From Tepidimicrobium xylanilyticum (GTDB taxonomy: Bacteria > Bacillota > Clostridia > Tissierellales > Tepidimicrobiaceae): a DNA stretch of 64,000 bases. The notes under the pieces were generated by a model that saw only the letters and a list, made by a program, of their open reading frames with translations, searched no databases and had not been told where the DNA came from. How positions within the stretch are numbered: position 1 is the first letter of the stretch; each line of letters begins with the position of its first letter. Both the position numbers and the translations under genes were made by a program. Shown here in pieces: positions 1 through 64,000 of the stretch. The stretch lies in NCBI RefSeq assembly GCF_900106765.1, contig NZ_FNNG01000002.1:1-64000 (forward strand). Reading direction: 5' to 3'.

Positions 1-10
1 AGCTCCTAGC

Positions 11-874
11 CTATTCCTCAAATGGTGTTCCTTCAAATAGCGATTTATCTTCTTCATATTCATCACCGTTTTCTGGTAGAACTTCTATAACATCAGGATC
101 ATTGTCTACATAATCATATTCGTTCTCATTTCTTATTACTGCTTGGTCTGCTTTAATGGCTTCTAGTAATTGCTGGTTAGGTTTCTGCATTTCTACTGAA
201 AGAATTCCCCACTTGTTTATCATGTTTTTAATTACAGTTTTCTTGCACATTTCATTAAAGTTGTCTTTCCAATTACCAGTACCGTACTTTGCATATTGAA
301 CTGAATATTTCTTAGCATGTCCTAGTAAGCTTTCTACGGACCAATAGACTTTCTTTTCAAAGCCATTGAGTAGTGCAAAATATCCAGCATATCCGATTAT
401 CTCTTTTTCTTCTCTTTCTTTTTCATCTTCTATAAATTCAATTTCTAATTCTTCTGTCAAAGGATTCCAGTTTTTTAATTCTCCTTCTCTAATGTCTATT
501 ACATTGATATTTTTATACATTCCTGTTCTAAGGGCTAATTGGATGTAGCCTTTATATCCTAGTTGGAATTGGCATTCTTTGTAGCCTTTTTTGCTGTTGT
601 GATAGGGTACTAGATATGCAAATCCAAAATTGTCTTCAATGGGCAAATCTAAAATTGCTGCCTTTAATGCTGATTGTATTACTGTGTTAGGTTCACATTC
701 GTTTAATGCTGCATTGCTATTAACTGCACTTATAATACTACTCATAAATTGAGGAGCCCTGTTACCTAATACTTCTTTAAATCTTTTTTGATAACTTTCT
801 GTATTTAACAAGGATTTAACTGTATAGTTTTGTGTAAGTTTATTGGTTTTATTTACCACTGGCTTATTAGTCAT
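11..874 (-). CDS. recT: RecT-family single-strand annealing protein
   Basis: This 287-residue protein matches the RecT family of phage recombinases, which coat single-stranded DNA and anneal it to homologous strands. The family region runs from about residue 30 to 215, including the stretch LGYKGYIQLALRTG that is typical of RecT. The C-terminal 40 residues are acidic, as is common in this family. The start at 874 follows a good ribosome binding site (GGAGGT). It lies two bases downstream of the Gam-like gene, so the two form a phage recombination module. A RecT homologue (YqaK) is also present in the B. subtilis skin element. A partner exonuclease would be expected to the left, outside the window. 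Confidence 0.9.
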   Translation of the reverse strand: MTNKPVVNKTNKLTQNYTVKSLLNTESYQKRFKEVLGNRAPQFMSSIISAVNSNAALNECEPNTVIQSALKAAILDLPIEDNFGFAYLVPYHNSKKGYKECQFQLGYKGYIQLALRTGMYKNINVIDIREGELKNWNPLTEELEIEFIEDEKEREEKEIIGYAGYFALLNGFEKKVYWSVESLLGHAKKYSVQYAKYGTGNWKDNFNEMCKKTVIKNMINKWGILSVEMQKPNQQLLEAIKADQAVIRNENEYDYVDNDPDVIEVLPENGDEYEEDKSLFEGTPFEE

Positions 875-876
875 AT

Positions 877-1431
877 TTACACCTCCACCTTGAATTCCAC
901 TGGTCTCTCAACTACTTCTACACCTTCAACTATCTCCCCGGTATCCTTTAATACAACCATTCCATTAACTACATCTGTAATTTTCTTTAGCTCGCCCCAT
1001 TTTGCTTGTTTTTTTACTTCTATATATTCGTTCATTTGATTTTCCTCCAGCCACTTAGTCAACTTATCATTGTCTCTATTAAATTGAGGTCCAGGGAACT
1101 TCTTTACAAGCTCCCCGCTTGGTAGTCTATACTTCAACATTGTCTTAGTCTTTTTCATGTCTTTCTCGTCTAGTGTCTCAAAGTATTCTGCAAGCTTGCC
1201 GTCTCTTTTTTCTATGATATATTCTTCCTCTTGAATTACCTTGTCCAATTTTTCTTTATAGAAGTTTATTTTGTTTTCAAGTTGCATTTTTAATCTTCTT
1301 ATTTCCGCCAGCTTTTCTTCATGTATTTCAATCCACCAATCCGCTTCTTCATCAGATTTAATTTTCCACTCTTCTTCATCTTCCTGAATACCTAAAGCCT
1401 CATCTAAAATATCCATCATCATGTTTTTCAT
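877..1431 (-). CDS. Gam-like host-nuclease inhibitor
   Basis: This 184-residue protein resembles the phage Mu Gam family, whose members bind DNA ends and block host exonucleases such as RecBCD/AddAB. Seen: an acidic N-terminus, a long coiled-coil helix from about residue 28 to 75, then a basic-acidic segment around residues 85-130 (with KTKTMLKYRLPSGEL) that is typical of clostridial phage Gam-like proteins. It directly precedes recT, the usual position for this function. The assignment rests on overall layout and context rather than a catalytic motif. Confidence 0.7.
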   Translation of the reverse strand: MKNMMMDILDEALGIQEDEEEWKIKSDEEADWWIEIHEEKLAEIRRLKMQLENKINFYKEKLDKVIQEEEYIIEKRDGKLAEYFETLDEKDMKKTKTMLKYRLPSGELVKKFPGPQFNRDNDKLTKWLEENQMNEYIEVKKQAKWGELKKITDVVNGMVVLKDTGEIVEGVEVVERPVEFKVEV

Positions 1432-1641
1432 TTATAAATCCCCCTTTAAACTTGCATATTCAATTGCTAACTCTATTAGCATTTCTTTGTTCTTTTTAAG
1501 TTTTTTCCCTGCATCTTCTGCCTGTCTTAGAATTCTTTCTAGTTCAAAGTTTTCTTGAATTATTCTGTATATTTTAGCCTCTATTTCAGATTTCATTTCT
1601 TCTACATTTGAATTTGCAAAATAAATACTAACCGCTTTCAC
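1432..1641 (-). CDS. small phage protein of unknown function
   Basis: This 69-residue protein is largely charged and helical, with a probable coiled coil from about residue 18 to 60. Its stop codon abuts the start of the Gam-like gene, so it is in the same phage operon. I do not recognise a family. The start at 1641 is preceded by GGAAGGAGAATGCAAAG, a good ribosome binding site. Confidence 0.6.
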   Translation of the reverse strand: MKAVSIYFANSNVEEMKSEIEAKIYRIIQENFELERILRQAEDAGKKLKKNKEMLIELAIEYASLKGDL

Positions 1642-1702
1642 TTTGCATTCTCCTTCCTATTTGGTATAATTGACTTAACGATATTTTTTTGATGGACCTT
1701 TT

Positions 1703-2257
1703 TCAGATGGCTGTCTGAGAGGTCTTTTTTTCATACTTGCATTTTTTTACATATCCTCTTTCGTTGCATTTTTTATTATGTTCTGCTATTATTTCAGCCA
1801 TATCACACCATTTGTTGAGTGATATTTTTAATATTTCTACATTGTGTTCTACATCAAGAAATTCATGTAGATACCTAACAAACTTTTCCCATTCATCTTC
1901 TTTGAAATCTTCTCTTTCATTTTTATTTACTGCTATTGCTAACATATTAGTTAATACTCTTTGAGCTTCGTCCATTTCTCCAACTAGCTTAAGAAGAACA
2001 CTTGCTGGATCTAAATTTACGTTGTCAAGTATTTCATATGAATATGCTTGTCCTATAGCACAATAATCTTTGCAATATCTCTGTGTTAGCCATGGATCTT
2101 TATACACTTTGCTCATTCTTAATGTCACATCTGGACCTGGTATAGTAATATTTTGTTCATAATTTATTAAAGCTCTTTGACTTATATGATTTTTAGCTGC
2201 TGCTTCTTCTATTGTTAATCCACTTTTTAGTCTTGCATTTTTAAACATATTTTCCAC
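1703..2257 (-). CDS. XRE-family HTH protein of phage type
   Basis: This 184-residue protein begins with a Cro/CI-type helix-turn-helix at residues 1-55 (recognition region EEAAAKNHISQRALINYEQN). It continues into a segment containing CKDYCAIGQ and a helical C-terminal part. Proteins of this layout occur in the early regions of clostridial prophages and probably regulate phage gene expression. It is the second HTH gene of the leftward early operon, downstream of the Cro-like gene at 2874-3107. The DNA-binding domain is seen; target and role are inferred. Confidence 0.65.
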   Translation of the reverse strand: MENMFKNARLKSGLTIEEAAAKNHISQRALINYEQNITIPGPDVTLRMSKVYKDPWLTQRYCKDYCAIGQAYSYEILDNVNLDPASVLLKLVGEMDEAQRVLTNMLAIAVNKNEREDFKEDEWEKFVRYLHEFLDVEHNVEILKISLNKWCDMAEIIAEHNKKCNERGYVKKCKYEKKTSQTAI

Positions 2258-2321
2258 CCCTTTCTTGCATTTTGATTCATTGTTTACAGCTAAGTACTGA
2301 TATACAATTTATTTAAAGATA

Positions 2322-2441
2322 TTAAGCGGATTTTTTCTTATAATGCTTAAGTTCCTTTTCTACCTTCTTAATAAATTCCCGCATACAAGAAGGCATATCT
2401 TTGGCTTTACATATAAAGCCTCCTATCCTAATCTGTCTCAT
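2322..2441 (-). CDS. 39-residue basic small phage protein
   Basis: This short ORF of 39 codons starts at an ATG at 2441 that overlaps the last 14 bases of the upstream gene (2428-2655). A strong ribosome binding site (GGAGGGAAAGGAAAAG) lies before the ATG. The product is lysine-rich with two cysteines (residues 11 and 19) and resembles no family I know. The overlap, the ribosome binding site and the operon position support it being a translated early phage gene. Confidence 0.5.
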   Translation of the reverse strand: MRQIRIGGFICKAKDMPSCMREFIKKVEKELKHYKKKSA

Positions 2442-2655
2442 CTTTTCCTTTCCCTCCTTTCCTTCTATATTGAAAATGCACAATTTTACCTTCTACCTCT
2501 TGTTTAATTCCTTCTAATATTTCTAATTTCTTTTCATAACTATAGGGGAGATTATTAATTTCATTAATAATGAATTCTGAATGTATCTCTACCATTCTTT
2601 CGCTTAACATATCCCAACCTTCTTTTGTGTTTGGTAAATGAACTATAATATTCAT
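2428..2655 (-). CDS. small hypothetical phage protein
   Basis: This 75-residue protein is of unknown family. It has a hydrophobic beta-like N-terminus (MNIIVHLP), an acidic helical middle and a very basic C-terminus (RRKGGKGK). The start at 2655 has a GAGGGGGAG ribosome binding site. It lies in the leftward early operon between the Cro-like gene and the XRE protein. Confidence 0.55.
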   Translation of the reverse strand: MNIIVHLPNTKEGWDMLSERMVEIHSEFIINEINNLPYSYEKKLEILEGIKQEVEGKIVHFQYRRKGGKGKDETD

Positions 2656-2873
2656 TGACTCCCCCTCCTCTCATACCTATATATATTATTTGGCTGATTT
2701 GTCCTATTCTCCACAATTGCTTAGCAACTCTATCTATCTATTCTTTTCTTCAGTACTTTCTCATAAAGATATTTTTGCAATAACATTAAACGATGTAGTT
2801 ATAACACCTTATGAGAATAAAGAAATATATTAACTACAACCCACTCCACTCTTCTCTCTCTTTATTTGAAACA

Positions 2874-3107
2874 TTAGGCTGTTTGATCTTTATTATTAGT
2901 TGAAGTTTCTTCAACTTTATGTTTGAAAAAAATTGATGGATCCACTTCTAATATTTCTGCAATTCGTTTAGCTTTATCTATCGTTATCTTAACTACACCG
3001 TTTTCTAGTAAACAATAACTACTTTTGCCACTATAACCAAGCTTATCAGCCATGTCTTGTTGTGTATAGCCCTTTTCAATTCGTAACTTTTTTAGTAATT
3101 CGTTCAC
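2874..3107 (-). CDS. Cro-like XRE-family DNA-binding protein
   Basis: This 77-residue protein consists almost only of an XRE helix-turn-helix (residues 4-62; TQQDMADKLGYSGKSSYCLLE). It starts with GTG at 3107 after a strong GGAGG site. It is divergent from the repressor gene at 3288, and the 180 bp between them hold a consensus promoter and several operator palindromes. By analogy with lambdoid phages it would be the Cro-like first gene of the leftward (lytic/early) operon. An alternative is a small activator of the XRE type. Confidence 0.75.
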   Translation of the reverse strand: MNELLKKLRIEKGYTQQDMADKLGYSGKSSYCLLENGVVKITIDKAKRIAEILEVDPSIFFKHKVEETSTNNKDQTA

Positions 3108-3124
3108 TTTTTATACCTCCTTAT

Positions 3125-3274
3125 GTTTAAGTTTCTTAAACCTTCTATTATGAATTATAGTTTAAGCAACTTAAACTGTCAATAGTTTTTTTGAATTTTG
3201 TTGAATCTTCTTAAACTTTTATTTTTAATACGAATTTATAAGTTATAATTTAAGTAAGTTTAAGTTTTTTGAAC
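3125..3274. promoter_or_regulatory. Repressor operator set, GTTTAAG-N3-CTTAAAC
   Basis: There are four 17-bp sites in the Cro-like/repressor intergenic region. Two are perfect palindromes, at 3125-3141 (GTTTAAGTTTCTTAAAC) and 3160-3176 (GTTTAAGCAACTTAAAC). Two are degenerate, at 3200-3216 (GTTGAATCTTCTTAAAC) and 3258-3274 (GTTTAAGTTTTTTGAAC). An isolated half-site lies at 3248-3254. The second site fills exactly the spacer of the leftward promoter, and the fourth abuts the repressor's ribosome binding site. They are very probably bound by the XRE repressor and/or the Cro-like protein. Confidence 0.8.
3154..3182 (-). promoter_or_regulatory. Leftward early promoter (sigma-A type)
   Basis: On the minus strand a perfect -35 box TTGACA (3182-3177) and a perfect -10 box TATAAT (3159-3154) are separated by exactly 17 bp. 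The spacer is the 17-bp operator GTTTAAG...CTTAAAC itself, so bound repressor would block RNA polymerase. It drives the Cro-like gene at 3107 and presumably the early genes to its left. Confidence 0.85.
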
Positions 3275-3287
3275 AGGTGGGATAAAT

Positions 3288-3725
3288 ATGTCATCATTAG
3301 CAAAACGAATTAAAGAATTAAGGCAAGAAAGAAATTTGACACAAGAAGAGTTCGGAAATATATTTGGTATTGTAAAATCCACTGTTTCTTTATATGAAAG
3401 TGGGAAAAGTACTCCGGATGATGAGTTAAAGAAGAAAATAGCTAAATATTTTAATGTATCTTTAGATTATCTTATGGGTGTTTCGGATGTAAGAAACCCA
3501 TATAAAGAAACATCAGAAAATAAAATTATAAAAGATGATGGATATGAGCTAACTCCTGAGGAAAAAGAGCTTCTCGAAACCATAACATCAGATCCAGAGC
3601 TTTCTGTTCTATTCCATGACCTTAAATCAGCACCTAAAAAGAAAATAAAACAATTGCTTAAAACATGGGAATTTATCAATGAACAGTTTGAAGAAATGGA
3701 AAAGGAATTGGATGATGAGGAATAA
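3288..3725 (+). CDS. XRE-family phage repressor (SknR-like)
   Basis: This 145-residue protein has a Cro/CI helix-turn-helix at residues 5-64 (LTQEEFGNIFGIVKSTVSLYESGK) and a helical, acidic C-terminal part that probably mediates dimerisation. It lacks a LexA-type peptidase domain, so inactivation would not be by self-cleavage. The start at 3288 has AGGTGG at 3275-3280. It is divergent from the Cro-like gene and followed by two coiled-coil genes and an ImmA/IrrE-type gene. In ICEBs1 and related elements ImmA cleaves such a repressor, which suggests the induction route. SknR of the B. subtilis skin element is the closest functional parallel. Confidence 0.8.
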   Translation: MSSLAKRIKELRQERNLTQEEFGNIFGIVKSTVSLYESGKSTPDDELKKKIAKYFNVSLDYLMGVSDVRNPYKETSENKIIKDDGYELTPEEKELLETITSDPELSVLFHDLKSAPKKKIKQLLKTWEFINEQFEEMEKELDDEE

Positions 3726-3756
3726 ATAAAATTATAAAGACTTGGAGGTAATTATA

Positions 3757-4005
3757 ATGGCCAAAATAACTGATAGAGAACTATTAGAACTTATTGCTAC
3801 TCAAGTAGCTAATCTTACAACTGAAGTTAAAGATATAAAAAACGAAGTTAAAGATATAAGAAACAAAGTTACAATTATTGAACAAGAGCATGGCAAAAAG
3901 TTGGACGCTCTATTTGATGGATATAAGCAAGTCTATGAAAAGCTTGATAAAATCGAAGATGAAGTATCTAAGCATGAAGAAATAATATTAAGACATGTAA
4001 GATAA
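3757..4005 (+). CDS. small coiled-coil protein
   Basis: This product of about 82 residues is almost wholly predicted coiled coil, with a short repeat (TEVKDIKNEVKDIRNKV, residues 18-34). The ATG at 3757 sits after GGAGG and is preferred to an upstream in-frame TTG at 3742, which lies inside the ribosome binding site. It shares its N-terminal organisation with the next gene, and the two may be diverged copies. Function is unknown; similar proteins occur beside repressors in clostridial prophages. Confidence 0.65.
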   Translation: MAKITDRELLELIATQVANLTTEVKDIKNEVKDIRNKVTIIEQEHGKKLDALFDGYKQVYEKLDKIEDEVSKHEEIILRHVR

Positions 4006-4036
4006 TAAAATTATAAAATACTGGAGGTTAATCAAT

Positions 4037-4501
4037 ATGAACAATGATATTCTTTATCAGATACTTAATGAACTGAAAGAACTTAAAGAAAATCAAAATT
4101 CAATGCAAGACCAAATGAATGACATGCAAAACCAAATAAATGGTATGCAAAATCAAATGAATGATATGCAAAACCAAATAAATGGTATGCAAAGCCAAAT
4201 AAATAGTATGCTAAATGAGTTTAATAAAATCAGAGAAGAACTAGTAGATACAAAAAAAGAATTAAGTAATGAAATCAGTAGTGTAAAAAGTGAACTCAAA
4301 GACTTTAGAGAAGAAACTAATACAAGATTCGATGCTTTAGAGGATAGATTGGATGAAATGGAAGCTGTTAATGGAAAAAGACATCTTGATTTTGTTAAGG
4401 AATTAAAAGAACTAAGACATTCAGTTAATAGAATTGAAATAAATACTGCAGAAAACTGGAGAGATATTGCTAGACTCAAGGCTATGAGAAAATATAAATA
4501 G
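4037..4501 (+). CDS. coiled-coil protein with tandem heptad repeats
   Basis: This 154-residue protein has residues 20-58 made of near-identical 7-residue units (MQNQING / MQNQMND), followed by further coiled coil to about residue 135 and a basic tail. The start at 4037 follows GGAGG. It probably forms a long rod or oligomer. It lies in the rightward operon of the repressor, between a shorter coiled-coil gene and the ImmA/IrrE gene, with regular intergenic spacing and repeated ATTATAAA-GGAGG leaders. No function is known. Confidence 0.65.
   Translation: MNNDILYQILNELKELKENQNSMQDQMNDMQNQINGMQNQMNDMQNQINGMQSQINSMLNEFNKIREELVDTKKELSNEISSVKSELKDFREETNTRFDALEDRLDEMEAVNGKRHLDFVKELKELRHSVNRIEINTAENWRDIARLKAMRKYK
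4103..4210 (+). repeat. Tandem 21/42-bp repeat within coiled-coil gene
   Basis: Units of 21 bases encode MQNQMND or MQNQING and alternate to give a 42-bp higher-order repeat. About five units are present, the last ones degenerate. Because the unit length is a multiple of three, gain or loss of units keeps the frame, so repeat number may vary between strains. Confidence 0.8.
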
Positions 4502-4563
4502 GAAATAAATTAGATTATAAAATCTTTGTGCAACAATTCGTTCATCAAGGGGGGAATGACAGA

Positions 4564-5112
4564 ATGATATTAGGTGACTTTATACCGAATCAGCAAACTA
4601 ATTATCTTGAAAACAAAGCTAATGAAATCCTTTTAGATAACTTCATTGAGCATCCATACGAGATAGATCTTGAGACAATAATTGATATAAATTATAAAAA
4701 TATAAAAGTTTTCTATTCTAATCAAGATAGTAAAGTCATTATAAAAAGAAATATGGCTGTAATTATTGTTAATGATAGGCTTGAATATAGAAAGCAACGT
4801 GAGGAATTAGCTGAAGAATTCTGTCACTTTTTATTACATTGCGGTAATCAGATCAATTATAAATACGATATCGTTTTAGACAAGCAAGAACAGCAGGCTA
4901 AAAGAATGTCTGCCTATCTTCTCTGCCCTTTATATATGCTAAAAACTATAACTATTCCTATGGATACATATTGCACAATCCATGAGCTAGCAGACATATT
5001 TAATGTTACATACGAGTTTATGAAATATAGATTAAGCCTTATTTGGGGACAAGACTTGAATTTAATAACAGTACACAACGGAGAATTCTATGGAAATATA
5101 TCTATAGAATAA
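4564..5112 (+). CDS. ImmA/IrrE-family protein with altered metal motif
   Basis: This protein of about 182 residues resembles the ImmA/IrrE metallopeptidase family, which in mobile elements cleaves the neighbouring repressor. The usual HEXXH zinc site should lie near residue 85, but here it reads LAEEFCHFLLHCGNQ: the first histidine is replaced by glutamate, while the second histidine and the following LLH are kept. Activity is therefore uncertain. The ATG at 4564 after a GGGGGGA site is preferred to the in-frame GTG at 4528. It is the last gene of the repressor operon, the usual place for an anti-repressor protease. Confidence 0.7.
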   Translation: MILGDFIPNQQTNYLENKANEILLDNFIEHPYEIDLETIIDINYKNIKVFYSNQDSKVIIKRNMAVIIVNDRLEYRKQREELAEEFCHFLLHCGNQINYKYDIVLDKQEQQAKRMSAYLLCPLYMLKTITIPMDTYCTIHELADIFNVTYEFMKYRLSLIWGQDLNLITVHNGEFYGNISIE

Positions 5113-5198
5113 TTTTTGAACTCCATATTGCATTAGAATTTCAATCTGATTACTTTGCATGTAGATTGCATGGTATTAATATGGCATTAACATAGAGA

Positions 5199-5229
5199 TG
5201 CTATTTATTTTTGAAGTAAATAAATAGCA
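5199..5229 (+). other. Hairpin after the ImmA/IrrE gene
   Basis: A perfect 12-bp stem (TGCTATTTATTT with its complement) with a 7-base loop is followed by no T-run. It could weakly terminate or stabilise the 3' end of the repressor operon. The rest of 5113-5386 shows no coding sequence that I can support. Confidence 0.4.
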
Positions 5230-5386
5230 AAGCATTTACTATAGGGATTTAATTTATGGTTAAGCTCAAATTCAAAGATTTGAGTATTCTTTAAAACTTT
5301 ATGTAGAACATAAGTTCAACACTATTCGACAGGATGTTGTAATATAGGCAGTTTTATAATTAAATTAATTGGAAAGGAATGTTTTT

Positions 5387-6400
5387 ATGGGGTTTAGAGT
5401 AAGGAGAAGTATTAATTTAGGCGGAGGTTTTAGAATAAATGTTAGCAAAAGCGGTATTGGTTACAGCTGGGGAGTTCCGGGATACAGAATAACCAAAACT
5501 GCTAAAGGTAATATTAGAAAAACATATTCTTTACCTGGCACTGGAATAAGTTATGTCGAAGAAACAAGTGGAAGGGAAAAACGAAAAAGAAATAGCAGCA
5601 TCAATTATAGTTATGTTCAAGAGCCTACAATGGAAGATGTTGTTAGTGCTGATATTGAAAATTACAGGCCAGCAGAATATGAAGATTTTGTTAAATCTAT
5701 TGAACGAATAGTAAATATAAATAAGTTAGCTAATTGGCTATGTGTTTCTATCGTTTTGTCAGCTTTCCCTATTTTTTTAGTTACAGGTATAATCGGTATT
5801 ATTCTTAAAATTTATGTTAGAACTAAAGGTAAAATGAACTTGGAATATGAGATGGATAAATTTTATATAGAAAAGCACAAAAAATTAGTAAATGCTTGGA
5901 CAACCTTAAGTAAATCTTCTCAATTATTGCAAATAATACAAACCGGAAAAGTTCATAATAAGAAAATTCATGCAGGTGCCTCACAATTGGTAAATCCTAA
6001 ACCTTTTATAATCACAACTAAACTTCCATTTTACTTAAAAACAGATATAGATATTATTCAATTAAAACTCATGAAAGAAAATCTGATTTTTTTTCCGGAT
6101 AAAATTCTTATACTTCAAGGTTCTAAAGTAGGATCAATAGATTATTCCGATATCTCTATTGAAGTTGGTAACGTACCCTTTGTTGTTGAAGTTGCGCCAA
6201 AAGATGCTACCATAATTAATTACACATGGGAAAAAGTTAATAAAGATGGTTCTCCAGATAGAAGGTATAAGGGGAATAGACAGTTACCTATATGTAATTA
6301 TGGCAAAATTGAAATTACTTCGTATTCAGGGTTAAACATCTTGATATACTGTTCTAATTTAAGTAATACTGCTCTGTTTAAAGAGATGATGATAAACTAA
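5387..6400 (+). CDS. DUF4236 protein with membrane segment
   Basis: This protein of about 337 residues opens with the DUF4236 signature (residues 1-55: MGFRVRRSINLGGGFRINVS and onward through GTGISYVEE), a short beta-rich domain of unknown function common in mobile DNA. Around residues 118-150 there is a hydrophobic stretch, probably one or two transmembrane segments. A beta-rich C-terminal half of about 130 residues follows. The ATG at 5387 after GGAAAGGA is chosen; an in-frame TTG at 5369 overlaps that site. It stands alone with its own terminator, like a cargo gene of the element. Confidence 0.7.
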   Translation: MGFRVRRSINLGGGFRINVSKSGIGYSWGVPGYRITKTAKGNIRKTYSLPGTGISYVEETSGREKRKRNSSINYSYVQEPTMEDVVSADIENYRPAEYEDFVKSIERIVNINKLANWLCVSIVLSAFPIFLVTGIIGIILKIYVRTKGKMNLEYEMDKFYIEKHKKLVNAWTTLSKSSQLLQIIQTGKVHNKKIHAGASQLVNPKPFIITTKLPFYLKTDIDIIQLKLMKENLIFFPDKILILQGSKVGSIDYSDISIEVGNVPFVVEVAPKDATIINYTWEKVNKDGSPDRRYKGNRQLPICNYGKIEITSYSGLNILIYCSNLSNTALFKEMMIN

Positions 6401-6430
6401 CAATATAATTATAAAATGTTAGTGACACCT

Positions 6431-6464
6431 AGGACCTAGACAAAATGATCTGGGTCCTTTTTAA
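6431..6464 (+). terminator. Rho-independent terminator after DUF4236 gene
   Basis: A 10-bp stem (AGGACCTAGA with TCTGGGTCCT, one G-T pair) with an 8-base loop is followed by a T-run at 6457-6462. Confidence 0.85.
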
Positions 6465-6573
6465 CATCAATAGATAGAAAGAATACATATTTACTCTTTG
6501 TTTTCAAGATATATTTGTTTTTGTTAATATATTCGTTTAATAACATCAAAAAATATATTTATGGATGTATAAA

Positions 6574-7127
6574 ATGGATAAGAATTTGCTAATTAACAGG
6601 ATAAACAAATTTAAAACATCAAACAATAACGATGTAAGCATTTCCTTTGTAAGAAAAGTAAATAGAAAAAACGAAAAATACTTGTTTTATACAGCTACAT
6701 TATTAGATGAAATTAAGGAAGATATTATAAATACACTGTTTGGGGGTTTTTATGAATACTTATCCAATTTTAATTTAAAAGAATATGATCCATTATACGT
6801 TCACGAGAATACAATAGAATATATACCATTATAGGATATATCAAATTATGAAGTTTTTAAATCAGAAATAAATAATTCCAACAATGTCATCACAGATCAC
6901 AATAAAATTAATAGGCCTTATATATGTCAAAAATTCTTTTATTCACGTAAACCCTATACTTTATATATTGTTGGATATAATATTTATTCAATTAACAAAA
7001 ATCATACTTTGATAAGCAAAAAAGCTATGAAGAATTGTATGAAAAAACATATATAGAAAATTCATCAATCAAAGTATCAATATTAGGACCTGGTATCTAT
7101 TTAGAACTTTCAAAGCTTCAAAAATAA
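6574..7127 (+). pseudogene. Broken gene of about 185 codons, unknown function
   Basis: An 86-codon reading frame (ATG at 6574, or at 6565) ends at an in-frame TAG at 6832-6834. The same frame then continues for over 60 codons of plausible protein (beginning DISNYEVFKSEINNSNN). Near an A6 run at 7017-7022 the frame shifts by one base, and coding resumes (SYEELYEKTYIENSSIKVS) to a TAA at about 7127, just before a terminator. So one gene has been broken by a nonsense codon and a frameshift. The general layout (short N-terminal beta region, ENTIEYIPL, then a second domain) recalls DUF4868/KwaB-like proteins, but I cannot confirm that. No good ribosome binding site is seen. Confidence 0.6.
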
Positions 7128-7152
7128 TAATTATTTATTATTTCTTCCATAA

Positions 7153-7186
7153 ACGGTGATGTAAAACATCATCGTGTTTTTATTTT
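7153..7186 (+). terminator. Rho-independent terminator after broken gene
   Basis: A 10-bp stem (ACGGTGATGT with ACATCATCGT, one G-T pair), a 3-base loop and a T-rich tail (GTTTTTATTTT). It isolates the recombinase gene from upstream transcription. Confidence 0.8.
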
Positions 7187-7193
7187 ACTTACA

Positions 7194-7225
7194 CTCACAT
7201 TTGTATATGCTATAATAAATACAAC
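7194..7225 (+). promoter_or_regulatory. Possible sigma-E-like promoter of the recombinase
   Basis: CTCACATT (7194-7201) and AATACAAC (7218-7225) resemble the sigma-E -35 and -10 elements with 6 of 8 matches each, but the 16-bp spacer is slightly long. A TATAAT at 7211-7216 with a poor -35 is the competing reading. In B. subtilis spoIVCA is sigma-E dependent, which makes the first reading attractive but unproven. Confidence 0.25.
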
Positions 7226-7249
7226 TATATGTTTTAAAGGGTGATTATG

Positions 7250-8884
7250 ATGAAAATAGCTATATACTCTAGAAAATCTAAATTCACTGGCAAAGGTGAA
7301 TCAATAGATAATCAAATAGAAATGTGCAAAGAATATGCTAATAAACACTTTAACAACATAGAAGAATTTATTATATATGAAGATGAAGGTTTTTCAGGGG
7401 GTAACATAGATAGGCCACAGTTTAAACTTATGATGAAGGATGCTAAAAGTAAGAAATTCAATGTTTTGGTTTGCTATAGATTGGATAGAATTAGTAGAAA
7501 TATAGCTGATTTTTCTTCACTTATAGAAGAGCTGCAGAAAAACGATATATCATTTGTTTCCATTAGAGAACAGTTTGACACGTCCACTCCTATGGGCAGA
7601 GCAATGATGTATATTGCAAGTGTATTTGCTCAATTAGAGAGGGAAACCATTGCAGAAAGAATAAGGGACAATATGTTACAATTGGCCAAGACTGGAAGAT
7701 GGCTTGGAGGAATTACTCCTACTGGCTTTGATTCTGAAGAAATGATCTTCATAGATTCATCTGGTAAAGAAAAAAAACTGTTTAAGCTTTCTCCTATAAA
7801 AGAGGAAATTAAAATAGTAAAGCTAATATATAAAAAATTTCTGGAACTGGATTCCTTAACTCAATTGGAGACATTCTGCATACAAAACAATATAAAAACT
7901 AAAAATGGCATTAATTACTCTAGATTTGCATTAAGAAATATACTTACTAACCCTGTATATGCAACGGCTGATGAAGATACATATAATTATTTCATTGATA
8001 ATGGATATGAAGTTTATTCAGATGAAAGCAAATTCAATGGAACTAAAGGTATTATGGCATATAACAAGACCATTCAAAGAAAAAACACTTCAAATAAGCT
8101 GCGTGACCCATCTGAATGGATAATAGCAGTAGGAAAACATCCTGGAATTATTAAAGGTAAAGAGTGGGTGAAGGTGCAAAATATGATAGAAAGAAATAGA
8201 TCCAAATCATTTAGAAAAGTTAAAAATTCTGAATCCCTTCTATCTGGAATTTTAAGATGTGGTAATTGTGGTAGCTTTATGAGACCAAAACTTGGCAGAG
8301 TAAATAAAGATGGAATCCAAGTTTTTTATTACATTTGTGAACTAAAAGAAAAAAGTAAACGAGAAAAATGTAATATGAAAAATGTAAAAGGTAATGATTT
8401 AGATCAACTTGTTATAGATGAGATTAAAAAACTATCCTATGAAGGATCTAGCCTCTCCAAAAAGATAGAAAAAGATAGAATTAATATTATTAGTACTAAA
8501 AATACTTTAAACGCTGAAATAAGGGATATTAAAACTAAGATAGAAAACAACCAAAAGGCCATTGCTAATCTAGTAAACACTTTAGCTGATGGCCAAGAAT
8601 CTAATGCTTCTAAATACATAATAGAGCAAATAAATGAACTGGATGAGGAGAATTCAAGGTTAAAAGAAAAATTACTTGAGTTAGAGGAAAAAGCAGAATC
8701 GAATAATTTAAAAGAAGACAATATTGAAATCATAAATGATGTGATAGCTAAATTTGCTGATATGATTGATAATGCAAATGTAATACAGAAAAGAAATTTA
8801 ATAAGATCAGTAGTAGATAAGATTACCTGGAATGGGGAGAATATAGATATCGTTATGTTTGGAGCTGATTCAAGAAAAAAGTAA
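7250..8884 (+). CDS. spoIVCA: Large serine recombinase (SpoIVCA-like, skin excision)
   Basis: This protein of about 544 residues is a large serine recombinase. Domains in order: resolvase catalytic domain at residues 1-150, with the nucleophile Ser7 in IYSRKS and the conserved YRLDRISRN and ERETIAERI segments; recombinase domain at about 175-280; zinc-ribbon with CGNCG and a later pair of cysteines at about 330-375; and a long coiled coil at about 400-500. It is the first gene inside the element and converges on the interrupted sigK, as spoIVCA does. It should excise the element in the mother cell to rebuild sigK. The ATG at 7250 is preferred to a GTG at 7241 because it has proper spacing from AAAGG. 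The gene is intact. Confidence 0.92.
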   Translation: MKIAIYSRKSKFTGKGESIDNQIEMCKEYANKHFNNIEEFIIYEDEGFSGGNIDRPQFKLMMKDAKSKKFNVLVCYRLDRISRNIADFSSLIEELQKNDISFVSIREQFDTSTPMGRAMMYIASVFAQLERETIAERIRDNMLQLAKTGRWLGGITPTGFDSEEMIFIDSSGKEKKLFKLSPIKEEIKIVKLIYKKFLELDSLTQLETFCIQNNIKTKNGINYSRFALRNILTNPVYATADEDTYNYFIDNGYEVYSDESKFNGTKGIMAYNKTIQRKNTSNKLRDPSEWIIAVGKHPGIIKGKEWVKVQNMIERNRSKSFRKVKNSESLLSGILRCGNCGSFMRPKLGRVNKDGIQVFYYICELKEKSKREKCNMKNVKGNDLDQLVIDEIKKLSYEGSSLSKKIEKDRINIISTKNTLNAEIRDIKTKIENNQKAIANLVNTLADGQESNASKYIIEQINELDEENSRLKEKLLELEEKAESNNLKEDNIEIINDVIAKFADMIDNANVIQKRNLIRSVVDKITWNGENIDIVMFGADSRKK

Positions 8885-8898
8885 TGGAAATGTTTCCG

Positions 8899-8930
8899 TT
8901 ATGTGAGTATAGCATTTTCAATGCAACGTG
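8899..8930. other. Right attachment junction of the skin element
   Basis: The sigK reading frame keeps similarity through TYAARCIEN (ending near 8916) and then diverges to AILT and a stop. In intact sigK and in sigE of this window the segment continues as ENEILMYLR. The crossover must therefore lie in or next to the GAAAATG codons. The exact core cannot be set without the left junction. Confidence 0.75.
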
Positions 8931-9255
8931 CAGCATAAGTGGCTAATCTAGTGCCTTTATTGATGTCAAATGTAGAAATAGCTTTAATGAGACCAATCGT
9001 ACCAATGGAAATTAAATCGTCCATATCCTTCCCGGAACTATTATATTTTTTTACAATATGTGCTACTAATCTTAAATTCCTTTCGATTAAAATATTTCTA
9101 GCTTTTTCATCTCCTGCAGCACATCTGATTAAATAATGTTCTTCTTCCTCCTTAGTGAGAGGCCTTGGAAATGAATTTGTATTTGAAATATATCCTGAAA
9201 AAATTAAAAAATTCTTTACTATTTCAGTAAAACAAAAAAATAGTTGGGAAAACAT
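8899..9255 (-). CDS. sigK: RNA polymerase sigma-K, 5' half (interrupted by skin)
   Basis: This 118-codon fragment encodes the N-terminal half of sigma-K, the late mother-cell sigma factor. Seen: a hydrophobic pro-sequence-like N-terminus of 28 residues (MFSQLFFCFTEIVKNFLIFS), the same length as the pro-region of B. subtilis sigma-K, then region 2 with NLRLVAHIVKKY and [13 protein letters not shown], ending at the element junction in CIEN. The downstream regions 3 and 4 lie beyond the left end of the window. A GGAGGT site precedes the ATG at 9255. It is functional only after excision of the element. The pro-sequence suggests a second control by SpoIVFB-type proteolysis. Confidence 0.93.
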   Translation of the reverse strand: MFSQLFFCFTEIVKNFLIFSGYISNTNSFPRPLTKEEEEHYLIRCAAGDEKARNILIERNLRLVAHIVKKYNSSGKDMDDLISIGTIGLIKAISTFDINKGTRLATYAARCIENAILT

Positions 9256-9287
9256 AAAGGCACCTCCACTATCTCCATATTAAAGTA

Positions 9288-9317
9288 TATGTGTATGAAA
9301 CAATATAGGTGCCAGTC
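9288..9317 (-). promoter_or_regulatory. Possible mother-cell (sigma-E/K) promoter of sigK
   Basis: On the minus strand CATACACATA (9297-9288) resembles the -10 element of sigma-E and sigma-K promoters. A GACT (9317-9314) lies 16 bp upstream, which fits the sigma-K -35 (mACm). No sigma-A boxes are seen in the short gap to the PBP gene. Confidence 0.35.
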
Positions 9318-10976
9318 CTACCTATTAATCTTTTCAATTTCTTTAACAATATTTTCAAAAATGGGAGCAGCAGTTTTAGAACCGGAGTACCCTTCCTCTA
9401 TTATGACTGTAATAACATATTTAGGTTCTTCTTTAGGATAAAATCCTGAAAACCAAGCATGAATCGTCTCCTTTCTATTTAATACAGCTTGTGCAGAACC
9501 AGTTTTTCCACCAGCACCTCCCAAATCTTTTAAGCTCATGTTTTTGGCAGTCCCATTATCTACTACATCGATTAAACACTCTTTTAAAATCAAGCTATTC
9601 GCTTCTGAAAGAACCTTTTGTGGAATAATTCTCTTATTCTTTTTGATCATATGTCCATCATAGTTGGTAATGCCATCTACTATGGTTAATCCAGTCTTAA
9701 TTCCATCATTAGCTACTATGGCCATCATATTAGTAATTTGAAGGGGAGTAGTTTCTATACTACCCTGACCAATTGAAATGTTACCAATAGCAGCCCCATG
9801 CAACTCATCCCCTTCAGGGAGATTGCCTTTTACCTCTTCTAATAATCCAATATGGACTTTCTCGCCAAAACCCATTTTTTTGGCCATTTGAATTATTCTT
9901 TCTCCTCCTAACATTTTTCCCAATTGAATAAAAACAGAATTGCAGGATTTTGAAAAAGCCTCTTTTATATCAATAGACCCATGGCCTTCTCTGTCATTAC
10001 AATTTATTATTACATTTCCTACCCTCTCATATCCATTACAATAAAATTCTTTATCCTGTATTTCTAAATTATGCTCTAAGGCTGCTGCTAGCACAACCAA
10101 TTTAAATAGAGACCCTGGGGGATAAGCAACTTGAATCCCTTTATTATACAATGCCATATCGTCCCTGTTTAAATATTTGTCTACATCATCTTGATTAAAA
10201 TTAGGCCTACTAGCCAAAGCTCTAATTTCTCCTGATTTAACCTCAGCTACTATTACAGCCCCATTTACTTCATTTTTGTCAAGTATATTTTCTACTATTT
10301 TTTGTATATGATAATCTATCGTCAACTTTACTCCACTGGGCTCCATTGTAAGACCTTTACTATCTACATTAATACTACTTCCTAATACTACCTCCTCCCT
10401 TTCATCTAATTCAATAAAAAGGATATCCTCCCTTTCTATATTCTTTAATATATCATCATAAACCTTCTCTATCCCAAATTCTCCTTTATTTTCTGATTTA
10501 TTTATATATCCAATTACATGGGAAAGGATACTGTTTTCATCATATCTAATAACTTTTTGATGAATTAAAATATTACTCCAATTACTAATAATTGGTTTGA
10601 TGGTATGTAATGGAATTTCAACAATTTTCTCATCATCTTTTAGCCTTTTTTCAAACTCTTCATAATCTAAACTCGTATTATTAAGCAATGTGTGTTTTAA
10701 GCTTTGATCTTCTATTATATTATTCTTTAATGCAAACAAAACGTTAACCCTTTGCCTATTAGTAAGGGGAATTAAGTTTCTATCATAAATTATTCCTCTT
10801 TTTGGATACAAATCAAATTCCTTTCCTCTTTGCCTTAGCACCTGTATATTTAAATTATGATGATTCTTAATTTGGATCCAAAATAGTCGAGATATTAACA
10901 ATATAAAAGCAAATATACAAATCAATAGATAATCGTACATTCTATTATGTATTATATTTTTTTTATATCGACTCAT
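9318..10976 (-). CDS. Class B penicillin-binding protein (transpeptidase)
   Basis: This protein of about 552 residues has one N-terminal membrane segment (residues 14-34), a dimerisation domain, and a C-terminal transpeptidase domain with all three active-site motifs: S289-L-F-K292, S344-C-N346 and K491-T-G493. It cross-links peptidoglycan outside the membrane. It has no PASTA domain, unlike SpoVD or PBP2x. Its position directly upstream of sigK suggests a role in cortex or septum synthesis during sporulation, but that is inference. The ATG at 10976 after GGGGGC is chosen over an in-frame start at 11015 that would add 13 residues. Confidence 0.88.
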   Translation of the reverse strand: MSRYKKNIIHNRMYDYLLICIFAFILLISRLFWIQIKNHHNLNIQVLRQRGKEFDLYPKRGIIYDRNLIPLTNRQRVNVLFALKNNIIEDQSLKHTLLNNTSLDYEEFEKRLKDDEKIVEIPLHTIKPIISNWSNILIHQKVIRYDENSILSHVIGYINKSENKGEFGIEKVYDDILKNIEREDILFIELDEREEVVLGSSINVDSKGLTMEPSGVKLTIDYHIQKIVENILDKNEVNGAVIVAEVKSGEIRALASRPNFNQDDVDKYLNRDDMALYNKGIQVAYPPGSLFKLVVLAAALEHNLEIQDKEFYCNGYERVGNVIINCNDREGHGSIDIKEAFSKSCNSVFIQLGKMLGGERIIQMAKKMGFGEKVHIGLLEEVKGNLPEGDELHGAAIGNISIGQGSIETTPLQITNMMAIVANDGIKTGLTIVDGITNYDGHMIKKNKRIIPQKVLSEANSLILKECLIDVVDNGTAKNMSLKDLGGAGGKTGSAQAVLNRKETIHAWFSGFYPKEEPKYVITVIIEEGYSGSKTAAPIFENIVKEIEKINR

Positions 10977-11033
10977 AAAAAAGCCCCCAATCAATTGTAT
11001 ATATAGTATTACCAATTGATTGGGGTTATATAA

Positions 11034-11657
11034 TTAGTTTTTATTCAATATGGAATTGATCTTTGTAACTATTATATCTATAGCTACTTTATTGTATCCA
11101 CCTTCAGGTATAATTATATCAGCATATTTTTTTGTTGGTTCAATAAACTGAAGGTGAGCAGGCCTTACCGTGCTCATATATTGATGTATAACAGAGTCCA
11201 AAGTCCTTCCTCTTTCCTTAATATCCCTTTGTATTCTCCTTATAACCCTTACATCGGAATCAGTATCTACAAATATCTTTATATCACATAGATTTCTAAT
11301 TTCTTCATCATTTAAAATCAAAATCCCTTCCAGAATGATTATTTCTTTTGGATATACAGTTACAGTTTCCTTTTTTCTAGTATGCTGTTCAAAATCGTAT
11401 ATTGGTTTTTCTATGGTTTTATCATTTAGCAAATCCTTTAAATGTTGTATTAGAAGGTCATTGTCAAAAGCAAATGGATGGTCGTAATTAGTTTTTACCC
11501 TTTCCTCAAAAGATAGATGGCTTTGATTCTTGTAATATGAATCCTGTTCTATTATTACCACATTCTTCTTATTGATAGATTTTAAAATCTCTTTAGCAAC
11601 AGTGCTCTTCCCAGACCCAGTACCACCTGCAATACCAATTAAAAGCTTTTTAGCCAT
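11034..11657 (-). CDS. udk: Uridine kinase
   Basis: This protein of about 207 residues phosphorylates uridine and cytidine to UMP and CMP in the pyrimidine salvage pathway. The Walker A motif is GGTGSGKST near residue 10, and the family segments EQDSYYKNQ and YDHPFAFD follow. It lies in the trmR-trhP-udk order also found in Bacillus. The start at 11657 is chosen because the in-frame ATG at 11666 touches the GGGAGG site. It overlaps the end of trhP by eight bases. Confidence 0.93.
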
Positions 11658-12891
11658 TAATCCCATCCTCCCTATTCTTCCTTATCATATACCATGGTTC
11701 TACAGGTTCTACCATTTTCATTCTTATTATCTGCTGAGGATGGGGAGCGACATCAATTTCCTTACCTTCTTCATCCCACATTTTTTCAATAATTTGAGTA
11801 AAATGCTTTCTTCTAGGTCCAAATATTTCTATTGTATCTCCTTGAAACATTCTATTCCTCTGCTCTATTGTTGCAATTCCACTTTCTTCATCATAATCTA
11901 ATATAAGCCCTACATAATCATATCCCCTAATATAAGAACTGGAAGCATAAACTTGGTCATCTCCTGTTGGTTTGCCAAAATAAAAACCTGTAGTAAAATC
12001 TCTATAGCTTGCTTTTTTAATTTCATCTAACCAATCCTGATTAAATGTATAATTTTCTGGGTCTTTAAAATAAGCATCTATAGCCATCCTATACGAACGC
12101 ACAACGGTAGCTACATAGTAGGAACTTTTAACTCTACCCTCTATCTTAAAACTTTTAATTCCTGTTTTAATCAAGTTTGGAATATATTCAATCATACATA
12201 AATCCTTAGAATTCATAATAAAAGTACCTTTTTCATCTTCATATACTGGAAAATATTCGCCAGGTCGCTTTTCTTCCATCAAATAATACTTCCATCTGCA
12301 TGGATGTGCACAATCACCCCTATTAGCATCCCTACCTGTCATATAATTGCTCAATAAACATCTTCCCGAATAGGATATGCACATGGAACCGTGCACAAAA
12401 GTCTCAATTTCCAAATCTTTAGGAGCCTTATCAATTATTTCTTTAATTTCATTAAGAGACAATTCCCTTGCCAATACTATCCTCTTAATACCTAAATTAT
12501 ACCAAAACATAATTGTTTCGAAATTAGTAATGCTTGTTTGGGTACTTAAGTGAATTGGTAAGTTAGGAACGGTTCTTCTTATTACTGAAAAAACTCCAGG
12601 GTCTGATACAATTACTCCATCAACCTGTAAGTTATAAAGATTTTCTACATACTCTTCAAGTCCAACTAAGTCTTCATTATGTGGGATTATGTTCAAGGTT
12701 ACATATACCTTTTTCCCTCTACTATGTGCAAATTTAATCCCTTCATCTATTTCCTCTAAACTAAAATTCTTTGCACCTTTCCTTAATCCAAAACTTTCAC
12801 CACCTAAGTACACAGCATCCGCACCATAGGTTATTGCCATCTTTAATTTTTCTAAATCGCCAGCTGGTGCCAATAACTCTGGTTTGGTCAT
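11650..12891 (-). CDS. trhP: Peptidase U32 family tRNA hydroxylation protein TrhP
   Basis: This protein of about 413 residues belongs to the U32 family. Known members TrhP/YegQ and B. subtilis YrrN/YrrO are needed for prephenate-dependent 5-hydroxylation of wobble uridine in tRNA. Seen: N-terminal ELLAPAGD, the family signature around residue 165 ([20 protein letters not shown]), and the cysteine pair DCAHPCRW that, with the other cysteines, is proposed to hold an Fe-S cluster. The neighbour trmR methylates the product, which supports this role over a collagenase. The ATG at 12891 follows GAGGAG. Confidence 0.88.
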
Positions 12892-12896
12892 AATTT

Positions 12897-13544
12897 TCAC
12901 TCCTCTCTAAAAGTTAAAGCAACACCATCTCCAATAGGTAATATACAGGATTCATAACCCTCTATATTATTTATATATTCCAGATATTTTCTCAACCTTT
13001 TAACAATTGTTTTCTTCCGCCTTACTACTAAATCATCTGAAGCGACCATGCCTTTAAAAAGCACATTATCCGACATTATTATCCCTTTATTATTTAAAAT
13101 CCTTTTACAGTCATTAAAAAACTGAAGATACTGCCCCTTTGCTGCATCAAGGAATATAAAATCATATTTATCATTTAAAGTTGGAAGAAGTTCTTCTGCT
13201 TCACCCTGAAGTATTCTAATTCTATCTTTATATTTTGTTTTCTTAAAATTCTCTTCAGCTTCTTTTACCATATCCGATCTTCTCTCTATAGTAGTTATTA
13301 AACAGTCTTCATTGGTTGAACTTGCCATAACCAAAGCTGAATATCCAATGGCAGTTCCTATTTCCAATATACTTTTAGGATTTAATACTTTTAATATAAC
13401 TTTTAGTAATTGAGTAACTTCCCTTTCTATAATAGGAATGTGGTTTTTCATAGCATATTCTTCTAATTCCTTCAAAATCCCCTTATGACTTGGGATTATG
13501 TTCCTTATATATTCCTCAATATATTCCTCATTTATCTGACTCAA
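12897..13544 (-). CDS. trmR: tRNA 5-hydroxyuridine methyltransferase TrmR
   Basis: This class I SAM-dependent O-methyltransferase of about 215 residues has the SAM-binding motif EIGTAIGYSALVMA near residue 60 and the metal-site region FLDAAKGQY. B. subtilis TrmR (YrrM) converts 5-hydroxyuridine to 5-methoxyuridine at position 34, the step after TrhP, whose gene follows here. The likely start is TTG at 13544 (reading MSQINEEYIEEYIRNIIP, as in relatives); the upstream ATG at 13565 would place the ribosome binding site AAGGAGG inside the coding region. Confidence 0.87.
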   Translation of the reverse strand: MSQINEEYIEEYIRNIIPSHKGILKELEEYAMKNHIPIIEREVTQLLKVILKVLNPKSILEIGTAIGYSALVMASSTNEDCLITTIERRSDMVKEAEENFKKTKYKDRIRILQGEAEELLPTLNDKYDFIFLDAAKGQYLQFFNDCKRILNNKGIIMSDNVLFKGMVASDDLVVRRKKTIVKRLRKYLEYINNIEGYESCILPIGDGVALTFREE

Positions 13545-13570
13545 TCCATCATACCTCCTTAGCATAAATT

Positions 13571-13594
13571 AATACGTGGTTACAACCACGTATT
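13571..13594 (-). terminator. Hairpin between mltG and trmR
   Basis: A perfect 11-bp stem (AATACGTGGTT with its complement) and 2-base loop. The tail is only moderately U-rich, so it may attenuate rather than stop transcription into trmR. Confidence 0.45.
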
Positions 13595-13612
13595 AATTCT
13601 TATTACAAAATA

Positions 13613-14662
13613 CTACTTTTTGGGAGCTGCTCTTAAATGTTCTTCATAAGTTCTTGTAAATGTATGAGCTCCTGTACCATCTTCTTTAGTTCTAAAGAAC
13701 AGATAATCTACATCTGCAGGTTTTACTGTAGCAATTAAGGAGTTCTTTCCTGGAGATGCTATTGGAGCTGGAGGTAAACCTAAATTTATATAGGTATTAT
13801 ACACGGACTCGATTTGAGTGTCTTTATCCGTGAGTACTTCTTTCCTCTCTCCTAATATATATTGGACTGTTGCACATGACTGCAATGGCATGTTTACCTT
13901 TAATCTATTATGGAATACAGCCGAAATTAATTCCCTCTCTTCATCAAGCTTAGCTTCTCTCTCTATAATGGATGCTAATGTAACTATTTCATTCAATGTA
14001 AAATCCAAAGAACCTATATTAGGTTTTACATCACTTTCAAATACTTTTATAAACTCATCAAGCATTTTCTCAATTATTTCTTCCTCTTTTGTGCCAATAA
14101 ATATTTCATAGGTAGATGGATATAAAAAACCTTCTAAACTTTGTCCTTCTTCTAATTCCATTAAAAATGGGTACTTATCCTGAAAATTTCCTTTATCAGA
14201 TGTTAGAGCTAAAAATCTTTCTTTGTCTACAATACCTTCCTTGGACAATTTCTCAGCTATTTGACCCAATTCATATCCTTCAGGTATAGTAAACCTTATT
14301 ACATTATTATTTCTTCCACCCTTAGAAAGTACATCGATTATCTCATTAACGCTCATGGAAGTATTTAATGCATAACTTCCAGCTTTTAATTTACCTTCAA
14401 GGCCACTCCTTTTAACTGCAATTTTAAAAACTGTTTCATTTCTTATTAATCCATTGCTTTTCAGTATATTTGCTATTTTACTAGTACTACTACCTACTGG
14501 CACTTCTATATCTATACCTACAGGATTTTCTGCAGAAACAGCTAAAAGGCTGTTGTCATAATATTTTTTAATAAATATTAAAGATATTATTATAATCAGA
14601 AGAAAAATAATTCTCTTATACAATATGCCCTTGCTTCTTTTTCTCCTAGCTATTTCAGACAC
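13613..14662 (-). CDS. mltG: Endolytic murein transglycosylase MltG
   Basis: This 349-residue YceG/MltG protein has an N-terminal membrane anchor (residues 14-34), a LysM-like region (about 45-120) and the YceG catalytic domain. The conserved IEREA segment near residue 237 carries the catalytic glutamate, and the family motifs LQSCATVQY and NTYINLGLPPAPI follow. MltG cuts nascent glycan strands and sets their length. It lies upstream of trmR as in Bacillus (yrrL-yrrM). Confidence 0.93.
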   Translation of the reverse strand: MSEIARRKRSKGILYKRIIFLLIIIISLIFIKKYYDNSLLAVSAENPVGIDIEVPVGSSTSKIANILKSNGLIRNETVFKIAVKRSGLEGKLKAGSYALNTSMSVNEIIDVLSKGGRNNNVIRFTIPEGYELGQIAEKLSKEGIVDKERFLALTSDKGNFQDKYPFLMELEEGQSLEGFLYPSTYEIFIGTKEEEIIEKMLDEFIKVFESDVKPNIGSLDFTLNEIVTLASIIEREAKLDEERELISAVFHNRLKVNMPLQSCATVQYILGERKEVLTDKDTQIESVYNTYINLGLPPAPIASPGKNSLIATVKPADVDYLFFRTKEDGTGAHTFTRTYEEHLRAAPKK

Positions 14663-14747
14663 AAAATCTCCACCTTTTAAACCATATATTTATCTACTTT
14701 ATTATACATTTTTTATAATTTAATTACAACATTTCGCATACAATTGG

Positions 14748-15245
14748 TTAACAATTTTTATCATTTCCAACATGTTTAATGGATTTATTATAAACTGTCA
14801 ACATCAAGGTTCCAAAAATGGCTATAGAAACCATTTCTCCCAAACTGATACCTAATACGGTAAACCAATATGGTACATTTGTAAAATAGGACACCCAAAT
14901 TGACACAATTAGACCATTCAATAATATAGGTGGAAGGGCACCCAATATTTTATTAGGCATTTTATTAGTTAAATAAGCAGCTACTAATGTTACTAAACTA
15001 CCTCCTAATATATCAACTAACCCAAAAGAAGAGTAAGATGCTAGTAAAAAATTAGCTGCTAAACATCCAATAAAAAGACCTGGTATCGCTGCAGATTCTA
15101 CTAATGGCAATAAAGTTAATCCTTCAGCAATTCTAAGTTGAATTGGGCCAAAGGCTATATTCCCCATTGGTATCTGTATTAATACCAGCAATAAATAAAT
15201 ACCAGCAATCAGACTGGCTTTAGTTAAGTACCTGGCATTCATCAT
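14748..15245 (-). CDS. queT: QueT-family queuosine precursor transporter (ECF S component)
   Basis: This 165-residue membrane protein has about five to six transmembrane helices and the QueT signature FGPIQLRIAEGLTLLPLV near residue 32. QueT proteins are substrate-binding S components of energy-coupling factor transporters and import queuine or preQ1. The shared EcfA/EcfT module is not in this window. No preQ1 riboswitch was seen in the 24 bases before it. It starts after a GGAGGT site, close behind the ylbF-like gene. Confidence 0.85.
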   Translation of the reverse strand: MMNARYLTKASLIAGIYLLLVLIQIPMGNIAFGPIQLRIAEGLTLLPLVESAAIPGLFIGCLAANFLLASYSSFGLVDILGGSLVTLVAAYLTNKMPNKILGALPPILLNGLIVSIWVSYFTNVPYWFTVLGISLGEMVSIAIFGTLMLTVYNKSIKHVGNDKNC

Positions 15246-15269
15246 ATTACCTCCAACTCAGCTTTTACT

Positions 15270-15602
15270 TCATTCAACATCAAATACATTGCTAATAATT
15301 TTAGTTATATCCTCTACTAATTGAGTAAACCTTAACTCCGCATGAAAAAATTCATTAATGGATGGATTTAGCATTAAAACTTCTTCTAATTTATTTATCC
15401 TTTCAATCTCATCCCTATCTATTTCTTTGCCTGCAGCTTTATCCATTTGTAGTTTTAAAGCCTTTTTCCTAAAGTCTTCCACCATTTTTTTATTCTTTTC
15501 ATTAGAATCCAAAATCTTTTTCTTCTCTAAATAAGTTTTATATTCTTCAGAATTTCTTATAGCTCGGGCCAATTTATGGGCTAAATCATAAACATTATCC
15601 AT
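15270..15602 (-). CDS. YlbF/YmcA family protein
   Basis: This 110-residue helical protein has the YlbF/YmcA (Com_YlbF) layout: a long charged helix pair, and LNPSINEFFHAELRFTQLVEDI near the C-terminus. In B. subtilis the paralogues YlbF, YmcA and YaaT form a complex that stimulates Spo0A phosphorelay and RNase Y-dependent RNA maturation. It lies beside rnj, so a link to RNA processing is attractive but unproven. Confidence 0.82.
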   Translation of the reverse strand: MDNVYDLAHKLARAIRNSEEYKTYLEKKKILDSNEKNKKMVEDFRKKALKLQMDKAAGKEIDRDEIERINKLEEVLMLNPSINEFFHAELRFTQLVEDITKIISNVFDVE

Positions 15603-15679
15603 ATTATTCCCTCCCGAAATCTAAATATTATTAGCAATAAAGATTATATCATCATTTATCAAAATTAGACAAGTAATAG

Positions 15680-15721
15680 TCCAAAAAAATCCTAGTATAT
15701 CCTTAAAGATATACTAGGATT
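15680..15721 (-). terminator. Rho-independent terminator of rnj
   Basis: A perfect 14-bp stem (AATCCTAGTATATC with its complement) with a 6-base loop, followed on the minus strand by a run of seven T. It lies four bases past the rnj stop codon. Confidence 0.92.
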
Positions 15722-15724
15722 AAA

Positions 15725-17389
15725 TTAAACTTCCATAATAATGGGTAGAATCATTGGATTCCTCTTTATCTTTTCAAAGATGAAGCTTCTTAGTGCATCT
15801 CTTATACTAGACTTCAGAGTCGCCCAATCGGTTATATTTTTCTTTTCGCATTCAGACAACACTTCTCTTATTACTTCTCTTGCTTCTTCCATCAAATCTT
15901 CTGATTCCCTTACATAAACAAAGCCCCTCGATACTATATCTGGACCAGCTATTACCTTACCTTCCTGTTTACTCATAGTAACTACCACTACGATCAAGCC
16001 ATCTTCAGACAGATGTTTTCTATCCCTCAGTACAATATTACCCACATCTCCAATTCCAAGACCATCTACCAATACATTACCTGAAGGTACTTCATGAGTT
16101 ATTGCTCCTGAATTTTTGGTAAATTCAATAACAGAACCGTTATTTGCTATAAAAATATTTTCTCTAGGCATACCCAATTCCATTGCCAATTCTCCATGTC
16201 TTTTTAAGTGCCTATATTCCCCGTGAACAGGTATAAAAAATTTAGGCTTTAATAAGGTGTGGATTAGTTTCAATTCCTCCTGACAAGCATGTCCTGAAAC
16301 ATGTACATCTGCTAATGATTCGTATATGACCTTAGTTCCTCTTTCAATCAACTTATTTATTACCCTAAAAATAGTTTTTTCATTTCCAGGTATTGGTGAA
16401 GCAGATATAATTACTAAATCATCGGGAACCAATTCAATCTTCCTATGCTCTGAAAATGCCATCCTAGCTAATGCAGACATAGGCTCCCCTTGACTTCCTG
16501 TAGTCAATATTACGATCTGATTGCTTGGGTACTTATGCATATCATTGATATCGATCATAGTTCCTTCTTTAATCCTTAAATATCCCAATTCATAAGCTAC
16601 ATTTATAGTATTTATCATACTTCTTCCCGAAACTACTACTTTTCTATTATATAGTTCTGCAGCATCAATTACCTGTTGAACTCTATGAACATTAGAAGCA
16701 AAAGTAGCAACTATTATCCTAGCAGGAGCTTTTATGAATATATCATTAAAAGTATCCCCCACAGTTTTTTCCGACATTGTATATCCGGGTCTTTCAACAT
16801 TTGTACTATCTGCTAATAAGACTAGTACTCCTTTACAACCTAGTTCAGCAAATTTGTATAAATCTATTAAATTATCATTTATAGGCGTAAAATCTATCTT
16901 AAAATCACCAGTATGGACTACCGTCCCTACAGGGGTATAAATTGCAATAGCTACGCTATCTGGTATGCTATGACTAGTCTTTATAAATTCTATCGTAAAA
17001 GAACCTAGTTTAAGCTTATTATTAGGTTGGAATTCAATCAATTTTACCTTGTCTAATCTATGTTCTTTTAATTTGTTTTCCACTAACCCTAAAGTTAACC
17101 TAGTTCCATAGACGGGCACATTCAATTTCCCTAGAAAATACGGCAACCCCCCAATATGATCTTCATGTCCGTGGGTTAGAAAGATTCCCTTAATCTTTTC
17201 TTTATTCTTCAATAGATAAGTAATATCAGGAATCACAACATCTATTCCCAACATTTCATCTTCCGGAAAGGTCATGCCACAGTCAACTACTATTATGTCA
17301 TCTTTATATTCAAAAACGGTAATATTCTTACCTATTTCACCTAATCCGCCTAATGGAATAATCTTTAACTTGTTCGTTTTCTTCGCCAC
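15725..17389 (-). CDS. rnj: Ribonuclease J
   Basis: This 554-residue metallo-beta-lactamase/beta-CASP nuclease matures and degrades RNA from the 5' end and endonucleolytically. Seen: the zinc motif HGHEDHIGG at residues 74-82, the beta-CASP segments (ASPIPGNE, the ADVHVSGHA region, HGEYRH), and the C-terminal dimer domain. The length equals that of RNase J1 (about 555). The start is GTG at 17389 with AAAGGAGATG before it. It has its own terminator. Confidence 0.95.
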   Translation of the reverse strand: MAKKTNKLKIIPLGGLGEIGKNITVFEYKDDIIVVDCGMTFPEDEMLGIDVVIPDITYLLKNKEKIKGIFLTHGHEDHIGGLPYFLGKLNVPVYGTRLTLGLVENKLKEHRLDKVKLIEFQPNNKLKLGSFTIEFIKTSHSIPDSVAIAIYTPVGTVVHTGDFKIDFTPINDNLIDLYKFAELGCKGVLVLLADSTNVERPGYTMSEKTVGDTFNDIFIKAPARIIVATFASNVHRVQQVIDAAELYNRKVVVSGRSMINTINVAYELGYLRIKEGTMIDINDMHKYPSNQIVILTTGSQGEPMSALARMAFSEHRKIELVPDDLVIISASPIPGNEKTIFRVINKLIERGTKVIYESLADVHVSGHACQEELKLIHTLLKPKFFIPVHGEYRHLKRHGELAMELGMPRENIFIANNGSVIEFTKNSGAITHEVPSGNVLVDGLGIGDVGNIVLRDRKHLSEDGLIVVVVTMSKQEGKVIAGPDIVSRGFVYVRESEDLMEEAREVIREVLSECEKKNITDWATLKSSIRDALRSFIFEKIKRNPMILPIIMEV

Positions 17390-17461
17390 TCTATCATCTC
17401 CTTTATATTAATTTCTCCAATTTGTATTCATATAAACCTTTGAATAGCTGTAAAATTTTCC

Positions 17462-17491
17462 TAAAAAAATGAATCCCCAAATGGGATTCAT
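17462..17491 (-). terminator. Rho-independent terminator of fur
   Basis: A 9-bp stem (ATGAATCCC with its complement) with a 5-base loop overlaps the fur stop codon and is followed by seven T on the minus strand. Confidence 0.9.
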
Positions 17492-17925
17492 ACTTGGCAA
17501 TCCGCACAGTATCCAAAAAACTTTACATTATGGTTAATTATTTTAAAATTGTTTTGTTCTTCAATCTGTTTTTCTAAGCTTTCCAATAGGTCTAGTTTGA
17601 CCTCCATTACTTTTCCACATTCTAGGCATATTAAGTGATGATGCTGATGGTTTTCCGAATCATTACATAGCTCATATCTGTTATAACCATCATCAAAATT
17701 AACCCTATAGATAATATTCAATTTTTCAAGCAATTGCAAAGTCCTATATACTGTGGCAATACCAATCTCAGGATACTTAGCCTTTACAATATCATATACT
17801 TCTTCTGGACTTAAATGTTTTTCATGATTTTCAATAATTGCATCTAAAATTGCCCGTCTTTGCGTAGTTAACTTATAACCTTCCTCTTTAAACTTTTCTT
17901 TCATTTCTTCCATATTGATTTCCAT
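17488..17925 (-). CDS. fur: Fur-family metal-dependent regulator
   Basis: This 145-residue protein has a winged helix (residues 8-85, TTQRRAILDAI and GIATVYRTLQLLEKL) and a dimerisation/metal domain with HQHHHLICLECGK and a C-terminal CADC, giving the two CxxC pairs of the structural zinc site. It represses targets with Fe(II) or a related metal. It could be a PerR or Zur relative; the motifs do not decide. It lies between rnj and the DUF1292-ruvX genes as in many Clostridia. Confidence 0.9.
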   Translation of the reverse strand: MEINMEEMKEKFKEEGYKLTTQRRAILDAIIENHEKHLSPEEVYDIVKAKYPEIGIATVYRTLQLLEKLNIIYRVNFDDGYNRYELCNDSENHQHHHLICLECGKVMEVKLDLLESLEKQIEEQNNFKIINHNVKFFGYCADCQV

Positions 17926-17992
17926 TTTTTCACCCGCTTATAATTCTATATTATAGAATACTAGTATAACCTTAACTTGTCAAGCATAGAAT

Positions 17993-18244
17993 TTACTGTA
18001 ATCTCTCTTTTTGAATCTCCTCATAAGCTTCAATAACATCCTTCAACTCTTCATCGTTATCAATACCTACCAGAATTATTCCTCCATCATCATCATATTC
18101 TATTCTCAATAAATAAGTTGAGGACTTCAAATCATTTACTGGTAGTAAAGCTGCATATTCTGAGTCATCTAATCCAAAGGTAGCCAATACCTGGAATTCA
18201 ACTTTATTTCCCATTTCATCCAATAATGTAATTCTTTCAGTCAT
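17993..18244 (-). CDS. DUF1292 (YrzB-like) protein
   Basis: This 83-residue acidic protein has the DUF1292 pattern: TERITLLDEMGNKVEFQVL, then EYAALLPV and DDGGIILVGIDNDEEL. Function is unknown. In Firmicutes it regularly lies between ireB-ruvX and mltG or fur, as it does here. The start at 18244 has a GAGGGTGAGGAG site. Confidence 0.88.
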   Translation of the reverse strand: MTERITLLDEMGNKVEFQVLATFGLDDSEYAALLPVNDLKSSTYLLRIEYDDDGGIILVGIDNDEELKDVIEAYEEIQKERLQ

Positions 18245-18256
18245 CTCCTCACCCTC

Positions 18257-18667
18257 TCATTTTCTATCCAAATAATTTTGAAGTATATAAGTAGCTGCAA
18301 CCTTATCTATTACTTTTTTCCTATTTTTTCTGCTTACATCCCCTTCTAATAGAATCCTTTCTGCTGCAACAGTGGTAAGCCGCTCATCTTGTAATACAAT
18401 TTCTATATCAACTTTCCCCTTTAATTTATCAACAAATTTCAAGACCTTTTCTCCCTGTACCCCAATGGTATTATTCATATTCTTTGGCAAACCGATAACT
18501 AATTTCGTTACATTGTATTCGTTAATTAATTCCTTGATCTCATCTATATCCTTTTTATAACTTTCCCTTCTAATGGTTTTTAACCCTTGAGCCGTTAATA
18601 GTAAAGGATCGCTAATAGCTACACCAATAGTTTTATCTCCTATATCTAATCCCATTATCCTTTCCAT
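18257..18667 (-). CDS. ruvX: Putative Holliday junction resolvase RuvX/YqgF
   Basis: This protein of about 136 residues has the RNase H-like fold of the YqgF family: [16 protein letters not shown] (first catalytic Asp), [11 protein letters not shown], and [11 protein letters not shown]. YqgF acts in pre-16S rRNA end processing and is also described as a resolvase. The ATG at 18667 after AGGGAG is preferred over an in-frame TTG at 18685. Confidence 0.9.
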
Positions 18668-18677
18668 AATTCTCTCC

Positions 18678-19625
18678 CTATACAATCTTTATACAAAATT
18701 CAGGACAGCCTCTTGCACAATAGCTGCAAAGTATACAATTGTCATTTGGCACAGCTTTTCCATCAATTATATCAATTCCATTGTGTTTACATATACTTTT
18801 ACAGTTACCGCAGCCTATACAATAATCAGCTACTACCAGGTTCCTCTTTCTGCTAGTTAGAACTCTTTTTAATTCAGAAGAAATTTTCCCTGTTTCTATT
18901 AAACTAGTATTGCAATCTACCTCTTCTTTAGATTGCATACCTATGGCAATGGAATGTATATAGGGAATATTTCTTACAAAATTAAAAGCTTCTTCTAACT
19001 GAGATATTAGATGGCCTCCTCCTAAAGGTTTCATGGAATATATGCCTTTACCCTTATTATATGCTTTTTTAATAGCTATTAACATATCATTTACACTGCC
19101 ATCCTGGATACCAATTCCTTCCCTGTTGACTATAGGATGGATAATCTCGATTTCGTCATAACTTATTGCGCCTAATACCCCCTCTACTTTATGGGTGGAA
19201 ATGCCTATGCTTCTTATTTTACCCATCTTCTTAGCTTCCAAAAAATATTCTATGGCCTCCATATGGCCTCTTAAAGTATGGATACTCTCCTGCTCATGGA
19301 GCATAAAAATATCTATATAATCTGTATTAAGCTCTTTTAAAGCCTTGTTTAAACTCTTTTCTGCCATTTCTTTCGTATAAGCATAGCATTTGGTGGCTAA
19401 TACATAGTCCTCTCTATCTATCCCTTCTAATGCCTTTCGTATATACTGGTAATTATCATATATCTCAGCTGTATCTAAGAAGTTAATTCCCTTAGAATAG
19501 GCATATTGAATAAGGTAAGCCCCTTCTTCAATAGTTAAGTTTGCTTGGAAAGGAGTCATGGTTAAAGAACCAAAACATAGTCTTGAAACTACTATACCAG
19601 TATTTCCTAGTTCTATTCTATCCAA
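18678..19625 (-). CDS. Aldo/keto reductase with C-terminal ferredoxin domain
   Basis: This 315-residue fusion has an aldo/keto reductase barrel at residues 1-235 ([11 protein letters not shown] with the catalytic Tyr, ATKCYAYTK with the Lys) and then a two-cluster 4Fe-4S domain ([11 protein letters not shown] and [11 protein letters not shown], about residues 268-308). Proteins of this layout are common in anaerobes and probably couple NAD(P)H and ferredoxin-type electron flow. The substrate is unknown. The start is TTG at 19625, overlapping the stop of the upstream gene by eight bases, which suggests translational coupling. Confidence 0.82.
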
Positions 19626-21786
19626 TTTCGTCCACTTCCTGTCCTATTTTATCTTCCTCACCTATTACTATAAAGAGTAGTAATATTGTAGCCATATTAA
19701 TTGATATTGCCGATAATATCAATCCAGAATCATTAACTAAAAATCCAATTATACTACCAGCTATACATGAAAGATAACCATTCCCCAATCTACTTACCAT
19801 GAATGAATTAACTCTATCCCTATAATAATGGGATACAATAATTTGAGCAAATATATTTATAATTATCACTCTAGTCCAAAATGAAATGCCAATTAATCTT
19901 ACATTCATCAATAATTTTCTGTCGATAATATTCTTTACAAAGCCTATTCCCTTTTCGTTGATAGACAACAAGGTATTACCTAAATGGGTGGGGCTGTGGC
20001 TAAATCTTATGTCCAAATACCCTAAAAAGCCAATAGCCATACCAATTATAAAAAGAGTTAGTATTGTGTTTTTTAAATTCAAATTTTTGCCATACAGTCC
20101 GCAGACAAAATAAATACTAGATGATAGTAATGCAATTGTACCTCCAACATTAGCACCTAAATTTGGATGCCCCACTAATACCGTTGTGCCAATCATCACT
20201 AATATGGGTATAATTTTTTTACTATACTTTTCATATAATAATCCTGCTGTCATACAAGAGACCATTAAAAACAGTCCTACCATTTCATTTCCTATACCAA
20301 AATACCTAGCTCCAATGATGGGATCATGGCTTAACACGGAATATTTGGTAAAATATCCCTTTAACAAAATATCAAAAAATAGTAAAATAAAATACAAATA
20401 AGTAACAACCAATATATTCTTAGAGCTATTACACTTATAGAATACATATATAACTAAACTTGAAAACAAAGTTAACGCTAGAATAAATATTATCAAATTA
20501 TCTATTCTAAATGAAGATATAATCATAAAGGCCAATGGTAGAACATAAATTAACAATAAACCAGTCTTCAATCCTCTAAGGATTTGCTCATTAGGTACAA
20601 TATTTAATAAAACCAATGCTATAATCAATAATATTATAACAAGGCTTATAGTCCCATAGGTTGATAAGGTTTTTGACCTTGTTTTAGACATTAAATTAAT
20701 TGGACCAATTATAGATTTAATATAATTTAAACTATCCTCTATTTCCACATATTCAATGGGATTACCTGCCATATTTTCTGGCTTCAAGTCTAAAAACTTA
20801 ACAACGGTAGGAGAAATATCCAAATTGGCAATAATCCCATTTTGCCTAGTTGTATTAGACACAACTATTCCCTTCATAACGTTTTTTCCCCAGATTATAA
20901 TTGGCGATAACCTATTTCCATCAATTCTCTCCTCTCCGCTGTTAGGGCTGAGTATCATTAATAGGGAATTATCTTTATCTATTATATTGAGCAAGCCCTC
21001 AATAAATTCGTCAATGTTGTTAAGTATCACATTCCTCTTTTGATAAAACTCATCGGTAGATAAATTAGCTCCATAACTATTTAGACGATTTAAATCTCCA
21101 GTATCTACCACTATTAAAGATGCATCCGATTTTACCCTTTCTATCTCATCTAATATTTTATCATAATCTGTCCTAATGCCGTAAGGATAAAAATTATCTT
21201 TAACTAAAATATCATCAACATTTCCATAATCTATTAACCCATCGGGGTCCATTGGTATTAATGCAGAGGTTCTTATTAGCTCCTCATCTGTATCGCTATT
21301 ACCGAAAACTGCAGTTTTTAAACCTGATTTATGTAAAGTATAACCTAAGGCTCCTATGAATGGAGAATACTTATTATCCTCATTCTGATTGTAGAGCCTT
21401 CCCATTTGAATATTCCCAACTTCATATTGCTTATCCATTAATCCTATTCTGCTTTCATATATAGCTTTAAATTCTTTATCTAAATTATGAAATTGGCTGC
21501 TGTCATAATTAGCAAATGCTTTATTTGATGCATTTATAGTAGCAAAGCTTTCCGCTCCTCTATATCCATTTAAACCTCTAACATTCATAAGTCCTATACT
21601 GGAATCTTCAATCAACCCCAGTAAATTAGGCATATTATCTATATCAGATAAGGTCATTTTATTTACTATTATCATGTACACATTTTTATTTCCATAATGG
21701 TTATCATGACAAAAACTATATTCAGCATGGATAAATATTAAAAATAAAACCATAATAGCTATAACAAGTTCTTTATATCTATTCAC
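19618..21786 (-). CDS. Large membrane protein with alkaline-phosphatase-like ectodomain
   Basis: This 722-residue protein has an N-terminal signal/anchor (residues 7-25), an extracytoplasmic domain of about 320 residues, then about nine hydrophobic segments from residue 370 to the end. The ectodomain shows alkaline phosphatase/sulfatase superfamily features (VYMIIVNKMTLSDI near the start, VVDTGDLNR, LLMILSPNSGEER, then PIIIWGKNV and ISPTVVKFLDL), but the nucleophile position is not obvious. Substrate and role are unknown. It is coupled to the aldo/keto reductase and lies in the conserved alaS-ireB-ruvX region. It might act on a lipid-linked or cell-wall polymer. Confidence 0.65.
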   Translation of the reverse strand: MNRYKELVIAIMVLFLIFIHAEYSFCHDNHYGNKNVYMIIVNKMTLSDIDNMPNLLGLIEDSSIGLMNVRGLNGYRGAESFATINASNKAFANYDSSQFHNLDKEFKAIYESRIGLMDKQYEVGNIQMGRLYNQNEDNKYSPFIGALGYTLHKSGLKTAVFGNSDTDEELIRTSALIPMDPDGLIDYGNVDDILVKDNFYPYGIRTDYDKILDEIERVKSDASLIVVDTGDLNRLNSYGANLSTDEFYQKRNVILNNIDEFIEGLLNIIDKDNSLLMILSPNSGEERIDGNRLSPIIIWGKNVMKGIVVSNTTRQNGIIANLDISPTVVKFLDLKPENMAGNPIEYVEIEDSLNYIKSIIGPINLMSKTRSKTLSTYGTISLVIILLIIALVLLNIVPNEQILRGLKTGLLLIYVLPLAFMIISSFRIDNLIIFILALTLFSSLVIYVFYKCNSSKNILVVTYLYFILLFFDILLKGYFTKYSVLSHDPIIGARYFGIGNEMVGLFLMVSCMTAGLLYEKYSKKIIPILVMIGTTVLVGHPNLGANVGGTIALLSSSIYFVCGLYGKNLNLKNTILTLFIIGMAIGFLGYLDIRFSHSPTHLGNTLLSINEKGIGFVKNIIDRKLLMNVRLIGISFWTRVIIINIFAQIIVSHYYRDRVNSFMVSRLGNGYLSCIAGSIIGFLVNDSGLILSAISINMATILLLFIVIGEEDKIGQEVDEIG

Positions 21787-21808
21787 CTTTGTTTCTCTCC
21801 CAAAGCCT

Positions 21809-22066
21809 CTATTTTTCTCCTAAATAGTTCCGTAAAATTTCCTCCAATAATTCGTCTCTTTCAATTTTTCTGATTAAACTTCTAGCATTATTATGACTAG
21901 TAATATAAGTTGGATCTCCTGACAGTATATAACCTATTATTTGATTAATTGGATCATAACCCTTCTCCCTTAAAGCATTGTAAACTGTAATAATTATATC
22001 CCTTGCCTCATTTATATTTTCTTTAGGTGCCTCAAATTTCATGGTCTCATTGAAATTATTACTCAT
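21809..22066 (-). CDS. ireB: IreB family protein (DUF965)
   Basis: This 85-residue protein has the IreB signature [20 protein letters not shown] (here [14 protein letters not shown]) and [19 protein letters not shown]. In Enterococcus, IreB is a phosphorylation target of the Ser/Thr kinase IreK and affects cephalosporin resistance. It lies between alaS and ruvX as usual. Confidence 0.92.
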
Positions 22067-22117
22067 TATAACACCCCCTGTAATATTTATATCATATCAC
22101 AAATACTATATACAGTG

Positions 22118-22156
22118 TGAAATAAATATTAGCCTAAAAGGCTAATATTTATTTCA
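22118..22156 (-). terminator. Hairpin terminator between alaS and ireB
   Basis: A perfect 17-bp AT-rich stem with a 5-base loop overlaps the alaS stop codon. The tail is not strongly U-rich, so termination may be partial. Confidence 0.65.
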
Positions 22157-24788
22157 TCTGTGATGTAATAATTGTTGAAACCATATTTAAAGCTTCATCA
22201 ACTTTTGAGATATCCTTTCCTCCTGCTTGTGCCATATCAGGACGACCGCCACCACCACCGCCTGTGATCTTAGCTACCTCCCTGATAATATTGCCAGCAT
22301 GAACTCCTTTTTCGACCAAATCCTTGGTAGCCATTGTAACAAAGGATAACTTTCCATCATTAACACTAGCTAATACGACTATACAGGATTTTACCTTATC
22401 CCTTATTTTATCACCTAAATCTCTCAAGCTATTCATATCCATATTTTCAACCTTATATACAATTAGATTCATTCCATTTACAACTTGTTTTGAATCGATT
22501 ATATCATCTACAATAGACAATGCCATCTTAGATTTAAGAGAATCAATCTGTTTGTCCTTTTCTTTCAACTCTTCAATTATATTTTCAATCCTATTTACTA
22601 TTTCCTTCCTATTACTTTTCAAAATATACCCTATTCTATCTAGGTCTCGTTCCAATTCTAGTAAATATTCGTAAACACCTTTGCCCGTTACAGCCTCAAT
22701 TCTTCTTACTCCAGCTGCAATACTGGACTCACTAATGATCTTAAATAGCCCAATATGAGAAGTATTAGCAACATGGGTCCCTCCACACAACTCTTTAGAA
22801 TAATTGCCCATTTGAACAACTCTAACTATGTCTTTATACTTATCTTCAAATAGTCCAATTACCCCCATTTTTTCCGATTCATCTAAAGACATCTCCATAG
22901 TTTTTACCTCTAAAGATTCCAATATCTTCTCATTTACTATTCTTTCTATCTTCTTTAATTCTTCTTCCTTAACTGCCTCATAATGAGTAAAATCGAATCT
23001 CAATCTATTGGGTAGTACAATGGAACCAGCTTGGGAAACGTGGTCGCCTAGTACTTCTCTTAAAGCCTGATGTAGTAAATGGGTTGCAGAGTGGTTTCTC
23101 ATAGTATTATTTCTATTTTCTTCATCCACTTTTGCTAAAACCCTGTCTCCAACTTTTAGACTTCCCATTTCAACCTTTACAAAATGGATAATCGTTTCAT
23201 CTTTAGTTCGCTTAGTATCTATTACTTTTCCTTTAAAACCATCGTTTTCAATAAAACCTATATCCCCAACCTGACCTCCGCTTTCACCGTAGAATGGGGT
23301 TTCTTTCAAAATTATTATTCCTTCTTCCCCTTCTTCCATTTCATCAACCTTATTTCCATCTATAAATATATCCAATACTTCCGTATTCAAAGATAATATA
23401 TCGTATCCTCTAAATACTACATCATATCCAATTATTTCTTCTAAAGGACTTCCCTTCTTCCAACCAGAATCGGTATATTCTTCTCTAGCTTTTCTAGCTC
23501 TTTGTCTTTGTTCCTCCATATATTTATTAAATTCATCTTCTCTAACCTTCAAACCCTTTTCTTCTAATATTTCTTTAGTTAAATCTAGTGGGAAACCATA
23601 AGTATCATATAGTTTAAAAGCCTTTTCTCCGTCTAAATATTCTCCCTTATGCTCAAGTATTTGCTTAATATATTCTTCCAATATGTGAATTCCTTGATGT
23701 ATTGTTTCTTGGAATTTCTCCTCTTCGACCTGTACTACTTTCTTTATCTGGCCTTCCCTTTCTTTAATCTCCTCATATTCCACTTTCCAAGAATCTATAA
23801 CAGTTTCAACAATATCCTTTAGAAATGGCTTATTGATTCCCAATAGTTTTCCATGTCGTGCCGCTCTCCTTATTAGTCTCCTTAAAACATAACCTCTACC
23901 TTCATTACTTGGCAATACTCCATCTGAAACTAAGAAAGTCATAGCCCTAGCATGGTCAGTTATAACCCTTATAGAAACATCTGCTTTTGGATCTACTCCA
24001 TACTTCTTATCCGATATCATTTCCACCTTGTTAATAATCTTTCTGATCTCTTTAACTTCAAATATATTATCGGCTCCTTCTATGACTGCTGCTATTCTTT
24101 CTAAGCCCATTCCAGTGTCAATATTAGGATTTTTTAATGGATAATAGTTTCCAGATTCATCTTTATCAAACTGGGTGAAAACTAGATTCCATACTTCTAT
24201 ATATCTATCGCAATCACAACCTGGTTTACACTCTTCTTTGCCACAACCATACTCTTCTCCCCTATCTACATATATCTCAGAGCAGGGACCACAAGGTCCT
24301 ACTTCAAGTTCCCAAAAGTTGTCTTCTTTTCCCAATCGGACAATTTTAGAATCATCTAAGCCAATAACCTTATTCCATATCTCGTAAACTTCATCATCTT
24401 CCAGATAAATAGATGCCCATAACCTTTCCTTAGGAATTTGCAAATTTTCTGTTAAAAACTCCCAAGCCCATTGTATTGCCTCTTTTTTGAAATAATCGCC
24501 AAATGAAAAATTACCTAGCATTTCAAAAAAAGTTGCATGTCTGTCGGTTTTACCCACATTATCAATATCTGCCGTCCTAATACACTTCTGACATGTAACC
24601 ACTCTTTTGCTTGGTGGAATTTTCTCTCCAGTAAAGTAAGGTTTTAAAGGTGCCATACCAGCATTGATAAGTAATAAACTTTTATCATTTTTAGGCACTA
24701 AAGAAAAGCTTGGTAAATCTAGGTGGTCTTTTCCTTTGAAAAATTCAATAAATTCTCTTCTAATCTCATGTAAACCAATTTTTTTCAT
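22149..24788 (-). CDS. alaS: Alanyl-tRNA synthetase
   Basis: This 879-residue class II synthetase charges tRNA-Ala. Seen: the catalytic core at residues 1-240, with the N-terminal FEMLGNFSFGDYF motif 1-2 region and GLERIAAV motif 3; the editing domain with the zinc-binding HSATHLLH near residue 567 and CGGTHV near 667; and the C-Ala domain ending in GGGGGGRPDMAQAGG. Length is normal. The ATG at 24788 after GAGGTG is chosen. It lacks a T-box leader, unlike leuS and asnS here. Confidence 0.97.
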   Translation of the reverse strand: MKKIGLHEIRREFIEFFKGKDHLDLPSFSLVPKNDKSLLLINAGMAPLKPYFTGEKIPPSKRVVTCQKCIRTADIDNVGKTDRHATFFEMLGNFSFGDYFKKEAIQWAWEFLTENLQIPKERLWASIYLEDDEVYEIWNKVIGLDDSKIVRLGKEDNFWELEVGPCGPCSEIYVDRGEEYGCGKEECKPGCDCDRYIEVWNLVFTQFDKDESGNYYPLKNPNIDTGMGLERIAAVIEGADNIFEVKEIRKIINKVEMISDKKYGVDPKADVSIRVITDHARAMTFLVSDGVLPSNEGRGYVLRRLIRRAARHGKLLGINKPFLKDIVETVIDSWKVEYEEIKEREGQIKKVVQVEEEKFQETIHQGIHILEEYIKQILEHKGEYLDGEKAFKLYDTYGFPLDLTKEILEEKGLKVREDEFNKYMEEQRQRARKAREEYTDSGWKKGSPLEEIIGYDVVFRGYDILSLNTEVLDIFIDGNKVDEMEEGEEGIIILKETPFYGESGGQVGDIGFIENDGFKGKVIDTKRTKDETIIHFVKVEMGSLKVGDRVLAKVDEENRNNTMRNHSATHLLHQALREVLGDHVSQAGSIVLPNRLRFDFTHYEAVKEEELKKIERIVNEKILESLEVKTMEMSLDESEKMGVIGLFEDKYKDIVRVVQMGNYSKELCGGTHVANTSHIGLFKIISESSIAAGVRRIEAVTGKGVYEYLLELERDLDRIGYILKSNRKEIVNRIENIIEELKEKDKQIDSLKSKMALSIVDDIIDSKQVVNGMNLIVYKVENMDMNSLRDLGDKIRDKVKSCIVVLASVNDGKLSFVTMATKDLVEKGVHAGNIIREVAKITGGGGGGRPDMAQAGGKDISKVDEALNMVSTIITSQMK

Positions 24789-24811
24789 CAACAGTACACC
24801 TCGCTTCGTTT

Positions 24812-24841
24812 TAAAAAAATACGTCCCTCATCAAAGGGACG
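24812..24841 (-). terminator. Terminator between the AI-2E permease gene and alaS
   Basis: A 7-bp stem CGTCCCT/AGGGACG is followed by seven T on the minus strand, ending 24 bases before alaS. It most simply ends the permease transcript. It could also be an attenuator of alaS, but no antiterminator or T-box sequence is visible. Confidence 0.75.
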
Positions 24842-24898
24842 AGAATTCACGTTTATGTCTATATTGGATTATAAATTAAACTAATTTATTTGTCAAAC

Positions 24899-26083
24899 CT
24901 ATAAATTCTTCATTCTGATCCTTTCAAGAAAGAAACCTAATAATATTTTAAAGACCGCAACTACAGGGACGGAAAATATCATCCCCATAACTCCAAAAAC
25001 TCCGCCACCAATTATTAAAGATAATAATATGATGATGGGATGCATTCCAGTAGTCTCACCGATGATCTTTGGAGCCAAAACGTTGTTCTCAACCCACTGT
25101 ATTCCAATAAACATTATAGCTACCCATAATGCCTTTATAGGACTAGATACAAAGGCAAAGAATACTGCTGGCAAGAAGCCTAAAAAAGGTCCGAAGTATG
25201 GGATTATATCTGCAATTCCCGTTATTATTCCAATAACTACAGCAAAATCTATACGTAATATTAATAGCAAAATGGTAGTAGCAATTCCTACATAAACTGC
25301 AAGAATAAACCTACCTCTAATAAATTGGCTTAAGACTCTATCAATTTCTATAGAAAGTTCTTTTACCTCTTTTCTATATTTTTTTGGCATTAATAGGTAC
25401 AAATTCGCCTTAAAATATTCTTTATCCTTAATGAAGTAAAAAGTCAATATTGGTATTAAAATAAGGCTAACTACTTTTGAAAAAGTAGAAATTATCCCTT
25501 CAATAAATTTGCTAACACTTGTAATTATAACACTTTCTAAATTACTGATGCTATTTAAAATAACTGCTTCTATCCCCTGTATAATAGGAGGCATATTATC
25601 AATACTTATATAGTATCTATAATAGATATCGTCAATAAAATCTGTTATTTTTTCAAAATACATGGGTAAAATGCTAATAAATCTCCTTACTTCTTTTGCA
25701 GTTCTTGGAAATACGGAAAAAGATAGTATGAGTATTACTCCTATAATAACCAAATAGACAATTATTGCTCCCCAGCCTCTTGAAATCCTACGCTTTTCTA
25801 AATAATTTACAATAGGATTAAATAAATAAGCTAAAACCGCAGAGGTTATTATAGTATATATTGTATCTACTATTATACTATATCTTTTAGCCAAAAAATA
25901 GAAAATATATATGATAACAATTGAAAATATGGCTGGAAGTATTTTTTTCTTATTTATTCTAATTCGGTTGCTATCATCTACGTATCTATTTCCTATATGT
26001 ATTAAATAGTAAATAATTAAAATCAATAGAATAGTAACAACAACCACCAAGTTCCTAATTAAAACTGACGAATTCACATTCAT
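24899..26083 (-). CDS. AI-2E/PerM family permease
   Basis: This protein of about 394 residues has some eight transmembrane helices in the AI-2E exporter-like (UPF0118, PerM/YdbI/YtvI) pattern. Seen: two N-terminal helices plus a pair at 50-90, a periplasmic helical segment (130-200), and the C-terminal signature region DIIPYFGPFLGFLPAV at about 285 and IQWVENNVLAPKIIG at about 325. Family members have been linked to export of autoinducer-2 or sodium; the substrate here is unknown. The ATG at 26083 is preferred over the GTG at 26098, which is too near the AGGTGGAG site. Confidence 0.85.
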   Translation of the reverse strand: MNVNSSVLIRNLVVVVTILLILIIYYLIHIGNRYVDDSNRIRINKKKILPAIFSIVIIYIFYFLAKRYSIIVDTIYTIITSAVLAYLFNPIVNYLEKRRISRGWGAIIVYLVIIGVILILSFSVFPRTAKEVRRFISILPMYFEKITDFIDDIYYRYYISIDNMPPIIQGIEAVILNSISNLESVIITSVSKFIEGIISTFSKVVSLILIPILTFYFIKDKEYFKANLYLLMPKKYRKEVKELSIEIDRVLSQFIRGRFILAVYVGIATTILLLILRIDFAVVIGIITGIADIIPYFGPFLGFLPAVFFAFVSSPIKALWVAIMFIGIQWVENNVLAPKIIGETTGMHPIIILLSLIIGGGVFGVMGMIFSVPVVAVFKILLGFFLERIRMKNL

Positions 26084-26130
26084 AATACTTGTCTCCACCT
26101 ATTTTATTCTAATAGGCAGCCCTGTGCTGC

Positions 26131-26301
26131 CTATCCCCATAATGAATTCATTCCATTAATTAAAGTTGATTTTGCTCTTTTAGCTGTTCTCATAAGCTTT
26201 CTCTTTTTAAACATACCCATCTTTGATCCATAAATCATCCCTAAAGATATGCCTACCAAACTACCAAATAGTGCTCCACTTTTAAACCTATTGTTATTCA
26301 T
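26131..26301 (-). CDS. 56-residue YtxH-like small membrane protein
   Basis: This 56-codon gene starts at 26301 after an excellent AAAGGAGAGG site. Its N-terminal half is a glycine-rich hydrophobic segment (FGSLVGISLGMIYGSKMG), and the rest is basic. This layout is like YtxH/YtxG-type general stress small proteins, which usually lie near the membrane, but it lacks the long C-terminal helix of YtxH. It precedes the permease gene and may share its transcript. Confidence 0.6.
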   Translation of the reverse strand: MNNNRFKSGALFGSLVGISLGMIYGSKMGMFKKRKLMRTAKRAKSTLINGMNSLWG

Positions 26302-26398
26302 GTCTATATCCTCTCCTTTATTTTTATATATAGTATTTTCTCACCAACACAATTTTTAATTCAATCATTTTTTTCTAATTAATAATAATTTTGCTAAT

Positions 26399-26866
26399 TT
26401 ATATTAAAGTTTCATGAGGTAAATAAATACCATTTTCAGATATTTGTATGTTCTTTAGGAGAGGGATATAATTTCTGCCTTTAATTAAATCCTCAATTAA
26501 CCCTTCAGTTATTATAAAACCATCAATAGTTCCATCTTTTTTATTAATTACTATGTCCTTTATATACCCAATATACTCACCATTTTCATCTTTAATAACC
26601 TTATTTATAAGCTTAGAATCCTTATCATCTATATTCATTTGATTGGCATATCCATTAATATCTCCTAATAATAAAGCTTGATTATTATTTTTAATCTCGA
26701 TTTCATTATAGGGTATTAAAAATTTATTCTTAATTAATTTCCCATTTTTCACTACTAAATATTTAATTTTTCTGTAATCCTCTGAATAAACTACATCTTC
26801 TATTTTTCCAATAATATTATTTTCATCAATTAAATCTAATGTAATTAATTGCTTATACCTTATCAA
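26399..26866 (-). CDS. PRC-barrel protein (YrrD-like)
   Basis: This 155-residue protein has two PRC-barrel domains, residues 1-70 (IGKIEDVVYSEDYRKIKYLVV) and 82-152 (IGYIKDIVINKKDGTIDGFII). PRC barrels serve as small interaction modules in RNA processing and membrane-linked proteins. A two-domain protein of this kind, YrrD, is found near alaS and iscS in Bacillus, matching the position here. Function is unknown. Confidence 0.82.
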   Translation of the reverse strand: MIRYKQLITLDLIDENNIIGKIEDVVYSEDYRKIKYLVVKNGKLIKNKFLIPYNEIEIKNNNQALLLGDINGYANQMNIDDKDSKLINKVIKDENGEYIGYIKDIVINKKDGTIDGFIITEGLIEDLIKGRNYIPLLKNIQISENGIYLPHETLI

Positions 26867-26979
26867 TTATATATACCCCTTTTCAAATTAGTTTACCTAT
26901 TTATTGTGCCTAACAATAAAAGAAAATATTTTTGAAATTATAGCCATTTAAGTCTAATATTGAAAAGGGCTTCCTTTTA

Positions 26980-27402
26980 TTAATGGTCATGGGGATCTTC
27001 TTCTGGATTAAAGTTTTCCAAACCAGGAATATGAATATTATTTTTCTTTGAATAATCCAATAGTGCTGCCTTAATAGCTTGTTCTGCTAAAACAGAACAG
27101 TGCATCTTTATTGGTGGTAATCCATCTAGGGCTTCTACTACACTCTTATTCGTAACCTCCATAGCTTCCTCAATTGTTTTTCCTTTTATCAATTCTGTAG
27201 CCATACTAGATGAAGCTATTGCAGAACCACACCCAAAGGTCTTAAACTTAACATCCTTTATTATGCCATCTTCTATTTTCAAATACATTTTCATGATATC
27301 TCCACAACGTGGATTTCCTACAATCCCAACTCCATCCGCATCTTTTATTTCACCAACATTTCTTGGATTTCTAAAATGTTCCATAACTTTTTCTGAATAC
27401 AT
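26980..27402 (-). CDS. iscU: Fe-S cluster scaffold protein (IscU/NifU-like)
   Basis: This 140-residue protein assembles Fe-S clusters and passes them to target proteins. The three cluster-ligand cysteines are present: GNPRCGD (residue 34), TFGCGSA (about 58) and KMHCSVL (about 101). The C-terminus ends in an acidic-histidine tail (EEDPHDH). It is directly downstream of the cysteine desulfurase gene with no gap. Clostridia often call it nifU; the single-domain form is IscU-like. Confidence 0.94.
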   Translation of the reverse strand: MYSEKVMEHFRNPRNVGEIKDADGVGIVGNPRCGDIMKMYLKIEDGIIKDVKFKTFGCGSAIASSSMATELIKGKTIEEAMEVTNKSVVEALDGLPPIKMHCSVLAEQAIKAALLDYSKKNNIHIPGLENFNPEEDPHDH

Positions 27403-28581
27403 TTACTTAACCTCCTTGATATTTTCATATAAAGGTGACATAGCTCTTAATCTAGTTACAATTTCAGTTAACTTTTCAACAACATAATCTACTTCTTCCT
27501 CGGTATTAAACTCACCTAATGATAACCTCAATGAGCCATGGGCCACTTCATGGGGTAATCCTATTGCTAAAAGAACATGTGATGGCTCTAACGATCCCGA
27601 AGTACAAGCGGAACCACTAGATGCAGCAATACCTTCCATATCCAAACTAAGCAATAGAGATTCACCTTCAATAAATTCAAAACATACATTTACATTGCCA
27701 GGCAACCTGTTAGTAGGGTGTCCATTTAGCCTAACATGATCAATATTATCAAATATCTTTTTAATCAATCTGTCCCTTAAGCTGATGAGCCTAGCATTTT
27801 TTTCTTCAAGGTTTTCGTATGCCAATTCTATTGCCTTGCCCATTCCGACAATTCCAGGCACATTTTCAGTTCCAGCCCTCCTATTTCTCTCCTGAGCCCC
27901 TCCAGAAATTAATGTATCAATCTTAACACCTTGTCTTATATATAGAGCTCCGACGCCCTTCGGACCATAAAATTTATGGGCAGCTAATGATAATAAGTCT
28001 ATATTCAGCTCATTTACATCAATCCTAATATGTCCAATAGCTTGAACCGCATCTGTATGGAAATATATACCCTTTTCTTTAGCTATTCTCCCAATTTCTT
28101 TTATAGGTTGAATAGTTCCTATTTCATTATTAGCAAACATTATGGATATTAGAATAGTTTTATCTGTAATTGCATCTTCTAATTGCTTCAAATTAACTAC
28201 TCCATATTCATCTACATCTAAATAAGTTACTTGAAATCCTTGTTTTTCTAAATATTCACATGTATGAAGTATTCCATGGTGTTCAATTTTTGAGGTTATA
28301 ATATGGTTGCCCTTGTTCCTATTTGCATAAGCAACTCCTTTAAGAGCCCAATTGTCAGCTTCTGAGCCTCCCGCAGTAAAAAAGATTTCATTAGGCTTTG
28401 CATTTAATGCTTTTGCTATTTTTTCTCTTGCTATTTCAACTGCATTTTTTGATTGATTTCCTAGCGAATATATGCTAGATGGGTTCCCATAGTTTTTAGT
28501 AAAATAGGGTAACATCTCTTTGAGCACTTCTTCTTTTACAGGAGTTGTAGCTGAATTATCCATGTAAATATAGTTATCCAT
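27403..28581 (-). CDS. iscS: Cysteine desulfurase (IscS/NifS-like)
   Basis: This 392-residue PLP enzyme takes sulfur from cysteine for Fe-S clusters. Seen: MDNSATTP at the start, the PLP lysine in LAAHKFYGPKG (about residue 203), and the active-site cysteine loop SSGSACTSGSLEPSHVL (about residue 325), the group I form. The start at 28581 follows TTAGGAGG. It is the middle gene of iscR-iscS-iscU. Confidence 0.96.
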   Translation of the reverse strand: MDNYIYMDNSATTPVKEEVLKEMLPYFTKNYGNPSSIYSLGNQSKNAVEIAREKIAKALNAKPNEIFFTAGGSEADNWALKGVAYANRNKGNHIITSKIEHHGILHTCEYLEKQGFQVTYLDVDEYGVVNLKQLEDAITDKTILISIMFANNEIGTIQPIKEIGRIAKEKGIYFHTDAVQAIGHIRIDVNELNIDLLSLAAHKFYGPKGVGALYIRQGVKIDTLISGGAQERNRRAGTENVPGIVGMGKAIELAYENLEEKNARLISLRDRLIKKIFDNIDHVRLNGHPTNRLPGNVNVCFEFIEGESLLLSLDMEGIAASSGSACTSGSLEPSHVLLAIGLPHEVAHGSLRLSLGEFNTEEEVDYVVEKLTEIVTRLRAMSPLYENIKEVK

Positions 28582-28592
28582 AAAAATTCCTC

Positions 28593-29030
28593 CTAAGCTC
28601 TACTTTTTTTCGATTCCATTTCAGCCCGTTCATTAAGCATGTCTTGTAATGATATAGAGTCGATAACTTCGTTTATACCCTCTTTCATTTTCAACCAAAC
28701 CAACTTAGTAACACAATTTTCTTCTCTTTCACAACCACTAAAATTTTCTAGAACACAGTCGACAGGGGCCATTTCTCCTTCCAAAGCTCTTAGTATGCTT
28801 CCAACGGTGATCTCGCTTGGAGATTTGGCTAACATATACCCTCCTTGAGCACCTCTAACACTATTTAGTAACCCTGCTTTTCTCAGTGGTGACATCAACT
28901 GCTCTAAATAGTTTTCCGAAATCTCCTGTGCACTTGCAATACTGTTTAAGGGAATAGGTCCTTCGCCGTAATGGATAGCTAACTGATACATGGCTTTTAA
29001 CCCATATCTTCCCCTAGTAGATAATCGCAT
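28593..29030 (-). CDS. iscR: Rrf2-family Fe-S regulator IscR
   Basis: This 145-residue protein has a winged helix (residues 1-70, MRLSTRGRYGLKAMYQLA and SVRGAQGGYML) and three cysteines (DCVLENFSGC and ENCVT) that fit the cluster-binding site of IscR. It should repress the isc genes when it carries a cluster. It is first in the operon iscR-iscS-iscU. CymR, a cysteine-metabolism regulator of the same family, lacks this cysteine pattern, so IscR is preferred. Confidence 0.9.
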   Translation of the reverse strand: MRLSTRGRYGLKAMYQLAIHYGEGPIPLNSIASAQEISENYLEQLMSPLRKAGLLNSVRGAQGGYMLAKSPSEITVGSILRALEGEMAPVDCVLENFSGCEREENCVTKLVWLKMKEGINEVIDSISLQDMLNERAEMESKKSRA

Positions 29031-29051
29031 TAAACCACCTCTTTAATAATT

Positions 29052-29109
29052 CCAACTAAAATACTTGGTTTTCTTTAATAAGTATATTATACCCTAGTAA
29101 ATTTGTCAA
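29052..29109 (-). promoter_or_regulatory. isc operon promoter with CCAA-N9-TTGG dyad
   Basis: On the minus strand the -35 box TTGACA (29109-29104) and -10 box TATACT (29086-29081) are separated by 17 bp. Just downstream, around the transcription start, lies a dyad CCAAGTATTTTAGTTGG (29068-29052). It may be the IscR operator, which would make the operon autoregulated. Confidence 0.75.
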
Positions 29110-29198
29110 CATTCATGTATTTTTGTATCATTGTATTTTAAAACTCTAAAAACTTTTGTACATCATTAAAAAATAAAAAGGAGCCTAAGCCCCTCATA

Positions 29199-29831
29199 TC
29201 AATCGTCACCAAATAAATCTCCATATTGAAGTGGGAAAAATAGTGGGAAAGGTTGATTGTCAAAATCATCGCAAACATCTTCTGGTGCAAATTCTTGGCA
29301 TGGTGGTGGTTCAGGACAGAAGCCAAATGTAGGTATTAAAAGTTGCACCCTACCTACTACTTTTATAATTATAAATACTCCTGCTGCAAAAACAACTCTA
29401 TCATCCATAACTACCGGTTGACCTAATACTTTTGAACTAGTCTCCGTAACAATATTGAATTGGAACTCATCCCTAGCTTCAGGAATAAATAATATAATAT
29501 CTTTATCTATATCGGGCAAATTATTTTCAATAGTTTGCCCATTCGATAGAGTTATTATATAGGGTATTCTTAATGTAAATCTAACTCTTTTAAAATTTGG
29601 TCTATTAGGTATGTTATCTGTTCTCAATGTATTAGGCACAATAAATCCCTGTTTAAACTGTATTGAACTAAAGGTGCCATTTTCAGTTTCTACTTCTAAT
29701 GACGGGAAGCATTGTCTACTTTGACACTGGGCATATACTTTATCAACTATAACGCAATCCACTTCTCTTATATGATTTAAATCAAATTCAATCTTACCGT
29801 CACATTCATGAATATTTTTATCTTTATTCAT
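29199..29831 (-). CDS. Hypothetical Cys-containing protein, possible spore-surface protein
   Basis: This protein of about 210 residues is of a family I know only as uncharacterised clostridial proteins. Seen: ECDGKIEFDLNHIREVDCVI, a VYAQCQSRQCF cysteine pair near residue 33, a beta-rich middle with FKRVRFTLRIPYIITL and FIPEARDEFQFNIV, and a C-terminus rich in Pro, Phe and Asp with more cysteines. There is no signal peptide. The upstream sigma-K-like -10 and a second Cys-rich gene nearby suggest a spore coat or exosporium protein; this is inference. The ATG at 29831 follows AAAGGAG. Confidence 0.55.
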   Translation of the reverse strand: MNKDKNIHECDGKIEFDLNHIREVDCVIVDKVYAQCQSRQCFPSLEVETENGTFSSIQFKQGFIVPNTLRTDNIPNRPNFKRVRFTLRIPYIITLSNGQTIENNLPDIDKDIILFIPEARDEFQFNIVTETSSKVLGQPVVMDDRVVFAAGVFIIIKVVGRVQLLIPTFGFCPEPPPCQEFAPEDVCDDFDNQPFPLFFPLQYGDLFGDD

Positions 29832-29871
29832 TTTTTTCACTCCTTTTATTTAATAAAACTATTTCTACTTT

Positions 29872-29899
29872 CATATTATGAAGTATAGGTAAATTTGTG
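29872..29899 (-). promoter_or_regulatory. Weak sigma-K-like promoter
   Basis: CATAATATG (29880-29872) approximates the sigma-K -10 CATAnnnTA, and CACA (29899-29896) lies 15 bp upstream, slightly short of the usual 16-17. It precedes the gene at 29199-29831. Confidence 0.25.
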
Positions 29900-29929
29900 A
29901 TTTTTTGTTTAGTTATAAGGAGGATATAA

Positions 29930-31213
29930 ATGAAAAAAATTAATAATATTAAAGAATCTGTTTTTATAAAAGATGGGTTAAACCAGTCTTATATATTCTA
30001 CAAGGATGATAATCAAAACTTAATATTCAACAGAGCTAATATAGATAATAGTCCCACAATAATTGATAAAAATATATTAGATTTTTCTGCTACTATCGAT
30101 GAAAACAATAGTTTACATTTATTGTATCTTAATAGGAAAGGTGAACTTATTTATTGTACATACCCAGGTAAAACCTGGCACAAGAATCTGGTAAGCAGAT
30201 TAGACATCCAATCCAATATATATAAATATTTATCACTAATTTTGCACAAAAACACAATAAATATTTTTTATGCATCTGCTAATATAATAAACTTGAATCT
30301 ATGGACCATTGAACATTTTGCAAATAATATAGATACTTGGCAAAAGTATATTGTAACTAATATATTTTCAGAAAAAATTATTGACCGTTTTTATATCGAT
30401 AAGGATGAGTTTGGAAACATATACATTGTTTATAGTGGAAAGGAATATGCCAATTACAATATATACTACTTGTATTTTAATAATTTTACAAAAAAGTGGG
30501 CTACTACCCCTACTAAAATCTCATCATCTTATTCCAACAATATTCTTCCATATATTTTCGTAGATTCTCATAATAATGTACATATATTATGGTACATTTC
30601 GAATAACGAAGATTACGTCCTAAAATATAAACGTTTTTCTTCCACCGGAGATAATAAATTCCAATGGGAAGAAATAAAGCTTCCAAAAATTTCAGGGCAT
30701 TGTTCCCAGGCCCTCATGTTTGAAAAAAATGGTAAATTAAACATAGTATATATATCAAATGAAGAAATGTTTAACTTTATTTCTAACGATTATGGTAACA
30801 CATGGACGCTGGAGGATAAGAACTCTATAACCCAATACCCGATCTATTTAATTAAGTATTATAACCTTTCTTTAAATAGAGTTCATAGTAAGATAAATCA
30901 TATTTATGGAAATATGAATGATTATATTATTTCCTTTTATTTCGATAATTCACATGAGGATATAATTGACTCTAATATGTCTCAAACTAATAATCTTAAT
31001 GATGAAAATATAAATATTAATTCAAATCAAAAAGAAAGTAAATTTGTCACAAATATTGATATGGGAGAACTGGAAAAACTAAAAAATACTTTAGCAGAGA
31101 TGCAAAGCAAAGTAAAAGCCATAAAAAATGATATACAATTAATTAAAGATAGATTGACAGACATTGAAGAAAACTCTAAAAATAAAATAGGTTTTTTAAA
31201 GATTAAAAAATAA
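29930..31213 (+). CDS. Hypothetical protein with propeller-like repeats and C-terminal coiled coil
   Basis: This 427-residue protein is the only rightward gene between 9 and 48 kb. Residues 10-330 hold about six beta-rich repeats with aromatic/hydrophobic cores (HLLYLNRKGELIYCTY, NIYIVYSGKEYANYNIYYL, VHILWYISNNEDYVLKYK), a pattern like sialidase or BNR-type beta-propellers. Residues 372-420 form a coiled coil. There is no signal peptide or anchor. Its place between two Cys-rich spore-like genes hints at a spore or surface role, but I do not know its function. It has a strong AAGGAGG site. Confidence 0.6.
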   Translation: MKKINNIKESVFIKDGLNQSYIFYKDDNQNLIFNRANIDNSPTIIDKNILDFSATIDENNSLHLLYLNRKGELIYCTYPGKTWHKNLVSRLDIQSNIYKYLSLILHKNTINIFYASANIINLNLWTIEHFANNIDTWQKYIVTNIFSEKIIDRFYIDKDEFGNIYIVYSGKEYANYNIYYLYFNNFTKKWATTPTKISSSYSNNILPYIFVDSHNNVHILWYISNNEDYVLKYKRFSSTGDNKFQWEEIKLPKISGHCSQALMFEKNGKLNIVYISNEEMFNFISNDYGNTWTLEDKNSITQYPIYLIKYYNLSLNRVHSKINHIYGNMNDYIISFYFDNSHEDIIDSNMSQTNNLNDENININSNQKESKFVTNIDMGELEKLKNTLAEMQSKVKAIKNDIQLIKDRLTDIEENSKNKIGFLKIKK

Positions 31214-31220
31214 AATAAGT

Positions 31221-31273
31221 AATTCTCCTTTCTAGTCTAGCTCTAACAAGCCTTCCTAGAAAGGAGAATTTTA
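31221..31273 (+). terminator. Hairpin terminator after the propeller gene
   Basis: A perfect 15-bp stem (AATTCTCCTTTCTAG with its complement) with a 20-base loop is followed by TTAT. The long stem compensates for a short T-run. It may act in both directions. Confidence 0.7.
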
Positions 31274-31358
31274 TATCATAGATATTAGATATAAATTATC
31301 CTAATTGTTAGTAGAAATAGAGATATAATAATATTGTACTTATCCTATTATAATTTTA

Positions 31359-31901
31359 TTAGCAAAGGTCTGTAGCTAATGCTGATATAGTCCCCTGGTT
31401 AATATTTAATGCAGCTGCTAATGCTACCGCAGCAGTTGCTTCTACTGTAACTCTATATGTGCAGCATTGTGATAAGCAAATGTTATGATCACATATGCTG
31501 AATGCTACAGGAATTGAAGCTCCGGCTACTAGTGCTATTCCTGGTGCTACCTCAAAAGATTGAATTTCAGTTTCTGGCTCATTTCCACAGCGCTTAAATA
31601 CCCTAAAAGTTATAACAGTATCAACAGCAAGTGCAGCATTTAACGTGATAATAGCAGTAATATCAAGTCTAATACTTGGTCTCTTAAAGCATTTTAACCC
31701 TGTTATCGATAGACTTCCTATATTCCTTGGAGTTATAGTTTCACCTATAGCAACGATAGATACACCGCTTGCCCCGGTAAGATTATTACAATTAGATATA
31801 ATTTTATCAGGTCGGCAATCTATCGATGAATGACAGTCACAGTCTTGCTTCCCACATTTACATTTGCTAGGTCTATAACCCGGCTGATAATAAACTGCCA
31901 T
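31359..31901 (-). CDS. Cys-rich, Ala-rich protein, probable spore-surface protein
   Basis: This 180-residue protein has a cysteine-dense N-terminus (CKCGKQDCDCHSS, residues 14-26) and paired cysteines near the C-terminus (ICDHNICLSQCC). Between them is a beta-rich, alanine-rich body (ITLNAALAVDTVITFRVF, ATAAVALAAALNI). It resembles small exosporium/coat-type proteins of Clostridia (DUF4489-like), though I cannot confirm the family. There is no signal peptide. A strong AAGGAAGGAG site precedes the ATG. Confidence 0.55.
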   Translation of the reverse strand: MAVYYQPGYRPSKCKCGKQDCDCHSSIDCRPDKIISNCNNLTGASGVSIVAIGETITPRNIGSLSITGLKCFKRPSIRLDITAIITLNAALAVDTVITFRVFKRCGNEPETEIQSFEVAPGIALVAGASIPVAFSICDHNICLSQCCTYRVTVEATAAVALAAALNINQGTISALATDLC

Positions 31902-32068
31902 AATAACATCTCCTTCCTTTTAAAATATAATTATGTCTTTCCATTACCATTATATTGACAGACTATAAGATTGGTTACTTTTCTAAGTCTTATTTTTGAA
32001 AACTAGTCAGAAAAGAAAGGTATTTATTATGACATTTGAATATATTCCAAATAAATAGTCTATTACAG

Positions 32069-33130
32069 TTATACTGATAAATATATCTTGCTACTTCTTC
32101 CTACTATGATTCTATGAGTTTTTTTCTTACCTTTATTACCCATTATCATCGAACCTTCACCAACAATCGAAGAATCGATTGGATCCTCTACTCCCCATAT
32201 ATTACATCCATCTAATATAATAGAATTTTCTAAATTTGACACTTCAATATTAACACTATTCCCTATTGAAGTATATGGGCCAATATAAGAATTTTTAATT
32301 ATAGTCTTTTCCCCAATAACTATGGGCCCCCTTATTGTACTATTGTATATGGCTGAACCATTCCCAAGTATAATTCTTCCTGAAACATGAGAGTCAACTA
32401 TTTCTCCTTTTATGTTATCTTTTATGGAAGATAGTATATCAATATTTTGGTTTATTACATCTGAGGGATTACCTATATCTCTCCATTTTCCGTTTATTTT
32501 TTCATAGCCTACTGAATATCCCTCTTGTAATAGCCATTTTATGGCATCAATAATTTCGTATTCTCCTCGTTTAGAAGGTTTAATCTTTTTAGAAGCTTTG
32601 AATATATTATTATCAAAAGCGTATAATCCCGTAACTGCCCAGTTGCTAAAAGCCATTTTCGGTTTTTCTTCTAGATCAATTATCCTTCCATCCCCAATAT
32701 ATGCTACTCCAAATCGTTCAGGGTTCTCTACTTCCTTAAGTAGAATCTTACAATTCATATATCCCGTTTCAAAGTCTTTTACAAAATCCTTTAAATTAAA
32801 ATCAAAATAATTATCCCCTAAAATCATAAGGAACTTTTCTCCATTGATTAATTCTTCTGCAAATAATAAACCATGGGCTATTCCTTTCGGTTCATACTGG
32901 ATAATATAATGAAAATCATCATTAAAATAATTCTTCAATACCCTTTCAAATATTGGTTTATTAAATTCATTTACTAAAATTCCTAATTCAGTTATCCCCG
33001 ACTCTAATAATAACTCTATGGTATAGGCTAATAAGGGTTTATTCCCTATTGGAATGAGCTGTTTTGGTATAGAATAGGTAATAGGATTAAGCCTAGTACT
33101 TATTCCACCACAAAGAATCAATCCTTTCAC
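32069..33130 (-). CDS. Glucose-1-phosphate thymidylyltransferase-like nucleotidyltransferase
   Basis: This 353-residue protein has an N-terminal nucleotidyltransferase domain (residues 1-235; GLILCGGISTRLNPITYSIP, LGDNYFDF, EKPKMAFSNWAVTGLY) and a C-terminal left-handed beta helix (about 240-330, repeats such as ISGRIILGNGSAIYNST). This is the long RmlA/RfbA-like form that makes an activated sugar (dTDP- or UDP-glucose). The usual GGxGTRL loop here is GGISTRL. No other sugar-pathway genes are adjacent, so the end product is unknown. Confidence 0.8.
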   Translation of the reverse strand: MKGLILCGGISTRLNPITYSIPKQLIPIGNKPLLAYTIELLLESGITELGILVNEFNKPIFERVLKNYFNDDFHYIIQYEPKGIAHGLLFAEELINGEKFLMILGDNYFDFNLKDFVKDFETGYMNCKILLKEVENPERFGVAYIGDGRIIDLEEKPKMAFSNWAVTGLYAFDNNIFKASKKIKPSKRGEYEIIDAIKWLLQEGYSVGYEKINGKWRDIGNPSDVINQNIDILSSIKDNIKGEIVDSHVSGRIILGNGSAIYNSTIRGPIVIGEKTIIKNSYIGPYTSIGNSVNIEVSNLENSIILDGCNIWGVEDPIDSSIVGEGSMIMGNKGKKKTHRIIVGRSSKIYLSV

Positions 33131-33246
33131 TATTTTTGTCCTCCTTTATAATTTTTATAATCTTGGTTATAGATAGCAACTTAAGCTATTATTATTCTAG
33201 TCATAACTATCTTATGTAAGCATATAGTACAAAATTAATCCAATAA

Positions 33247-33277
33247 AAAAAGGTAAGGAAAATCCTTACCTTTTTCA
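33247..33277 (-). terminator. Rho-independent terminator of tdh
   Basis: A stem AAAGGTAAGGA/TCCTTACCTTT with a short AA loop, flanked on both sides by A/T runs, so it can work on the minus strand (seven T after the stem). Confidence 0.88.
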
Positions 33278-34234
33278 TTATAATCCAAGTTTAACTTTTA
33301 GCTTCTCCAACATATCATTGGTCATAGAATCCAAATCATACTTTGGATTCCAACCCCATTCTTCCCTTGCAGCTGAATCGTCTAATGAATTTGGCCAAGA
33401 TTCTGCAATAGCCTGCCTTACTGGGTCTACATCATAATCTAATTCAAACTCTGGAATATATTTTCTTATGGCAGCCGCAATTTCCTCAGGCTCAAAGCTC
33501 ATTGCTGTAATGTTAAATGCATTCCTATGAATCAACTTAGATGGATCAGCTTCCATTAATTGAATAACAGCGTCTAAAGCGTCAGGCATATACATCATAT
33601 CCATTTTGGTCCCTTTTGCTATAAAGCTGGTATATTTTTTATATTTAAGTGCGTCGTAGTAAATATGTACTGCATAATCTGTAGTACCTCCACCTGGTAA
33701 TGTTTCATAAGATATTATACCAGGATAACGCACTCCTCTTGTATCTACTCCATATTTATGGTAGTAATAATCACATAGTAATTCTCCTGCTACCTTGGTT
33801 ACTCCATACATGGTAGTTGGTCTTTGTATTGTATCCTGAGGAGTATTATCCTTAGGAGTTGAATCTCCAAAAGCGGCTATAGAACTAGGAGTAAATACAG
33901 AACAATTCTCTTCCCTAGCTACTTCTAATACATTATAAAGACCATTCATATTTACGTCCCAAGCCATGGCTGGGTTTTGCTCTCCCACGGCAGATAGAAC
34001 TGCTGCCAAATGAACGATTGTATTTATCTTATGTTTTCTCACCACATCAGATAACTGTTTTCCATCTACCACATCCAAAACTTCAAATACTCCTGATTCG
34101 ATTAGTTCTTCATGTCCTTCTTTAATTCTTCTACTACTTGCAATTACATTGTCAGCTCCATATTCTTTTCTTAAACGCATGGTTAATTCTGAGCCAATTT
34201 GTCCAAGTGCACCTGTTACTAAAATTTTTTTCAT
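33278..34234 (-). CDS. L-threonine 3-dehydrogenase, SDR (epimerase-like) type
   Basis: This 318-residue short-chain dehydrogenase oxidises L-threonine to 2-amino-3-ketobutyrate with NAD. Seen: the Rossmann motif TGALGQIGSEL, the catalytic TPSSIAAFG serine region and YGVTKVAGE (Tyr-x3-Lys, about residues 139-143), and the threonine-specific GGGTTDYAVHIYYDAL segment. This separates it from the zinc-dependent MDR type. A 2-amino-3-ketobutyrate ligase is not in this window. It fits an amino-acid-fermenting lifestyle. Confidence 0.9.
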   Translation of the reverse strand: MKKILVTGALGQIGSELTMRLRKEYGADNVIASSRRIKEGHEELIESGVFEVLDVVDGKQLSDVVRKHKINTIVHLAAVLSAVGEQNPAMAWDVNMNGLYNVLEVAREENCSVFTPSSIAAFGDSTPKDNTPQDTIQRPTTMYGVTKVAGELLCDYYYHKYGVDTRGVRYPGIISYETLPGGGTTDYAVHIYYDALKYKKYTSFIAKGTKMDMMYMPDALDAVIQLMEADPSKLIHRNAFNITAMSFEPEEIAAAIRKYIPEFELDYDVDPVRQAIAESWPNSLDDSAAREEWGWNPKYDLDSMTNDMLEKLKVKLGL

Positions 34235-34304
34235 GTTTACACCTCCAAAAAATAATAGGATTTTTCGTTATAATTATATCATACTTATTATAAAAATTGT
34301 ACGT

Positions 34305-35132
34305 TTAATAAAAGCATATTCCAATGCCCTTAGGCCCTAAATGGCAGCCTATGACAGGCCCTAAAATATCTATAGAAATTGGAACATTGGGAAACCTGCT
34401 TTCCAATTCTTTTTTTAATTTTAAAGCTTCTTCTTTATTTAAAATGTGGCATATCCTTATTTTTTCTACTGGACCTTGAATCTTGTCACAAAGAGCTTTT
34501 AATGCCTTATTCTTTCCCCTTACCTTTTCTAATAACTTTAATTCTCCATCTATCAATTGGATTATGGGCTTTATATTTAACATATCTCCAATAGTAGATT
34601 GAATTCCTGAAAGCCTTCCCCCTCTTCTTAAATACTCAAGAGTATCTACTGTAAGGTATATGGACATATTCTTTCTCTTTTCTTCTAAATATTTAACTAT
34701 TTCATCTTTAGTCTTGCCATTTTTTACCATGGCAATGGCATCTTCCACCAAAAACTTTAAATTTCCTGCCGCTTGTAATGAATCGATAACAGTAATCCTT
34801 TTATCCCCTAAAATATCTTTAGCAACTAGGGCACTGTTATAAGTACCGCTTAATTTAGAGGATAAAAGAATGGCTATTATCTCTTCATATCCTTCGTCAA
34901 ATGCTTTTTTATATTCATCTAGGAAATCGGCAGCTGCTGGCTGGGATGTGGTGGGAAACAATTTAGTATTTTGTAGTTTTTCATAGAATTCATCAAATTC
35001 CCCAGGAAAACCCTCCTTTTCATCAACACCATCAAAAATATAGTTTAATGGCACTATGGATATGTTCATTTCTTCTGCAAAATCCTTTTCAATGTAGCTA
35101 GTGGAATCTGTAATTATTTTTATTTTCTCCAT
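34305..35132 (-). CDS. DegV family fatty-acid-binding protein
   Basis: This 275-residue protein has the DegV fold: KIITDSTSYI at the start, the TTSQPAAADF segment near residue 60, ILLSSKLSGTYNSA, and GGRLSGIQSTIG. Family members (FakB in Staphylococcus) bind a fatty acid and present it to the kinase FakA. Many Clostridia carry several copies. FakA is not in this window. Confidence 0.9.
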   Translation of the reverse strand: MEKIKIITDSTSYIEKDFAEEMNISIVPLNYIFDGVDEKEGFPGEFDEFYEKLQNTKLFPTTSQPAAADFLDEYKKAFDEGYEEIIAILLSSKLSGTYNSALVAKDILGDKRITVIDSLQAAGNLKFLVEDAIAMVKNGKTKDEIVKYLEEKRKNMSIYLTVDTLEYLRRGGRLSGIQSTIGDMLNIKPIIQLIDGELKLLEKVRGKNKALKALCDKIQGPVEKIRICHILNKEEALKLKKELESRFPNVPISIDILGPVIGCHLGPKGIGICFY

Positions 35133-35149
35133 CTTATTCCTCCTTTATT

Positions 35150-35193
35150 CTTAATAAAAAATCTTGCTATTGCATATAAACAATAGCAAGATT
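35150..35193 (-). terminator. Rho-independent terminator of leuS
   Basis: A perfect 13-bp stem (AATCTTGCTATTG with its complement), 8-base loop and T-run (six T) on the minus strand, just past the leuS stop. Confidence 0.92.
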
Positions 35194-35211
35194 ATTATTT
35201 CATATTTTTAT

Positions 35212-37623
35212 CTATTTGACAACTATGTTATATATTTTACCCACAACGAATATCTCCTTTACAATTTGCTTATCCTGAAGGTATTTCATAATGCTTTCAT
35301 TTTCTTTAGCTTTCTCTCTTGCAACATCCTGTGTAGCATCAGGACTGATTTTTATGACCCCTCTAACCTTTCCATTAACTTGAACAGGCATCTCAATTAT
35401 TTCATCTTGTATTTTTTCCTCATCATATGAAGGCCACTGACTTTGATTGAGCATTCCATTAAAACCTAATATTTCCCATAATTCCTCTGTGATATGAGGA
35501 GCTACTGGGTTTAACAGAATTAGGAAAGTCTTAATATCAGCTTTAGTGATTTTGCCTATCTCATTAAATTCATTCAGTAAAGTCATAAGAGCTGCTATAG
35601 CTGTATTAAACTTCAATGTTTCATAGTCTTCTGAAACTTTTTTTATGGTCTTGTGGATAACAGTTTCCAGCTCTTTTGTATACTCATCACCATCTACAAC
35701 TATTTCCTGTAGCCTCCATACCCTCTCTAAAAATCTTCTACACCCCTTAACACCATTTTCTGACCAGGGTACTGATTTTTCAAAATCACCTATGAACATT
35801 TCATAAGTTCTTAGGGTATCTGCTCCATATTCTTTTACAATATCATCGGGATTTACTACATTTCCTCGAGATTTGGACATCTTCTCGTTATTTTCTCCCA
35901 AAATCATACCGTGAGAAGTTCTCTTATTATACGGTTCTACTGTATTTACTAATCCAATATCATATAAGAATTTATGCCAAAATCTTGAGTATAGTAGGTG
36001 TAGCGTGGTATGTTCCATTCCGCCATTATACCAGTCTACAGGCATCCAATACTCTATCTCTTCTTTTCTAGCTAGCTTCTCCTTGTTATGTGGATCCAAA
36101 TATCTCAAAAAATACCAGGAAGAACCTGCCCATTGAGGCATGGTATCTGTTTCTCTCATAGCTGCCTTACCACATTTAGGACAAGTGGTATTCACCCATT
36201 CTGGCATATTGGCTAATGGAGATTCTCCTGTATGTGTAGGTTCATAATTTTCTACCTCTGGCAACATAACAGGCAATTCCTCTTCTGGAACAGGTACCCA
36301 ACCACAATCATCGCAATGGACTAGAGGTATAGGTTCTCCCCAATATCTTTGACGAGAGAATACCCAGTCCCTTAATTTATAATTTACTTTTCTTTTACCA
36401 AGCCCATTTTCTTCAAGCCAATAACTTATCTTCTCGATTGCATCTTTGACTTCTAGTCCATTAATTAGTTCAGAATTAACCAATATTCCCGATTCAGTAT
36501 CAGTATAGGCTGCCTCTTCGACATTGCCCCCTTTTACCACCTCTACTATGGGAAGGCCAAATTTTTTCGCAAATTCCCAGTCTCTGCTGTCATGTGCTGG
36601 AACAGCCATTATAGCACCAGTCCCATAGCTCATCAAAACGTAATCGGATATCCATATGGGAATTTCTATATTATTTACGGGATTAATGGCTTTTATTCCT
36701 TTTATTTCAACTCCTGTCTTTTCCTTAGAAAGCTCAGTCCTTTCAAAATCGGATTTTTTACTAGCGTACTCTTGATATTTTCTTATTTCTTCTAAGTTTT
36801 CGATTTCATCCTTATACTTTTCTATTAGGGGATGTTCTGCTGCTATTACCATATAAGTAACTCCGTATAAGGTATCTGGCCTAGTGGTAAATACCTTTAA
36901 TACATCATCTTTATTCTTAATTCTAAAATCTACTTCCATCCCCTCGGATCTTCCTATCCAGTTTATCTGTTGGGTTTTTACTCTTTCTATATAATCCACC
37001 TTATCCAAATCATCTATAAGTCTATCAGCATATTCAGTAATCTTTAGCATCCATTGGTTCTTAGTTTTTCTAACTACTTCTCCACCACATCTTTCACAAC
37101 GGCCAGCTACTACTTCTTCATTTGCTAGACCTACTTTACAGGAAGTACACCAATTGATAGGCATTTCAGCTTTATAAGCTAGCCCCTTTTCAAACAACTT
37201 GATAAATATCCACTGTGTCCATTTATAATATTCTGGGTCTGTTGTATTTATTTCCCTTGACCAATTAAAAGAAAAACCAATGGATTTCAATTGTTCCTTA
37301 AATCGTGCCACATTCCTTTCTGTTACTTTCTTCGGATGAATTTTATGTTTGATTGCATAATTTTCAGTGGGTAATCCAAAAGCGTCCCATCCAATTGGGA
37401 AAAGAACATTATACCCTTCAAGCCTTCTCTTTCTGGCTACTATGTCCAGAGCGGTATAAGGTCTTGGGTGTCCTACATGAAGACCTTCTCCAGATGGATA
37501 GGGAAACTCAATTAACGCGTAAAACTTAGGTTTAGATTTATCATCACTAGTTTCAAAAATTCTTTTTTCTTCCCAAACCTTCTGCCATTTCTTCTCAATT
37601 TCGTTTGGTCTATACTCTGCCAT
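35212..37623 (-). CDS. leuS: Leucyl-tRNA synthetase
   Basis: This 803-residue class I synthetase charges tRNA-Leu. Seen: the HIGH equivalent [17 protein letters not shown] near residue 43, the CP1 editing domain with [16 protein letters not shown] (about 245) and [15 protein letters not shown] (about 330), zinc-type cysteines (CTSCKVG and CERCGGE), [10 protein letters not shown] near residue 575, and the C-terminal domain. Expression is under the T-box leader upstream. Confidence 0.97.
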
Positions 37624-37644
37624 TACTCTACCTCCTATTATTTA

Positions 37645-37875
37645 ATAAAAAAACCTTTCGTCTGATTTTAGAGACGAAAGGCATAATTTCCGCGGTACCA
37701 CCCTAATTGATAGCAAAGCTATCCTCTTAATACGATAACGACGTCGCCGGTTAAAGTTACTAAACTTCACTTTAACAACTCTAGGACGAGTTCAGCTTAT
37801 ATTGATACTGTTTTTCACCAACCAACAGCTCTCTAAAATCAATGGATAAGCCTACTACTTCCTATCATAGTTAAT
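37645..37875 (-). promoter_or_regulatory. T-box leader of leuS
   Basis: The T-box sequence AGGGTGGTACCGCGG is at 37704-37690. The terminator stem CCTTTCGTCT...AGACGAAAGG with a T-run is at about 37681-37647. In Stem I the segment GAACTC places CUC, a leucine codon, at 37790-37788 as the specifier. Uncharged tRNA-Leu should stabilise the antiterminator and allow leuS transcription. Confidence 0.93.
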
Positions 37876-37939
37876 TTTCGATTTTATAAAGTATTATAGC
37901 AGATGTAGAATTGGAAATCAAGGATTTATATGCTATTTT

Positions 37940-39328
37940 TTAGAATTCTGCTGACCCAACAGTCCTAGGGAATGGAATAACATCTCTAATATTGGACATT
38001 CCAGTCATATACATTATTGCTCTTTCAAACCCCAATCCATAGCCTGCATGTTTTACACCACCATATTTTCTTAGTTCTAAATACCACCAATAATCATCCT
38101 TTTTCATGCCCATTTCTTCAATTCTTTTCTCCAAAACATCCAGCCTTTCTTCCCTTTGGCTTCCTCCAATTATCTCTCCAACACCAGGAACTAACAAGTC
38201 CATGGCCGCAACCGTATTTTCATCGTCATTAAGTCGCATATAAAAAGCCTTAATATCCTTCGGATAATCTATAATAAACACTGGCCCTTTAAATACCTTT
38301 TCAGAAATATATCTTTCATGCTCCGTTTGCAAATCCATACCCCATTTTACAGGAAATTGGAATTGCTCCTTAGATTTTTGTAATAGGTTTATTGCTTCTG
38401 TATAAGTAATGCATTCAAAATCTGAATTAACAATATTTTCTAACCTTTCAATTAATCCCTTATCGATGAATGAGTTAAAAAATTTCATTTCCTCTGGAGC
38501 CTTTTCCATTACATAGGATAGTAAAAATTTCATCATATCTTCTGCTAATTTCCTGTTATCGGTTAAATCAGCAAAAGCTATTTCTGGCTCTATCATCCAG
38601 AATTCAGCAGCATGTCTTGGGGTATTGGAGTTTTCAGCCCTGAAGGTAGGACCGAAGGTATAGACTCTTTTAAATGCCAATGCGTAAGCTTCAGCCTCTA
38701 ACTGACCACTAACAGTTAAATTTGTTTCTCTTCCAAAAAAGTCCTCAGTATAATCCACCTGATTGTTTTCATGTAGTGGAACATTGGTTAAATCAAAAGT
38801 GGTAACCCTAAACATTTCCCCTGCACCTTCTGCATCACTACCAGTTATAATTGGCGTATGGACATATACAAAACCCCTGTCTTGAAAGAATTTGTGAATA
38901 GCATAAGCAGCCAATGACCTTACTCTAAATACAGCATTAAAAGTATTGCCTCTTGGTCTCAAGTGTGCTATGGTCCTTAAATATTCAAAGGTATGCCTCT
39001 TCTTCTGTAAAGGATAATCTCTATCTGATGGTGCTAATAAGCTTATTTCTTTTGCCTGAATTTCAAAGGGCTGTTTTGCCTCGGGAGTTTCCACTAAGGT
39101 ACCTTTTACAGATATGGCACTACTAATAGGCAATTTTTCTACTTCAGGGAAATTTTGTAAAGTTTCATCAAATACAACCTGTAAATTAGCAAAAAAAGTG
39201 CCATCATTTACTTCAATAAAACCAAACCTCTTGGATGACCTTAATGTTCTAATCCATCCTTCAATTTCAATTTCCTTATTTAAATACTTCTCTGACTCTT
39301 TAAAAATATCTCTTATATCTATTGCCAT
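37940..39328 (-). CDS. asnS: Asparaginyl-tRNA synthetase
   Basis: This 462-residue class IIb synthetase charges tRNA-Asn. Seen: an OB-fold anticodon domain (residues 12-105, [22 protein letters not shown]), motif 2 around [22 protein letters not shown] (about residue 215) and motif 3 [15 protein letters not shown] near 435. The Asn in ENSNT and the absence of AspRS inserts favour AsnRS. The T-box specifier AAC upstream confirms it. Confidence 0.96.
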
Positions 39329-39360
39329 ATTTATTCTCCTTTCTACTTAATTTTCTTTAT

Positions 39361-39600
39361 TAAAAAAACCTTCCATCCGAAAGGGACGAAAGGTTCGCGG
39401 TACCACCCTAATTGCTAAAAATAGCCACTTTCACACGTTTAACGGTGTGTAAACCCGTCTAAGCCTACTATCCGAAGATTTCGGTTAGAAACTCAAGGAT
39501 GTTCTTCGATATAAGTTTCGTGCTGGGTTCCCACTTTACCCCAACTCCCTGAGACTACCTCTTATATCTACTCTTCCTATCATCGTTCATATGAACTTTA
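39361..39600 (-). promoter_or_regulatory. T-box leader of asnS
   Basis: The T-box AGGGTGGTACCGCG is at 39409-39396. A terminator stem CCTTTCGTCC...GGATGGAAGG with seven T follows at about 39393-39362. The specifier position in Stem I reads AAC (39503-39501), an asparagine codon, in the context GAAGAACATCC. Confidence 0.93.
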
Positions 39601-39616
39601 TAATATTATAAAAAGA

Positions 39617-40942
39617 TTATTCACCTTTGTCAAATAATTTAGTTAAATATTCTTTTATTTTCTTTTCATAACCATATTCTGTAGGTATGTAATATTTTCT
39701 TCCTACAAATTCATCAGGTAAATACTGCTGTTTAACATAAGCCCTTTCATAATCATGGGGATATAAATAGCTCTTTCCATAACCTAAATTATTGGCGCCA
39801 ATATATGATGCATCCTTTAAATGATTTGGTACCTCTCCAATAGGTTTATTTTTAACATCTTCTAAAGCTTTATTGATTCCCATATAGGATGCGTTGCTCT
39901 TTGGTGCACATGCCACATATACTGCTGCTTGAGCTAATATAATTCTTGCCTCTGGCATTCCAATAACATCTACAGCATTAAAAGCTGCTACTGCTAAAAC
40001 TAAAGCTTGGGGGTCAGCATTTCCCACATCTTCTGAGGCACAAATTATTATTCTCCTAGCTATAAATTTGGGGTCCTCTCCAGCATTTATCATCTTCGCA
40101 AGCCAATACAATGTTGCATCTGGATCTGAACCTCTCATGCTCTTAATAAAGGCTGAAATAGTATTATAATGTTCATCTCCACCTTTATCATATTTTGCTG
40201 TTTTCACCAATATACATTCTTTTATAGTATCCAAATCTATTTTAATTATACCTTCTTCATCTTCTGGAGTAGAAAGTACTCCAATCTCTAACGAGTTTAA
40301 AGCCAACCTTCCATCTCCATCAGATATGGTTATCAAATAATCTAAGGCTTCCTCATCTATTTTAACCTTATACTTTCCTAATCCTCTTTCTTTATCTGTC
40401 AATCCTTTTTTAATTATCCTCATTATATCCTGTTTGGTTAATGGATACAAAGGAATAACCATCATTCTAGATAATAAGGCTTTATTTACCTCAAAATATG
40501 GATTTTCGGTAGTTGCTCCAATTAAGATAATTATACCCCTTTCTACAAAAGGTAGTAAGGCATCTTGTTGAGCCTTATTAAACCTGTGGATTTCATCTAT
40601 AAATAGGATAGTCCTCTTATTATATAGTTTTAGACTTTCCTCAGCTCTATGGATTACCTCTCTAATATCCTTAACTCCTGATGTAACTGCAGATAATTTT
40701 TCAAAGCTCATGTTAGTCGAATTAGCTATTATCATAGCTAATGTAGTCTTTCCCGTCCCAGGTGGACCATAGAAAATCATAGAAGTGATCCTGTCTGCCT
40801 TTATAGCTCTATATAGAAATTTATTATCTCCAATTATATGTTCCTGTCCAACAAATTCCTCTAATGTCTTTGGCCTCATTCTATCTGCTAAGGGAGCATT
40901 TTTATTTAATTGATTTTCCATATTTAAAGTAAATAAATCCAC
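39617..40942 (-). CDS. rarA: Replication-associated recombination protein A (RarA/MgsA)
   Basis: This AAA+ ATPase of about 441 residues acts at stalled replication forks. Seen: PLADRMRPKTLEEFVGQEHI at the start, Walker A GPPGTGKTTLA near residue 50, Walker B LFIDEIHRFNKAQQD, and the C-terminal RarA domain with DPDATLYWLAKMI and the tail motif YLPDEFVGRKYYIP. I choose the GTG at 40942, giving the usual MDLF start and a proper AGGTGA spacing, over a GTG at 40951 and an ATG at 40921. Confidence 0.93.
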   Translation of the reverse strand: MDLFTLNMENQLNKNAPLADRMRPKTLEEFVGQEHIIGDNKFLYRAIKADRITSMIFYGPPGTGKTTLAMIIANSTNMSFEKLSAVTSGVKDIREVIHRAEESLKLYNKRTILFIDEIHRFNKAQQDALLPFVERGIIILIGATTENPYFEVNKALLSRMMVIPLYPLTKQDIMRIIKKGLTDKERGLGKYKVKIDEEALDYLITISDGDGRLALNSLEIGVLSTPEDEEGIIKIDLDTIKECILVKTAKYDKGGDEHYNTISAFIKSMRGSDPDATLYWLAKMINAGEDPKFIARRIIICASEDVGNADPQALVLAVAAFNAVDVIGMPEARIILAQAAVYVACAPKSNASYMGINKALEDVKNKPIGEVPNHLKDASYIGANNLGYGKSYLYPHDYERAYVKQQYLPDEFVGRKYYIPTEYGYEKKIKEYLTKLFDKGE

Positions 40943-41109
40943 TATTATCACCTATTCATAAATATATTGTTACATTTCATGTTATAATTAATGATATATT
41001 AGATTAATATTTTAGTCAATTATTCAAACATTTATAAAGCTAGTTTCTCCATTTTATCAATAAGCTGTCTTTTGTAAACATTCTTTAAAAGTTTCACCTT
41101 TCCATATTA

Positions 41110-41323
41110 TTAGGTTTCTTGTACCATACCTACAATCCTGTCTAATAGCAATTTAAAATCTATTTTACCATATATATTTAATTCTTCATGTCTATATAAG
41201 GTACTTAATCTCTAATTTTATTATATCATCATACTTTGTTACTACAATTGTCATAGAATCCTCTACTTCCTTAAAAGATTCATCTTCAGAATATATTAGT
41301 TCTACATCAGGCTCAAAAACATG
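41110..41323 (-). pseudogene. Remnant coding fragments beside the S8 protease relic
   Basis: In the 350 bases between rarA and the protease relic, two translated stretches look like former protein. One is HVFEPDVELIYSEDESFKEV, read from 41323 and open to a TAG at 41192-41194. The other begins RHEELNIYGKIDFKLLLD and ends at a TAA at 41110-41112. They are in different frames and continue the protease relic after a frame change. Their origin is not known; they may be the C-terminal part of a peptide-maturation protein of the same locus. From 40952 to 41109 nothing else can be supported. Confidence 0.45.
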
Positions 41324-41709
41324 CTACAATTGTTTTCTTCTGCTTGACCATTGTTAATAATATCCTTTATAATATCTCTTAATAGGTAGTCATCCTTAAG
41401 ATTTACTGAACCACCACTAAAATGTATAATAGGGATACTGTTATCTAGACAGTACTTAAAAGCAGTTATTAAATCTTTAATATCTGCATTCATTTCATTG
41501 GGATTAAAAATTCTTATACTAATAAGCTCTGCTTCTGGAGCATATTCGTTAATTATTTTACATGCATTAAAACCATGGTCAGTACTGATTGGGATTTCAT
41601 CACTCTTATTAATAACTAAATTTCCACCACTTACCACTATATCTTCAATTATGTTTAATTCTTTTCTAAATACAGGTAATATTCCATCATCTATTACAAC
41701 TATTTTCAT
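41302..41709 (-). pseudogene. Subtilisin-like (S8) peptidase, N-terminal relic
   Basis: This 135-codon frame matches the first third of a small cytoplasmic-type S8 serine peptidase: MKIVVIDDGI carries the catalytic Asp, STDHGFNACKII the His (residue 45), and IIHFSGGSVNLKD the region before the oxyanion site. The frame ends in EENNCSMFLSLM, and the catalytic serine segment is absent, so the enzyme cannot work. S8 peptidases of this size accompany Cys-rich peptide (RiPP) loci in Clostridium, which fits the neighbouring genes. It follows the ABC exporter relic by about 30 bases. Confidence 0.65.
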
Positions 41710-41741
41710 AGTTAAGCATCACCTTTTACCATATATTTTTT

Positions 41742-43535
41742 CTATTGATATCTAAATAATTCAGCATATCTTTTGTTATCTTTTAATAATTGTTCTGGTT
41801 TACCATCCTCAATTACTTTGCCATCTTCTAATACAATAACCCTGTCTGCTAAAGATAAATTAGATAATCTATGAGAAGTAAACAAAATAAGTTTATTTTC
41901 AGTTATATCCTTCAATTTATTGAAAATTTCATACTCTGCCTTTGGATCTAAATTTGAAGAAACTTCATCCAGTATAAGAACTGTATCCTTGCGATATAAT
42001 ACCCTAGCTAGAGCTAGCTTTTGAGTTTGTCCACCTGATAGAATTAAACCATCTGGCGCAAAGAATTTAGATATATATGCATCTAATCCTGTATCACTTA
42101 AATCTAAAAGTTCTATAAAATTGCTATTCTCTAAAGCTTCTATTATATCTTCATCATTAACCTGTATGTCAGATTTTCCTAATTGAAAGTTTTATCTAAT
42201 AGTAAAAGCAAAATTATTCATATCTTGAAAATAAACACTAAAGCTTCTTCTCAAAGAATTAAGAGTATAGGATGATATATTAATGCCATTTATCAAAATT
42301 TCTCCAGAGGTTGGTTCATAAAACCTAAGTAAAAGTTTTATAATTGTAGATTTGCCTGAACCATTTAATCCTATGAATGCAACGTGCTCAGGATTATTAA
42401 TATAAAAACAGATGTTTTTTAAGGCATATTTTTCACTAAGTGGATAAATAAAGCTTACATTTTTAAAAGTAATGCTATCCACAATTTTCAATTCCAATGT
42501 ACCATTATCTTCTACTTTATTTGTATATTTAAAAAGTGATTTATAATTATTCATCCTTAATTTATTTTCAACTATTTCCATAGAAGAAGATATAAAGCCA
42601 GATGTCGAATGCCATAATTGTCCTAATAATCCACTTAAGAATATGTAGTCCCCTATATTTAATTTTCCATCTACTATATTAAAAATTATATGACCACTTA
42701 TAATAACAAGAACAACCTCTGGTAAGTAATCTAATATAAAAGTTATCCTAGAGCGATTTTTTAAAATTTTTTTACGCTGACTAAATAGTTTGCTCCATAG
42801 ATTATCATAGACATTTTTTAGTACCTCACTTGATTCAAAACGTCTCACATCTTGACCAAAATCCCTATTAAAAGCTATCTGTTGAATATATGACAGCTTT
42901 CTCCTATTTGATATTTGTTCTAAACTTAAATCATAAAGAGACTCTGTATAATATTTTAATGCTATTCCAGAGGGTAAGGCAGTCATTGTCATTACTAAAG
43001 CATAAACAATATTCTCATTTTAAAGAATAACAAATGCTATTAAGAATGATATAATAGCACTGATGGCAGATATACTTGAACCTAATGCTTGAACCAGAAT
43101 TGAACCATCTCTCATTGCTGATGTAATCTTATCTTGATAGTTTGGATTATCGAAATATGCTAAATCCACATTAAAAGAAAATTCTATCATATTTCTTGTT
43201 ATCCAATGGTCTAATTGTTCTGAATGAACAATTCTAGAATAGATTTGAACCTTTATCATTATTACTTTTAATAAGGCTATTAAATCCATAAGAAGCAAAA
43301 GATTATATATAGAGAAAGTATTAAAATTGCCTACAGAAGCAGATATATGGTTAATTATCTGCCTCGAGATAAAAACTGCTACAATGTTTAATAATGGATT
43401 AAGTAATTCTGCTGATACCCTCAATATTGTATATAAATGGGAAACTTTCCACGAAGGCTTAATACACCATGAAAATACCTCTATAAAATCTTCTGTTTTT
43501 TCTTCAAATTTGCTCACTTTTATTTTCTTAAGCAT
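41742..43535 (-). pseudogene. ABC exporter (permease-ATPase fusion) with two in-frame TAA codons
   Basis: One uninterrupted frame of 598 codons encodes a type I ABC exporter: transmembrane domain at residues 1-330 and ATPase at about 360-597, with Walker A GLNGSGKST, the Q-loop region YFQDM, signature LSGGQTQKLALARVL, Walker B TVLILDEVSSNLD and the H-loop TSHRLS. The frame is broken only by TAA at 43022-43020 (codon 172) and TAA at 42194-42192 (codon 448). Both replace sense codons in regions where the protein otherwise aligns well. It was probably the exporter of the Cys-rich peptide. Damage by nonsense mutation is the simplest reading. Confidence 0.8.
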
Positions 43536-43555
43536 AATAGAACCTCTCTAATTGC

Positions 43556-44221
43556 CTATTTTATCTTCTCAATAGTTCCATCCTTTATTCTCCATACATT
43601 GTCAGATTGTTCTGCAATTTCCATATCATGTGTTACTATAATTACACAGAAGCCCTGTTCATGTGCTAATCGTTTAAATATATCTATTATTTTATAACTG
43701 TTTTCATCGTTAAGATTACCAGTAGGCTCATCTGCAAGAATTACCTTTGCTCCTGTTGCTAAAGTTCTACCTATAGCAACCCTTTGTTGTTCTCCACCTG
43801 ATAGATTGGATGGATACCTGAATTGCTTGTCTCCATCTATACCTAGAGATTCTAGTATTTTTTTGCTCCTTTCTCTTGCTTGATTCTTATCCATTCCCTT
43901 GTATTCCATAGGAAAGCTTAGATTTTCCAAAGCAGTCAATAGGGGGAATAGCTGAAATGCTTGGAAAACCATGGATACAGAATCCCTTCTATACTCATCT
44001 AAGTCTAAATCATTTAAATCTATATTGTTTATTGTAATAGTCCCTTGGGTTGGCTTATCTAACCCAGCCATTATAGATAGTAGTGTGGTTTTACCACTAC
44101 CTGAAGGGCCTACTATTGCATTTAATTGACCACCTTCAAATCTACAGTTTACATCCTTTAGTACATCTTTATTTGCACCTTTATATCTATAATATAAATT
44201 CTTCATCTCAAGCTTTGCCAA
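43556..44221 (-). CDS. MacB/LolD-type ABC transporter ATPase
   Basis: This intact 221-residue ATPase of the MacB/LolD/FtsE type has Walker A GPSGSGKTT (about residue 38), the Q-loop MVFQAFQLFPLLTALENL, signature LSGGEQQRVAIGRTLA and Walker B VILADEPTGNLND. It would power the FtsX-type permease encoded upstream, which is broken. Such pairs export or sense antimicrobial peptides. It is the only large ORF in this locus without a visible lesion, but without its permease it is probably idle. Confidence 0.88.
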   Translation of the reverse strand: MAKLEMKNLYYRYKGANKDVLKDVNCRFEGGQLNAIVGPSGSGKTTLLSIMAGLDKPTQGTITINNIDLNDLDLDEYRRDSVSMVFQAFQLFPLLTALENLSFPMEYKGMDKNQARERSKKILESLGIDGDKQFRYPSNLSGGEQQRVAIGRTLATGAKVILADEPTGNLNDENSYKIIDIFKRLAHEQGFCVIIVTHDMEIAEQSDNVWRIKDGTIEKIK

Positions 44222-44235
44222 TATACTCCCTCCCT

Positions 44236-47200
44236 TTATTCCTTTACATGTAGCATTTCTAATGGCTTTTTATAAAGTACATTTTTTAAACTGACCAAAA
44301 TACCTATGATACTTGCTAATAAGTATCCTACTATGATAAGGAGATACTTCCATATTGGGTATATTCCAGATTTAAAAGTTACTACATTTATTACTGCAAT
44401 AGCTATAATTTCTCCAACAATTATTAGCAATAAGCTTTCCCCAAATACGTAGCCTTTTATTTCCACTTCTTTTACTCCAAGGACTCTCATAATCGATAAT
44501 TCTTCACTTCTTCTAAGGATTAATAAATAGGGTAAAGCTACGCCGATTAGCAGTGATAATACTAGTATGATTGGATATATAATACTTAACAATTCCAGGT
44601 TTTTCTCTAATGGTCTAATGGTTTCAGTAAGTTTTTCGCCATAAATAACCAGTTTAAATCCAGTACTTTCACCACTATTGGTCTTAGCAACTTGATTCAA
44701 TATCTCCTCCCTATTGTAGTAAAGTTCTTTATTCTTCTCTTTATCAAATATTAAATCTATTTTTACATAATTAATTCCATTTCTTACAATTAACCTAACT
44801 GCCTCTAAAGGAAAGATAAAGGTTTCAAATACTTTATTTCTTGGGATTAGGAATTGTTGTTTACAATAGACATCATATGTTGGAAGTCCATAAGTTTCAA
44901 AAGTACCTACAATGGTTCCATATACATCGGGATAGTTTAAGCCTGCATCTTTTAAAGATACTTTATCTCCTATCTTTAAGTTATAAGTATCCATAGCTAC
45001 AGTAGAAGCTAAAATTGGAATTTCATCTTGTGTTAGAGTATAAGAATTGAATTTATCGATTATACTTTGATCCTCTACTCCAGATAGTTTTATTCCGTTA
45101 TCTGAGTTCAGCTCTTTATTAGATGCTAATACCGTCATAAATAAATATCTTTCATAATATGCTATTTTTGAAACGTCCTTTTGGATTGTCTCTATAATCC
45201 CACTTCTATCAATGTTTATTTCACTATACTCATTATCTACAAATGCAAAGTAATCTTCTACTAAACCAGTTTTTAAAATTTTGTCTAAAATTACTTCTGG
45301 AATATCCCCTTTAAATGAAAATTTTGCTTCACCAACATATTCTATCTTTCCAAATATGGTGGTTTTAGATATGGTTTTATCAATGAAATCCTTGTTTAAT
45401 TCTATTACATTAATTAACCATGTAAGAGTTCCAACCAACAGCCCTGTTACAACTACCATTAAAGTAGTAGTTAGAATAGATCGAAAAATATGCTTTTTAC
45501 CATATCCCTTAATAGCTTCCTTCCCTTTACCGACATTAATACTTAAATCATCAGATGAAAGGACATCTGTTAAGCTTTCGATACTAAACTCACTATCAGT
45601 TATATCAAAATCAACCACAGCCAGCTTTTTGCCTTTCATTTCATTCTCTTTGTTTTTATTTCTAAAGAATTCAAGCAAAGACCTATTTTTAAGTCTAAGC
45701 ACCATAAGTAAGGATTGTATTACAAAAACTCCTGCTATTGTTAGAAATATAGGAAATATAAATTTAATATTAATAGAAAAATCTAAACTGCAAGGTAATT
45801 TCCCTAGAATTTCCTCTAATATCTTTTTAGAATTCTTTATAGCAGTTTGATAGCCAAAATAAGAGGATAATCCTATTCCTATGGTAGTAAAAATGTATAA
45901 TGGAATCAGTAGATATCTAGATGCAGATCTATGTGTAACACCTAGGATTCTTTCAATAGCATAGCTATTCTTATAAATCTCCATATACATATAAACGGTA
46001 AACAACATTGCAAATAGCAATAAAAATGAGTATATAATAATATTCACTTTAAGATTATTTAAAACCTTATTACTAGATAACCAAAAGGATTCTGCATTAT
46101 TCTCGATAAATTGAAGTTCAAACAGCTTCCTTAACACTATCAGTGTATTTTTCAACAAATTGCGATTGTTCTGTAGGATCCTTTAATACAAAACTATAAT
46201 TTTCTCCATATAAGTAAGGTTTCCCATTTTCATTTTCAGTTTCAGTATAAAATTCTATAAATTCTTTAGGTACCGTACTTATAGGTACATATATTCTTTT
46301 ACCTGAAAAAGAATAATCATAAACCCCTACTATTTTGTACTCCATAATCTGGCTTTTATGATAATTTTTCCACTCTTTCCTGTCTCTTTCGGTCACTAAA
46401 AACTCCGGGATTTCACATTCCATATATTGAAGAGAAATTTTGTCTCCTAATTTTAGCCCTCGTGCTTTAAATAAATCTATCCCAACTACACAGACTTTAT
46501 TATTATTATTATTCATATAATCATCATAGTTAATCCATCTTCCATCATATAAAGTAATGCCGCCTCGATTTTCCTGAAGATATGGGATAGTTTCCATGTT
46601 TTTAGTTGCAATTAGGCTAAAAGTTCTAGTGTTCACATCTAAAAAGATAATAGGCTCCAACTTCAAGTCCATATAGCTCTCCCATGATGCTATCGTTTAT
46701 ATAGGGAATTAACTTGGGTGTGCTTCTTATGGGTGTACTTTCTGTGTTTAGTTCATATTTTTGTGCTACAAGTGTAATGAAGCCGTCTTCAAGCATTTCT
46801 TCGCTATCAGGCATATAGATCCAATCCGGATATCCAGCAACTAGTTTTTGGACCCGACTCTCTATGACCACACCATCATACTTATGCTTGACATAGTTTC
46901 TAATTCGTATTTTTTCTGGTTTTACTATAACAAATAGGTCATAGACAAAGAGTTCCATGCCTGGATATTAATTTAAATAATCAGATTCAAGATGTTTATA
47001 TGATACATTTAACAGATTATCAGTAACTCCTAAAGTCCATATTCTACAGTCTTCATAATCAATCATTGGGTCATCTTTAAATAATTCTCTTACCTAATAT
47101 ATGTTTCCGTTACCACCATCTGACAAATCCATTTGTATGTAGCCAATGCTATTATAGGCTTTTTTGCAGACTCAACTTCTTTGCTGATTAGATTATATGA

Positions 47201-47305
47201 AATAAAATTCATAATGAAAGTGCTTGAAACTGATGACAGTATTAAAATAAGTAGGGCAAATTTAATTGGTCGTCTAATAACGGATTTTAATATTGGATTT
47301 TTCAT
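44236..47305 (-). pseudogene. FtsX/MacB-type permease, broken at four or more sites
   Basis: These pieces assemble into one large permease of about 1,020 residues with an N-terminal membrane segment, an extracytoplasmic domain, a first FtsX core, a second ectodomain and a C-terminal FtsX core ending in LEMLHVKE. Lesions seen: a frameshift near 47090 (after VVTETYI), an in-frame TAA at 46970-46968, a frameshift between 46672 and 46626, and another near 46120-46150 (before FELQFIENNAESF). Coding sense is clear on both sides of each. The 640-codon piece at 44236-46158 is the largest survivor. The partner ATPase is the next gene. Confidence 0.85.
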
Positions 47306-47370
47306 CCTTTCACCTCTAGTATAATACATTGGTAATACATAAAAATTTCTATATGAAAAATCAAGAAAAA

Positions 47371-47402
47371 TAGTCTCAGCTTAGATTTTTCATCTAAGCT
47401 GA
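47371..47402 (-). terminator. Terminator/attenuator after the Cys-rich peptide gene
   Basis: An 11-bp perfect stem (TCAGCTTAGAT with its complement), a 5-base loop and a U-rich tail (ACTATTTTTCTT). Such a hairpin between a precursor gene and transporter genes would let the precursor be made in excess. Confidence 0.75.
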
Positions 47403-47408
47403 ACAAAA

Positions 47409-47647
47409 TCAATACATGAACTTAGCCATTATGTTATTACAGATAATATGATCTACAGTGGGAAGATTAGTTTCATATTTAGAATCATGTCTGTTATAGT
47501 AGTCTTTTTCATAAATTGATTGAGCCAATGAACTACCTGTACTACCTCTGCATTCACAATCACATATACAAAAGCATGACGTTGCCTTACACATACAATG
47601 TGCAAAATACTCAATGGTATTTACATTCTTACTTTTTTAAATTTCAT
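47409..47647 (-). CDS. Cys-rich RiPP-like precursor peptide, leader out of frame
   Basis: The clear frame runs from an ATG at 47594 to 47409 (61 residues) and contains CKATSCFCICDCEC, six cysteines in 14 residues, then RGSTGSS and a polar tail. Upstream, in the same frame but without a start codon, lies SKNVNTIEYFAHC, which resembles the TIEAYA-type leader of CLI_3235-like clostridial precursors. An ATG at 47647 (MKFKK) is one base out of frame, with an A6 run (minus strand, 47638-47633) at the switch. One missing A would explain this. No good ribosome binding site is seen; the ATG directly follows the stop of the upstream gene. Family assignment is from memory of the pattern. Confidence 0.55.
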
Positions 47648-47917
47648 TTAATTATGTACGGTTTTTGCAAATTTAGCAGTAGAAAGTTCTAATGGCATAA
47701 GTCCTACTATTGAATCTGATGTCGCGGCTTTGGACAACATATATAATTCATTAGGTAATTTTTGTTCATCAAATTTATGTCCATTTCTTAAAACATTAAA
47801 TAAATAATTATAAGAGGATTTATTGATTTCTATAATTTCACATATAATACAATCATACATGTAATAACTGTTAATTGTATTAAATATTTCAACTAAGGGC
47901 TTATCCAATATAATCAC
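47648..47917 (-). CDS. Small protein of the peptide locus, unknown function
   Basis: This 89-residue protein is of unknown family, with an N-terminal amphipathic helix (LDKPLVEIFNTINSYY), two cysteines in DCIICEI and a C-terminal MPLELSTAKFAKTVHN. The stop codon abuts the ATG of the peptide leader, suggesting translational coupling. The start at 47917 has an AAAGGATGTGATTATATT leader. It may be a second peptide or a maturation helper; nothing in the sequence decides. Confidence 0.4.
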   Translation of the reverse strand: MIILDKPLVEIFNTINSYYMYDCIICEIIEINKSSYNYLFNVLRNGHKFDEQKLPNELYMLSKAATSDSIVGLMPLELSTAKFAKTVHN

Positions 47918-48253
47918 ATCCTTTCTAAAAATACATTTAATATTTGTGTATCCTAAAACTTTATTTTCAAATCAACTGTATATTTTTGGCGTTTTCATTT
48001 GTAATTAACTTTTCGCCTTTTTTCATTGTTGTATTTATTTCTTGTTTCCTACTCTATTTTTATGTGCTTTATATTCCGCTATATAGGATTTTTATAAATG
48101 ATTGTAAATTATTTAATACAATTAATCACTTAACACTTTAATCCCTAATCTCTTTTCCTTATAATATAATTATAACAGGTATAATTTGGAATAGTTGGAA
48201 TTTGATTTAAGTGGTCATTTTTTGGTTTAAGGGGTACTTTTGGAGGGATATTA
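47918..48253. promoter_or_regulatory. Divergent regulatory region of the peptide locus with direct repeat
   Basis: This 336-base AT-rich region separates the peptide operon (leftward) from the response regulator gene (rightward). No gene can be supported in it; one rightward hydrophobic frame (47944-48141) has only a TTG start and no ribosome binding site. Just before the regulator lies a tandem direct repeat, TTTAAGTGGTCATTTTTTGG (48206-48225) and TTTAAGGGGTACTTTTGG (48226-48243). That spacing is usual for LytTR-type binding sites. Confidence 0.45.
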
Positions 48254-48811
48254 TTGTTTACCATTGGAATATGTGAAGATAATATAGAATTTCTAATGGA
48301 ATTGAAAACAAAAATAGAAAAGAAGTTCTTTCAATGTAATTTAGATTGTGAAATATATTGTTTTTATTCAGGAGAAGAAATCATTAAGGAAATCCTTAAT
48401 TCCAATATTGAATTCGACATTATTTTTTTTGATATAAAGTTGCTTGGAATAAATGGAATAGAAACAGCAAGAAAAATTAGCGAGCTTGATGATAGTATTA
48501 TTTTTATATTTATTACCTATTTAAATGAAAAAGTTTATGAAGTATTAGACCTTAAAATTTTCAATTTCATAAGAAAAATCCATTTTCATAAAGAGATAGA
48601 TCGAATACTTGATTCTTTAATTAATAGACTAGAATATCTAGCAGAAAAATATCCATTTCCAGTGGGTAATGTTAAAATTTATCTTAAGCTTTATGACATC
48701 ATCTACCTTGAATTACTAAATAGGCGTGTTATTATTCATACCAGAACAACAAACTACACTTCAAATTATCGCTTTTCAATAATACTTTATCATAATTACA
48801 TTTATATATGA
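48254..48811 (+). pseudogene. AgrA/LytTR-type response regulator, C-terminally truncated
   Basis: The receiver domain is complete (residues 1-115: ICEDN acidic pair, IIFFDIKLLGINGIE with phospho-Asp near 57, and a switch Thr replaced within FIFITYL). The LytTR DNA-binding domain starts at about residue 135 but stops after NYTSNYR, where it runs into unrelated codons and ends. Roughly half of the domain is missing. The start is TTG at 48254 after GGAGGG. The deletion endpoint joins directly to the start-less kinase gene, so a single deletion removed the end of one gene and the beginning of the other. Confidence 0.75.
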
Positions 48812-49875
48812 TATAAAATTCTATAAACAAATTTTAGTAATTATAATATTTTATTTTATGTTAATCATTTCAGATTTAGTAGCTTCTTTTTTAATATCTA
48901 ATATTTTAAACAAAACTATAGAAGACTTACTGCCAAAATATTATATCTTTTTCGTTTTAATAAGTAAACTTTTATCCTTTTTAATCTATGCTTTTATTAA
49001 TAGAAAATTTTTAGAGCCAAGGATTATTCTTTCTGGTACATTAAATTATATAATTATTATAATTTTATCTTTAGCTACTATTTCAATGGTTCTATTATTT
49101 TATTCTAGTTTAAATATTATAAATGAAAGTACTATATTTATTTTATTTCTTATATGCCTGTTTAATTTCTTCATCGGTTTGGGTGCAATATATATGTATT
49201 TTAAAGCAAATAGCTTTTATATTAATCTTCAAAAAGAGACTGCTAAAAGAATTTATGATAAATCTAATAAAAAATTCATTGAAAATTTTGAATGAAGAAA
49301 TGAAATAATATCAAAGATATGGCATGATTTAGGAAATCATATCAAAGTCATAGAAAAATTGAGTAATGAACAAAAAGATGCTCATTTTGAATATATAACT
49401 TCATTAAAGGACAAGCTTGAATCTATTCCTAATCCAATTAGCACTGAAACAATTTGATTGATATAGTTTTGAACGAAAAATACGCAGAAGGTAATATTCA
49501 TGGTATAGATTTTGATATAAAAGCAATTGCTCCTCCAAATCTAAATATTGATGATATTGACTTAAGTTCAGTTCTATTCAATACTCTAGATAATGCGATA
49601 GAAGCTTGTATAAATTGTAGCGAAGATAATAGATATATTAATTTAGAACTATGGCCTGATGGAAATTTTCTTTATTACAAAATTATAAATAGCTATAATC
49701 CAGATAAAAACTACTCAAATAAATCTATTTATAGTAAAAAAGAATACCTTTCTTCTGGATATGGACTTAGTATAATTGAAGATATTGTCAACAAATATGA
49801 TGGTTAGGTATTGATTGTGATAACACAGAATATTCGCTTACCATAATTCTAAATTTAAGTAAAAATGAAGTATGA
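48783..49875 (+). pseudogene. AgrC-like sensor histidine kinase (GHKL), broken
   Basis: Coding sense begins at 48783 without a start codon (YFIITFIYDIKFYKQILVII, the end of a membrane helix). It continues through about four more transmembrane helices to an in-frame TGA at 49293-49295. It resumes in the same frame with IWHDLGNHIKVIEKL, the H-box of the AgrC/GHKL kinases, then shifts frame near 49455. Next comes the ATPase domain (FNTLDNAIEAC N-box, SGYGLSIIEDIV G-box), and a second shift near 49805 leads into GIDCDNTEYSLTIIL, ending at 49875. The kinase is non-functional. Confidence 0.8.
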
Positions 49876-49877
49876 TA

Positions 49878-49916
49878 AACTTTAGTTCTGCAGTTTATTA
49901 TTGCAGAACTAAAGTT
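49878..49916 (-). terminator. Hairpin between the kinase relic and orr
   Basis: A perfect 15-bp stem (AACTTTAGTTCTGCA with its complement) with a 9-base loop between two convergent genes. The tail is U-rich only weakly on either strand; it may serve both. Confidence 0.6.
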
Positions 49917-49998
49917 ATACTAATAAAAAGCAAGTGTGTACAAGCAATGTCTTTTTTCAATAAAAAAAATTTAGTTTAATTATAGCTAAAAATTATCC

Positions 49999-51063
49999 TT
50001 AAATTAATTCCTTTTTTATATACTCTGATGTCATGGCTCTTAATATTCCACCATAACTAAGTTTAAACTTTATTTTATCTCCAACTTTATAATCTACCTC
50101 GCTATCTGTTCCATCCAGTATTAAATGGTCGCTACTTCCTCCTAATATTGCAACTTTTGAATCTTCTGGAACTATAGTATCAAAATCTATATCTTGTTTT
50201 CCTAGGGCTACTATCATCCTTTTTCTAATGCCCTTATCCTCAAACCGTGGAATTTTCCCAAAGGCATTCTTTCCTATTTCACCTACGGGCAAAGAAGGCT
50301 TTTCCTTTACTTCGATTATCTCTGCAACTAATTGGAAAACATCATCATAGGTGTCTTGAATCCTATTTCCATAGGCCGTTTCTAATCCCAATACTAGAGA
50401 TTCTCCCAACCTTAACATATTAATTCCCTGTATTTTAACATCATTTAATAATAGATGTAAGCTGCTAGAATTGCCTCCAGATATAATACTTGGTTTGATA
50501 TTAAATCTTTCCTCTATATTCTTTCCTATCTTCACAAGTTTTCCCAAATTTTTCTGGCTGGGTATTACTCCACCATAACAGGTTAAATTGGTTCCAATGC
50601 CTAATAATTCAACTCCTTTTAAATTTAAAATTTCTTCTACTACTTCATAGATTTCATCTTCATAAAAATATCCCTCTCGTAAATCACCTAAATCCACCAT
50701 CAATATTATCTTATGTTTTTTCCCTTTCTCAGAAGCCACTATAGATAGTTCCTTTATAGTCTTTAATTCAGAGTTAAGGGATATATCTGTATATTCTACC
50801 ACCTTATCCGCTTCCGAAATCATGGGAAGTCTTAATAGTATTTTAGGTACATTAAACTCCATCAATTTTATCAAATTTTCAATTCGAGAATCTGCTAAAT
50901 AGCTTACACCACCATCTATATAAACCTTAGCAATTTCAGGATTACCGCAAAACACCTTGGTTACACCAGCTACTTCAATTCCCTTTTCCTTGCAAAGCTT
51001 AACTATGGTTTCTACATTGTGTTTTAATTTTTTTAAATCTATTTGAACTTTAGGATAGTTCAT
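49999..51063 (-). CDS. orr: Ornithine racemase (PLP-dependent)
   Basis: This 354-residue alanine-racemase-like barrel protein interconverts L- and D-ornithine; the D form is the substrate of the aminomutase. Seen: VQIDLKKLKHNVETI and the PLP lysine in VAGVTKVFCGNP (about residue 39), GTNLTCYGG, and ISGGNSSSLHLL. It is the last gene of the ornithine operon, as in Clostridium sticklandii. The start at 51063 follows AGGAGGTTGTC; the frame extends upstream in a non-coding block. Confidence 0.9.
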   Translation of the reverse strand: MNYPKVQIDLKKLKHNVETIVKLCKEKGIEVAGVTKVFCGNPEIAKVYIDGGVSYLADSRIENLIKLMEFNVPKILLRLPMISEADKVVEYTDISLNSELKTIKELSIVASEKGKKHKIILMVDLGDLREGYFYEDEIYEVVEEILNLKGVELLGIGTNLTCYGGVIPSQKNLGKLVKIGKNIEERFNIKPSIISGGNSSSLHLLLNDVKIQGINMLRLGESLVLGLETAYGNRIQDTYDDVFQLVAEIIEVKEKPSLPVGEIGKNAFGKIPRFEDKGIRKRMIVALGKQDIDFDTIVPEDSKVAILGGSSDHLILDGTDSEVDYKVGDKIKFKLSYGGILRAMTSEYIKKELI

Positions 51064-51395
51064 GACAACCTCCTGTTCTTCTATTGAACAATTTGTAAAA
51101 ATATGTTTTAGTTTTCTTATAATAGCTGTCCAAAGTATATTTATAAAGAACGACTCTCCGCTCAAGATTTGCAAATATAGCGACACGGTGAAAAAATGGT
51201 TCAAAGATCGCTATCGCTATAAAAACTCGCCCAAACATTTCCCCCCTAGTCGGATATTTGCTCAAATCTTTCGTAAGTCAAATCCTTTCTTTATAAATAT
51301 GCCAATAAAACTGTATAATAAATTAATTAATATGTTAGGATAAAATTAAATATTTATCTAAATTTTATTAGTTCATAATAAACCTAGTATATCTA
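51064..51395 (-). other. Non-coding block between reactivase gene and orr with long-range dyads
   Basis: This 332-base gap holds no supported gene, although both strands have open frames of 70-93 codons. On the minus strand AAGATTTGAGCAAATAT (51270-51254) can pair with ATATTTGCAAATCTT (51178-51164). Inside that loop TAGCGA can pair with TCGCTA. The block is also less AT-rich than its surroundings. It could be a structured leader of orr, a processed operon RNA or a relic of a small mobile element. Confidence 0.4.
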
Positions 51396-52757
51396 TTAAT
51401 CATAATTAAGAGTAGCTTTCAAAAGTTTTAAAGACGCCTCTGGATATTTTCTTGACATAACTCCCAAGGAAGCCATAATATATTGGTTATCTATGAAAAT
51501 TTCAGCTTCTTTGGTAGGTAGTAATTCATCACCTTTAGCTCTTATGGCAATTTGCCTTAAAATCTTTATCCTATTAGGCAGCCTTGTTAAAGCTCCACCA
51601 GTGCCTATTATGGCCTTGACCTTAGTTAAGTCTTTTCCTTCTGCTAAAGTTTTCTTGCCAGAGGGCCCATATAGATGTCTCAATTTACCTGCATGCCTTT
51701 TTACTGCTGTTAAAACAGCATGGAGAGTCAGCTCTTCTATGAAGCGTTTTTCTAATTTGGACTGTGGAATAGGCTTATTGTTCTCCAATAGACTTTCCAG
51801 TTCATCCGCTGATAAAGCCAATTCTTTCATTAGTTCCTCTTTTCCCACCATATTCACTATATTTAACATATTCACATATACACCTAAATCACCTTCTACC
51901 GTCCTTTTAGCTAAAGGTTCTGGATTTATTAAGATTCTAGAAATTTCTTCGCTGCCTTCAGTAACGGAATGGACATCTGTTGTAGCTCCTCCTACATCTA
52001 TAGTAATTAAGTCTCCTATTTCCTCATACAATAGTTTACTAGCTTCCATAACCGCTCCAGGTGTAGGCATAATTGGACCTGTTACCATATCCCTTACCTT
52101 TTCCATGCCCGGTGCATGGATTATATGTTTTTCAAAAACTTCCTGTATAACTTTTCTAGTAGGTTCAATATTCAATTGGTCTATTTTTGGATATACATTT
52201 TCAACTATATAGAGCTCAGCACTTTTACCTTCAAATATCTCCTTAACTTCCTCATGGTTATCAATATTCCCAGCATATATTACAGGAATATTTAAGTCTA
52301 AACTGGCAATCAGTTCCGAATTATAAAGGGCTGTATCTCTTTCGCCGTAATCTACCCCACCAGCAATAAGGATGATATTTGGATTGATCTTCTTTATCTT
52401 TTCTAAATCTGAATTTCTAAGTTTACCAGCAGTAATATATTTAATATTAGCCCCTGCTCCCAAGGCAGCTTCCTTTGCTGCTCTAACCGTCATATCATAG
52501 ACTAATCCATGGACGGTCATCCTCAATCCTCCAGCAGCACTACTAGTAGCAATTAGTTCATCGTATTCGATTTGAGCTTCTCCTAAATTATTGGCTAAGT
52601 TCTCAATGGCGGATTTTAACCCTATATTAACATCCCCTTCTTCTACTGTAGTGGGGGATTGCCCTTGCCCAATGAAACTCGGGCAAGAGCTTATGTTAAA
52701 GGCATTTACTACTGTAGTAGTACTTCCTATTTCAGCAATTAATAGTTCTATTTTCAT
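51396..52757 (-). CDS. GlmL/MutL-type aminomutase reactivase
   Basis: This 453-residue protein of the glutamate mutase L (GlmL) family has the actin-like ATPase fold: IAEIGSTTTVVNAF (phosphate 1 loop), DLITIDVGGATTDVHSV (phosphate 2) and AIIGTGGALTRL (adenosine motif). Such chaperones exchange damaged cobalamin in B12-dependent aminomutases and mutases. Its start overlaps the end of oraE by four bases, so its client here is surely OraSE. Confidence 0.87.
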   Translation of the reverse strand: MKIELLIAEIGSTTTVVNAFNISSCPSFIGQGQSPTTVEEGDVNIGLKSAIENLANNLGEAQIEYDELIATSSAAGGLRMTVHGLVYDMTVRAAKEAALGAGANIKYITAGKLRNSDLEKIKKINPNIILIAGGVDYGERDTALYNSELIASLDLNIPVIYAGNIDNHEEVKEIFEGKSAELYIVENVYPKIDQLNIEPTRKVIQEVFEKHIIHAPGMEKVRDMVTGPIMPTPGAVMEASKLLYEEIGDLITIDVGGATTDVHSVTEGSEEISRILINPEPLAKRTVEGDLGVYVNMLNIVNMVGKEELMKELALSADELESLLENNKPIPQSKLEKRFIEELTLHAVLTAVKRHAGKLRHLYGPSGKKTLAEGKDLTKVKAIIGTGGALTRLPNRIKILRQIAIRAKGDELLPTKEAEIFIDNQYIMASLGVMSRKYPEASLKLLKATLNYD

Positions 52758-54964
52758 TTTTTCATCTCTCTTCTTCTTTTTACTAGAAAAGTAGCAACTT
52801 GATCGCCATTGGAACCTCTGCCAAATCCTGCATCCATGCCATTTTTAACCGCTAAATCATTGGAAACTTGTGTACCGCCTGCAACTAAAATAATCCTATC
52901 CTTAATTCCCTTCTCAACACATAGGTCATGTAGCTTTTTCATATTCTTGTAATGTATATCGTCATGGCTGATTATAGTAGAAGCCAAAATTGCATCCGCA
53001 TTTATTTCAATTGCAGCATCTACCAATTTTTCAACAGGAACTGAAGTTCCAAGATAATGGCATTCAATACCAAACCTTTCAATTCCACCATGCTTTATAT
53101 CAATTATCTCCCTTAATCCAACGGAATGTTCATCCTCACCAACAGTGGCTGCCACTATCTTCATTGGATTTTCCTCAATCTCTTTTCTAATCTCATCTTC
53201 AGTCAATACTTCTGGTTTAGGTGGAATTATTAAATCATTGATATCTATTATAAAATCCACTCTACCTTTTAATTCGATTCTAGTTCCTTCTGCTTCCTGC
53301 ATTATTTCCTTATGGATTACCTCGCAATCCTTTAATCCCAATCTATTTCCTATTTCTAAAGCTGCAAATTCTGCTACCCTTTCCTCTGCAGGCAAAAACA
53401 TGGTAATTAGTACTATTCCATCTCCCAACCATTCCATTTCAGGTTTTATTTTAGAAGTATTTCTAAGTTCCTTAGTTCCCTCTAGCCTTAAGTATACATT
53501 ATCATTTTCATCTAACTCATCGATGAATATAATCTTATCTGGATCTTCAAAGGTACAACCACCTATCAATTTCGATGGATTATCAACTGCGCTTTCATCA
53601 TATTGGGCTATATTATTATAGCCAAAATGTGCAGTGACCGGTGCCATATAATCTTCTTCTCTTTCAAATACAGTACCTGCCCCAATACCTCCATCGATTT
53701 TCCTTATGATACCATCACCATTCCTCTCAGGATAATACCCAGAATCAACAAAGAATCCTGCTTCAACAGCCTTAAAATATCCTCCAACCTCTAATATTTC
53801 CTCCATGAATAATATAGCTCTTTCTTTTAATTCTCTTACCTTTTCGGCCAATTCTCCTTCATACCTTTTAATTTCCACCATTTCATTTAGTCCATCCATA
53901 CCCGCAAAGGCTTGCTTAGCCGTATCTACTGCTTCAATATTATATATATGCCAGGGCACATTTCTTCCCTCATCAGGAGTAATGGTAGATTGAATATCCG
54001 CTCTGGTAAGCTGAGATATCAACAAATTCAACACATGGGTTACAGTCGCTTCCCTAGTGGATGATTCCATATATTTCGTATTCATCTGAGCTCTCATCTT
54101 GTATTCATAGAATAACTCCCTTAAAGCTACTGCATAAGGTAAATCTAATCTCATACAAGGTGCCGGTGGTGCTGTTGGAGGAACGGTTGAAAGGCAAATA
54201 TTTTCCTTCTTCATTCCTACTTTAACGGAAAACATAGAGTTAATTGCATGTTGAACCATTAGTTCTGGCATAACCTTCCAAGCTTCTCTAGCTGTTGCAT
54301 TAGCGTTATGAGCTCCATCTATTTGAGCCATATCAGCCCAAGCCATTATCTTCTTAGCACAGGCAGCATCAACAAAGGATCTTATCATATTGATATTTCT
54401 ATATAATACATTGTACTGAGGGTCCTGATGGGCTCCATTTACCCCTTCTTCTGCAAACATAACGGCAATTTCAGGACCTGCTACACCAGAAACATAGGAG
54501 TGATAATTGATAGGTCTACCTACTTCCTCTTCAATTAAATCTAGTGCTTTTCTCTGGGCTCTAACTTGCTTTCTCGTAACAGGTATGCCCCCAATTCCTT
54601 GAGGTGTTCCTTCAATTAATCCATCATAATGGCTTTGCCCAGCTGTTCTTATAACCATGATATGGTCTGCACCATGCCAAGCGGCCATCCTCATCCTTCT
54701 AATGTCGTCTTCAAATCTACCAGAAGCAATTTCTGTAGTTATTACCGGTTTCGGCTGTGGATCAATATTGCCAAAATATTTGGCCGCAGGTAGAGGTTGG
54801 CTATTCTTAAGGGATTCAGATGTATCATAATAGGTAAATTTGCCAATTTGCCTTTTCTCGCCAGTGCCTTTTCTCCAGGTCCAGCCCCTTCTCTTTGGTC
54901 TATACTTATCCAAATCCTTAAGTATGTTCTCTATATCTAATTTTTCATTGGACCTTAACTCCAT
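52754..54964 (-). CDS. oraE: D-ornithine 4,5-aminomutase, large subunit OraE
   Basis: This 736-residue subunit binds both PLP and adenosylcobalamin and moves the terminal amino group of D-ornithine to give 2,4-diaminopentanoate. Seen: a TIM-barrel catalytic part (residues 40-470; RMRMAAWHGADHIMVIRTAG, SYVSGVAGPEIAV), a dimerisation segment, and a C-terminal B12 domain with DEHSVG (DxHxxG, cobalt-ligand His, about residue 618) and ASTIISHDDIHYKNM. Length matches C. sticklandii OraE. It overlaps oraS by one base. Confidence 0.95.
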   Translation of the reverse strand: MELRSNEKLDIENILKDLDKYRPKRRGWTWRKGTGEKRQIGKFTYYDTSESLKNSQPLPAAKYFGNIDPQPKPVITTEIASGRFEDDIRRMRMAAWHGADHIMVIRTAGQSHYDGLIEGTPQGIGGIPVTRKQVRAQRKALDLIEEEVGRPINYHSYVSGVAGPEIAVMFAEEGVNGAHQDPQYNVLYRNINMIRSFVDAACAKKIMAWADMAQIDGAHNANATAREAWKVMPELMVQHAINSMFSVKVGMKKENICLSTVPPTAPPAPCMRLDLPYAVALRELFYEYKMRAQMNTKYMESSTREATVTHVLNLLISQLTRADIQSTITPDEGRNVPWHIYNIEAVDTAKQAFAGMDGLNEMVEIKRYEGELAEKVRELKERAILFMEEILEVGGYFKAVEAGFFVDSGYYPERNGDGIIRKIDGGIGAGTVFEREEDYMAPVTAHFGYNNIAQYDESAVDNPSKLIGGCTFEDPDKIIFIDELDENDNVYLRLEGTKELRNTSKIKPEMEWLGDGIVLITMFLPAEERVAEFAALEIGNRLGLKDCEVIHKEIMQEAEGTRIELKGRVDFIIDINDLIIPPKPEVLTEDEIRKEIEENPMKIVAATVGEDEHSVGLREIIDIKHGGIERFGIECHYLGTSVPVEKLVDAAIEINADAILASTIISHDDIHYKNMKKLHDLCVEKGIKDRIILVAGGTQVSNDLAVKNGMDAGFGRGSNGDQVATFLVKRRREMKK

Positions 54965-55329
54965 TATCTTTCACCTCCTCTAAATAGAGCCACAACCTCA
55001 TCCCACATCTTGCCTTCTGCTAATTTCAACCCTGTTTCTCTTATTTCCATACCTTTTTCCTTAGCTAGCTTATAAACAATATGTCCTGCTCCCTTACCTA
55101 ACAACCCTCTATCAATAGCTCCTTCAACAATAGATTTGGCCTCTAAACTGGAGAATCCCATCCTCAATAATACAGACCTTTCAATGGATGGAGTAGTGTT
55201 TTTCTCTGCCAATTCTATCAGAGGATCTACTATTTTTTCTGCTAATTCCCAAAATCTTTTTTCTAGCTCTTCCTCTGTTAAATGAGCCAGATGTTTTCTC
55301 CTCTCTTGAAAATCATCTTCTCTTTTCAT
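54964..55329 (-). CDS. oraS: D-ornithine 4,5-aminomutase, small subunit OraS
   Basis: This 121-residue small subunit of the aminomutase is mainly helical, with FQERRKHLAHLTEEELEKRFW at the start and SLEAKSIVEGAIDRGLLGKGAGHIV in the middle; it wraps the OraE barrel. The gene order ortB-oraS-oraE and the one-base overlap with oraE support the assignment. Confidence 0.94.
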   Translation of the reverse strand: MKREDDFQERRKHLAHLTEEELEKRFWELAEKIVDPLIELAEKNTTPSIERSVLLRMGFSSLEAKSIVEGAIDRGLLGKGAGHIVYKLAKEKGMEIRETGLKLAEGKMWDEVVALFRGGER

Positions 55330-55341
55330 AAACCTTACCTC

Positions 55342-56760
55342 CTAATATTCTACCCCGAATTCGTCTAATACTTTCTTAACGAACCCCTCACTGGATTTAG
55401 TATCCTCAGCTAAAAATTTCAAATCCTCTTCTGATACTTTATCTACCTTTGTATTCTGTAAACAATTTCTAATATAGGACCTTTTAACCCTATCTAAATC
55501 TACTTCTTCTATAGAAATATAACCTGGATCCTTTGGTAGTATTATGTTTTGTCCTGGTATTTCTTCCGAGGGATCTCCTATGATTATTTCAATACCATTT
55601 TCTTTAGCAAAAGTCAATTGTGGTTGAATGTGTTTCCCTGCACCAGTATATTCTGTTTCTTGAACGACTATTATTTGATCTTCATCCATCTCCTGGGCTA
55701 GCTTAAATGCCGCTGCTAAAGAAGTATTACCTGCAGGTCCCCTCTCTAAACCTTCTAACTGGGCTAATACTTCTGTCATAAAAAATACCGAACCTTGATT
55801 TACCATTACATATCTATCCATATACCTTAATGGTCTTGCAGCAGACCTTGGCACATCAGATCTATCAGGCCAAGTTGCAAAAGGAATTCCAAATCCTGTA
55901 TGACCTGTAGTAAAGGATTTCCTATTGAAGTGGGTGTCGCTTGCCATATGTAGCCCTCTTAAGTTCACACTTGCTCCTACCACTTTAGTATCCACCGCTC
56001 CTGCCTTAATTAACCCCCTTGCTGTTCCCGTTAAATTTCCACCACCAGCATTTGTTACTACTACAATGTCTGGGTCTCTACCTTCCCTTTCTCTAAATTG
56101 CATGGATATTTCATACCCTAAAGTCTCTACACCAGCAATTCCAAAAGGCGTATAAAGAGATGCATTGAAGTATCCCGTTTCTTCCAATAAAACTAGGAAA
56201 GTATAAAATAATTCAGGTCCTACAGTCAATTGCACAACCTCTGCACCATAGGCTTCACATTTCCTCGCTTTTTCAATTATTTCTGGTTGACCTACACCCT
56301 TAGAATCATAGCATTCCTGAACTACAATGCATTTCAATCCCCGCATAGCAGCTTGGGATGCTACAGCAGCTCCATAGTTACCGCTTGTTGCAGTTACAAC
56401 CCCTTCATAACCTAGTTTCTTAGCATGATAACAACTTGTAGCAGCTCTCCTGGCTTTAAAGCTGCCAGAAGGATTGCAAGCCTCATCTTTAATAAATATC
56501 CTAGCCCCTTTGCCTGCAGGGGCAAATTTCCTAGCTAATCTTGTTAAGTTCTTAAGCTCATATATCGGAGTGTTTCCAACCCCAGTTTCCCTTTGAATTT
56601 TTTCTATTTCTTCAAGGGTATATCCAGTTTCCCGCATCATCTTCTCATAATCGAAAGCAATGCCCCCTGACTCGAAATGGCTATAATCTATTCCAACAGC
56701 CCTCTTCATTATTTCACTATTTCTACTCATTACCGCTTCATAACTCATATCTCTACCCAT
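55342..56760 (-). CDS. ortB: 2-amino-4-ketopentanoate thiolase, beta subunit
   Basis: This protein of about 472 residues is the PLP-dependent subunit of the thiolase that cleaves 2-amino-4-oxopentanoate with CoA to alanine and acetyl-CoA. It has the threonine-synthase-like fold: PLP lysine in CNPSGSFKARRAA (about residue 103), SGNYGAAVASQAAMRG, and TNAGGGNLTGTARG (phosphate loop). The ATG at 56760 is chosen because the upstream GTG overlaps its own ribosome binding region. The stop of ortA lies at 56762. Confidence 0.94.
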   Translation of the reverse strand: MGRDMSYEAVMSRNSEIMKRAVGIDYSHFESGGIAFDYEKMMRETGYTLEEIEKIQRETGVGNTPIYELKNLTRLARKFAPAGKGARIFIKDEACNPSGSFKARRAATSCYHAKKLGYEGVVTATSGNYGAAVASQAAMRGLKCIVVQECYDSKGVGQPEIIEKARKCEAYGAEVVQLTVGPELFYTFLVLLEETGYFNASLYTPFGIAGVETLGYEISMQFREREGRDPDIVVVTNAGGGNLTGTARGLIKAGAVDTKVVGASVNLRGLHMASDTHFNRKSFTTGHTGFGIPFATWPDRSDVPRSAARPLRYMDRYVMVNQGSVFFMTEVLAQLEGLERGPAGNTSLAAAFKLAQEMDEDQIIVVQETEYTGAGKHIQPQLTFAKENGIEIIIGDPSEEIPGQNIILPKDPGYISIEEVDLDRVKRSYIRNCLQNTKVDKVSEEDLKFLAEDTKSSEGFVKKVLDEFGVEY

Positions 56761-56761
56761 A

Positions 56762-57067
56762 TTATTCACCTTCCTCCTCTATCAGGCTTCTGACCTGCTT
56801 GCCTATATATAATAACTCAGGAATGCATTTGCCAAAATCATGAGTATAATAGGGATTTACTTCTACCAATGTCCCCTTCACTCTTCTACCAATATAGGTT
56901 TCAACTTCTACAATATCCCCAATATTAGCCTCTTCATCCAATAAAAAGCCTTTAGTCCACATTTCAAGAGGTACCCTTTGGGTATCCTCTGGAAGGTTTT
57001 TAGATCTTTCTTCAGGCCTTAAAACTACATTATGAATTCTTACCCAGTCTCCTCGTTTTGCATCCAT
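56762..57067 (-). CDS. ortA: 2-amino-4-ketopentanoate thiolase, alpha subunit
   Basis: This protein of about 101 residues has the small beta-barrel layout of OrtA: AKRGDWVRIHNVVLRPEERS, GDIVEVETYIGRRVKGTL and HDFGKCIPELL. It pairs with OrtB. The ATG at 57067 after CAGGAG is preferred; the frame extends upstream to 57112, overlapping ord. Confidence 0.93.
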   Translation of the reverse strand: MDAKRGDWVRIHNVVLRPEERSKNLPEDTQRVPLEMWTKGFLLDEEANIGDIVEVETYIGRRVKGTLVEVNPYYTHDFGKCIPELLYIGKQVRSLIEEEGE

Positions 57068-57104
57068 TTTCATCTCCTGCCTTTCTTTTGTTACTATTAA
57101 GCTT

Positions 57105-58151
57105 CTAATCAATTAACTCCCTCATATCTCCCATTATAGCCCTTGGTACTGGCAAATCTATCATAGTCTTAAGTCCAGGAGAAGCATTAATTACATGCGG
57201 AATCATATTAACGCACATTGCAATAGTACCAATTCCTCCAGGAACTTCAGGTTTAATGGACATATTTATGTTAGGAGTCCCTTTAATGGTGATATAATCT
57301 CCAGTGCTTCCTCCTTCCAATTGGGGTTCCACTTGTTGAGGATGTAGCATTTCAATCTTAACTTCTCCATCTACTCTTCCAAAACCCTTCATATTACAAC
57401 CAGCTACATTCCCTGGCTGGACTTCAGCATGAGGTGCCTTTCTGTAAACTTTAGATACTATTGGCTCTCTAATTAATTCCACTTCATCGCTTAGCTTCCA
57501 GCCTATGGCATCAGCAATCATTCTAATGGACTCTGGAAAGCCTACATGCCCTGCTAAAGTGCCTTCTTTTACCCTATTGTTAAACTCCTCAACAGTCAAT
57601 CCAACACCTTGTCCCTCCATGACTGCTGGTCCAAAAGGCGATAGATTATTAACCCTCTCAGCTCTTATGCTTTCCACTTCTATACATGCACCAGTTAAAG
57701 CAATAACCAATAAGTCCATTATTAGACCTGGATTAATACCTGTTCCCAAAACTGTTACTCCATTTTCTTTAGCTATTCTATCCAACTCTTTAGCTAGTTC
57801 TGGCTCTTGAGCTTGAGGATATGCCATTTCTTCCGCAGTGGAAATCACATTAATCTTTCTTTCCAAACAATATTTGATCTTTTCAAAATTGTCCCTTGTA
57901 AAGGAATCTGTAGCAATTATAACTACATCTGCAGCTTTTTCGGTAATCACTTTATCATACTCTCCAATTATTATATCTGGTCTATCTCCTCTTTCCACAT
58001 CTAAATAATCATACATGCTCTTCCCTAATCGATGGGTTCTTCCCACTACCCCTACAATTTCAACACCTTTCTTGTTTAAAAGCATTTCTGCCATACCTTT
58101 TCCCATGGCTCCTAATCCCCAAATTATCACCTTTATATTTTCCTTTCTCAT
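57105..58151 (-). CDS. ord: 2,4-diaminopentanoate dehydrogenase
   Basis: This 348-residue enzyme oxidatively deaminates 2,4-diaminopentanoate to 2-amino-4-oxopentanoate with NAD(P). Seen: an N-terminal Rossmann motif IWGLGAMGKGMAEML, then GTGINPGLIMDLLVIALTG and a DapB/homoserine-dehydrogenase-like C-terminal domain. It is the first gene of the operon, preceded by a sigma-54 promoter and a GGAGGTGTATGT ribosome binding site. Confidence 0.95.
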   Translation of the reverse strand: MRKENIKVIIWGLGAMGKGMAEMLLNKKGVEIVGVVGRTHRLGKSMYDYLDVERGDRPDIIIGEYDKVITEKAADVVIIATDSFTRDNFEKIKYCLERKINVISTAEEMAYPQAQEPELAKELDRIAKENGVTVLGTGINPGLIMDLLVIALTGACIEVESIRAERVNNLSPFGPAVMEGQGVGLTVEEFNNRVKEGTLAGHVGFPESIRMIADAIGWKLSDEVELIREPIVSKVYRKAPHAEVQPGNVAGCNMKGFGRVDGEVKIEMLHPQQVEPQLEGGSTGDYITIKGTPNINMSIKPEVPGGIGTIAMCVNMIPHVINASPGLKTMIDLPVPRAIMGDMRELID

Positions 58152-58200
58152 ACATACACCTCCAAAATTAGTTTATATATTTTTTCTTGCAAAATTATAC

Positions 58201-58218
58201 AAGCAAAAACCTTGCCAA
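58201..58218 (-). promoter_or_regulatory. Sigma-54 promoter of the ornithine operon
   Basis: On the minus strand TTGGCAAGGTTTTTGCT matches the -24/-12 consensus (TTGGCACG-N4-TTGCT) at all but one position. It lies about 50 bases before the ord start. Confidence 0.9.
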
Positions 58219-58287
58219 TATTTATATATGAAATAAGTGGTTTTTCTCTGAAAATTCTCCTGTTTTTTCTCCTCCAAACGAATGAAT

Positions 58288-58325
58288 AGCAAATATTTTT
58301 GCATCGTCTCGCAAAATAATTTGCT
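58288..58325. promoter_or_regulatory. Nested palindrome, probable activator (UAS) site
   Basis: The outer arms AGCAAAT (58288-58294) and ATTTGCT (58319-58325) enclose inner arms TTTTGC (58297-58302) and GCAAAA (58311-58316). The site is 70-124 bp upstream of the sigma-54 promoter, the usual enhancer distance, and overlaps the stop codon of the activator gene. Confidence 0.7.
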
Positions 58326-59724
58326 ACTCATAATATTTTTTTATCTTATACTGTAATGTTTGTCTCTTTATGCCTAAAGCTTTGGCTGTTTGAGAAATAT
58401 TATAATCATTAGCATCTAAGGATTTTCTAATAATTTCCTTTTCGATTCCTTCTAAGTATTCGGGTAATGCAACATCCAAAGGCTTTTGAAAATCATTTAT
58501 ACGGCTATTATCAAATATATTAGTCGATTTAAAATCTTCTTTTCTTAAAACGGTTCTGTTCATCGAAGCATAATTCATAGCCGCTTCGATGGTATTCTCT
58601 AGCTCTCTAACATTTCCTGGCCAAGAATAGTTAAAAAAAAGATTTAAAACTTCTCCATCTATATCAGTAATATTCCTATTTAATACCATATTGTATTTAT
58701 TTATAAAGTGGTTTGTTAGGCTAATAATATCATCAGTTCTCTCTCTTAAAGGAGGAATGTGAATGTATACCACATTCAACCTATAATATAAGTCTTTTCT
58801 TATAGTTCCTTTTTTAACACTCTCTAAAGGGTCCTCGTTAGTAGTAGCTATTATTTTAACGTCTATGGGTATATCTTTAGTCCCACCGATTCGCCTTATA
58901 TATCCTTCCTGAAGTACTCTCAACAATTTTGTCTGAAGATTTAAGGACATAGAATTAATCTCATCTAACAGGAGAGTACCTCCATGAGCTTGCTCGAAAA
59001 TCCCTTCCCTTTCAACAGCACCGGTAAAACCACCTTTTTCAGTTCCAAAAAGGATCCCTTCCAAAAGAGTTTCCGGGATTGCAGCACAATTTTGAGCAAT
59101 AAAGGGTTTGTTTCTTCTATTTCCATCGTAATGGATACTCTGAGCAAACAATTCCTTTCCAGTTCCAGTTTCGCCATAAATTAACACTGATGAAGGTGAA
59201 GTACTGGTTCTCTTAGCTATTTCAATAGCTTCAACTATTTTTTTATTTTTCCCAATTATATCCTCAAAGGTATATCTTTTTATGCTACCATTACTATTAT
59301 ACTTTTCCTTGCCCCCTTTTAATTCCCTTTGCAAGTCCATTAACTTGTCCGATAATTTTTTAATATAGGTAATATCCTTTGCTATTTCCATAGCTCCAAT
59401 TATTTCCCCTTTATAAAATAGAGGAATAGTTGAGTTCAATGAGGTTATATTCTGTCCCTTAAAATTTATATAGATTTGAGTTTTTTCCAATATAGGCTCT
59501 CGAGTAGTCAAAACTTTAATTAATGTTGAAGTTTCCTCGTTTAAACTAGGAAATAATTCCAACAAATCCTTATTAAGGACTTGGTCTATACTCAAGCCCT
59601 CTAATTTAGCCATCGCCTTATTATAAAGCACTGTTTTCCTATTTTTATCTATTACATGTATGCCTATATCTATATTATGCAAAATATTTTGCAATACGAT
59701 ATAATTAAAATCCTTTTCCCTCAT
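58324..59724 (-). CDS. Sigma-54-dependent activator (PAS-AAA+-Fis)
   Basis: This protein of about 466 residues has a PAS domain at residues 8-120 (a likely ligand sensor), the AAA+ domain at about 150-375 with Walker A GETGTGKELFA and Walker B GTLLLDEIN, and a Fis-type HTH at the C-terminus (NISQTAKALGIKRQTLQYKI). The sigma-54 contact loop reads GGFTGA rather than the usual GAFTGA. Its gene lies just upstream of the ornithine operon and the palindrome, so it very probably activates that operon in response to an amino acid. The ATG at 59724 after AGAGGA is preferred to 59751. Confidence 0.92.
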   Translation of the reverse strand: MREKDFNYIVLQNILHNIDIGIHVIDKNRKTVLYNKAMAKLEGLSIDQVLNKDLLELFPSLNEETSTLIKVLTTREPILEKTQIYINFKGQNITSLNSTIPLFYKGEIIGAMEIAKDITYIKKLSDKLMDLQRELKGGKEKYNSNGSIKRYTFEDIIGKNKKIVEAIEIAKRTSTSPSSVLIYGETGTGKELFAQSIHYDGNRRNKPFIAQNCAAIPETLLEGILFGTEKGGFTGAVEREGIFEQAHGGTLLLDEINSMSLNLQTKLLRVLQEGYIRRIGGTKDIPIDVKIIATTNEDPLESVKKGTIRKDLYYRLNVVYIHIPPLRERTDDIISLTNHFINKYNMVLNRNITDIDGEVLNLFFNYSWPGNVRELENTIEAAMNYASMNRTVLRKEDFKSTNIFDNSRINDFQKPLDVALPEYLEGIEKEIIRKSLDANDYNISQTAKALGIKRQTLQYKIKKYYE

Positions 59725-59754
59725 GTTATCATCCTCTGTAATAATTATCATAAA

Positions 59755-60489
59755 TTAAACTAAACCTATAGCTGCAATCATTCTTCCCTTAGTTCCCTTT
59801 TCCTTCCTATAAGAATAAAACACTTCTGTATTACAACTAGTACAAATATTTGATAAAATAATGTTTCTCTCAGGAATACCCTTAATTGTAAGCAGTAGAT
59901 AATTTAGTTTCCACAAATCGAGGTATAATTTACCGTCTTTTTGTTCTATTATATTAGAAAATTCTTTATACCTTTCATCAAACTTATCTGCTAGGTCTTC
60001 ACCAAATTCATAACAGCAAGAACCAATTGATGGTCCTATTCCAACTAAAATTTCCCTATAATCTGAACCATACACTTCTTTCATCCTATCCAACATTCTA
60101 CCTGCTATATTTTCAAAAGTACCTTTCCAGCCTGCATGAGCGAGTCCAACAACTTTATTAGTCAAATCTATGAAAAATAAGGGAACACAATCAGCATGAT
60201 ATGTAGTTAATACTATATTAGGTATATTGGTAATTAAACCATCTGCACTAGTCTTCGATATTTCAACATTATCAAATTCCCTTCCTATGATCAGAATATC
60301 GGTACCATGAACTTGTTTAACGCTTATAATTCTGTCCCTAGCCACATCTAATATATCTGAAAGTATATCTATTTTAGAATCCCCCCAGCCTATTTTAGTT
60401 GTAAACAGATGACTAATATAGTTTAACTCGTTAAATCTTTCAAATTGATAGTATATTGCTTTATGGTCATGATTTTTAATTTTTATCAT
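59755..60489 (-). CDS. pgeF: YfiH/PgeF family protein (multicopper-oxidase-like laccase domain)
   Basis: This protein of about 244 residues of the YfiH (DUF152) family has the zinc-site motifs TYHADCVPLFF, GLAHAGWKGTFENI (His of the site) and IGPSIGSCCYEFG, and the C-terminal CTSCNTEVFYSYRKEKGTKGR. Members act as purine nucleoside phosphorylases and peptidoglycan editing factors. It lies next to nrdR; in Firmicutes it is often found near sigE-sigG and ylmC-type genes, as here. Confidence 0.9.
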   Translation of the reverse strand: MIKIKNHDHKAIYYQFERFNELNYISHLFTTKIGWGDSKIDILSDILDVARDRIISVKQVHGTDILIIGREFDNVEISKTSADGLITNIPNIVLTTYHADCVPLFFIDLTNKVVGLAHAGWKGTFENIAGRMLDRMKEVYGSDYREILVGIGPSIGSCCYEFGEDLADKFDERYKEFSNIIEQKDGKLYLDLWKLNYLLLTIKGIPERNIILSNICTSCNTEVFYSYRKEKGTKGRMIAAIGLV

Positions 60490-60504
60490 CATCCACCTCT
60501 TGAA

Positions 60505-60960
60505 TTAGTTTTCGTTTAATAATTTTTTTAATTCATCCATAAATGTATTTATATCTTTAAATTGCCTATAAACGGAAGCAAATCTTACATAAGATACTTC
60601 ATCAACTGTCTTCAATTTATCCATAACTAACTCTCCAATATACTGAGTAGTTACCTCTTTTTCCATCGAATTGTATAATTCTTTTTCAATTTCATTCACC
60701 ATATCTTCAATTACCTCTAATGGAACAGGCCTTTTCTCACAGGCTTTTAATATACCATTTAATATCTTATTCCTATCATAGGTTTGCCTATTCCCATCCT
60801 TTTTAACGACTATTAAAGGAATTCTTTCAATCTTTTCATATGTTGTAAATCTTTTTGAGCATTTTAAGCATTCCCTTCTCCTTCGGATGGCTTGTCCTTC
60901 ATCAGTAGGCCTTGAATCTACAACCTTTGTTTCCTGGTAATTGCAAAATGGACAATTCAT
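60505..60960 (-). CDS. nrdR: Transcriptional repressor NrdR
   Basis: This 151-residue protein has a zinc ribbon (MNCPFCN and ECLKCSKRF, cysteines 3, 6, 31, 34) and an ATP-cone domain (residues 49-139, [20 protein letters not shown]). It represses ribonucleotide reductase genes according to ATP/dATP levels. Length matches the family. Confidence 0.96.
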
Positions 60961-61024
60961 CTATCCACCCCCAATTCATCTAATTCGATTATAATATATA
61001 GCTATTCAATTGTCTAATAAGATA

Positions 61025-61267
61025 TTATTCTTCTGTACCTATATCAACTAAAATGGCATCGGTACCAATTCGTACTATGTTTTTCCATTCTATCATTAAA
61101 TCCTTATTCTTACCAAACAAGCCTAATACCTTTCCAGGACCAGGTATAATAATTCCCACTACTCTGCCATTCTCCAAATCTAGTTCAAAATCATATATAT
61201 ATCCCATTTTTGCCCCATCTTTAATATTTATGACTTCCTTTTCTCTCATCTCAGATAAATTGATCAT
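61025..61267 (-). CDS. YlmC/YmxH family PRC-barrel sporulation protein
   Basis: This protein of about 80 residues has a single PRC barrel (MINLSEMREKEVINIKDGAK, then MGYIYDFELDLENGRVVGII, KDLMIEWKNIVRIG), typical of the YlmC/YmxH group that clusters with sporulation genes. The ATG at 61267 follows GAGGTGGGG. It lies downstream of sigG and may be co-transcribed. Function is unknown. Confidence 0.87.
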   Translation of the reverse strand: MINLSEMREKEVINIKDGAKMGYIYDFELDLENGRVVGIIIPGPGKVLGLFGKNKDLMIEWKNIVRIGTDAILVDIGTEE

Positions 61268-61353
61268 TACCCCACCTCTTCCCATATATTCCTTATATAT
61301 TTATATTTAAATCAGTAATGGAAATATGCATAGATTTGTGGGGTAATGTTTTA

Positions 61354-62136
61354 TTAAATTAATTTTCTCATCTGTTTTAAAGCATTTTTCTCAAGTCTCG
61401 AAACTTGAGCCTGGGAAATCCCAATTTCCTCTGCTACCTCCATCTGAGTCTTTCCTTCATAAAACCTAAGATTTAATATGAGCTTTTCCCTCTTATTCAG
61501 TTTATTTATTGCATCCTTAATTGCAATCCCTTGAAGCCATACTTCATCTTCAGATTTCTCATCCTTAACCTGATCCATCACATATATAGCATCTCCACTA
61601 TCGTGATAAACAGGTTCAAATAAGGATATCGGTTCTTGTATTGCATCTAGGGCAAAAACTACTTCTTCTTTTGGAAGATTCAATTCTTCTGCTATTTCAG
61701 TGATGGTTGGCTCCTTAAGGTTTTTATTAACTAGTTGGTCTCTAGCCTGCAAAGCCCTATAAGCTATATCCCTTAAGGACCGACTAACTCGTATTGAATT
61801 ATTATCCCTTAAATACCTTCTAATTTCTCCGATTATCATTGGCACTGCATAGGTAGAAAATCTAACATTCTGACTCAAATCAAAATTGTCTATAGCCTTT
61901 ATTAGTCCAATGCACCCTACTTGAAATAAATCGTCTACATTTTCTCCACGTCTATTAAATCGCTGAATAATGCTTAAAACTAATCTTAAGTTCCCGTTTA
62001 TAAACTTTTCCCTAGCCTTCATATCTCCATTTTTTATTTTTACGAATAACTCCTGCATCTCCTCATTTGTAAGCACTGGTAGTTTTGAAGTATTCACTCC
62101 ACAAATCTCCACCTTGTTGTTATGCACTTTCTTCAT
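61354..62136 (-). CDS. sigG: RNA polymerase sigma-G
   Basis: This 260-residue forespore late sigma factor has the N-terminal KVEICGVNTSKLPVLTNEEM that is characteristic of sigma-G, region 2 (NLRLVLSIIQRFNRRGENVDD, GCIGLIKAIDNFDL), region 3, and region 4 (KTQMEVAEEIGISQAQVSRLE). It directly follows sigE, the standard spoIIGA-sigE-sigG order, with a terminator between them so that it can be expressed separately. Confidence 0.97.
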   Translation of the reverse strand: MKKVHNNKVEICGVNTSKLPVLTNEEMQELFVKIKNGDMKAREKFINGNLRLVLSIIQRFNRRGENVDDLFQVGCIGLIKAIDNFDLSQNVRFSTYAVPMIIGEIRRYLRDNNSIRVSRSLRDIAYRALQARDQLVNKNLKEPTITEIAEELNLPKEEVVFALDAIQEPISLFEPVYHDSGDAIYVMDQVKDEKSEDEVWLQGIAIKDAINKLNKREKLILNLRFYEGKTQMEVAEEIGISQAQVSRLEKNALKQMRKLI

Positions 62137-62240
62137 TCCTTTCTACATGTTTTGCCCCTTTTCATATAGAATTATTGCCTCCTATAATCTATTTTATTCA
62201 ATTTTGATTTAACAATAATATCCATTCCTACCATTTATAT

Positions 62241-62273
62241 TAAAAAACAAGTGACAGAAATACATTCTGTCAC
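62241..62273 (-). terminator. Rho-independent terminator of sigE
   Basis: A 9-bp stem GTGACAGAA/TTCTGTCAC with a 5-base loop overlaps the sigE stop codon and is followed by TTGTTTTTT on the minus strand. Confidence 0.9.
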
Positions 62274-62983
62274 ATTAGTTTTACTATTTCCTTTTTCAAT
62301 CGTTTAATTATTCTCTTTTCTAGCCTAGATATATAGGATTGCGAAATACCTAATATATCTGCAACCTCCTTTTGTGTCCTCTCCTTACCATTTTTTAGAC
62401 CAAAACGCAATTCTACTATTATCTTCTCCCTTCCAGAAAGTTTTTCTATGGCTTGATTTAGCAATTGCTTATCTACTTCGTCTTCAAGGAGCTTAAAAAT
62501 CGTATCCCCTTCTGTTCCCAATATATCTGATAGGAGCAACTCATTCCCATCCCAATCTACATTCAAAGGTTCATCTAAAGATACCTCAGACCTAAGTTTA
62601 TTATTTCTTCTCAGATACATAAGAATTTCATTCTCAATACATTTTGAAGCATAAGTAGCAAGTTTAATATTTTTATCTGGATTAAAAGTATTTACAGCCT
62701 TTATCAACCCAATAGTCCCTATAGATATTAGATCTTCAATGCAGATACCTGTATTTTCAAATTTTCTTGCAATATAGACTACCAATCTTAAATTTCTCTC
62801 TATTAAAACACCTTTGATACTGTCGTCATGCTTCATTCTGTTGAGAAAATAACTTTCTTCCTCTGGCTTTAATGGCGGTGGAAGAACTTCTCCACTACCT
62901 ATATAATATACTGGATCTGGAAACCTTAACCTAACTAATAGTTTATAATAGAATAATTTCAATTTAATACTTAACCTCTTCAA
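62270..62983 (-). CDS. sigE: RNA polymerase sigma-E (pro-sigma-E)
   Basis: This 237-residue early mother-cell sigma factor is made as an inactive pro-form: the first 28 or so residues are hydrophobic-basic ([20 protein letters not shown]) and are removed by SpoIIGA. Region 2 has [12 protein letters not shown] and [13 protein letters not shown], then [12 protein letters not shown] (the segment interrupted in sigK), and region 4 ends in [13 protein letters not shown]. It is preceded by spoIIGA. Confidence 0.97.
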
Positions 62984-62995
62984 AGCTTTTCCCCC

Positions 62996-63892
62996 TTAAC
63001 CTAATAATTCTGGATGCAGTAATCCATTGTACCTCTCATCTACGGATAATTTATTATTATATATGGCCACGACTATATCGTCTGTCATTTCCCTCGCCCT
63101 ATCGTCCAGATATATATTTATGCTATCTGGTACAAACCCAATTAATATTCCATTATCATTCCCTAAAGATTTGAAGGGTATTAATCTCAATTTCACTTGA
63201 TCCCCTAACTTTTCCATAATATTAGCAACATAGTTTAAGTCTAATTCTTTATTTTCACTATAAATTTTTTTTACTAGATCTGGCAATATTTCTTTTAAAG
63301 CATTATATTCTGCTATTATTACAGGTTTCTGGGTTATTGGTTCCTTTAGTGAATTTCCAGTATCCACTAAAGCTGTCAAATGAACCTTTTTATTATTCAA
63401 ATTAATGGATATCTTAGTTAAGCAATTATCTTTGTTGATTTTAATAAAATGATTCTTTAGAATGCTTCTAATTAAAATTATTGCCAATCCAATGCCCAAT
63501 ATCAAAAATTTAAATAACTCGTTATGGTCTTTAAAGGTGAAATTGGATAAACTTACTTTGCTTTTTAATATGTAAAATATTCCAATTATTGTACCAGCAA
63601 AAGCAAAGGAAATAAGATAAAATGTTGATAGTTGTTTTAAAAACTCCCTAAACCTATCAGGATTATAAGCAACAATTATCATGAGTATTGAAACTGAAAA
63701 CTTAATTAGAAATCGTCCCATAAACTGTAGATTAGGAAAAAAAACAATTAGAGTATATATGGAACCTAATAAGGAAGCTATTAATAACCTTAATTTACTA
63801 GTTTTAGTTCTGGTAATCATATCCGTCACATATAATATAATGAAGTTTATAATTATATTTTCTATTATTAGGTATTCAACATATACATACAA
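62996..63892 (-). CDS. spoIIGA: Sigma-E processing peptidase SpoIIGA
   Basis: This 298-residue membrane aspartic protease has an N-terminal half with five transmembrane helices (residues 5-150) and a C-terminal aspartyl domain with the catalytic LVDTGNSL motif near residue 178. It cleaves pro-sigma-E in the mother cell when signalled by SpoIIR from the forespore. It lies 12 bases upstream of sigE. The start at 63892 follows GGGGGAGGT. Upstream (63893-64000) no further gene is seen. Confidence 0.93.
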   Translation of the reverse strand: MYVYVEYLIIENIIINFIILYVTDMITRTKTSKLRLLIASLLGSIYTLIVFFPNLQFMGRFLIKFSVSILMIIVAYNPDRFREFLKQLSTFYLISFAFAGTIIGIFYILKSKVSLSNFTFKDHNELFKFLILGIGLAIILIRSILKNHFIKINKDNCLTKISINLNNKKVHLTALVDTGNSLKEPITQKPVIIAEYNALKEILPDLVKKIYSENKELDLNYVANIMEKLGDQVKLRLIPFKSLGNDNGILIGFVPDSINIYLDDRAREMTDDIVVAIYNNKLSVDERYNGLLHPELLG

Positions 63893-64000
63893 CGGAATAC
63901 CTCCCCCTTTAAGGATCCCCTATACTAAAGCTTATTCAAAGAATCCTTTATTTATGTCTATTATATATTATTCTTAAGTAATAATTTGTCATTATTTAAA

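Follow-up and report, generated by a model that had tools for sequence, protein, structure and literature searches.

The CI/MOR switch of the lactococcal phage TP901-1 relies on three operators, OL, OR and OD (PMC7250872), and it was from that description that we assigned the labels OL and OD to sites in the TP901-1 sequence record. Its repressor and Cro-position genes are divergent, its own 17-bp sites have the form GTTCA-N7-TGAAC, and a metallo-protease gene adjoins cI. The site at 3319-3335 of the record (taken as OL) lies just downstream of the -10 box of the lytic promoter, and the site at 3567-3583 (taken as OD) overlaps the 3' end of mor (3357-3575), 248 bp from OL. In the Rro/Tec switch of r1t, also a lactococcal phage, a repeat AACTTGACAAATTGG[A/C]TAGTTA was recognised by eye both at the 3' end of tec and at the promoter; this repeat is the r1t operator. 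The CI protein of phage phi13 has similar affinities for OD and OL (15 and 22 nM; PMC8516035). In ICEBs1, an XRE repressor (ImmR) and the anti-repressor ImmA control the early-gene promoter (PMC6957869); the same source cites SknR of the B. subtilis skin element, named in the title of the cited paper as a CI-like repressor of the genes of the sigK-intervening element. Rco of pLS20, a conjugative plasmid, regulates divergent promoters, activates and then represses its own promoter, and acts through operators with multiple binding sites, two of which, the one located downstream of the main promoter and another, are joined by a DNA loop (PMC4207663); here the likeness is one of description.

The locus considered here lies in a 64,000-nucleotide stretch of Tepidimicrobium xylanilyticum DNA (the window), and since the window starts at the end of contig C2, the element that it carries is visible in part only. 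We propose that this virus-like element, situated in a sporulation gene, probably silences itself via a repressor with a five-site array (O1 to O5). The features of the region are the following.

2874-3107, minus strand: Cro-like XRE protein, 77 aa (PF01381, E=1.8e-11)
2899-2915, unstranded: O5, distal operator-like site GTTGAAGTTTCTTCAAC within the 3'-terminal part of the Cro-like gene, assigned from sequence only
3125-3141, unstranded: O2, perfect (0 mismatches), just upstream of the ribosome-binding site of the Cro-like gene
3154-3182, minus strand: P_L, leftward early promoter TTGACA-N17-TATAAT, 12/12 consensus
3160-3176, unstranded: O1, perfect (0 mismatches), exactly the P_L spacer
3200-3216, unstranded: O3, degenerate (2 mismatches), centre at about -48 of the predicted repressor transcript
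3244-3249, plus strand: predicted -10 box (TATAAT) of the repressor promoter P_rep, whose best -35 box has 3 mismatches
3258-3274, unstranded: O4, degenerate (2 mismatches), at about +2 to +18 relative to the start predicted for the repressor transcript
3288-3725, plus strand: XRE repressor, 145 aa, N-terminal HTH (PF01381, E=1.4e-14; phrog_8, E=4e-25)
3757-4005, plus strand: small coiled-coil-like protein encoded downstream of the repressor (phrog_15901, E=1.4e-17, a family of unknown function)
4037-4501, plus strand: coiled-coil-like protein behind the repressor gene (only Pfam matches below the cut-off)
4528-5112, plus strand: ImmA/IrrE-like M78 protein (PF06114, E=1.7e-13; phrog_87 metallo-protease, E=5e-22)
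7241-8884, plus strand: large serine recombinase at the sigK junction (PF00239, PF07508, PF13408)
8899-9255, minus strand: N-terminal half of sigK at the skin junction (TIGR02846 positions 4-115, match C2:8902-9237)

The arrangement of TP901-1 is recovered in this sequence, with O1 and O2 on P_L and O3 between the divergent promoters; O2, like the site taken as OL, lies just downstream of the early -10 box, and O5, like the one taken as OD, lies at the 3' end of the Cro-position gene, 226 bp from O2. In contrast, TP901-1 has three operators where five are present here, the spacer of its lytic promoter (AAGATAAAAACACATGA) is without the motif whereas O1 fills the spacer here, and its Cro-position protein MOR is annotated as DUF739, to which the Cro-like protein of the window has no match at E values up to 0.001. 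The r1t switch differs in that its repeat includes the -35 box and in its longer repressor gene (837 nt). The order of ImmR and ImmA is likewise found, an XRE repressor gene being followed on the same strand by an M78 gene, and the ICEBs1 Xre regulator structure 7t8i (E=1.2e-7) is, together with PezA, the best match of the repressor among solved structures; here, however, two coiled-coil-like genes separate repressor and M78 genes, and EEFCH stands where HEXXH is usual. The switch is of a largely familiar kind, its parts being known and its layout more elaborate than the preliminary description of this DNA had seen. Judged from the sequence, the distal-operator topology of TP901-1 is extended, with two more putative sites, to a skin element and its clostridial relatives. 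The present additions are the fifth site, the arrangement in five sites and the recurrence of spacer and distal sites with unrelated operator sequences; the exact five-site layout was not found in the literature, in a search that reached few subscription papers.

The preliminary description had named four GTTTAAG-N3-CTTAAAC sites, two perfect and two degenerate. All four were confirmed in position and quality, but the set was not complete, the fifth site at 2899-2915 having been missed. A site model from which the window's own sites were left out ranks precisely O1 to O5 as the top five in the 64 kb (14.9-22.5 bits, with O5 at 19.8 bits), and the sixth scores 8.8 bits. Among 20,000 dinucleotide shuffles of 2661-3300 (640 bases), 201 contained any site with ≤2 mismatches, a single one contained two sites, and none contained more than two sites or a perfect one, as against five sites, two of them perfect, in the real region. 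Over the whole 64 kb, sites with ≤3 mismatches are unremarkable in number (8 vs 7.0 expected); it is the clustering and the perfect pair that are remarkable, not the total count. The genome-wide motif search suggested by the preliminary description returned 33 sites with ≤2 mismatches against 28 for a reversed control pattern, and thus no excess elsewhere; five of the 33, including the only two perfect ones in the genome, are the array of the window, and a wider regulon of the motif was not found in this search. A chance origin of the array is rejected on the basis of the local shuffles and the genome-wide reversed-pattern control.

Seventeen of the 28 other genome sites were scored with the leave-window-out model, the best of them being C10:12042-12058 (L172) with 17.1 bits; this single site is flanked by two ORFs, of which the downstream one looks MATE-like, and is possibly due to chance. 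Around a one-mismatch site at C1:456940, neither an ORF of at least 80 aa within the surrounding 2 kb nor an Rfam match was found. The same two-mismatch 17-mer occurs at C20:49-65, C26:11786-11802 and C29:7131-7147, near a contig end in at least two cases (C26 has 11,828 bases), which suggests a repeated element at assembly breaks.

The claim that one perfect palindrome forms the exact 17-bp spacer of the leftward promoter was borne out. On the minus strand, TTGACA (3182-3177) and TATAAT (3159-3154) enclose the spacer 3176-3160, which is O1 itself. The XRE repressor would bind the 17-bp palindromes as a dimer, and because O1 takes the place of the spacer, bound repressor and RNA polymerase would exclude each other at P_L; O2, at about +7 to +23 of the predicted P_L transcript (as reckoned from its presumed start), would provide a second block just downstream of the start. 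The sequence supports the original proposal of an operator-like array between divergent XRE genes, positioned for repression of the leftward early promoter. P_L is one of 36 perfect TTGACA-N17-TATAAT promoters in the 3.0-Mb genome, and its spacer has the highest mirror score of all (7/8; three others reach 6, and the mean is 2.75). Two of the 36 perfect promoters that lie outside immunity regions score 6/8, and the promoter spacer at C26:4213 is palindromic-looking but off-centre, with no XRE ORF seen by eye within 3 kb. A second XRE immunity-like region of the genome (C6:96629-96657; L012, L173) has its spacer filled by ATGGACAAAACGTCCAT; its operator is ATGGAC-N5-GTCCAT, of which a distal copy, at a distance of 259 bp, is contained in the terminal part of the region's Cro-like ORF.

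Spacer filling was also surveyed at 147 loci, 23 having been excluded beforehand (the window copies L001, L002 and L005, other stretches of the same genome, and L040-L047). Of these, 146 matched the HTH and 114 were non-redundant, 95 with and 19 without a P_L-like promoter (≤2 mismatches, spacer of 16-18, best in range). For the 60 non-redundant, protein-selected loci with a 17-bp spacer and ≤1 mismatch, mirror symmetry peaks at offset 0 from the spacer centre, with a mean of 3.85/8 as compared to 2.20 (sd 0.15) for shuffled spacers, or 11 standard deviations, and with 2.02 and 2.10 at offsets -1 and +1. Scores of at least 5/8 are reached by 29/60 spacers (2.3 expected) and, where HTH identity is <65%, by 16/44 (1.6 expected); the remaining 31/60 score below 5/8, and the spacer-filling rule is not universal. 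A second symmetry maximum lies at offset +16, just past the -10 box (3.68/8 in the 60 loci vs 2.60 when the hexamers are kept in the null), and in the 31 perfect promoters it equals that at offset 0 (4.00 each). With the hexamers kept in the null, the excess is largest at offset 0 (1.67, and 1.93 in the perfect set) and second largest at +16 (1.08 and 1.35); this second maximum is partly due to the fixed hexamers, and its remaining excess is unexplained. In L097, L099, L100, L101 and L103, a GTTGAAG half-site stands at the spacer end and the site lies about 10 bp further on, on the -10 box. The spacers of L006, L016 and L104 carry a direct repeat GTTAC-N5-GTTAC instead of a palindrome; copies resembling it occur at other places between the genes, and the repeats may reflect a different mode of repressor binding.

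In relatives, the layout reads O5-(225-251)-O2-(32-35)-O1 (promoter spacer)-(about 40)-O3-(52-61)-O4, the O1-O3 spacing being 40-41 with the exception of L045 (30). All five sites exceed the threshold in 12/16 loci of a hand-chosen set whose site model was trained on sites of the same loci, the exceptions being L031 (without O3), L052 (three sites), L053 (two) and L054 (none). Four of the 16 (L042, L043, L045 and L047) came from a DNA pattern, and the same contigs were found again by protein (as L107, L109, L096 and L092). The same array accompanies the repressor's closest relatives, both in viral contigs and in genomes of the order. As judged by eye, HTHs with KST[VI]S[LM]YE mostly pair with GTT[TGC]AA half-sites and those with KST[VI]SQYE with GTTT[TGA]A, with single-position exceptions, and this tracking of half-site form by HTH variant points to sites that belong with the repressor. 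Outside the HTH, the C-termini of the repressors are strongly divergent among relatives; the repressors of the window, L031, L032, L050, L045 and L017 have similar HTHs and different C-terminal parts, and in L045 an L017-type HTH appears by eye to be joined to an L029-type C-terminus. Many loci are related, and their counts do not represent independent events. Tentatively, and at somewhat short of even chances, we suggest that the five-site array, with its spacer operator, its distal operator and a P_rep that lacks a -35 box and is driven through O3, is a general design in many Firmicutes prophages with unrelated operator sequences, in which operator and HTH co-evolve, the layout stays and the repressor C-terminus is swapped.

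The distal site recurs also where the operators are unrelated in sequence. With each locus searched for matches to its own O1, a site 240-290 bp from O1 was found in 25/42 loci (27 hits vs 0.69 expected) and none in the other 17/42; the 42 are those of 46 loci in which O1 lies 90-150 nt from the repressor gene, and as the 46 had been preselected for an O1 mirror score of at least 4/7, the rate is conditional on that choice. Further peaks of own-O1 matches lie at -40 to -20 (29/42 loci), +25 to +45 (17) and +50 to +110 (25), and the ranges beyond and between the peaks gave a single hit apiece where 1.24 and 0.99 would be expected. Of the distal sites in the 25 loci, 13 are contained in the ORF, 2 span its stop codon, 9 follow the stop immediately and the last is 22 nt beyond it; the ORF was chosen by length and position, as the longest of 45-110 aa at the expected place. 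A site that may lie inside, across or behind the stop is kept as DNA and not as protein, and given this varied placement we rejected O5 as a by-product of coding conservation. It was also rejected as the operator of a second promoter, since no promoter was found there, the best match being no better than at random positions (mean best mismatches 4.48 vs 4.42).

As it lies in no recognisable promoter, O5 would most likely raise the occupancy of O1 and O2 through a repressor-bridged DNA loop, or else act as a roadblock. The latter, that is, the same switch without looping, in which O5 halts polymerases escaping from P_L so that the genes beyond cro stay off, is possible but rather unlikely in our estimation. 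It accords with the position of O5, which in those 25/42 loci ends the first gene transcribed from P_L and is outside any promoter, and with the absence of helical phasing between O5 and O1, such as looping might impose, at 10.5 bp (R=0.32 for 25 non-independent distances; R is higher at 12.25-12.5 bp, up to 0.57). Yet a roadblock needs no set distance, and O5 and O1 are 248-286 bp apart, a constancy that may just reflect the length of the Cro-like gene.

On the repressor side, the preliminary description had expected weaker autoregulation from the degenerate sites. P_rep was followed at 17/18 loci including the window (L110, which has no O1, was dropped), with O2 to O5 defined as the best site within a fixed range, so that weak ones are forced. 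Its -10 box is perfect in 11/17 loci, and its best -35 box has at least 3 mismatches in 15/17; O4 starts between -8 and +2 relative to the predicted start of the repressor transcript in 16/17, and the centre of O3, forced to the best place in its range, lies at -48 to -53 in 14/17. In median bits, O4 (18.1) is close to O1 (18.3) and O3 lower (15.8), the values of the window being 19.7, 20.8 and 15.8, respectively. The expectation is thus supported only in part, O3 being weak and O4 scoring like O1. With O4 at the predicted start and O3 upstream of the missing -35 box, an autoregulation that is both positive and negative seems no less likely on positional grounds, and it is the version that we favour. 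In lambda, CI bound at OR2 activates PRM, and the position of O3 is near such an activator placement. At low repressor levels O3 would probably help P_rep, with its good -10 box and no -35 box, and at high levels O4 would shut it off at its start.

At some of the sites the repressor would face competition from the Cro-like protein. That the latter is the main ligand of some of them (for example, O3 and O4), the degenerate sites being Cro-selective, we regard as unlikely: lambda offers a precedent for Cro-preferred operator sites, both proteins here are XRE proteins, and O3 is the weakest site in relatives at the median given above, but O4 and O5 fit the common consensus to much the same degree as O1. 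Far less probable still, and rejected, is the reading of the palindromes as RNA hairpins (leader or terminator elements) and not operators, since, although O2 and O5 would be transcribed and can fold (-2.9 and -5.2 kcal/mol, which almost no shuffle surpasses), their stems have little stability in absolute terms, neither O1, placed between the -35 and -10 boxes, nor O3, located upstream of both promoters, is in the two main predicted transcripts, and the five sites have sequence in common and not only pairing.

The proposed repressor switch is embedded in the gene content of a prophage. Leftwards, the Cro-like protein (with matches to HTH_3, HTH_19, HTH_31 and HTH_26) comes first, followed by small ORFs and a further XRE regulator and then by Gam-like and RecT genes. 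The C-terminal half of sigK is located on another contig (G000:C13:1711-2070, TIGR02846 positions 108-226), and the split of the gene between C2 and C13 with a serine recombinase at the junction upholds the assignment to a skin element made in the preliminary description. Gene content and split sigK together identify an immunity region of a skin-type prophage. Near the other skin end, C13:743-967 (L075) encodes a 74-aa ORF that, by eye, looks like LexA reduced to its DNA-binding half, the cleavage domain being absent. A search of the window for the LexA-type box, CGAAC-N4-GTTCG, was negative, with 2 matches at 2 mismatches where 3.36 are expected.

Induction would proceed via the ImmA-like protein encoded behind the repressor. 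The HEXXH zinc motif is defining for M78, and as its first His is absent here, protease activity is uncertain; the protein may hold zinc differently or may be inactive as a protease. Among relatives, the motif reads EELGH in L107, L112 and L113 and HELGH in L095, L122 and L126. In 19 loci with at least 2 kb downstream, an [HE]ExxH-type ORF is present in 9, two of which (L092, L159) have it only in the repressor frame, leaving 7/19.

Taken as a whole, we consider it highly likely that the array is the lysogeny-control region, or phage immunity switch, of a prophage inserted in sigK. The layout amounts to a testable rule, by which one spacer palindrome predicts further sites at set distances, one of them about 250 bp away, and which is meant to extend to prophages whose operators are unrelated. 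Promoters have been engineered to hold an operator between their -35 and -10 boxes, and, if the explanation is true, P_L would be a natural counterpart to them, and immunity groups would be predictable from sequence. The skin context would become relevant if this repressor, in addition, keeps the element from being lost too readily outside sporulation.
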